Positions 1 through 32,102 of a stretch of DNA of 32,102 nucleotides are shown here, piece after piece; the stretch's first letter is position 1; each line of letters starts with the position of its first letter. This DNA is from Candidatus Poribacteria bacterium. Its GTDB lineage: Bacteria > Poribacteria > WGA-4E > WGA-3G. Where the stretch lies: the NCBI GenBank assembly GCA_022822275.1, contig JAJEBZ010000275.1, positions 1 to 32,102 on the forward strand. Direction: 5' to 3'. Under the pieces are notes generated by a model. It was not told the DNA's origin and did not search any database. It saw only the letters and a list, made by a program, of their open reading frames with translations. The position numbers were made by a program, and so were the translations under genes.

Positions 1-17
1 AGATGCAAAGGTCTTAT

Positions 18-68
18 CCGCGTCCTCCGTGTAATCCGCGATTCTGGGTGACAAAACTTTACACACCC
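18..68. repeat. Right end of a dispersed intergenic repeat
   Basis: This stretch closely matches 2695-2765: both share a GTCCTCCG block, a CGCGAT block and the terminal GGGTGACAAAA(A)CTTTA(T/C)ACACCC. Here it ends in CTTTACACACCC at 68. It looks like one end of the same element family found complete at 2621-2765 and 17225-17406. The left end would lie before the window begins. Confidence 0.6.
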
Positions 69-84
69 TTAGTTTCAACAATAC

Positions 85-113
85 TTGACCAATTTATGAA
101 TCCATGATACAAT
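85..113 (+). promoter_or_regulatory. Sigma-70-like promoter for the ABC exporter genes
   Basis: TTGACC (85-90) is followed after 17 bp by TACAAT (108-113), which is preceded by TGA and so forms an extended -10 (TGATACAAT). The TTG start of the permease gene is about 33 bp downstream. The same box style recurs upstream of other genes in the window. Confidence 0.6.
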
Positions 114-133
114 ACTAAAAGAAAAACTATTAT

Positions 134-138
134 GGAGA
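134..138 (+). promoter_or_regulatory. Shine-Dalgarno site that fixes a TTG start
   Basis: GGAGA lies 7 nt before the TTG at 146. The ATG at 132 is out of frame, and the next in-frame Met is deep inside the protein. The site therefore supports TTG as the start of the permease gene. Confidence 0.6.
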
Positions 139-145
139 CAATAAC

Positions 146-823
146 TTGAACCAAAAAGCACCTATTGAGGAACAAATTGACCTTCCGTTTTTAGAATCAC
201 TAAGGATTAGTTTCCAAAGCTTAAAAATCCGTTTTGGCAGGTCTATTATTACGACAGCAGGCATAACACTCGGTATTGCATTTCTCGTTTCTGTTTGGAC
301 GAATAACGAAATTGAATTTGCACTGCAGGAAAGTGGTAGAAGTACAGACATCACGAGCATAGACGAAACATCTGAACAAGGCATTTCTACGAAAGATATA
401 TGGTTGATTATCATGTCCTTAATCGTCTGTGTTGTAGGAATTGCAAACTCAATGTTAATGGCTGTAACAGAACGATTCCGTGAAATAGGGACGATGAAAT
501 GCCTCGGTGCACTTGATGGGTTTGTTGTACGTTTGTTCCTGCTTGAGTCGGGTTTTCAAGGATTTGCTGGCGCGTTGATTGGGGCACTCATCGGCACATT
601 AGGTGCAGTCATTTTGGGTTTGAAGAATTATGGACTTGACCTATTCTTCTATTTCCCTTTATTACCAGCCAGACCAGAAAATGGACCAATGCAAGTCGGG
701 GTGTTGTTGCTAATCCTTATTGGATGCGTACTCGGGATGATATTAGCTGTAATTGGATCATCGTTTCCTGCATGGCGTGCAGCGAAACTCCCCCCTGCTG
801 AAGCCATGCGAACTGAAGTCTAA
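146..823 (+). CDS. Small FtsX/MacB-family ABC transporter permease
   Basis: A 225-residue membrane protein of the FtsX/MacB permease superfamily, likely the membrane half of an ABC exporter for lipids, lipoproteins or peptides. I see four hydrophobic segments, at about residues 33-51, 85-107, 135-158 and 183-206. The core after segment 2 carries the family's cytoplasmic loop (VTERFREIGTMKCLGA) and a C-terminal PAWRAAKLPPAEAMR tail. Between segments 1 and 2 there are only about 33 residues, whereas MacB/LolC-type permeases carry a periplasmic domain of some 200 residues there. The start is a TTG with GGAGA 7 nt upstream. The ATPase gene follows after 32 bp, so the two probably form one exporter. 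The substrate cannot be told. It could be an ancestral compact form or a deletion derivative; the intact frame and good promoter favour a working gene. Confidence 0.85.
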   Translation: MNQKAPIEEQIDLPFLESLRISFQSLKIRFGRSIITTAGITLGIAFLVSVWTNNEIEFALQESGRSTDITSIDETSEQGISTKDIWLIIMSLIVCVVGIANSMLMAVTERFREIGTMKCLGALDGFVVRLFLLESGFQGFAGALIGALIGTLGAVILGLKNYGLDLFFYFPLLPARPENGPMQVGVLLLILIGCVLGMILAVIGSSFPAWRAAKLPPAEAMRTEV

Positions 824-855
824 TGCCTAACAAGAATAAAATATAAGGACTGACT

Positions 856-1587
856 ATGCCCGATATCGTTGTAAAGACCGAGGATGTTGTAAAAGAGTAT
901 AGGATGGGTTCCAATGTTCTGCGTGCTTTGGACGGTATCAATATCGAAATTGAACGCGGAGAATATATCTCATTGATGGGCCCCTCCGGGTCCGGTAAAT
1001 CTACTCTCTTCAACATGATCGGTGCCCTTGATCGTCCGACTGAAGGGGAAGTTTACATTGATGGACAAAATATGTCGCAGCTTTCCCAACGTCAAATTGC
1101 AGCGTTCCGATGCCACCGAGTCGGTTATATCTTTCAAAGTTACAACCTATTAAATGTGCGGACTGCACACGGTAATGTTACCTTACCCATGATTTTTGCT
1201 GGAATTCCAGAAAAGCAGCGTAACGAAAAAGCAGAAAAACTGCTGGATAGGGTGGGGTTAGGCGACAGAATGTATCACCTCCCTGATGAACTTTCTGGCG
1301 GTCAACGCCAACGTGTTGCTATCGCAAGAGCACTTGCAAATGATCCGAGTATCATTCTTGCTGATGAACCCACTGCAAATCTTGACACAATTACCGGTAG
1401 AGAAATTATCGACCTAATAAAACAGCTGAATACAGAGCAGGGAGTCACCGTAATTTCTGCGACACACGACCTAAAGATGCTTGATGTCTCTGACCGGATT
1501 GTGGACATTCGTGACGGTCTTGTAGAACGGATACGGAATCGTGATGAGATTGAAATTCAGGTAGGTGAAGTAGGCGGACACGAGTAG
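856..1587 (+). CDS. ABC transporter ATP-binding protein (LolD/MacB type)
   Basis: A 243-residue ATPase that would power the exporter formed with the preceding permease. Walker A is GPSGSGKST at about residues 42-50, followed by a Q-loop (FQSYNLL), the signature LSGGQRQR near 146, Walker B with ILADEPTANLD, and the switch histidine in SATHD. The LNVRTAHGNVTLPM stretch after the Q-loop is typical of the LolD/MacB/FtsE branch. Length is normal for the family. The ATG has AAGGAC upstream. It lies 32 bp after the permease with no promoter in the gap, so co-transcription is likely. It resembles LolD and MacB, but with no periplasmic partner in view I do not assign a gene symbol. Confidence 0.93.
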   Translation: MPDIVVKTEDVVKEYRMGSNVLRALDGINIEIERGEYISLMGPSGSGKSTLFNMIGALDRPTEGEVYIDGQNMSQLSQRQIAAFRCHRVGYIFQSYNLLNVRTAHGNVTLPMIFAGIPEKQRNEKAEKLLDRVGLGDRMYHLPDELSGGQRQRVAIARALANDPSIILADEPTANLDTITGREIIDLIKQLNTEQGVTVISATHDLKMLDVSDRIVDIRDGLVERIRNRDEIEIQVGEVGGHE

Positions 1588-1588
1588 A

Positions 1589-1614
1589 CCAATATTTGCC
1601 ATAGTAAGTATTGG
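1589..1614. terminator. Hairpin between convergent genes
   Basis: CCAATATTT and AAGTATTGG can form a 9-bp stem (one G-T wobble) with an 8-nt loop, just after the stop of the ATPase gene and before the stop of the convergent PhyH gene. There is no clear T-run, so termination is only a guess. Confidence 0.3.
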
Positions 1615-1634
1615 ACAACCTAACTGATTGAATG

Positions 1635-2486
1635 TTATTCAGTTTCTGGTAAAGGCAAAACATCACGATATACTTTATATGAAAAACTTGGGTATATCTT
1701 ACCGCGAATCCACATCACAGGTCTAACTTTTGTATCATCTTTTGTTGGTACCCGTTCAGATTTTGCACTGATATAATGTGCGACATTACATCTGCGAAAA
1801 CGATCACTGTGGTTATCAGTGCTTTTATGCAAGAGTTTGTTATTGAAGAATATCACTGCTCCAGGTGGCACTTCAACCGGAACTCCATCTTCATCCCGCG
1901 CACCAACTGCCTGTTTAAATTCATTTTGTTGTGAGCCTTCAAGGTTGACATGCTCCAGTACTTCATGCTTATGGCTGCCGGGGATAACATATAAACATCC
2001 GTTTTCTTTGTCTGATCCATCTATGGCAGTCCATGTGCCGACTGTAGCAACCACTTTATACTGCCAATTAAAATACCATCGGTCTTGATGCCACGGAAAA
2101 CCCAATCCAATTTTTGGCGGTTTCCAAATATATAGATTGTTTAGTCCGAGTATGTCTGGTCCTACTATGTCAAAAACAGGGTCGGTGAGGCGTGTGTCGC
2201 GTGTGCGTTCAAGGAATTCAGGTGAATAATGGCTTATATGATGAATGCAATGCATTGCATGGATACCCGTTGCATCCGATTTTCCATCTATGACCAAAGC
2301 ATTTTTGTGTATGTTTTTTGCGGCGAAAGGTCTCTTTCCTGTAGCAATGTCATCAGCAACATGTCGTAGTACATCGTTTTCTTCTTTGGTGAAAACATCG
2401 TAACGGATAAAGTAACCATCTTCTTCCCAAGATGCTCGTTCTTCTGGACTCAATCTATACTTTCGTTCCGTAGCATTCGTTTCCAT
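1635..2486 (-). CDS. PhyH-family Fe(II)/2-oxoglutarate dioxygenase
   Basis: A 283-residue protein of the phytanoyl-CoA dioxygenase (PhyH) family, non-haem iron enzymes that hydroxylate small substrates with O2 and 2-oxoglutarate. The double-stranded beta-helix iron ligands are visible: H133 and D135 in PWHQD, and a distal histidine H220 in NNKLLHKS, with arginines at 229-232 that could bind 2-oxoglutarate. The signature ENGCLYVIPGSHKHE lies between them. I chose the ATG at 2486 because AGGAG sits 5-6 nt upstream; a longer frame reaching 2543 has no such site. The substrate is unknown: the family includes ectoine hydroxylase and many uncharacterised members. It is a single minus-strand gene, convergent with the ABC exporter. 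A second, only distantly similar member lies at 22202-23065. Confidence 0.9.
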   Translation of the reverse strand: METNATERKYRLSPEERASWEEDGYFIRYDVFTKEENDVLRHVADDIATGKRPFAAKNIHKNALVIDGKSDATGIHAMHCIHHISHYSPEFLERTRDTRLTDPVFDIVGPDILGLNNLYIWKPPKIGLGFPWHQDRWYFNWQYKVVATVGTWTAIDGSDKENGCLYVIPGSHKHEVLEHVNLEGSQQNEFKQAVGARDEDGVPVEVPPGAVIFFNNKLLHKSTDNHSDRFRRCNVAHYISAKSERVPTKDDTKVRPVMWIRGKIYPSFSYKVYRDVLPLPETE

Positions 2487-2620
2487 ATATTCTCCTAATG
2501 TGGTAGTTTTTACTATAAGTATGGTTATATGAGTAGGTTTCAAAAATTAAGTACTTCATACCATTACACAGAATTCATGTTATTATACTATTTCTTTTTG
2601 ACAAATTTCCACAGTAAATG

Positions 2621-2765
2621 GGGGGTATAAAGTTTTTGGCAAATGTTTGGGTTAAGGTGTGTTGTCTGAGACATTTCCGCGAAATCTGCGTCATCCGTGT
2701 CCTCCGCGATTCCGTACACACGCCGCGTAATTCGCGATCCTGGGTGACAAAAACTTTATACACCC
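2621..2765. repeat. MITE-like intergenic element with inverted ends
   Basis: The left end GGGTATAAAGTTTTTGGC (2623-2640) is the inverted counterpart of the right end GTGACAAAAACTTTATACACCC at 2744-2765, read as GGGTGTATAAAGTTTTTGTC on the other strand. The interior contains the GTCATCCGTGTCCTCCGCG motif, and the right 70 bp match 18-68. No target-site duplication is evident around this copy. It belongs to the same end-family as 17225-17406 and 24953-24985. Confidence 0.6.
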
Positions 2766-2777
2766 GTTTAATCAACC

Positions 2778-2806
2778 TTGAAATTTACAACAGAATCTGA
2801 TATAAT
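2778..2806 (+). promoter_or_regulatory. Sigma-70-like promoter for the von Willebrand A gene
   Basis: TTGAAA (2778-2783), a 17-bp spacer, then TATAAT (2801-2806) preceded by TGA, giving an extended -10. The start codon is 65 bp downstream. The promoter begins only 12 bp after the end of the repeat element. Confidence 0.7.
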
Positions 2807-2871
2807 CATAATAATTACATTTCAATGAGCAAAAATGCAGTCAACTAAATAGAAACTAATAGGAGTAAACC

Positions 2872-5085
2872 ATGATAAAAAAACAAACAAAACAACGTTC
2901 ATTGAATGCCTGTCTGATTGCTGCGATATTTCATGTCTGCATCGCAATACTGCTGACATTTTTCTACTATACGCAACTGAGTTATAACATTGACGATGTT
3001 GTTGATGTAGAGATTTATGATGCAAATAAACCTAATATTAATCGGCGAAGTCTAAAACGCCCCATGCCAAAGAAAGCAATGACGGCAAAACGCACTGAAG
3101 CTCTTGCAGATTACCGCCCTCAACACGTAAAATTTACAGCAGCATCAAATCTAATTGATGAAACAGTGCGTCCATCGGACAAGGTACTCATGCACAGTGC
3201 TACAGAAAAAGTTTCAGATACTTCAACAAACCTCCCAGATGTCACGACACAATCACAGCAGTTAATCAAACGAGAAGGTGCACTTGCAAAATCTGTTCAA
3301 AGTCCATTCGAAATTACATCCGGTAAAGGAACAGAAAGCCTACGACAACGCGTCAAAGGTGATGGAAAAAGCGGTTTCAACAGGCTTGAATCTACCGGAA
3401 CTGCTGACATTGGAAACATAGGTCAAGGTTTTGCTGAAGGTGTTGGGGGAAAAGGAGATGAATCGGGGGACGGTGATAAATCCAATCCTTTTGCAGAAGC
3501 ACTTGGGCGTATTGCTGATCACATCATTGGCACAAGAGAAGGCGATAAAGTCAATGTCGTTTTTGTTCTTGATACGAGTGCAAGTATGCAGGACAACATA
3601 CAGCAAGTTGCAAATAATCTATACAGTATGACAGATGCATTTGATCTTGTTAACATTGAATATCATTTGGGCATGTCAGAGTTTAGTGTTAGACAAGAGG
3701 GACAAGAAATCAAAACACGTAACCTGATGCCAGATGTAGGCGTACTTCGGCGGCGTATGAAAGAAGTTCAACTAAGCGGGGATGAAAATGCTCTCGATGC
3801 CCTTGTTGACACATTGGATTTCATGGAGTTTCACGCAGATGCTAATAAACACCTTATACTTGTGACTGATGAACCTGCATCTACCAGTTTCAGGGGAAAA
3901 GATTCAAAAACCAATATGGAGACAAAAATTATACAAAAATCAAAATTTGACAAAATTAGAGTCAGCGTACTTGGAAATCCAGAACCATTTCAACGGAAAT
4001 TAGCTGAAGTGACAGGCGGTGTATGGGAAGCGATTCCCGGTAGTGCATATAACCCAACCTCACTTCCAAGCAATCGTGCAGGAAACTCAAAACTTCTCAA
4101 AGCATTTCGTGATATAGCCACTGATATACGTCAAAGTGCAAACAAGTCCATGTTTGGTCTCAGTCTACAGTTTGCATTGCCTATAACAGATGATAAAATC
4201 TCTTTACAAAACATTCAAAAGGAAATCGTAAAGAACGGGGTTGAGTTAAATTCAGATCTCTCCCTTTCAGAAAACGCAAAGATGTTAGAGAAAAAAGAAA
4301 GTGACTTGTGGGTACTCAGCGATCCTTCATCTAAAAAAATGTGTGTTATCCAAAGAGTTGAAAATACGCTTCACGTTTATGCTGGTAGTTATCCACAAAA
4401 CTGCAATTTTGGACAAGATTCAATTGCTTATGTGCAACGGCGTTCCGAAAGATGGGTACTAACTGAACAAGAAAACAATCAGATTTATACCTTCAGAAAA
4501 GATAATGATAAATTCATAATCTATATAGGAGGACAGCCAGGTACCGCATCCAATTCTTATGCGAGACCGAATGTTGACATCGTTGTCATGTTAGACTATA
4601 GCAGAAGTATGGGAGGAAAATCACAAGCTGTCATGCTCGGATTAAGTACACTCATCGGTAGACTTTCAATCTTTCCGTTGAAATATCGTATCGGATTGAT
4701 CCGTTTTGCTGAAGCAAAGGACGCTATAAAAACTATAGACGGTGTAGATATAAAGCAAATGCCACTAAACGAAGTCGTAATTGAAAATCTTTTGGAAGCC
4801 CCTTTTGGGGGTGATGAACATCTCATTGATGCCATCGTTGAAGGACTGCCTCAAGTAAAATTTAGTCCCTTTGCAAAACGCTATTTGTTGATATTGACCG
4901 ATGAACCCACAACAGGGAAGTCCCCACCAGAACAAGCAATTCAGTTATGTAAATCGTTAGGTATCACTGCTTATGTGATTGGACATCCACACCCAAATGA
5001 TTTTCAGACGACTCTTACACAAGAAACTTTAGGTAACTTCTTTACAATGCCAAGACATTTGGACAAACCTTATCCCAATCAATAA
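2872..5085 (+). CDS. Membrane-anchored protein with two von Willebrand A domains
   Basis: A 737-residue protein with a short basic N-terminus and one membrane segment at about residues 10-34 ([16 protein letters not shown]), similar in layout to the TonB/TolA N-terminus, so the rest is probably periplasmic. A charged linker and a Gly-rich stretch follow to about residue 215. Two von Willebrand A domains come next: the first has the metal site DTSAS at 234-238 and a LVTDEP strand; the second has DYSRS at 575-579 and LILTDEP. Between them lies a region of about 140 residues that I do not recognise. Such domains bind protein partners through a metal ion. Both domains carry a GDE followed by a short helix where the usual MIDAS threonine might be expected. 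AGGAG precedes the ATG and a strong promoter lies upstream. The role is unknown. Confidence 0.85.
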
Positions 5086-5105
5086 TTACAAAAAAAGGAA
5101 ATTTG

Positions 5106-5624
5106 ATGAACACATCAACAAGCACACAACAACATAGGGAAATCGCTGCTGAAGAAGGTCCTGTATCCGTTGCGATTGTCACCGTTAGTGATTCACGCAC
5201 ACCTGAAACAGACACAAACGCGGCCTTTTTGCAAGAGCAACTAAGCGCAGAAGGTAACAAAGTAACTGCCTATCAAATTATCAAAGACGAACCTGATCAA
5301 GTATCTGAAGTTCTTGATAAGATGTCTGATACGGATGCTCAAGTCATTATTTTCAACGGTGGCACTGGAATCGCACCACGCGACACTACTTTTGATGTGC
5401 TCAATCGCAAATTAGAAAAAACGTTACCAGGATTTGGAGAACTCTTTCGTATGTTTAGTTACGACCAGGTCGGTGCGGCTGCGATGTTATCACGCGCAAC
5501 TGCTGGTGTCTACCGTGGAAAGGTTGTTATCTCTACACCCGGTTCTAATGCTGCTGTGCGTTTAGCATGGGAAAAACTTATCGGTCCAGAGTTGCAACAT
5601 CTGGCGTGGGAAGTCGGACGATAG
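5106..5624 (+). CDS. moaB: MoaB/MogA-type molybdopterin-binding protein
   Basis: A 172-residue protein of the MoaB/MogA family, which adenylates molybdopterin so that molybdenum can be inserted into the cofactor. The family core is clear: [13 protein letters not shown] near the N-terminus, the substrate-binding loop [22 protein letters not shown], and [13 protein letters not shown] near the C-terminus. Length and motif order suit MoaB better than the larger MoeA. I take the ATG at 5106, preceded by AAGGAA, over the TTG just before it. It starts 20 bp after the von Willebrand A gene and probably shares its transcript. No other molybdenum-cofactor gene is in the window, so I cannot say whether it works as MogA or is a MoaB of less certain role. 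Confidence 0.88.
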
Positions 5625-5642
5625 CGGAATAATGGACTTTCT

Positions 5643-6500
5643 TTACAATATTTCTCGTGTAAACGTATACAGTCCCCTTAACCATGAGCCGTAATAGATT
5701 CCGTTTGTATAGCAGAAATAGATTAACTTCAAACTGATAACACTAATCAAACATACCACAAGCATTGCAAGCAGGACATAGTCCCAACTCCGCATCTGTG
5801 AACTTTGCAAAGATGTTCTTTGATTCGCGTTCTCAGGTGAAAATCCACGACTTTCAACTGACTCGCCAAGGTGAGTTGCGTGCCGTATATTCCCTGCTAA
5901 AATCGGTCTGAAACTACTGATAACTCCTTTCACAGCAGATATAAGATTAATTTGCAGAAAACGAAACCCGCGCAACCTTTGAGAACGGATGACTACTGCT
6001 GCTTCACCTGCAATCACCGGTATGAAATGCAAGGCAGAAGTTACCATGAAGGCAAGTGCCCCTGGAACATGCAGTCGCCCCAAAGCAAGAAGAAGATCGC
6101 GTGGTTGTGTCGTCCAAACTATGTAACAACCAATGACAAGTGTGGTATTAAATCTAAGTGACTGGATAATCCCGTGAAAGATACCCTCACGATATATTCG
6201 GATGCCGTTAGTCCACTCACCAAGCAACGGGAATTCTGCAGGTACAAGCGTTATCAATACTGTACGAGGATACGCATTGTAAAATATACCTTGACTGTAG
6301 ACCAATCCCCATGTTGTAAGAAACAGAAATATCAACAGTAATCGGATCTGTCTGAGTGATGGAAATGAAGATGTTACCAGAAGCAGACTTAACACAAAAC
6401 ATGCTAATAGCGAAGACGGACTGTCAAGCAAAATGACAAGGCATCCGCAGATCATCATGGTGAAGATTTTGGTGCGGGTTTCCAGTTTGAGATACTTCAT
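5643..6500 (-). CDS. Energy-coupling factor transmembrane protein (EcfT/CbiQ family)
   Basis: A 285-residue membrane protein of the EcfT/CbiQ family, the scaffold that links the two ATPases of an ECF importer to a vitamin- or metal-binding S component. Several hydrophobic segments are visible: 12-29, 31-46, 52-70, 118-130, 148-165 and one near 235-255. Two motifs match the family's Ala-Arg-Gly coupling helices: SQRLRG at 173-178 and ESRGF at 216-220. The fused ATPase that should partner it is 7 kb away at 13565-15085, on the same strand and in the same run of closely spaced genes. It starts 13 bp after the second dockerin gene and has AAGGA just before the ATG. No S component is in view, so the substrate is open. 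Confidence 0.88.
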   Translation of the reverse strand: MKYLKLETRTKIFTMMICGCLVILLDSPSSLLACFVLSLLLVTSSFPSLRQIRLLLIFLFLTTWGLVYSQGIFYNAYPRTVLITLVPAEFPLLGEWTNGIRIYREGIFHGIIQSLRFNTTLVIGCYIVWTTQPRDLLLALGRLHVPGALAFMVTSALHFIPVIAGEAAVVIRSQRLRGFRFLQINLISAVKGVISSFRPILAGNIRHATHLGESVESRGFSPENANQRTSLQSSQMRSWDYVLLAMLVVCLISVISLKLIYFCYTNGIYYGSWLRGLYTFTREIL

Positions 6501-6513
6501 TATCCTTCAATTC

Positions 6514-9411
6514 TTACTTCCGTATCAACATCTTACGCGTTGAGGTAAAATCGCCTGCTGTGAACGTATAGAAGTACACACCACTTGCAACATGTTCCCC
6601 TTGTGCATTTCTGCCATCCCAATAGGCTGCACGGCTGCGATGCTCATATATTCCAGCAGCCTTATGACCAAACGACAGCGTTCTTATCAACGTGCCGTTG
6701 ACCGCATAGATATGTATTTTCACCTTAGATGGTTTTGCTAAGTGATACGGTATCCACGTCTCAGGATTAAATGGATTTGGGAAGTTCGCCAAGAGTACTG
6801 TCTTTTTCGGAAGCAAAGTATCAAGTAGTTGTTCAAGAACTGTAATACCTTTCAAGTAAATTGCATCTTTGTTAGCGAGTTGTTTCGCTTCGTCAATCCA
6901 TCTTTGCAGGTTCTCTGTAGTCAAAACAGCTGCAGGGGCTGCAGCTGCAGCTTCTAATGCTGCTATGACCAATGCTAAATCATCACTATTGACAACACCA
7001 TCACCATTTACGTCAGGATTCGGTATTGTTCCATCTGGTGGGGTTGTGCCAATAGTGGCAGCGACTAACACGAGGTCTTCCACATCAACGATACCATTTC
7101 TGTTCACATCCACAGCGATTTGCGTTTCCGGCTCCATACCAATAGCAGAAAAAGTTGCCCATGATACAATACCTTCTCCTCTAACTCGTACAGTATTCCA
7201 CCCGGGTGTCCAACCCAGCATTAACTTAGTTTGCGCTCTACCATCAGCATCGGTTGTGGCAGTCGAAGAAGTGAGTTGTCCGTTACCAGACTCCACAGTA
7301 AAGGTTATCGATATGCCTTCCATGGGTTCACCGTTCTCACTCTGTGCCTCAACAACGAAAGGAGATGAAAGGACTGATCCAACAGAACCTTCCTGATTAT
7401 TTCCAGAGACCTTATAGAGTGCTGGATGGGCTCCGTTGTCAAACGATACCTCAGTGCCTTTTGCCTGCATTGCAGGGATATGTGTGTTAATAGAATCGTA
7501 GCTAAGCGGATTGCCGCTAAGGGTTAAATGTCTAATGTTTAACGCTACCAGAGGAGACACATCCGATACATTGTTGTTCCCAAGATTCAAATGACTCAGT
7601 ATTGTCATATCCGCAAGGGGTGATACATCTGATATATTGCTGCCCCAAAGATTCAAGATCGTCAGTTTTGTCATGTCTTTGAGGAGGAACACTTCCGAGA
7701 TATTGTTGACATTAAGATTCAATGCTCTCAGATTGTGTGCGTGTTCAAGCCCGGTGAGGTCTGTTATTCTGCTATTCTCAACTATAAGCCGTGTTAAATC
7801 TAACATCGCGTGTGTTGTAAGAGTTTGACTTGAAGATAGATTGAGAACTTGCCGCACTGCCAACGCTAAAGCAGCGTCCGAAATGGAGACGGTTTGGGGC
7901 GGCGGTAACAAAGAGATAACATCAATCGGAAACTTCTCCAAGCTCCATGTGAAGTTGCCATGTACATCAATAGCCATAAGGGATACAGACTTATTATTCG
8001 GTGCCAAATCGGTAACAAATTCAACCGTGGTATTTGTGCTTCCGTTTAATACTTTACAACTAAGCAATTCAGGAAAGCCATAAGCCGCGCTTGAGGTATC
8101 AAGGGTGGGTGTGAGGAGCTGTGCCTGATGGAGCCCATCGGGATCAGTCACTTCAAAACGGAGGCGGATTGCATTGGGCGGCGCAGCGAGGCTGGGTGGA
8201 AGCATCTTGATTGTTGCACCTTGATTCTTATTAAAAGCAGTTTGATCTGTCCTAAAGGCAGGGTTCATATTCAACAATTCTGCGGCACATTTAGAGAGTC
8301 CATCTTGCCAGCCACTATAAGACATAATGTAGGCAGGACCGCGGAAATCGTGGTGCAATCCAAAGGCATGTCCGAGTTCATGTGCAATGACCGACCAACT
8401 CCAACAGTAGATGTCTGCCCATCCATAAACTCCATTACCGTGACCTCGTCCGCATACAGACTCCGTTATCCCTGCTATCATATTGACATTGATAATTCTC
8501 TTATAGGTAAAATCAAACGCTTGTTGACTTCCTCCTTCCCAGGGAAAGAGATTGTTCTGATAATATGCAGCAGTAGATTTCCCGACTACATGATGGACCA
8601 CGGCGTTTCCGCTGGCATCGGTTTCAAACTGAAATGTTTTCCTACCGAACCCGTGACGTTCCATCTCGTCCGCGTAGAAACGTTGGACTTTCTTTATTAA
8701 CGCGTCAATTTCCGCGTCTGCGTCGGGACGGAGTGCCGTGTCGCTTGCGCGGAAGTAGACGAGTTTCACTATTGTCCTCTGGACTTGTTGCGTTGGCTGT
8801 GGTCGACTACTAATAAAGACATCCATGCCCATACCGTCGTGTCCGAGTTCACTCATCTTAATCATTAGGAGATTGTCACCCGCTACAAAGTTTACTTTGA
8901 ACTCATTTAGGAACCTGTCAGGAAATCTATTCACAAGAACGACCTTTCCATTGAGCCAAACCTTGATAGCGTCTGTAAATCTACCATCATCACCATTACC
9001 GTAGAATTGCATCGTAATATCATTCCATGCTGTCTCACATCTTAACGTAAACAGCGCGTAGCACGAATGGTCTTTTATGTTTCCGGTTGTCAAACCTATT
9101 CGATTGAGACACTCATTGATATTATTGTTTGAGAGGGCCACAAGCCGCCCAAGTGTCCAGGCGTAATTTCCAACCTTATCCCCTTCTCTTGCACCGTTAG
9201 CTGCGACATCGGCTTCAGTGACAGCACCGCCGCTTGCAACAGCGAGCGAATCAATATCTATGGATGCTGTCCCACCTTGCCCAGGTTCGGTGGGGGCGAT
9301 CATCCATAGCCAGGGACCCCCGCTCATTGTTGTTAGTGCATGTGCGAAATGCGGTATGAAAAAAAGTGCTATAAGACATATAAATCCAATTGAAATTAGT
9401 TTTTTATTCAT
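6514..9411 (-). CDS. Secreted metzincin-type metalloprotease with LRR, dockerin and sorting domains
   Basis: A 965-residue exoprotein. Order: signal peptide (1-25, ending HFAHA); a beta-sandwich-like domain to about 208 (GPWLWMIAPTEPGQGG, then IKVWLNGKVV); a zinc peptidase region with HELGHAFGLHH at 344-354, which fits the metzincin pattern HExxHxxGxxH, followed by the Met-turn-like IMSYSGW; a beta-rich segment to about 505; leucine-rich repeats of the NISDVSPL type (about 540-650); an Ig-like/Big domain (about 660-760); two calcium-loop dockerin repeats (DVNRNGIVDVEDL and DVNGDGVVNSDDL, about 766-825); and a C-terminal region from about 873 with NFPNPFNPETWIPY and GVYFYTF, ending TRKMLIRK, like type IX sorting domains. 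AGGAGGG precedes the ATG. It is 41 bp after its paralogue and probably a tandem duplicate. It likely degrades or binds an extracellular protein or glycoprotein; the target is unknown. Confidence 0.88.
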   Translation of the reverse strand: MNKKLISIGFICLIALFFIPHFAHALTTMSGGPWLWMIAPTEPGQGGTASIDIDSLAVASGGAVTEADVAANGAREGDKVGNYAWTLGRLVALSNNNINECLNRIGLTTGNIKDHSCYALFTLRCETAWNDITMQFYGNGDDGRFTDAIKVWLNGKVVLVNRFPDRFLNEFKVNFVAGDNLLMIKMSELGHDGMGMDVFISSRPQPTQQVQRTIVKLVYFRASDTALRPDADAEIDALIKKVQRFYADEMERHGFGRKTFQFETDASGNAVVHHVVGKSTAAYYQNNLFPWEGGSQQAFDFTYKRIINVNMIAGITESVCGRGHGNGVYGWADIYCWSWSVIAHELGHAFGLHHDFRGPAYIMSYSGWQDGLSKCAAELLNMNPAFRTDQTAFNKNQGATIKMLPPSLAAPPNAIRLRFEVTDPDGLHQAQLLTPTLDTSSAAYGFPELLSCKVLNGSTNTTVEFVTDLAPNNKSVSLMAIDVHGNFTWSLEKFPIDVISLLPPPQTVSISDAALALAVRQVLNLSSSQTLTTHAMLDLTRLIVENSRITDLTGLEHAHNLRALNLNVNNISEVFLLKDMTKLTILNLWGSNISDVSPLADMTILSHLNLGNNNVSDVSPLVALNIRHLTLSGNPLSYDSINTHIPAMQAKGTEVSFDNGAHPALYKVSGNNQEGSVGSVLSSPFVVEAQSENGEPMEGISITFTVESGNGQLTSSTATTDADGRAQTKLMLGWTPGWNTVRVRGEGIVSWATFSAIGMEPETQIAVDVNRNGIVDVEDLVLVAATIGTTPPDGTIPNPDVNGDGVVNSDDLALVIAALEAAAAAPAAVLTTENLQRWIDEAKQLANKDAIYLKGITVLEQLLDTLLPKKTVLLANFPNPFNPETWIPYHLAKPSKVKIHIYAVNGTLIRTLSFGHKAAGIYEHRSRAAYWDGRNAQGEHVASGVYFYTFTAGDFTSTRKMLIRK

Positions 9412-9452
9412 GCATACCCTCCTATTCCACTATAAATGCGGTCCATCCTGAT

Positions 9453-12428
9453 TCACTTCCGTATCAGCATTTTACGCGTTGAGGTGAAATCGTCTGCTGT
9501 GAACGTATAGAAGTACACACCACTTGCAACATGTTCCCCTTGTGCATTCCGTCCATCCCAATATGCTGCATGTGTCTGATGTTCATATTTCCCAGCAGCT
9601 TTTTGTCCCAACGATAATGTCCGTACCAACGTGCCATCAACTCCATAGATATGTATTTTCACCTTAGATGGTTTTGCTAAATGAAAAGGTATCCATGTTT
9701 CAGGATTAAATGGATTTGGGAAGTTCGCCAAGAGCACTGTCTTTTTAGGTAGCAAAGTAGACAGCAACTGCTCAAGTGCTGTAATACCTTTCAAGTAAAT
9801 TTCATCTTTGTTAGCGAGTTGCTTCGCTTCGTCAATCCATCTTTGAAGATTTTCAGCAGTCATAGCAACAGCAGGTGCTGCGGCAGAATTTTCTAATGCT
9901 GCCATGACCAACGCTAAATCACCACTATTGACAACGCCATCACCGTTTACGTCAGGATTCGGTATTACATCTTTTGGAGGTGTTGTACCCAAACTTGCTG
10001 CAACAAGGACAAGGTCCTCCACATCAACCTGACCATCTCTATTGACATCTTCTAAGGTTTGAGCTAAGAGTGACGTAGCATTTGCAGTAAAAAATAGTGA
10101 TGAGGCAATACCGTCGGCCGTTACGTGAACTGTGTTGCTACCTTCATGCCATCCAAGCAAGTGGTATGTCTGTCCTCTGCCGTTGGTATCAGTTTTAGTC
10201 GTAGCATTTGTCAGTTGACCACCACCGTTTTTAATTGAAAACTGGACTGTTAGATCGGAGATTGGATTACCTTTCTCATCTTGTGCTTCTACGAGAAGCG
10301 GTGATGGCAGTACAGTACCAGCCATTGCTTCTTGGTTGTCACCGGATATTTTCAGTATTGCAGGATGTGTAACATTGTCGTAACTAACAATAATACCATT
10401 TTCTTTAAGAATAGGGATTTGCACATGCACAGAATTGTAACTCAATGGATTATGGTTTAGGTTTAAACCTAAACCATCAAATCCAGGGCCTATTAAATTT
10501 AGCATAACAATCGGTGATATATCTGAAATCCGATTGCCATAAAGCCCTAAATACGTCAATTTTTTCAATCTACGAAGATGTGTTATATCTGAAATACTGT
10601 TTCTGCTTAGATATAGCTGTCTGAGATTTAAACCATGTTCAATTCCAGTGAGCTCTGTGATGTTTTGTCCAGAGGCACTCAGGGTTCTTAAATCCCACAT
10701 TAAATGTGTGGTAACTTCTTCATCCTGATGGATGTTTAGGGATTTTCGAATAGCAGCAGATAGATTTGGATCGGGGATAGACACCACTTTTGGCGGAGGT
10801 AGCAGCGAGGTAACATTGATCGGAAACTTCTCAAGGTGCCATGTGAAGTTGCCATGTACATCAATAGCCATAAGGGATACAGACTTATTAGTCGGTGTCA
10901 AATCGGTAGTGACAAATTCAACCGTGGTATCTGTACTTCCGTTTAATGATTTACAACTAATCAATTCAAAGAATCCAATAGCTAAGCCTGGGGTAACAGA
11001 GGGTGTGAGGAGTTGTACCTGGTGAAGTCCATCCGGATCAGTTACCTTAAAGTGGAGGCGGATAGCATTTGGATGCGAGTCAAGAGTTGGTGAAAGCATT
11101 TCTGTTTTTGTAGGTTCGTCCTCGGTCCTTCTGCCGGGATTGAAGGTACTATGGACATCTAACCATTCAGCTGCACAATGGGAAAGTTGAGGGTTTATTT
11201 TGGAACCGTAGGACATGATGTAGTTATAGCTGCCGATGCGGAAATCGTGTTTCAATCCGAAGGCGTGTCCGAGTTCATGGGCAATGACCTTCCAATTCCA
11301 GCACCCATGCGAAAAGTAGATACTTGCGAAACCACTTTCCCTACCTCCGGCACTCCCGAGACCACACTTTCCTTGAGTTTGGTCGTCGTCCATATAGACA
11401 AAGAAACCCTTGCGGGTATTGTGAATCGGTTCACGATGCACCACGGTGTTCCCACTTGTATCTACTTCAATCTGAAAAGTTTTTCTACCGAATCCGTGGC
11501 GTTCCATTTCATCGGCAAAGAAACGTTGCGTCTCCTTGATTAATGCATCAATTTCTGCATCAACATTCGGGCGAGGTGGACTGCCAGGTAAGGGTCTGTA
11601 GACGACATAGACTATCGGACGCAGAATATCTGGGTCTTGAATTTGCCCATCATCGCTGCTAACACCGCTAACGGTTTCAATACCAACATAACTGCTAACG
11701 GTATCAATACCGACGAACATGTTCCACCAATCGCTTCGGTCACTCACTTTAACCATGAGGAGATTGTCACCTGCTACCAAGTTTATTGGAAACGTATCTT
11801 CAAAACCAAGATGCCCTCTAAATACAGAGTTATTATAGACAACTTCTCCATTGAGCCAGACCTTGATAGCGTCACTACTGCCGACGCTCATCGGTACACT
11901 GTTTTTGGCAGTGTCGGATTTAAATGTAAATAGCGCGTAAGACGAATGGTCATCCACGTTTCCATGTGTCAGTCCGATCCGAGTGAGGCAATCATTGATA
12001 TTATCTGCGCCAGTAGAATCAATCACGGCGGAAATCTGCCCAAGCGTCCATGCGTAATTTCCAACCTTATCCCCTTCTCTTGCACCGTTAGCTGCGACAT
12101 CGGCTTCAGTGACAGCACCGCCGCTTGCAACAGCGAGCGAATCAATATCTATGGATGCTGCCCCACCTTGCCCAGGTTCGGTAGGGGCGATCATCCACAG
12201 CCAAGGGCCTGTGATTTTTTCTTGTGCATGCGCGAAAAGCGGTAACAAAAAAAGTGCTATGAGACATATAAATCCAACAGGACTTACGCATTTTCTCTTA
12301 AAGTCCCCTTGATAAGGGGGATTTAGGGGGTTAAATCGGTAAAATAACGATTTTTTAACCCCCCTAACCCCCCTTATCAAGGGGGGAATGTGTAAGTCCT
12401 GTCCAATTGAAAATAGTTTTCTATTCAT
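9453..12428 (-). CDS. Secreted metzincin/LRR/dockerin protein with a repeat element in its signal region
   Basis: A 991-residue paralogue of the next gene downstream, with the same domain order: N-terminal beta-sandwich-like domain, zinc motif HELGHAFGLKH at 384-394 with IMSYGSK, LRR segment, Ig-like segment, dockerin pair from about 793, and a C-terminal sorting domain from about 900 ending TRKMLIRK. After MNRKLFSIG the frame runs through 43 extra residues before resuming at FICLIALFLLPLFAHAQ, which matches the paralogue's signal peptide. The extra residues are coded by a 124-bp palindromic element plus a 5-bp duplication. GGAGGG precedes the ATG at 12428. I see no credible in-frame start between the element and the hydrophobic core. 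The protein would therefore be exported with a signal peptide whose n-region is about 52 residues long, or its export may be impaired. Confidence 0.87.
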   Translation of the reverse strand: MNRKLFSIGQDLHIPPLIRGVRGVKKSLFYRFNPLNPPYQGDFKRKCVSPVGFICLIALFLLPLFAHAQEKITGPWLWMIAPTEPGQGGAASIDIDSLAVASGGAVTEADVAANGAREGDKVGNYAWTLGQISAVIDSTGADNINDCLTRIGLTHGNVDDHSSYALFTFKSDTAKNSVPMSVGSSDAIKVWLNGEVVYNNSVFRGHLGFEDTFPINLVAGDNLLMVKVSDRSDWWNMFVGIDTVSSYVGIETVSGVSSDDGQIQDPDILRPIVYVVYRPLPGSPPRPNVDAEIDALIKETQRFFADEMERHGFGRKTFQIEVDTSGNTVVHREPIHNTRKGFFVYMDDDQTQGKCGLGSAGGRESGFASIYFSHGCWNWKVIAHELGHAFGLKHDFRIGSYNYIMSYGSKINPQLSHCAAEWLDVHSTFNPGRRTEDEPTKTEMLSPTLDSHPNAIRLHFKVTDPDGLHQVQLLTPSVTPGLAIGFFELISCKSLNGSTDTTVEFVTTDLTPTNKSVSLMAIDVHGNFTWHLEKFPINVTSLLPPPKVVSIPDPNLSAAIRKSLNIHQDEEVTTHLMWDLRTLSASGQNITELTGIEHGLNLRQLYLSRNSISDITHLRRLKKLTYLGLYGNRISDISPIVMLNLIGPGFDGLGLNLNHNPLSYNSVHVQIPILKENGIIVSYDNVTHPAILKISGDNQEAMAGTVLPSPLLVEAQDEKGNPISDLTVQFSIKNGGGQLTNATTKTDTNGRGQTYHLLGWHEGSNTVHVTADGIASSLFFTANATSLLAQTLEDVNRDGQVDVEDLVLVAASLGTTPPKDVIPNPDVNGDGVVNSGDLALVMAALENSAAAPAVAMTAENLQRWIDEAKQLANKDEIYLKGITALEQLLSTLLPKKTVLLANFPNPFNPETWIPFHLAKPSKVKIHIYGVDGTLVRTLSLGQKAAGKYEHQTHAAYWDGRNAQGEHVASGVYFYTFTADDFTSTRKMLIRK
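12278..12401. mobile_element. 124-bp MITE-like palindromic element inserted in a coding region
   Basis: The ends are inverted repeats, CAGGACTTACGCATT on the left and the complement of CAGGACTTACACATT on the right (one mismatch in 15). The interior can fold into a long hairpin from the two blocks containing CCTTGATAAGGGG and CCCTTATCAAGGGG. It is flanked by the 5-bp direct repeat TCCAA at 12273-12277 and 12402-12406. The paralogue has the uninterrupted sequence ATAAATCCAATTGAAA around 9380-9395, with a single TCCAA at 9385-9389. Element plus duplication is 129 bp, or 43 codons, without a stop in the gene's frame. It encodes no transposase, so it must have been moved by a protein coded elsewhere. 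Confidence 0.9.
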
Positions 12429-12447
12429 GAATACCCTCCACGTAGTT

Positions 12448-13524
12448 TTACTGCAAATCTAATACACACCGAAATCCAACGCTATAGCTCTTGCTTTCTG
12501 GTGGTAGAAAAAAGCGTGTGCTGTTTCGTACATTCTGTTCTGTGGCAAGCCATGAACCCCCACGCAAAACTCTAAACGATTGAACTGTATTAAAACTTTC
12601 GCTAATCTCTTGAGGCGTGTTTGCACCTGAAATTGGGTTAACACCTTCAGAAATAGCATAAAACCCTGCATCATATTCATCAAGGCACCACTCTAAGACG
12701 TTGCCAGCCGTGTCAAACAGTCCGTAATCGTTCTCTGTATAACTGCCGACAGGTGCGGTGAATGTATAACCATCATCCGCTTTCTGGTCTGACCACCAAT
12801 AGATTGACAGATTCCTATCTGCGTAATTGCATCGGTTATTACGTGGTGTGAGGTTTCCCCAAGGATATGTCTTTTCTACCGAACCGCCGCGGGCTGCTTT
12901 TTCCCATTCCGCTTCGGTGGGTAATCTCTTCCCTGCCCATTTTGCATAAGCCATTGCATCGTGCCAACTTACCAAAACGATGGGGTGTTGATCTGTCGGT
13001 GCATAGGGTGCTATTTCTCCCCATTCCGGTTCTCTATGTCCCGTTGTTTCAACAAACTGCCTATATTCACCAACTGTTACCTCATGCATGTCTATGTAGA
13101 ACGTATCTACAAAAACAGAATGCACAGGTTTTTCATCTTCAGCAGCGAATTCTGATTCACTCCCCATCTGAAACTCTCCACTGGGTATCAGTATCATCCC
13201 TTGTGGATTCACTGTATATTCCAAAGTGTGTGATCCATCTGCCCAAGTGAGTTCAATACGAATCTCACCAAGTGGAAAGGGTCCGGTAATCGTAGCTCTT
13301 CTCAAGGGCACATCCACAGTTCCGAGTGAAACGGTCAGGTCTTCTGGTACTGCTGTAAAAAGTACAAGAATAGCCTTGTCAGGATGGATTGTAGAACCGC
13401 TTTTTGGAAGGACAGATTCGAACTTGACGGGACTTGGTTCAACATCCACATCCTCAGAATCAGAACCACAACTAATGAACAATATTATCAAATTCACCAT
13501 AAAGATGTTAAATATTTTCTTCAT
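12448..13524 (-). CDS. Lipoprotein with a formylglycine-generating-enzyme-like (SUMF1) domain
   Basis: A 358-residue protein starting MKKIFNIFMVN, with a lipobox-like LFISCGS that suggests a lipid-anchored cell-surface or periplasmic protein. About 90 residues of Ig-like character follow (FESVLPKSGS to LEYTVNPQ). The rest is a SUMF1/FGE-sulfatase domain: MILIPSGEFQMGSES, the helix VTVGEYRQFV, VSWHDAMAYAKWAG, RLPTEAEWEKAARGG, FDTAGNVLEWCLDEY, FRVLRGGSW and VGFRCVL. True formylglycine-generating enzymes use a cysteine pair in the segment after RGGSW; here that segment (ATEQNVRNSTRFF) has no cysteine, so a structural or ligand-binding role is more likely than sulfatase activation. The ATG at 13524 is preferred over a TTG at 13560 because it begins the signal sequence. 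The gene follows the ECF ATPase closely. Confidence 0.82.
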   Translation of the reverse strand: MKKIFNIFMVNLIILFISCGSDSEDVDVEPSPVKFESVLPKSGSTIHPDKAILVLFTAVPEDLTVSLGTVDVPLRRATITGPFPLGEIRIELTWADGSHTLEYTVNPQGMILIPSGEFQMGSESEFAAEDEKPVHSVFVDTFYIDMHEVTVGEYRQFVETTGHREPEWGEIAPYAPTDQHPIVLVSWHDAMAYAKWAGKRLPTEAEWEKAARGGSVEKTYPWGNLTPRNNRCNYADRNLSIYWWSDQKADDGYTFTAPVGSYTENDYGLFDTAGNVLEWCLDEYDAGFYAISEGVNPISGANTPQEISESFNTVQSFRVLRGGSWLATEQNVRNSTRFFLPPESKSYSVGFRCVLDLQ

Positions 13525-13564
13525 AACCTTTAAAATATCTGATAAATCAAAATGTGTCAAGATA

Positions 13565-15085
13565 TTAAAACGCGAGGGATGCTTGATTTAGGAGTTGTTT
13601 ATTGGCAAAAGCAGCATCGGGTGTACCATCAAATATGGCTTCACCTTGGTCTAATATAAGGACTCGGTTAGCGTATTTACGGGTGAGTTCAATATTGTGC
13701 GTTGCGAAAATTAGGGTTTTGTTTTCTTGAAGGATTTGATTGCAAAGCTGATCCATCATTTGGTGTAGGTGTTGTTGATCTTGGCCAGTGGTGGGTTCAT
13801 CAAGCAGGAATAAATCCGGATGTAGGGAAAACGTTGATGCGACTGCAACTCGTTGTCGTTGTCCGCGCGAAAGTGAATAGGGTGTATCCTTAACTATATC
13901 TGCCAGATTGAATTGAGCGACAGTTTTATCAACACGGTCTATTAGTGATTGAGATTTCATCTTAAGATTTTTAGGTCCGAATGCTATTTCATCCTTGACA
14001 GTTTTGGCTTGTAACAACAGATCTGGGTTTTGAAAGACGATGCCAATTTTGCCAGCCAACTGATGCAGCCTCAGACGTTTCACTGGTTTTCCATCCATCG
14101 TGACTTCTCCAGAAGTAGGTTTCAGTAGACCTGCTATGAGATGAAGCAACGTTGTTTTCCCAGATCCATTTGCTCCCATTATAGAAATTATTTCTCCCCG
14201 CGTTATATCGCATGTTATACCGTTTACTGCTAAATTATTGCTGTTTGGATATTGATATTTGAGATCTCGGACGGTAAGGAGAGAATCGGAGTTTGGCGTT
14301 TTTGTGGCATGTTTAGTTGAAGTGATAATCGGGAAATTATTTTGTTCAGGAACTTGCACACCTAATCGGTGAAAAGCAGAGGTATCTTGGAATGCTTCTG
14401 ATATTGGTAAGTCTAAGCAAATTTGACCTTTATCCATAAGCCAGACTCGGTTGCACAACTCCGCTACCTGTTTGACTTGATGTGTTGCTAAGATAATAGT
14501 TATGCCGATATCAGCATTCAGCTGCTTGACAATATTTAGGATGTCCCTTGTTGCTCGTGGATCAAGATGACTGGTAGGTTCGTCCAATAGCAATACTTGT
14601 GGTTGCATTGCACAAAGCGCAGCAAGTGCGATGCGTTGTTTTTCTCCACCTGAAAGTTCAGAAATGCGTCTACTCTCAAATCCGGGTAAACCTACTTGGT
14701 CTAATGCTAAAGTAATTTGTTGTTTTATTTTATCTGTAGGCAAACCGATATTTTCAAGTCCAAATGCAATTTCATCTTCTACATGTGTGCAGAAAAGTTG
14801 ATCTTCTGGATTTTGGAAAAGGAGGGATACCTGTTGACATGTGGTTGTGAGTGCTTGTGTTGAGATGATTTTCCCATTTAAGCGGACACTACCAGCCAGT
14901 TTACCTGAAGAAGCGTGTGGGATCAGTCCATTTATTGTACGGAGTAATGTTGTTTTTCCGCATCCTGTGGGTCCTGTTAGCAGCAAAAAATCACCGGATG
15001 CGATCTCAGCGTTGATGCTTTTAAGCGTGGGCGTTTCACGACTCGGGTAGGTGAAAAAAAGGTTTTCAATCTGAATTGGCACCAT
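13565..15085 (-). CDS. Fused double ATPase of an ECF-type importer (EcfA-EcfA')
   Basis: A 506-residue protein with two complete ABC ATPase domains in tandem, joined by a linker near residues 235-270. Domain 1 has Walker A GPTGCGKTT (38-46), signature LSGGEKQR, Walker B LLLDEPTSHLD and ATHQ. Domain 2 has Walker A GANGSGKTT (about 303), the divergent signature LSRGQRQR, LFLLDEPTTGQD and ATHN. The N-terminal ENLFFTYP and LKYQYPNSN strands are typical of the cobalt/vitamin ECF ATPases (CbiO/EcfA, or fused YkoD). It should drive uptake of a vitamin or metal with the EcfT protein at 5643-6500 and an S component not seen here. It begins 18 bp after the radical SAM gene's stop. The substrate is open; thiD in the window is not linked closely enough to argue for a thiamine precursor. 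Confidence 0.92.
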   Translation of the reverse strand: MVPIQIENLFFTYPSRETPTLKSINAEIASGDFLLLTGPTGCGKTTLLRTINGLIPHASSGKLAGSVRLNGKIISTQALTTTCQQVSLLFQNPEDQLFCTHVEDEIAFGLENIGLPTDKIKQQITLALDQVGLPGFESRRISELSGGEKQRIALAALCAMQPQVLLLDEPTSHLDPRATRDILNIVKQLNADIGITIILATHQVKQVAELCNRVWLMDKGQICLDLPISEAFQDTSAFHRLGVQVPEQNNFPIITSTKHATKTPNSDSLLTVRDLKYQYPNSNNLAVNGITCDITRGEIISIMGANGSGKTTLLHLIAGLLKPTSGEVTMDGKPVKRLRLHQLAGKIGIVFQNPDLLLQAKTVKDEIAFGPKNLKMKSQSLIDRVDKTVAQFNLADIVKDTPYSLSRGQRQRVAVASTFSLHPDLFLLDEPTTGQDQQHLHQMMDQLCNQILQENKTLIFATHNIELTRKYANRVLILDQGEAIFDGTPDAAFANKQLLNQASLAF

Positions 15086-15103
15086 AATAACAGATGATGA
15101 CCA

Positions 15104-17092
15104 TCAGTTTTGTTGCAGTTCCTCAAATGGTACTGGCATTGAACCGAAGAGCTGCTCTATATGTCGTTTCACTGACTCTTGAAAAGCGTCACAAGTATCC
15201 TGAACATAATGCGTGAAATCGTCGTGTAATTGTGCCTGTTGTTTGTGTACTCGCGCAAAAAGGTTACAAAGATATGCCTGTAACTCATTGAGACGTTCAC
15301 TTTGGGCTTTTGCAAAAGCACTGACTGCCTCTTTAAATGCTTTCAATTCTGCATCTAAATATGCTTTAAACATAGACTTTTGGAAATTCTCAAGTGCACT
15401 ATGTGCAGCATACTGAAAATCTTTATGGATGGATTCGTATTTCTTCTTAACTCGCCTGCTAATTTTCTGTGCGTAATTCTGAATTTCGTGCATGCGATCC
15501 TCTTGTATATGAGCAAATTGCGCGATCTTTTCTTGGAATGTGTCCATTTCTCCGCCCAAAAAGGTTCTGAAATCTTCAACTGCGACAGTATGCCTTGTGA
15601 TTTTTTCCAGATGATACCCCATCACTGCTAAACGAACAGCTTCAGGAAACATCCTGCGATCATGTTTCAAGACTCTTGTCAGAAACTTTACGTATTCAAT
15701 GCCCTGTTGAGAAAAGAGTTGTCGCTGAATTGAACGCAAGAACGCCTTAACTTCAGGTTTACGAATCTCTCTGACATTATGGGGTGTATAAGGCATGTGC
15801 TCAAGTAGTTTTAGACACCTTGCGAAATAGTTTTTCAAAGTCGGATCGTAAAGCGTAGATATGACGCGACGGTATTCTTCAAGAAGTTTCTCACGTGGCA
15901 TTTCTGGGACGAAATTTAGTGACATATCGGTATTGTTACCACTGGATTCGACGAGCAATCTGTCTTCCATTTTCAGTCTATGCCATAGGTCTGTTTCCTT
16001 TAGTGCCGTAAGCAATCCTGCCATAGCCATAGGAATTCCAGCTTCCTGAATGAAATTGATATGCGAATCAAATTCTTTGTCACCATCAAGTCCGATAATG
16101 AATCCACCTGTTACCTCCATTCCCTTATGCTGTATTTTCCTGATAGCATGTAAAAGGTAACTTCCTGCTTCTTCTTCTTTGCTTGTGTTCTGTCCTTTGG
16201 ATGTACTAATCAGTGCTTCTTCATTAGGTGTTTCAATACCGAGAAACACCATGTTAAATCCTGCAATACTCATTGCATCAAGCATATCAGGGATTTCAAC
16301 AAGGTTGACACTTGCTTCTGTATAAAGTGAGAACGGGAATTCGCGTTGTTCTTGCCACTCTTTGACGGCAGGCAGCAGTCGCATTGCATCACGTTTGTTG
16401 CCGATAAAGTTGTCGTCAACAACAAACATTGATCCTGTCCAACCGAGTTTATATAACATTTCAAACTCATTAAGCATCTGCTCATTGGTTTTTGTGCGTG
16501 GCACGCGACCAAACAACTTGGTAATATCGCAAAATTCACAGTTGAAGGGGCATCCGCGCGAGAACTGAAGAGCCATTGACCCGTAAGCATTTATATCTAT
16601 TAGGTCATAGCGTGGGGGAGGCGTTTTCGTTATATCTGGTTTTCGTTTTTCACGGTATATTTCTGTTGCCGCACCACTCTCAAAGTCTGTTAGGAAATCT
16701 TCAAAAATATCTTCAACTTCACCGAATAGGAAATGATCTACTGTGCCGTCACACTCCTCTTTGATGTTGTCATAGTAAGAGGTAGGGTGCGGTCCGCCAG
16801 CGACTATAGGGATGTCTGCGCGATTGCATCTTTGCACAACGTCATATAGTGAATCCTTCTGGACAATCATCGTTGATGTTAACGCCATGTCTGCCCACTC
16901 AAGATGTTCGTCAGTCAGTGACTCAACATTCATATCAACGACTTTTAGGTTATAGTTTTTGGGAAACATCCCTGCAATTGTCAATAATCCGAGAGGTGGC
17001 ATTGATGACATTTTACCGAGGAAATCTAAGGCATATTTAAAACCCCAATATGATGGCGGGAACTTTGGATAAATAAATAGGGCATTTGGCAT
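15104..17092 (-). CDS. B12-binding-type radical SAM protein with helical C-terminal tail
   Basis: A 662-residue protein. Residues 1-150 form a Rossmann-like B12-binding-type domain (PPLGLLTIAGMFP, VAGGPHPTSY), but I see no DxHxxG cobalamin motif. The radical SAM core has its 4Fe-4S cysteines at C181, C185 and C188 in SRGCPFNCEFC, followed by GFNMVFLGIETPNEEAL and GFIIGLDGD. The part after about 370 resembles the DUF4070 region found in this branch, which includes hopanoid methylases such as HpnP. From about residue 503 to 662 comes a long, charged, amphipathic helical region rich in Gln, Lys and Phe (FQEKIAQFAHIQEDRM, LKAFKEAVSAFAKAQ), which I do not recognise as part of the family. Its own promoter lies at 17180-17208, making it the first gene of the six-gene run. 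A class B methylase or related lipid-modifying role is plausible, not shown. Confidence 0.85.
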   Translation of the reverse strand: MPNALFIYPKFPPSYWGFKYALDFLGKMSSMPPLGLLTIAGMFPKNYNLKVVDMNVESLTDEHLEWADMALTSTMIVQKDSLYDVVQRCNRADIPIVAGGPHPTSYYDNIKEECDGTVDHFLFGEVEDIFEDFLTDFESGAATEIYREKRKPDITKTPPPRYDLIDINAYGSMALQFSRGCPFNCEFCDITKLFGRVPRTKTNEQMLNEFEMLYKLGWTGSMFVVDDNFIGNKRDAMRLLPAVKEWQEQREFPFSLYTEASVNLVEIPDMLDAMSIAGFNMVFLGIETPNEEALISTSKGQNTSKEEEAGSYLLHAIRKIQHKGMEVTGGFIIGLDGDKEFDSHINFIQEAGIPMAMAGLLTALKETDLWHRLKMEDRLLVESSGNNTDMSLNFVPEMPREKLLEEYRRVISTLYDPTLKNYFARCLKLLEHMPYTPHNVREIRKPEVKAFLRSIQRQLFSQQGIEYVKFLTRVLKHDRRMFPEAVRLAVMGYHLEKITRHTVAVEDFRTFLGGEMDTFQEKIAQFAHIQEDRMHEIQNYAQKISRRVKKKYESIHKDFQYAAHSALENFQKSMFKAYLDAELKAFKEAVSAFAKAQSERLNELQAYLCNLFARVHKQQAQLHDDFTHYVQDTCDAFQESVKRHIEQLFGSMPVPFEELQQN

Positions 17093-17179
17093 GATTTATA
17101 TTTTTACTCCTAAGGGGAGCCTGATTCCCCATGTTGCCAAACAAAATTATGTGATAAGGATGTTTGATTAACAATAAGT

Positions 17180-17208
17180 ATGATACCATATATACATTGA
17201 TAAGTCAA
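17180..17208 (-). promoter_or_regulatory. Promoter for the radical SAM/ECF/dockerin gene run
   Basis: On the minus strand TTGACT (17208-17203), a 17-bp spacer, then TATCAT (17185-17180) preceded by TGG, an extended -10. The start codon at 17092 is about 87 bp downstream. This could drive the whole run down to 5643, since gaps between those genes are small. Confidence 0.6.
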
Positions 17209-17224
17209 ATTTATTATGGGTTCG

Positions 17225-17406
17225 GGGTGTGTAGAGTTTTTGTCACTATATAAGTCTAAGGGGTGTCCATATTTGTTAATCGTTTATTTACGCGTTGCGC
17301 GGCTTGTGTAGGAGCGAGTTTTGCTCGCGACCTTTTGCCCGAGGTCGCGAGCAAAACTCGCTCCTACAGCAGAAAAAAACGGTTAATGCCAAAAATTTAC
17401 ACACCC
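17225..17406. mobile_element. 182-bp MITE-like element with nested REP-type hairpin
   Basis: The left end GGGTGTGTAGAGTTTTTG (17225-17242) and right end, read on the other strand as GGGTGTGTAAATTTTTGG (17406-17389), are imperfect inverted repeats. The flanks carry a direct repeat: ATGGGTTCGGG at 17216-17226 and again at 17407-17417. Allowing for overlap with the end of the element, this is a 9-11 bp candidate target duplication. A perfect 26-bp hairpin sits in the interior (17307-17368). The block at 17371-17402 recurs inverted at 24953-24985. There is no coding capacity, so it would depend on a transposase coded elsewhere. Confidence 0.65.
17307..17368. repeat. REP-like hairpin, perfect 26-bp inverted repeat
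   Basis: The left arm (17307-17332) starts TGTAGGAGCGAGTTTTGCTC and the right arm (17343-17368) is its exact complement, ending CGAGTTTTGC-type sequence then TCGCTCCTACA when read outward; the loop is 10 nt. Each arm also contains a smaller palindrome, CGAG..CTCG. The TGTAGGAGCGAG core resembles REP elements known from Pseudomonas and other bacteria. A related hairpin with the same CTGTAGGAGCGA start is at 31918-31984. Confidence 0.75.
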
Positions 17407-17453
17407 ATGGGTTCGGGTTAGGTTATTTTTGATTAAGAAATATATTTGCAGGA

Positions 17454-18125
17454 TTACCGAGGAAAGAACTTTTTATGAATATCCAAAAGTCGTTGTAGTT
17501 CTTGTATCGGTTTTTCTGCATCGTCAACACGGAGATCAATGTATCGGTCATTAAAACCGCTATACCCGCTGTTCTTACGGACAACAAGCAGTGCTGCGGA
17601 TTGCTGACCCCGTTTGTCGCCGCCCTTTTCTTGTCCAGCTGCAAGGGCAGCCATCAATTTGTCAGCCAATTCCCCCTTTGTGCTTTCATAGGCTTTTCCC
17701 ATTGCCTCAACGACTTCTTCTCCAGCCAGTATATTTCCTTGTGCAGTATAGTGTTGTCCAGAAAAAGCACCTGCCCAATCATTGCATTTTTTGCCAGTAT
17801 GATTAGTGACTGTCCCGTTTGCGTCCACGATTCCAACCTGCCGAGATTCCCTGCCGTCATCATCTCTGAGAAGGTGATCTAATGTTTGTTGTGCTGTCAA
17901 TCCGATCTTTAGTAGTTCTAAACCTCTCGGACCGTAGGTGGTATTTGCCCAGGCTTGCGTAGCGATTGCTCCAACACCTGCTTCAGCCCAAGGGACAACT
18001 GCACCGACAGCAAAGAATTTTGATTGTACTGCTACTCCAAAGTCGCTATTGTTCGGATCGTAACCAACGATGGAAAATGTGGATATAGGAACTGTTAGAT
18101 TTGTAGATAAACGTTTTGGTATCAT
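17454..18125 (-). CDS. DUF1028 family protein
   Basis: A 223-residue protein of the DUF1028 family, which has an Ntn-hydrolase-like fold and no firmly established function. The family's hallmarks are present: FSIVGYDPNNSDFGVAVQSK at the N-terminus, VPWAEAGVGAIATQA, and RQVGIVDANG, then AGAFSGQHYTAQGNIL and RGQQSAALLVV. A C-terminal part (DRYIDLRVDDAEKPIQELQRL) is typical of the longer members. I take the ATG at 18125; a TTG at 18137 is possible, and neither has a clear Shine-Dalgarno site. The gene follows hisD by 25 bp on the same strand, so it may be co-transcribed with murA and hisD, though no functional link to histidine or wall synthesis is evident. The protein appears cytoplasmic, with no signal peptide visible. 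Confidence 0.88.
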   Translation of the reverse strand: MIPKRLSTNLTVPISTFSIVGYDPNNSDFGVAVQSKFFAVGAVVPWAEAGVGAIATQAWANTTYGPRGLELLKIGLTAQQTLDHLLRDDDGRESRQVGIVDANGTVTNHTGKKCNDWAGAFSGQHYTAQGNILAGEEVVEAMGKAYESTKGELADKLMAALAAGQEKGGDKRGQQSAALLVVRKNSGYSGFNDRYIDLRVDDAEKPIQELQRLLDIHKKFFPR

Positions 18126-18150
18126 AGTGGTAATCAAGGAGTATGCGCTG

Positions 18151-19449
18151 CTATTCGTCTTCGAAACGGATTTTCATCGCTTCAGCATGTCCTTCTAATC
18201 CTTCCACCTCAGCGAGTTTGACGACATGAGGTGTAACTTTTGCTAAAGCCGTCTTGGTATAGGAAATGAGGCTTGTTTTTTTCATGAAATCGTCAACACT
18301 TAATGGAGAAGCATAACGAGCTGCTGTTCCAGTTGGTAGGATGTGGTTTGGTCCCGCGATATAGTCTCCTACTGCTTCGGGAGAATAGGGGCCCACAAAG
18401 ATGGCACCGGCGTTACGAATTTCTCCAATCCATTCAAGTGGGCTTTCAATGTGGAGTTCAACGTGTTCTGGTGCGATTTTGTTTGTAAACTCAACCGCTT
18501 CTGCTAAATCTTCAACTACAAATGCACCACCGTAGTTTTCAAATGCTTTGACAAGTTCATATTGTCGCGGGAGCGTTTGTGCTTGAAGTTCAACCGCGGC
18601 TTTGACCTGTTCGGCAAAACCGAGAGATGTAGTCACAAGGATAGCAGAGCATTCTGGACTGTGTTCAGCTTGCGAAATTAGGTCTGCCCCGACGAAATCA
18701 GGATCGGCTGTGCTGTCAGCAATCACAAGGATTTCACTGGGGCCTGCTAATTTGTCGATGTCAACGTGTCCGTATACCTCTTTTTTTGCCATTTGGACAT
18801 ACAAGTTTCCTGGACCGACTATTTTATCCACTGCGGGGATTGTCTCTGTCCCGTAAGCCAATGCTGCGACGGCTTGTGCACCACCACATTTATATATTTC
18901 ATTGATTCCACATTCGGCAGCTGCAACCAACATGTGAGGATTTATTCGTCTATTCCGCATAGGTGCCATACAAACAGCAATTTCTTCCACACCAGCAACA
19001 ATGGCAGGAATTACACTCATGAGTAGAGAAGAAACAAGGAGTTGGCTTATGGATGGTACACAAGCACCAACGCGTTTTAACGGACGAATGAGATGTCCTA
19101 ACAAAACACCGTCTTCCTCAGTTGATAACCAAGAAGTTCGCACCTGTAATTGATGGAATTTTTCAATGTTTTCCTTTGCATGTACAACTGCGTCAACGTA
19201 ATCAGAATCTACATCGGAGTAAGCCTGTTTGAATTCGTTGGGGCGTACTCGTAGTCCCTTCGTAGAAAATCGAGGTGCATCAAGTTTTCGTGTATATCGA
19301 GCGACTGCCTTATCACCTTCATCTTGTACCTCGCTGAGAGTACGCCGTACAGTTCTTAGGATATTTTCATCCGTGAGTTTTCCGCGATCATTTAAATCGG
19401 TAACAAAGGCATCACATTCTGGTGTGTTTGTTTCAAATATACGTAGCAT
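18151..19449 (-). CDS. hisD: Histidinol dehydrogenase
   Basis: A 432-residue enzyme that oxidises L-histidinol to L-histidine in two NAD-dependent steps, the end of histidine biosynthesis, in the cytoplasm. Key sites are intact: the zinc-ligand region SQAEHSPE, the catalytic Glu-His pair in IAPEHVELH, VGDYIAGPNHILPTGTAARY, and the C-terminal zinc histidine in VEGLEGHAEAM. KIVGPGNLYVQMAKKEVYG and DKLAGPSEILVIAD also match the family. Length is normal. It lies 82 bp downstream of murA on the same strand; a murA-hisD pairing is seen in several phyla. No strong Shine-Dalgarno site precedes the ATG. hisF is about 9 kb away on the other strand, so the histidine genes are scattered. Confidence 0.96.
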   Translation of the reverse strand: MLRIFETNTPECDAFVTDLNDRGKLTDENILRTVRRTLSEVQDEGDKAVARYTRKLDAPRFSTKGLRVRPNEFKQAYSDVDSDYVDAVVHAKENIEKFHQLQVRTSWLSTEEDGVLLGHLIRPLKRVGACVPSISQLLVSSLLMSVIPAIVAGVEEIAVCMAPMRNRRINPHMLVAAAECGINEIYKCGGAQAVAALAYGTETIPAVDKIVGPGNLYVQMAKKEVYGHVDIDKLAGPSEILVIADSTADPDFVGADLISQAEHSPECSAILVTTSLGFAEQVKAAVELQAQTLPRQYELVKAFENYGGAFVVEDLAEAVEFTNKIAPEHVELHIESPLEWIGEIRNAGAIFVGPYSPEAVGDYIAGPNHILPTGTAARYASPLSVDDFMKKTSLISYTKTALAKVTPHVVKLAEVEGLEGHAEAMKIRFEDE

Positions 19450-19531
19450 GAATTATTTTTATGGACTTTAATAGTCACCCTTCCTAATATGTGACAAGTT
19501 CATTGACTTTGATCAAGACTATCTAATAGGT

Positions 19532-20803
19532 TTAATCACTTTCATTGACTCTGACTATATCAGCACCGAGTGCATTGAGTTTTTTTTCAATTGCTTCGTA
19601 TCCTCTATCAATATGATAGATACGTGAGACCGTAGATTCTCCGGCAGCTGCTATTCCGGCGATAACAAGCACAGCACCAGCGCGCAAGTCGGAAGCCATC
19701 ACGGGGGCACCACTAAGGGAAGAAACACCTGATATAATTGCTTTACGACCTTCAAGCCTTATATCAGCCCCCATTCGGTTGAGTTCTGCTGCGTGTATGA
19801 AACGGTCAGTATGCACGTTTTCTGTGATATTACTTGTTCCTGATGCAAGACTAAGCAGCCCCATAAATTGTGCTTGCATATCCGTGGGAAATCCTGGAAA
19901 TGGTGCGGTTTCAACATCAATTGCATTTAGTTTGTCAGGCGTAGTGACTCGAACACCATTGTCATCCCAATCTAATTGCACACCTGATGCTACCAATTTT
20001 TCTGTTACAGCAGTAACTTGATGGGGTTTAATACCTTCAACATAGACATCACCATTAGTGATTGCACTTGCAACCATAAATGTCCCTGCTTCAATATCAT
20101 CGGAAATAACGTTATGTTCCGTTCCTTTTAATTGTCTCACACCTTCAATTTTCAATGTAGAAGTGCCGATTCCTTCAATGGTTGCTCCCATTGCATTTAG
20201 GAAATTTGCGAGGTCACAGATATGCGGTTCGCAAGCAGCACCGTTTATAACCGTTTCGCCATCTGCTAAAGTTGCTGCCATCATAACATTTGCGGTTGCA
20301 CCAACGCTTGGTCCGTGTTGTCCAAGCAAATCTATTTCAGCACCTACTAAACGATCCGCTTGTGCATAGATATACCCTCTTTTTACTTCAACCTTTGCCC
20401 CTAACTTTTCTAATCCGCGGATGTGTAAATCAACCGGACGTGGTCCGATAGCACAACCTCCTGGGAAAGAAACCTTTGCGCGTCCGAGTTTTGCGACGAG
20501 GGGCCCCAAGACATATATGGATGCGCGCATCTGCCGAACCAAATCATAAGGAGCTTCAAACTCCATTCGGTTGATCGGTTCAATATAAAGGGATCCATTT
20601 TTCCGCGTTATAGATGCACCGAGTCCCTCAAGCACTGCACTGAGTGTTTTTACATCTGTTAGGTTGGGAACATTGTGGAGTAAACTGATGTTATCCCCCA
20701 GAATCGCTGCTGCGACAGCGATGGGTAAGACTGCGTTTTTCGATCCGCTGATCTTAACATTTCCCTTGAGTTTTGTACCACCATTGACGATGAATTTTTG
20801 CAT
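19532..20803 (-). CDS. murA: UDP-N-acetylglucosamine 1-carboxyvinyltransferase
   Basis: A 423-residue enzyme for the first committed step of peptidoglycan synthesis: transfer of enolpyruvate from phosphoenolpyruvate to UDP-N-acetylglucosamine. The conserved Lys in ISGSKNAVLP (K22) is present. The mobile-loop cysteine is C117 in FPGGCAIGPRPVD, the residue alkylated by fosfomycin, so the enzyme is of the sensitive type rather than the Cys-to-Asp resistant form. PGFPTDMQAQFMGLLSLASG and the C-terminal GYEAIEKKLNALGADI also fit. Length is typical. GGGGA lies upstream of the ATG at 20803. It is the first gene of the murA-hisD-DUF1028 run and is divergent from the oxidoreductase gene at 21077. Confidence 0.97.
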   Translation of the reverse strand: MQKFIVNGGTKLKGNVKISGSKNAVLPIAVAAAILGDNISLLHNVPNLTDVKTLSAVLEGLGASITRKNGSLYIEPINRMEFEAPYDLVRQMRASIYVLGPLVAKLGRAKVSFPGGCAIGPRPVDLHIRGLEKLGAKVEVKRGYIYAQADRLVGAEIDLLGQHGPSVGATANVMMAATLADGETVINGAACEPHICDLANFLNAMGATIEGIGTSTLKIEGVRQLKGTEHNVISDDIEAGTFMVASAITNGDVYVEGIKPHQVTAVTEKLVASGVQLDWDDNGVRVTTPDKLNAIDVETAPFPGFPTDMQAQFMGLLSLASGTSNITENVHTDRFIHAAELNRMGADIRLEGRKAIISGVSSLSGAPVMASDLRAGAVLVIAGIAAAGESTVSRIYHIDRGYEAIEKKLNALGADIVRVNESD

Positions 20804-21004
20804 TTTATTTTCCCCACATATTACTTATCAATTTATACAAGATTGATACGTTATTATAATTTTATTGTATGTGTTTTCTTGCATAAACGATGCCAATATT
20901 ATATCTGTTACAAATATAGTTGTCCAGTGAAAAATATATTTGTAAGGTTGTGTTAAATTAGACACATGAATTCTCTATGTCGTAATTTGTAGTTGAAAAT
21001 TCAC

Positions 21005-21033
21005 TTGCAATGACTGCATCTATTTGATACACT
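21005..21033 (+). promoter_or_regulatory. Candidate promoter for the Gfo/Idh/MocA gene
   Basis: TTGCAA (21005-21010), a 17-bp spacer, then TACACT (21028-21033) preceded by TGA. It fits the extended -10 style of the window but the -10 is poorer than in the other cases. Confidence 0.4.
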
Positions 21034-21065
21034 TCAACGTTAGAATCAACTTCTATATATAAGAT

Positions 21066-21069
21066 GAGG
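21066..21069 (+). promoter_or_regulatory. Shine-Dalgarno site that decides the start
   Basis: GAGG ends 1 nt before the ATG at 21071 but 7 nt before the in-frame ATG at 21077. The second ATG is thus the better start, giving a protein beginning MSEKTYRVGVIG. Confidence 0.6.
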
Positions 21070-21076
21070 TATGAAG

Positions 21077-22129
21077 ATGTCAGAAAAAACATATCGTGTT
21101 GGCGTAATCGGTTGTGGTGGTATGGGACGCGGACATGCGCGGAGTTGGAACAATAGCGGTCGCGCAAAGGTTGTCTCAGCATCAGATATCAGTGAAGAAT
21201 CTGCATCAAGATTTGCTGATGAGTTATCGTTACCGACATATTACACCGATTTTGAAGAAATGTGTGAAAAAGAGGAACTTGATATTGTCAGCATCACGAC
21301 GTGGCAAAGTGTTCGTGCAGAACCGACCATTGCAGCAGCGGAAAATGGAGCTATCGGGGTTATCACTGAAAAACCGATGGCTGCGTCTGTTGGCGATGCA
21401 CAAGATATGATAGATGTCTGCGAAAAACATGGGACAAAATTGGTTGTCGGACACCAAAGACGTTTCAGTGGTCAGAACTGTGAAGCAAGACGACTTATCC
21501 AGGAAGGTGCTATCGGTCAACCGCAAGCGATGCTACGTCGGGATGGACATGGTTTGCTAAATCGGGGTACTCATGAGATTGATGAGATGCGTTTCATCCT
21601 CGGTGATCCTGAACCGCAATGGCTGATCGGTCAAGTCTCTCGGAAAACGGATCGGTGGGAACGGCGTGTTAGAACTGAGGATAAGTGCATGGCAGAAATC
21701 TGCTTTGAAGGCGGTATACGTGGTATCTATGAGAGTGACTTGCCCGGTCCAGGTTTGCGTGGCGATGCTGTCTATGGTGATGATGGGATGCTACGTCGTG
21801 GTCCTGATGGAACAATTGAACTCTTGAATAGTAAAGGTTCTGGTTGGCAATCCATCAAACCGCGTCAAGGTGAACCGAATCAATTCTCTGAGATGTTGCA
21901 ATGGATTGAGGGAGATATTGACGAACACCGAAATGCTGGGAGACATGGGCTTTGTACCATTGAAATCCTAATGGCATTCTATGAATCTGTGCGAATTCAA
22001 GATGTTGTTACTTTTCCGTTGACAACACGACCGAACCCACTTGACTTGTTGGTTGAAGGTGGTAAGCTGCCAGTGTTTAAAGAGGGACGTTACGATATTC
22101 GAGCACCTTTCCCTGAACAGAACAAATAA
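21077..22129 (+). CDS. Gfo/Idh/MocA family oxidoreductase
   Basis: A 350-residue NAD(P)-dependent oxidoreductase of the Gfo/Idh/MocA family, acting on a sugar, cyclitol or similar polyol. The N-terminal Rossmann motif is VGVIGCGGMGRGHA (residues 8-21). The family's EKP motif is at 98-100 (VITEKPMAAS), and the candidate catalytic histidine is H166 in GTHEIDEMRFILGDP. The C-terminal alpha/beta part carries an unusual Arg-rich stretch (RKTDRWERRVRTED). No signal peptide is seen, so it should be cytoplasmic. It stands alone, divergent from murA and convergent with the second PhyH gene, so the context does not reveal a substrate. Such genes are often numerous in bacteria that break down complex sugars. 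Confidence 0.92.
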   Translation: MSEKTYRVGVIGCGGMGRGHARSWNNSGRAKVVSASDISEESASRFADELSLPTYYTDFEEMCEKEELDIVSITTWQSVRAEPTIAAAENGAIGVITEKPMAASVGDAQDMIDVCEKHGTKLVVGHQRRFSGQNCEARRLIQEGAIGQPQAMLRRDGHGLLNRGTHEIDEMRFILGDPEPQWLIGQVSRKTDRWERRVRTEDKCMAEICFEGGIRGIYESDLPGPGLRGDAVYGDDGMLRRGPDGTIELLNSKGSGWQSIKPRQGEPNQFSEMLQWIEGDIDEHRNAGRHGLCTIEILMAFYESVRIQDVVTFPLTTRPNPLDLLVEGGKLPVFKEGRYDIRAPFPEQNK

Positions 22130-22171
22130 TGTATCAACATTCTATACATTGAAATTTATGATTGTATACAT

Positions 22172-22195
22172 TTAGGGCGGACATGTCCGCCCTAA
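22172..22195. repeat. Perfect 24-bp palindrome between convergent genes
   Basis: The sequence is its own reverse complement across 24 bp, centred on GGACATGTCC with flanking GGC/GCC and TTA/TAA. It lies 42 bp after the oxidoreductase stop and 7 bp before the stop of the convergent PhyH gene. It might terminate transcription from both sides, but the flanking T-runs are short; it may equally be a dispersed palindromic repeat. Confidence 0.6.
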
Positions 22196-22201
22196 CACAT
22201 A

Positions 22202-23065
22202 TTAACATTCAACATCTTTTCCATCACTTCCGTATACATCCATTCTTTCCTGAGTCGTGATGTCTACAGTACTTGCAGGTTTGTAATGAAATTGTAGTGC
22301 GCGGCGACGTTGTGACGAGTGATTTACTGGACTTCCGTGATGAAGCAATCCGTGCCAAAATAGACAACCTCCCGGTGGTAGGGGCACCATCGTATCGCGT
22401 GCAACTGGCACGTGTGTATCGCATATTTGCCAATCTCTACGTTTGAAGTGAATCATCGGTCCTTCGTTATGTGAACCGGGAATGATATGCATGCACCCAT
22501 TTTCAGGTGTAGCTGCGTCTAATGCAATCCACACACCAACGACAGTTGTTTCCTTTTTGACATTGAAGTATGCACAGTCTTGATGCCACGGTTTTTCAGT
22601 TCCGTGATGTGGTGGTTTTACTAATGCCATATTTTGATATAAGTGCGGTTTATCGTTCATGATTTTTTCAAGGACACCCAACATTTCTGAATGCGTAGCC
22701 ATATATTTCAAGCGGGGTTCATATTCTATATAACCGTGTATCTTTCTAACGGCATCTCGCCGTTCATCTGGGTTCATTTCATCTTTGAATTTAACGAGTT
22801 TCGGTTCGAATTGAATACCTCGGAAATCTGGATTTTTTCCATCCATTAGATATACCATGCCATCTATTGCATCCTGAGTTTCCTTTTCTGAGAACGCATC
22901 TTGAATAACAAGGTATCCGTTCTGATGAAAATATTGGATTTCAGCGTCGGTTACTGCAGGAAAACCACCAGAGATGCTTTCTGCAACCGTATCATAGCGA
23001 TAAAGGTAATCGGGATATAGAATCGGTGTATTGTCTTGAGGTGTGCTTGTTTGTTGCTGTTCCAT
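22202..23065 (-). CDS. PhyH-family Fe(II)/2-oxoglutarate dioxygenase
   Basis: A 287-residue phytanoyl-CoA dioxygenase-like enzyme. Iron ligands are H161 and D163 in KPWHQDCAYF and a distal histidine at 242 or 243 in HGLLHHGSPVN; arginines at 253-255 (SQRRRALQFHY) could bind 2-oxoglutarate. NGCMHIIPGSHNEGP lies between, as in the other PhyH gene at 1635-2486, but the two proteins are otherwise clearly different. AGGAG sits 8 nt before the ATG at 23065. It starts 12 bp after the HD-domain gene's stop on the same strand, so the two and truA may share a transcript. The substrate is unknown; the HD-domain neighbour gives no firm hint. Confidence 0.9.
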   Translation of the reverse strand: MEQQQTSTPQDNTPILYPDYLYRYDTVAESISGGFPAVTDAEIQYFHQNGYLVIQDAFSEKETQDAIDGMVYLMDGKNPDFRGIQFEPKLVKFKDEMNPDERRDAVRKIHGYIEYEPRLKYMATHSEMLGVLEKIMNDKPHLYQNMALVKPPHHGTEKPWHQDCAYFNVKKETTVVGVWIALDAATPENGCMHIIPGSHNEGPMIHFKRRDWQICDTHVPVARDTMVPLPPGGCLFWHGLLHHGSPVNHSSQRRRALQFHYKPASTVDITTQERMDVYGSDGKDVEC

Positions 23066-23077
23066 AGTATTAACTCC

Positions 23078-24091
23078 TTATATTTCACCTCGTCCTTCGT
23101 GTTCAAGTAATACCAAGAAATCACTTACACGTTTGATAGCAGCTTCGGCGCGTTGTCGTGCCGATTCACTCTTTTCTTCTTCAGCTAACCACTGTTGGCG
23201 TTGTGGAAGCCACTCGGTTTGTAGATAATTGAGTTGATTTAGGAAATGTGGGTCTTCAGTTTCGCTGACAAAATACTCAACAATGCCGAGTAACCCGTAT
23301 TTACGGTTGATTTCCATATCCTCTAACTCAGAAACCATTTGTGCAAAGAGTTGTTGATTCCGATCCTGTCTGGCTTGTGCGACTTCCCGTGATGATTCGG
23401 TCAGCAATTTGTCAACAAATTCCTGTTTGGAATTAATCCAACGTGGCAGGTTTCTCACATATTCCTCTAAATTAAAATTTCCACGTTGAAGTGCAAAATA
23501 TGCATGGATATGGATATTGCGGAAAAAGCCTGTATAACCAACATTCGGGTCCATTGTGTCTGCATCGTAAAGGATCTGGTTTTCTATGTTACCATACAAC
23601 AACTTAAAGTTTTCAGCGGTTAGATTTGTTGGCTTCAAGTGTGCTAATACAACAGACGTTGCGGCTTGGACAAATTCCGGTTCAAAGTCGTACATCTCAA
23701 GGACTTTTTCAGTAATCACTGCACCAGATTCATGATGTACCTTCCCGTGTAGATTGTGTTTGTTATATATTTCGGTAACAATATTCTGTCCTGCTGGGGT
23801 GAGCATTTCGTTTAGCCAGAAGCCGTTGTGGTCAAGTATTCGCTTTCCGTTGTCATCGGTTAGTATAACACCGTCGTAACGTTTCGTGATGTCATGCAGC
23901 GTTCCAGCGACTTCCAGCAATTTGACATCTCCACCTTCGCGTCTCCCCAACTCCATGCTCATCGCTCTGACGCGCATTGTGTGGTTCCAAGTATAGTGTC
24001 GCCATTGGAAACCAACTCGGTTGTGTTCCCAAAGGCCGAAGGTTTCGTTGACAAGGGTTTCCAATTCATTCAAGACTTGGGTGTAATTCAT
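23078..24091 (-). CDS. HD-domain protein, probable metal-dependent hydrolase
   Basis: A 337-residue protein whose first 180 residues look like an HD-type phosphohydrolase domain. Candidate metal ligands are H37 (TWNHTMRVRAM), H66-D67 (GTLHDITK), histidines at 119-120 and 151 (VLAHLKP), and D176 in LYDADTMD. The part after 200 is a helical, Gln- and Glu-rich region (SEETEDPH..., WLPQRQQWLAEEEKSE) with no domain I recognise. AGAGG lies just before the ATG at 24091. It is 14 bp after truA and 12 bp before the second PhyH gene. HD enzymes cleave phosphate from nucleotides or related compounds; the actual substrate here is not known. It is not an HD-GYP protein, as I see no GYP motif. Confidence 0.75.
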   Translation of the reverse strand: MNYTQVLNELETLVNETFGLWEHNRVGFQWRHYTWNHTMRVRAMSMELGRREGGDVKLLEVAGTLHDITKRYDGVILTDDNGKRILDHNGFWLNEMLTPAGQNIVTEIYNKHNLHGKVHHESGAVITEKVLEMYDFEPEFVQAATSVVLAHLKPTNLTAENFKLLYGNIENQILYDADTMDPNVGYTGFFRNIHIHAYFALQRGNFNLEEYVRNLPRWINSKQEFVDKLLTESSREVAQARQDRNQQLFAQMVSELEDMEINRKYGLLGIVEYFVSETEDPHFLNQLNYLQTEWLPQRQQWLAEEEKSESARQRAEAAIKRVSDFLVLLEHEGRGEI

Positions 24092-24105
24092 ATAAACCTC
24101 TTTTC

Positions 24106-24864
24106 TTATTTGGCATCGTATTTAACACGAATTAGTGACAGCCCGTGAGCAGGAGCAGATGGACCTGCCCTTGATCTGTCCTTTTTTGACAATATTTTGT
24201 AGAATTGTGCACATGCGTTTTCCGCATTGCCTGAATCATGTCTGACACACTTTAGTATTGTCCCGACAATTGCACGAACCATCCCTCGCAAGAAAGAATC
24301 TGCTTCTATTTCAATGTAGACAATTTCATTGGTTTTCCAACAACACGTTTCAAAAATCTCACATACTGGATTTTGCCTGTCACTTCCTGTTTTTTGGAAA
24401 GAGGAAAAATCCCATTTACCAACAAGGCTATTGCATATTGCATCGACTGAATTCACGTTAATATCGTTAGGATAAAAATATGCCGTATGTCGCGTTAGAG
24501 CTGACGGGTAATCGCGATTTAGTAGCGTATATCTATATCTACGACTTGTTGCACTGAATCGTGCATGAAAATCTGCCGATACCTCTGCAGCTGAAGAAAC
24601 AACAATATCGTGTGGTAATAGGGTATTCAGTCCTTTTTGAAAAGCAATGACAGGAATTGATACATCTGTGTGGAAATTTGCAACCTGTCCTTCAGCGTGA
24701 ACACCTGTATCAGTTCTACCTGCCCCAATTGTATGTATTGAAGTTTTGGTTAATTGTGTAAGTGCTTCCTCAACTGTTCCTTGAATTGTCGGCATGTTGG
24801 GTTGCTTCTGCCATCCGTTGTAATTCGTTCCATCGTATTCAAGTACAAGTTTGATGTTTCGCAT
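24106..24864 (-). CDS. truA: tRNA pseudouridine synthase A
   Basis: A 252-residue enzyme that converts uridine to pseudouridine at positions 38-40 in the anticodon arm of many tRNAs. The catalytic aspartate is in GAGRTDTGVHAEGQVANF; the N-terminal KLVLEYDGTNYNGWQKQP and the C-terminal FLRGMVRAIVGTIL are also diagnostic. The frame is open further upstream to 24912, but family alignment puts the start at MRNIKLVLEYDG (24864); there is no good Shine-Dalgarno site there. A TTGACA-type promoter lies at 24903-24932. The HD-domain gene begins 14 bp after it, so it probably heads a three-gene transcript. Confidence 0.95.
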   Translation of the reverse strand: MRNIKLVLEYDGTNYNGWQKQPNMPTIQGTVEEALTQLTKTSIHTIGAGRTDTGVHAEGQVANFHTDVSIPVIAFQKGLNTLLPHDIVVSSAAEVSADFHARFSATSRRYRYTLLNRDYPSALTRHTAYFYPNDINVNSVDAICNSLVGKWDFSSFQKTGSDRQNPVCEIFETCCWKTNEIVYIEIEADSFLRGMVRAIVGTILKCVRHDSGNAENACAQFYKILSKKDRSRAGPSAPAHGLSLIRVKYDAK

Positions 24865-24902
24865 TATATCACACAAATTCATTAAAACACATTGATAAAT
24901 AC

Positions 24903-24932
24903 AGATTATCATATACTGTATTTGGGTGTCAA
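24903..24932 (-). promoter_or_regulatory. Promoter for truA and the following genes
   Basis: On the minus strand TTGACA (24932-24927), an 18-bp spacer, then TAATCT (24908-24903) preceded by TGA. The truA start at 24864 is about 38 bp downstream. Confidence 0.6.
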
Positions 24933-24952
24933 TGGAATTTTAGTTGCCGTTT

Positions 24953-24985
24953 GTGTAAAGTTTTTGGCATTAACCGTTTTTTTCT
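24953..24985. repeat. One end of a dispersed intergenic repeat
   Basis: GTGTAAAGTTTTTGGCATTA followed by ACCGTTTTTTTCT matches, with one gap, the reverse complement of 17371-17402. The next bases, TTAAGTTGACACCTATA, recur in inverted form near 31655-31672. No matching other end was found downstream, so this may be a remnant. Confidence 0.6.
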
Positions 24986-25118
24986 TAAGTTGACACCTAT
25001 ATGTGGGAGGTGTTTTCAACCCCAGTGATTTACGGTTTCTTGTAGGAGATGTTGTCAATTTCCTCTACGAAAACTGTGTTTATTTATGCGTTTTTATTGG
25101 ACGATTAATCCTTAAAAC

Positions 25119-25149
25119 GTTTTCAAATGAAAACTTTTTTCGTTTTTTT
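25119..25149 (+). terminator. Hairpin with T-runs, no gene upstream
   Basis: GTTTTCA and TGAAAAC (25119-25134) form an AT-rich hairpin directly followed by six T, CG, and seven more T on the plus strand. It looks like an intrinsic terminator, but there is no plus-strand gene upstream of it for several kilobases. Confidence 0.35.
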
Positions 25150-25571
25150 GGGAACATTTAAAATGTGATGTAAACCCAGTGGTAGAAAGGGTTAACAGGT
25201 AATTTCTTGTAAATTGAAAAAAATATTTTTTTGAAAAGTGTAACATTTTGAAATTTCTTGTCTTTTTATGAGTAGAATGTGTCAGTTTTATAGATGTGGT
25301 CATAATATTTTGTCATAAGTTTAATGTGTGAAGTATATTATAACACATATAATTAATGTGTGTCAAGTGTTTTTAACGTTTGTTGTGATTTATTTTGCTT
25401 TTTTTATAGTATTATTTATATTATAGCGCGTCATGCGTGTGAGTTTCCAAATTGTCTTTGGTGTGGAACAATAGATATCCAATAAATATCCCATAGATTT
25501 CCGTTAATGCTTCATAATGTATTTGAAAAAACTGGACAATTGAATGCCTCTGCCCCTCATGTTTTGCTTGC

Positions 25572-25601
25572 TTGACCAAAGTACATTAACAGTGGTATAA
25601 T
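25572..25601 (+). promoter_or_regulatory. Sigma-70-like promoter for thiD
   Basis: TTGACC (25572-25577), an 18-bp spacer, then TATAAT (25596-25601) preceded by TGG. The thiD start is 77 bp downstream. The leader shows no match I recognise to the thiamine pyrophosphate riboswitch. Confidence 0.7.
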
Positions 25602-25678
25602 TTGAAGTCAGAGAAGTGGTTTGTAAATACAACAATTCTATACATAATTCTGCTTCGGTAAAATACTAAAGGGAGAAT

Positions 25679-26464
25679 ATGAAACAGATACTAACAATTG
25701 CGGGGTCAGATTCAGGGGGTGGAGCGGGAATACAAGCAGATATTAAGGCAATATCCGCTAATGGTGGTTATGCATTGTCTGCGATTACTTCTGTAACCGC
25801 ACAAAATACAGTAGCTGTCACTGATGCTTATGATTTGCCGATTCCATTGATTGAAGCGCAGCTGGATGCAGTCTTTTCTGACTTTGACATAGCCAGTGTA
25901 AAAACGGGGATGTTGTCATCCGCATCTATTGTGGAATTGGTTTCACGAAAACTACAGGAATACAAACCTGCATCAATCGTAGTAGACCCTGTAATGATAT
26001 CTAAGAGTAAGTACCCGCTTCTGAAATCAGAAGCCATCAATAGTCTGATGCATGCGTTAATTCCTCTTGCGACGGTTATTACACCTAACATTCACGAAGC
26101 AGAACTCCTTTCAGAACAGGAAATTGTATCTACTGACGATGCAAAACTTGCTGCAAAGTCTATAGCAAAACTGGGTTGTCATGCAGTTCTTGTAAAAGGG
26201 GGACATCTTGGTGATAATAGAGCAACCGATGTTCTATATTGTGAAGGTGACTGGTCATTTTTTGAAGCGGAACGAATTGATACAAAAAATACACATGGCA
26301 CAGGTTGTACTTACTCAGCTGCGATTGCAACACATTTGGGACAAGGAAAGGACTTAATTACTGCAATACACGAGGCAAAAGAATATATTACGAAAGCGAT
26401 TGAACATGCACTGAATATTGGAAATGGCCATGGACCGACCAATCACTTTTATTTTTTGAATTGA
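25679..26464 (+). CDS. thiD: Hydroxymethylpyrimidine/phosphomethylpyrimidine kinase
   Basis: A 261-residue kinase of the ribokinase superfamily that phosphorylates hydroxymethylpyrimidine twice for thiamine synthesis or salvage. Family motifs are in order: TIAGSDSGGGAGIQADIK, TSVTAQNTVAV, VKTGMLSS, VVDPVMISKS, TPNIHEAELLS, VLVKGGHL, and the anion-hole NTHGTGCTYSAAIA near residue 205 with the catalytic cysteine. Length is typical of a single-domain ThiD without a ThiE or ThiM fusion. GGGAG lies just upstream of the ATG and a strong promoter at 25572-25601. No other thiamine gene is in the window. Its stop codon directly abuts that of the convergent DUF2203 gene. Confidence 0.95.
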   Translation: MKQILTIAGSDSGGGAGIQADIKAISANGGYALSAITSVTAQNTVAVTDAYDLPIPLIEAQLDAVFSDFDIASVKTGMLSSASIVELVSRKLQEYKPASIVVDPVMISKSKYPLLKSEAINSLMHALIPLATVITPNIHEAELLSEQEIVSTDDAKLAAKSIAKLGCHAVLVKGGHLGDNRATDVLYCEGDWSFFEAERIDTKNTHGTGCTYSAAIATHLGQGKDLITAIHEAKEYITKAIEHALNIGNGHGPTNHFYFLN

Positions 26465-26845
26465 TTACAAAGGTTTTCGTCCTGCAAATCCTTCATGAAT
26501 TTCATGCCAATAGCGGATCTCTCTTTCTCCATATCTCCAGCATAGATATACCTCCTTACCATCACGTAGGTGTGGAAAATCAATTAGAGCAGGTTCAAGT
26601 CCTTTGAGGGAACATCCACGTTCTTGTATGTTTTCTACGATGCTTCTGAATTCTTCTTCAATTTGCATGAGTCTAAGTGCGTCTTTACTACCACCGTTCG
26701 TTGGAATTACTTCTAAAAAAGGTGTCAGTTTTGCATGTAGTTTTTCCAATTCCTCTTTTAGCTTAAGTAACAGTGTAATATCACTAATTAATTCCGGTAT
26801 ACATTCATTGGCTTCTTCAACTGAAAAGTATTTCTTCTCTTGCAT
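26465..26845 (-). CDS. DUF2203 family protein
   Basis: A 126-residue protein of the DUF2203 family, function not established. The start FSVEEANECIPEL, the central helical part, and the highly conserved C-terminus (IDFPHLRDGKEVYLCWRYGE, then IRYWHEIHEGFAGRKPL) are characteristic. It is predicted helical and cytoplasmic. AAAGGAG precedes the ATG at a good distance. A candidate promoter lies at 26878-26904. It is convergent with thiD without a single base between the stop codons, and divergent from murJ. Its conserved Trp, His, Glu and Arg residues suggest a binding or catalytic site, but no activity is known. Confidence 0.9.
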   Translation of the reverse strand: MQEKKYFSVEEANECIPELISDITLLLKLKEELEKLHAKLTPFLEVIPTNGGSKDALRLMQIEEEFRSIVENIQERGCSLKGLEPALIDFPHLRDGKEVYLCWRYGEREIRYWHEIHEGFAGRKPL

Positions 26846-26877
26846 TGTGAATCTCCTTTTGATATATTGCCTTAAAA

Positions 26878-26904
26878 TTTATATGAATTCAAAACATAAG
26901 TCAA
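26878..26904 (-). promoter_or_regulatory. Candidate promoter for the DUF2203 gene
   Basis: On the minus strand TTGACT (26904-26899) and TATAAA (26883-26878) are 15 bp apart, shorter than the usual 17. The start codon is about 33 bp downstream. Confidence 0.35.
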
Positions 26905-27003
26905 GCATCAAATCAATTTTAGTAAGCAAACTATATGCGTTTTAATGAAATATTAGCTTTTTTAGCTATGTTGTTCCAAATAATAAAATGACAGTAACAC
27001 TAT

Positions 27004-28653
27004 ATGGAAGAAAATGAATCCAAATCTACTCAGGAGCAGAATCAAGAGGTAACTCGTGCGGCTGGGATTGTCAGTCTCGCTGTGATGGGTTCACGCGTGT
27101 TAGGTCTGGCACGCGAAATTGCGATATTCTATTATTTCCCTACGAGATTGGGTGCTGCTGCATTTCATCTGGCTTTCCGCATACCTAATTTTCTGCGTGA
27201 TATGTTCGGTGAAGGCATATTGAGCAAGGCGTTCATTACGACATTCGTCGCTACCGAAGCTGAAGATGGAGAAGACGCGGCATGGAATCTGACAAATAGA
27301 ATTTTCAATCTGACATGCATCGTGCTGTTGGGTATAATCTTACTGGGTATCTTTTTTGCACCGAATATTGTTGATCTCTTAGCTCGCGATGATTTTGATG
27401 AGACGTTAGATAGCAGCAAACATTATGGATTTGACACTAAGATTGAATTGACAATATACCTTACGCAACTGATGTTTCCTTACCTTCTATTTGTATCGCT
27501 TGCTGCAATAGCAATGGGATTATTGAACAGTAAGGGAAGATTTGGGATTCCTGCATGTGCTTCATCCTTTTTTAATCTGAGTTCACTCATAATTGGTGTG
27601 GGAGGATACTATCTTTTTCAAAGGTATGGCATGCATCCGACAACGGGTATGGCGGCGGGTGTTCTTGTCGGTGGTATCGCACAATTCCTGATTCAAGTGC
27701 CATCTATGTATCGTGTTGGATTTCGTTATCGACCGCTTTTGGGTTTCAGAGATCCGAGAGTACTTGAAGTGCTTCGGTTGATTGGTCCTGCGATTTTAGG
27801 TGTAGCAGCGGTGCCGATAAATCAACTCACAAACACTTGGTTTATTACATCTGCTGATGAATGGTTGCCATGGATGCAGGGTGCGTATCGAATCATGCAT
27901 CTCCCGCTTGGTATATTCGGTGTAGCAATTTCAACGGTTGCACTACCACAACTTGCGAAATTTGCTAACGCTGGTGAAACTGAACAATTTCGCAACGCAC
28001 TCAGTTATGCGTTACGCTTGATGTTGACTGTGATTTTGCCTGCATCAATTGGGTTGATGGTGTTGTCAGAACCGATCTGCCGATTGCTCTATGAACGAGG
28101 TGCATTCTTAGGATCAGACACTATTATGACAGGTCGCGTTTTGTTTGTCTATGCCTTCGGATTGTGCGGTTTTTCTGCATTAAAGATTGTTACAGACGGG
28201 TTTTATGCTCACAAAGACATACGTGCACCTGTAATCGTAAGTCTTTGTGGGGTTGCACTTAACATCTGTTTGAACTACTTTTTTATTTTCCGAGGACATT
28301 TTTTTGATCCGCGTGCTGTCGTGTTTTCAACTGTTTTCACAGTAACACTTAATAGCGGAATTCTGCTAATGTTGCTAAGACGAAAGGTTGGACGATTAGG
28401 ACTTTGGTCAATGGCACCTTTAGCATTGAAAATACTCATTGCCTCAGCGATAATGGGCATTGTATGCTGGTTAAAACACGGCACAATTGAGAATGACTTA
28501 CTTGGAAATGTGGGGACTGGTCCGCGTATCGTCAATGTATTTGCACCGATCGGTTTTAGTCTTTTAACACTGGCAGTGATGTATAAACTCTTGAAGGTTA
28601 CTGAATTTGATGATATATTGAATATATTCAAACGAAAAATACACAAACAGTAG
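27004..28653 (+). CDS. murJ: Lipid II flippase MurJ (MviN)
   Basis: A 549-residue polytopic membrane protein of the MOP exporter superfamily that flips the peptidoglycan precursor lipid II across the inner membrane. The N-terminal signature is intact: SLAVMGSRVLGLAREIAIFYYF, then AAAFHLAFRIPNFLRDMFGEG followed by ILSKAFI. Around 13-14 hydrophobic segments are spread along the chain, and RLLYERGAFLGSDT near the middle is also typical of the family. The start is the ATG at 27004; no clear Shine-Dalgarno site is seen. hisF follows after about 20 bp on the same strand, so the two are probably co-transcribed. With murA in the window this indicates a cell that makes peptidoglycan. Confidence 0.95.
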   Translation: MEENESKSTQEQNQEVTRAAGIVSLAVMGSRVLGLAREIAIFYYFPTRLGAAAFHLAFRIPNFLRDMFGEGILSKAFITTFVATEAEDGEDAAWNLTNRIFNLTCIVLLGIILLGIFFAPNIVDLLARDDFDETLDSSKHYGFDTKIELTIYLTQLMFPYLLFVSLAAIAMGLLNSKGRFGIPACASSFFNLSSLIIGVGGYYLFQRYGMHPTTGMAAGVLVGGIAQFLIQVPSMYRVGFRYRPLLGFRDPRVLEVLRLIGPAILGVAAVPINQLTNTWFITSADEWLPWMQGAYRIMHLPLGIFGVAISTVALPQLAKFANAGETEQFRNALSYALRLMLTVILPASIGLMVLSEPICRLLYERGAFLGSDTIMTGRVLFVYAFGLCGFSALKIVTDGFYAHKDIRAPVIVSLCGVALNICLNYFFIFRGHFFDPRAVVFSTVFTVTLNSGILLMLLRRKVGRLGLWSMAPLALKILIASAIMGIVCWLKHGTIENDLLGNVGTGPRIVNVFAPIGFSLLTLAVMYKLLKVTEFDDILNIFKRKIHKQ

Positions 28654-28674
28654 TAATGAGATTTTAGGTTGATT

Positions 28675-29454
28675 ATGTTAACAAAACGTATTATTCCATG
28701 TTTAGATGTTCGTGCTGGGAAGGTGACAAAAGGCATAGCATTCAAAGGGAATGTTGATGTGGGTGATCCTGTTGAGATGGCGCGGTTTTATTATGAGGGG
28801 GGTGCTGATGAACTTGTCTTTTACGACATAACTGCAAGCAATGAACGTAGAGATATTATGATAGATGTTGTTTCTGCTGTTGCGTCAGAAATATTCATCC
28901 CTTTTTCTGTTGGTGGTGGGTTGCGAACACTTGAAGATATGCGGCGCGTGCTACTTGCTGGTGCAGAAAAGGTAAGTATAGATTCAGGGGCAGTACGAAA
29001 TCCAGACATAATTGCTGAAGGTGCGTATGCATTCGGAAGTCAATGTGTTGTATTGAGCATGCAGGTTAAAAAAGTTCCCAAAAGTGATAAAATTCCAAGC
29101 GGTTATGAAATCTATATTGATGGTGGACGCACACCTGTCGGTTGGGATGCGTTAGAATGGTCAACAAGAGGTGTAGACTTGGGGGCTGGTGAAATTGTGG
29201 TAAACAGTATAGATGCAGATGGGACCAAAGCAGGATATGAGTTAGACTTAACAGGCGCAATTGCAGACCTTGTTTCAGTGCCAGTCATTGCTTCTGGTGG
29301 AGCAGGTAATCCGCAACATTTGCGTGATGTTTTTGTCCAAAGCAATGCTGATGCTGCAATTGTTGCTTCTATTACACATTATGGAGAATTCACGATTGAC
29401 GGGATCAAATCTTACCTCAAAGATGAAGGTGTTAGTGTGCGTGATACGTGGTAA
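28675..29454 (+). CDS. hisF: HisF-family cyclase with altered active-site residues
   Basis: A 259-residue (beta/alpha)8-barrel of the HisF family, the cyclase half of imidazole glycerol phosphate synthase. The start ATG at 28675 with AGG upstream gives [13 protein letters not shown], so numbering agrees with Thermotoga HisF. D11 is present, as are [35 protein letters not shown] and [10 protein letters not shown]. However, the strand that normally reads VVAIDAKRV reads [10 protein letters not shown], putting Gln (CAG, 29062-29064) at position 130 where the catalytic Asp is expected; and SIDSGAV puts Asp at 103 where Asn is usual. Apart from these the fold signature is complete, with no frameshift. 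It may be an active variant or a paralogue with a changed reaction. No hisH, hisA or hisI is in the window. Confidence 0.88.
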
Positions 29455-29502
29455 AGTTTTCAAAAAACTGAATTTTTCTGTCCTATCTACCTCAAAATAT
29501 CC

Positions 29503-29532
29503 TTGCTATCTTCATAGAGAATTTGTTATATT
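29503..29532 (+). promoter_or_regulatory. Sigma-70-like promoter for the SpoIIE-type phosphatase
   Basis: TTGCTA (29503-29508), an 18-bp spacer, then TATATT (29527-29532) preceded by TGT. The start codon is 26 bp downstream. Confidence 0.55.
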
Positions 29533-29558
29533 TTTAAAACTCTCGGAAGTAATCCCTT

Positions 29559-31655
29559 ATGAAACACAAGTTTATTCTAATATTCCATCTCATTTTAGTG
29601 GCATCAGGATTTATACCTCAAGTATCTGCACAAGATGCCGAACCTACAATTGTGCACCCGATCACCGGCAAACTTGCCCTAGGATTATATCTTGTGGACG
29701 GAGCGATAAACCCTTGGCCCACTTCCCCATGGAAGTATCATCCAGGTGATAATCCAGATTGGGCGAATCCGGCTTACGACGATACCGATTGGGAATCTGT
29801 TAGCACATTGCTATATCAAAAGGCACTACCCGAAAGCGGATGGGAGGGCATCGGTTGGTTTAGGCTACATTTTACTGTTTGGGGTGATCAAATCAAGAAT
29901 ATGCCATTGGCACTCTATGTGGCATATCAGGCGGGTGCTTCTGAAATCTATCTTGATGGCAAGTTGCTTTATTCCATCGGTAAAGTGGGAACGCGGAAAG
30001 AGGAAGAGGAACCTTATTGGGAGCGTAACCCGCAGGTCATCTCGTTTTCTGGTAAAACTGACCATGTCATGGCAGTTCGGTATTCCAACTTCTCTTCTTA
30101 TCAGTCAGTACCTGTGCAGGGATTTAGGCTTATTGTAGCACCACTCAATGAAAGCATCAGGTCCCGTGTCAAGATGGTTCATCAAGCCACCACTTATCAG
30201 ATGGTATGGACAGCGATCCCCGTCTTTCTGATGTTGCAGCATTTACTGCTGTTTTTCTTTTATCCTCGTGCAAGGGAAAACCTCTATTTCGCTTTATTAA
30301 CGGGAAGTTTCGGGGCATTCTTTTTTCTTTACACACATTCTTTCTTTTTTGCCATAAGTGCGACACAGCTTCTATTTTCACTTCGGTTACTGATTGGCGT
30401 TTATGTACTAATGTCTTTATCAGGAATGTTGTTTCTGTATACGCTTTTTTATTCGAAGTTGCCTAAACTCTTTTGGCTCTTTCTAACTGGATGGGTTATC
30501 ACCCTCTTTATATGTCTACCTCATATAGAAAATATCAACTATCAATTTACGAGTTTTACGAGTACCACATTATTTAACATGAACATAGAATCAATAGTTT
30601 CTCGTTTATCTTGGCTTACGATTTTAACGGTATTAGAAATGGCTCGAGTGATAATTGTTGCTATCTTTAAGAGAAAAGATGGCGCGTGGATATTTGGACT
30701 TGGGTCACTCTCGCCTATAGTCCTTCCTATTATTCTTTCTTTCATATTCAATTTAATCAATTCACGAACAGGTAATAATATTATCTCCGAAAATATCTCC
30801 GTATTGGTAATACTCATTGTGTTGCTTGCCCCATTTTTTTCCATGTCGGTGTATCTTGCCCGCAACGTCTCCAAAACCAGACGAAAACTTGAGACAGAAG
30901 AGCTTGAACGACAACTCTTGGAAGTTGAAAACACTCGCAAAACAGAGGAATTAGAAGAAGCACGCGAACTTCAAATGTCAATGCTGCCGCAAGCTCCACC
31001 TGAACTTCCGAATCTTGATGTCGCCTTTGAGATGCGACCCGCAACAGAGGTGGGCGGCGACTATTATGACTTCAATCTCACTGACGACGGGCAACTCACC
31101 ATCGCTATTGGAGATGCTACTGGACACGGTATGAACGCAGGACTCGTCGTTTCTGCTGTCAAGAGTCTTTTCAAAACATCAGCACATGAGGTGGGAAACT
31201 TGGGGACACTTGAACGCATCTCACAGGGTATTAAAAGTATGCAACTGAAACGGTTGTATATGGCAATGACACTCGCTACGTTCAACGGCAATAAACTGAC
31301 ACTGACAAACGCTGGAATGCCACCAACTCTTATCTATCGATCAGATGAAAACACGGTAGAGGAGGTACTTCTTGAAGGAATGCCATTAGGTGGATTTATT
31401 GGAACTGCTCGACAAGAAGCAACGTTTGAACTCCAGTTTGGCGATACTGTTCTGCTGATGAGTGACGGTCTACCAGAAATGATGAATCCTGAAAACGAGA
31501 TGTTAGACTATCCAAAGACAAAAAAACTTTTTGCAGAGGTTGCAGATAAATCTCCAAAGACAATTATCAACCACCTCTTTAGAGCGGGCACTTCGTGGGC
31601 AAACGGGAAACCTCAAGAAGACGATATAACGCTTGTTGTCATAAAAGTAAAGTAA
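29559..31655 (+). CDS. 7TM-DISM receptor with SpoIIE/PP2C serine phosphatase domain
   Basis: A 698-residue signalling protein. A signal peptide (1-24, ending QVSAQ) leads into an extracytoplasmic sensor-like domain (about 30-200) of beta-rich, jelly-roll character (YDDTDWESV, WFRLHFTVW, EIYLDGKLL). Seven hydrophobic segments follow between about 215 and 435, matching the 7TM-DISM layout. A charged coiled coil (about 438-470) links to a PP2C/SpoIIE domain: LQMSMLPQAPPELPNLDVA, VGGDYYDF (D501, D504), IGDATGHGMNAG (D519), LMSDGLPEMMN and EDDITLVVIKVK supply the metal-binding acids. It should dephosphorylate a serine on an anti-anti-sigma (STAS) protein in response to an outside ligand. No STAS or anti-sigma gene is visible up to the window's end. 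Its own promoter lies at 29503-29532; the Shine-Dalgarno site is weak. Confidence 0.9.
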   Translation: MKHKFILIFHLILVASGFIPQVSAQDAEPTIVHPITGKLALGLYLVDGAINPWPTSPWKYHPGDNPDWANPAYDDTDWESVSTLLYQKALPESGWEGIGWFRLHFTVWGDQIKNMPLALYVAYQAGASEIYLDGKLLYSIGKVGTRKEEEEPYWERNPQVISFSGKTDHVMAVRYSNFSSYQSVPVQGFRLIVAPLNESIRSRVKMVHQATTYQMVWTAIPVFLMLQHLLLFFFYPRARENLYFALLTGSFGAFFFLYTHSFFFAISATQLLFSLRLLIGVYVLMSLSGMLFLYTLFYSKLPKLFWLFLTGWVITLFICLPHIENINYQFTSFTSTTLFNMNIESIVSRLSWLTILTVLEMARVIIVAIFKRKDGAWIFGLGSLSPIVLPIILSFIFNLINSRTGNNIISENISVLVILIVLLAPFFSMSVYLARNVSKTRRKLETEELERQLLEVENTRKTEELEEARELQMSMLPQAPPELPNLDVAFEMRPATEVGGDYYDFNLTDDGQLTIAIGDATGHGMNAGLVVSAVKSLFKTSAHEVGNLGTLERISQGIKSMQLKRLYMAMTLATFNGNKLTLTNAGMPPTLIYRSDENTVEEVLLEGMPLGGFIGTARQEATFELQFGDTVLLMSDGLPEMMNPENEMLDYPKTKKLFAEVADKSPKTIINHLFRAGTSWANGKPQEDDITLVVIKVK

Positions 31656-32102
31656 CCCATAGGTGTCAATTTAAGGATTTATTTTAAGTTTTACGCAATT
31701 TTGTTCAAGCAACGCTCCTATTTTTTTGGAATGATAAGAAGTTGGCAACTGAGCCGACTTATGACACAACCTCTGAAATTGATATCCTTGCAGCAGGCAG
31801 GACAGCAAAGCGTTCCAGGGAGCTGTCATAGTGATCAGGGCGTTCAGCCCCTTTTCAAATAGGAATAATATCACTTTTATATATATAGTAAATTATGTAA
31901 ATAAGTTTACACATGTTCTGTAGGAGCGATCTCCGAATCGCGACTAAACCACTGGTAGTCAGGAATCGGAGTTCCCTCCTACAGTTCATAAGTAAAGTTA
32001 ATTGTAGAATCCACTATATATCAGAATAGATTACTTGTAGTAAGTTTCATTTATTGTTTTTAGGTGGTACTGCCGGTTCAACATAGAGTGTTTTTTCGTG
32101 TG
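31656..32102. other. Intergenic region at the window's end
   Basis: This 447-bp stretch after the phosphatase gene starts with a short match (near 31655-31672) to the inverted repeat sequence at 24986-25002, continues with unremarkable AT-rich sequence, and contains a REP-like hairpin at 31918-31984. Short open frames exist on both strands (for example minus strand 31671-31874), but none has a ribosome-binding site or a recognisable motif. I see no gene; one may begin beyond the edge. Confidence 0.55.
31918..31984. repeat. REP-like imperfect hairpin
   Basis: The left arm begins CTGTAGGAGCGATCTCCGAA and the right arm ends with TCGGAGTTCCCTCCTACAG read 5'->3'. The arms pair over most of 30 bp with several mismatches, around an inner GACT/AGTC stem. 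The outer TGTAGGAGCGA is shared with the perfect hairpin at 17307-17368, so both belong to one repeat family. Confidence 0.65.

Follow-up and report, generated by a model that had tools for sequence, protein, structure and literature searches.

One Poribacteria genome carries well over a hundred tiny mobile elements marked by a repeated end sequence, and these seem to be MITEs of ISKra4-type insertion sequences. Elements of this kind are ordinary. The unusual part is their near base-exact relation to promoters: going by consensus promoter calls in several genomes and for two families of elements, many of the ends lie in a narrow register upstream of promoters, which is statistically very strong and nearly exact to the base. 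Our best explanation, which we consider probable, is that ISKra4 transposases mobilise these MITEs, that insertion is directed to sigma70 promoters, and that promoter-bound RNA polymerase is probably the guide. By the window, we mean the whole stretch of 32,102 bp that was analysed (bases 1-32102 of contig C303) from a genome assembly of 4.53 Mb in 320 contigs (G000, the source genome).

The end sequence is far too common in the source genome to be there by chance. With the pattern GTGTAAAGTTTTTG and at most one mismatch, there were 194 forward and 171 reverse matches (365 together), while our control, the reversed pattern, gave 2 + 3 = 5. Within the window, allowing up to three mismatches, there were 18 matches, as compared to a mean of 6.0 and a maximum of 13 in shuffled sequences. 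A preliminary description of the window had pointed to four places with this end and had proposed a genome-wide search; all four carry the motif, with refined coordinates, and the search yielded the large excess just given. The 18-base end is also found in all 18 genomes from the genus (including the source genome) and in 13 of 17 other genomes from the family. Beyond the family, it turned up in 1 of 24 genomes, as a lone end.

For the anatomy of the elements, we used a sample of the source genome, namely the first 100 exact ends that were listed, which reach as far as contig C107, together with the window; this comes to 59 segments and 301,733 bp. The excess of paired inverted ends that one would expect of such a family is there: the sample contains 52 elements with inverted ends, of 145-464 bp, and another 32 strong ends that are unpaired. 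The terminal inverted repeats of this family, which we call family 1, are about 22 bp long (GGGTGTGTAAAGTTTTTGKCA). As the preliminary description had it, the ends are shared and the interiors differ. Clustering sorted the 52 interiors into four groups: CGGATT-type words characterise 38 of them, a REP hairpin 5, a high AT content 4, and a GTCCCTACGG palindrome another 4. The one remaining interior stands alone. The bases directly inside the ends are mostly GTCAC, GGCAT, GGCAC, GCACA, or GTACA; GGCA or GTCAC had been reported at this position, which is right, and these variants correspond to sub-types of the autonomous elements. We also noticed a palindromic mini-sequence of about 42 bp (GGGGAATGCC...GGCATTC...) that is nested in one insertion sequence (L106:1256-1297) and in several MITEs (e.g., on C41, C9, C25, and C74 of the source genome). 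It is apparently an independent small insert.

ISKra4-family elements have, as a rule, terminal repeats that start with GGG and a 9-bp target duplication. We think that our elements are MITEs of this type because related genomes have the same ends, with the same sub-types, around an ISKra4 transposase. In a genome that is a single contig (G010), the ends enclose units of about 1.46 kb with ORFs of 439 and 441 amino acids. The transposase ORFs of two units (L103 and L102) score 225.7 and 222.7 bits against the NCBIfam model for the ISKra4 family (NF033572), which has a cut-off of 205; a decayed copy (L106) scores 128.8 bits, which is below the cut-off. The inner end sub-types of the transposase-bearing elements in G010, G009, and G014 are GTCAC, GGCAT, GCACA, and GTACA, as in the MITEs. 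Also, L103 has a perfect 9-bp target duplication (ATCTCTTTC), the sole perfect one of this length among seven transposase-bearing units. Given a score above the curated cut-off, ends that start with GGG, and a 9-bp duplication, the putative autonomous partner looks like a member of the ISKra4 family, and it resembles the copies on plasmids of cyanobacteria and Thiodictyon in its ends and duplications. Homologues of the transposase are present in 12 of the 18 genus genomes, and a scan of wider contigs identified five loci, all from Candidatus Poribacteria and four of them on chromosome OY282386.1. Despite the roughly 365 ends in the source genome, a search of its 320-contig assembly for transposase homologues gave no match. 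Possibly the gene falls in a gap of the assembly, or else it was lost, which would make this a stranded MITE population.

Two other candidates for the partner were rejected. The IS256 family has a GTGTAAA-like core in its ends and target duplications of 8-9 bp, and our elements are similar in both respects, which is why IS256 was guessed. But Transposase_mut (PF00872) had no match in the source genome, and it is present in just 1 of 57 genomes from the family, at two loci that do not have these ends. Second, two long TIR-bounded stretches of the source genome (L031 and L032) might have been autonomous elements; judged by eye, they contain no transposase-like ORF.

The preliminary description grouped the elements by their shared ends, and this grouping holds. 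It missed their mobility, which is shown by target duplications and an empty site as well as by the ISKra4 transposase between the same ends. The left and right flanks of the elements agree best at exactly 9 bp, and for 8 of 51 elements they agree perfectly. If we allow one mismatch, 11 of 51 elements have a 9-bp duplication; when the pairings were shuffled, this number averaged 0.21 and never exceeded 2. Duplications are present in part of the elements, and an empty site was demonstrated for one of them, a family 1 MITE of 182 bp at 17225-17406. This MITE, whose fold has a z score of -11.3, has both ends and a REP-like, perfect 27-bp inner hairpin (17307-17368), and it lies between two perfect copies of ATGGGTTCG (17216-17224 on the left and 17407-17415 on the right). 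In the sister genome G007, which is 93-94% identical at this locus, there is a single copy of ATGGGTTCG and no element. We also found two loci (L059 and L102) where two elements adjoin with an 8-9 bp repeat between them, as would be expected if elements had inserted more than once at the same point. Overall, these sequences are MITEs: they are short and non-autonomous, they have their terminal repeats in common with an autonomous element, and there are duplications and an empty site.

Prokaryotic MITEs include Correia, RUP, and ERIC. Our elements are like these in being short and intergenic, in having terminal repeats and target duplications, and in being often near promoters. They are unlike them in that a single set of ends carries several unrelated interiors, and in that their distance to the -35 box is fixed almost to the base.

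Nearly all of the elements are intergenic, as had been claimed. When we excised the elements in silico and ignored any ORF of under 450 nt that spanned the excision junction, 1 of 49 elements was inside an ORF. (With the elements left in place, 12 of 52 had an overlap with a naive ORF of 100 amino acids or more.) Both neighbouring genes could be classed for 39 elements. Twenty-five of these lie between divergent genes, which account for 40% of the intergenic bases in the same segments, and none lie between convergent genes, which account for 8.8%. These results bear on the suggestion, also from the preliminary description, that the elements might serve as transcript ends. Both of the complete elements in the window (2621-2765 and 17225-17406) do fold better than shuffles as RNA. 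But the elements are placed upstream of promoters, and because none of the 39 are between convergent genes and no terminator-like site was found inside the elements at the four window sites, the idea is unsupported, and we consider it extremely unlikely.

The relation to promoters can be seen in the window. At its left edge is the right part of a family 1 element, truncated by the start of the contig (1-68, with the right terminal repeat at 51-68); because the contig begins at base 1, any left end lies off the contig. It is followed by a sigma70-like promoter on the forward strand (85-113, TTGACC-17-TACAAT, 10/12 consensus) whose -35 box starts 16 bp past the element's end at 68. Next is a family 1 MITE of 145 bp at 2621-2765, with a GTCCTCCG/CGGATT-type interior and with both ends present (terminal repeats at 2621-2638 and 2748-2765; the 21-nt arms are 90% complementary). 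We looked for a target duplication at its flanks and saw no clear one. A promoter with a better match to the consensus (2778-2806, forward strand, TTGAAA-17-TATAAT, 11/12) has a -35 box that starts 12 bp past the right end of this MITE, which is the gap that had been reported. On the other side, a weak sigma70-like promoter (2577-2604, reverse strand, TTGTCA-16-TAACAT, 9/12) points away from the MITE, with its -35 box 16 bp from the left end; it is under the threshold of our strong caller, and 11 such sites were found in 3 kb versus 7.6 in shuffles, so it could be there by chance. The -35 box of the promoter beside the MITE at 17225-17406 (17180-17208, reverse strand, TTGACT-17-TATCAT, 10/12) starts 16 bp from the left end and is also present at the empty site in G007. 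The fourth site is a solo end, identified by its match to the end motif, and it includes the beginning of a REP-type interior (24949-24985, forward strand). There is no right end for it among the motif matches in the window with up to three mismatches. The adjacent promoter (24905-24932, reverse strand, TTGACA-16-GATAAT, 11/12) has a -35 box that starts 16 bp from this end. So all four family 1 sites in the window have a -35-like box that starts 16 bp off (at 85, 2604, 17208, and 24932), with the one at 2604 being weak.

The sister genome is different at two of these sites. At the site of the solo end, G007 has a two-ended family 1 element with another interior and with the same promoter, which is at a spacing of 22 there. 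At 2621, a left end occupies the same position in G007, and an element of a second kind comes after it. The window has other repeats as well. Two adjacent ORFs of 965 and 991 codons (6514-12428) have stretches that are 74-95% identical in DNA and are probably a tandem duplication, and a hairpin with 31-nt arms at 12305-12384 (CCCCTTGATAAGGGGGATTTAGGGGGTTAAA) is a different type of repeat.

The preferred spacing recurs across the source genome. Our first caller looked for strong sigma70-like promoters on 130 outward flanks of elements; these are matches to the consensus, not mapped start sites. It found such a promoter pointing outward on 58 flanks and pointing inward on 2, and for 35 of the 58 the -35 box starts 15-19 bp from the element. 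With a second, looser caller, 36 of the 130 flanks had a promoter at 15-17 (0.8 in shuffles), as did 36 of 158 flanks from other genomes (1.05 in shuffles); these 158 include 12 flanks from the sister genus, of which 4 had a promoter at 15-17 (0.04 in shuffles). Inward calls from the looser caller were near the shuffled level (16 of 130 versus 12.7 in the source genome, and 12 of 158 versus 14.05 in the others). The register is also visible in a scan-free analysis of base composition: across 133 flanks, TTG appears at 16-18 and TATAAT at 39-44 from the end of the element. Across the genus, 278 matches to the pattern end-N{0,30}-TTGACA were spread over 16 of the 18 genomes, and 150 of them, from 9 genomes, were listed. 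We dropped 16 near-identical spacers, which left 134 distinct sites. Among these listed matches, the spacer was 16 nt in 53 cases, 15 nt in 16, and 17 nt in 15, or 84 at 15-17 (binomial 8e-51 against an even spread).

The preliminary description had stated that the elements are often close to promoters and proposed a check for position bias. The relation is stricter than that, with a mode of 16 bp (15-17) upstream of the -35 box. Not every element has it: a promoter was called at 14-18 for 29 of the 49 paired elements, and the other 20 have either no call on either flank (11) or calls elsewhere only (9). There is also a minor group at a spacing of 24 (5 of 63 calls in the source genome).

Could selection alone have produced this pattern? 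Insertion would be roughly random within intergenic DNA, and copies in genes, promoters, or leaders would be purged so that those upstream of the -35 box are left. The intergenic location of nearly all elements and the enrichment between divergent genes both fit. But selection alone predicts a broad spread past some minimum distance and not a peak of 3 bp. Among 46 promoter-bearing flanks whose room is known (median 110 bp), 27 have the promoter at 15-17, versus 1.42 expected under an even spread. Furthermore, convergent regions usually tolerate insertions, yet none of the 39 elements are there.

Another argument against selection alone comes from a second family of elements with ends CAGAGGCATTCAATTGTC. 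Its spacing to the -35 box peaks at 18-19 (33 of 57 matches, of which at least two repeat another; the initial 59 included two chance hits inside a family 1 end, G000:C28 and G011:C436, which we removed). Selection on promoters alone would hardly yield a shift from 16 to 18-19 between families. In a third family, none of 12 sampled ends had a promoter at 15-19 and the sole call was at 30, although 12 is few; its six genus matches have spacings of 5, 7, 11, 19, 28, and 28, which is too sparse for a firm control. Overall, we consider selection alone to be quite unlikely.

In the window, an end of the second family is at 25535-25552 (reverse strand, a motif match), 19 bp from the start of the -35 box of a sigma70-like promoter (25572-25601, forward strand, TTGACC-18-TATAAT), and others are on contigs of G007 (L192 and L194). 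One copy in the source genome (on C44) has a 9-bp duplication with a single mismatch, and no transposase was found for this family. The third family is IS630-like, with ends TGGTAGATTATGGAATTAATT and what looks like a TA duplication; it was seen in G007 (L192:13495-13720), and the corresponding position in the window, 19524, is empty.

Alternatively, the transposase itself might read the -35 and -10 boxes or the shape of nearby DNA (a bend, melting, or an UP element), without RNA polymerase. The register is linked to the positions of the hexamers, as this would predict. On the other hand, the nine duplicated positions show little base preference except at the first, and their A+T content is no higher than elsewhere in the flank, whereas the signal is 16-45 bp away and involves both hexamers. 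That a single protein would read a bipartite promoter of 29 bp with a variable spacer seems less likely than that polymerase is used, and we view direct reading as unlikely.

It could also be that an end 16 bp upstream of a -35 box works as a regulatory site and that mainly those copies survive. The strict spacing, the large copy number, and the conserved ends would be consistent with this. But if retention were the cause, we would not expect what we see in elements with duplications: among the 15 that have one of 8-9 bp, with no more than one mismatch, 9 also have a promoter at 14-18, as compared to 29 of 49 overall. The MITE at 17225-17406, which is absent from the sister species, shows the register too, and so do three of the seven transposase-bearing units examined (L103, L145, and L106, all at 16; L125 has its promoter at 21, and L102, L104, and L124 have no call). 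We consider regulatory retention to be very unlikely.

So we favor insertion that is directed to promoters. An ISKra4-family transposase that uses the same ends would mobilise the MITEs. It seems that nothing but the ends is required in cis, so unrelated interiors could travel between these ends. The staggered cut would extend from about -51 to about -43, counted from a start site that is placed from the -35 and -10 hexamers. A cut there would put the promoter-side end at 16 bp from the -35 box, on its upstream side, and leave the core promoter intact. We infer that insertion itself, rather than later selection, sets the register. Most likely, the transposition complex would be guided by promoter-bound RNA polymerase, close to the alpha C-terminal domains, where the polymerase footprint ends on the upstream side. 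We suggest polymerase because of the geometry of the consensus promoter calls: the junction is near -51, which we take to be the upstream edge of the polymerase footprint. A broader reading is that, throughout this lineage, polymerase steers ISKra4-type elements and their MITEs to sigma70 promoters such that the first base of the flank is at -51, and the second family, whose ends are different, to -53/-54. We give this about an even chance.

We examined eight copies of ISKra4 relatives on plasmids of Tolypothrix, Nostoc, and Thiodictyon. Four of the eight have perfect 9-bp duplications; one has an outward promoter call at 17, another at 30, and the rest have none. Because just one of these eight distant copies has an outward call at 15-17, the register is not established as a trait of the ISKra4 family, and in this respect the Poribacteria elements are unlike it.

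Bacterial insertion sequences are usually described as inserting at random, as seeking AT-rich DNA, or as aimed at specific sites or by RNA guides. (This list is partly from the available portion of PMC10969869.) A class of elements that parks at a single, almost base-exact spacing from ordinary promoters would target its sites in a different way. It is well known that insertion sequences and MITEs are found near promoters, but the available portions of the papers from our non-exhaustive search (PMC10969869, PMC9208149, PMC3909097, and PMC7780238) do not describe a fixed spacing to host promoters, which is weak evidence of absence. For MITEs, the available portion of PMC10969869 describes promoters inside them and intergenic AT-rich targets, and no fixed spacing to host promoters. 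The nearest analogy is the yeast retrotransposon Ty3, which, according to the available portion of PMC8632968, integrates within a tight interval immediately upstream of genes that are transcribed by polymerase, where insertion is called harmless. The narrow upstream window is similar, but this is an analogy only: the machinery and the polymerase are unrelated, and we only infer the guiding factor in Poribacteria.

If our explanation is correct, then Ty3 targeting would have a counterpart in bacteria. Insertions that park at promoters in this way would be nearly harmless, so many copies could accumulate, which would help to explain why so many are tolerated. It would also provide a testable system and possibly a tool for safe insertion. 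And the insertions would be natural markers of promoters, nearly to the base, in these Poribacteria genomes.
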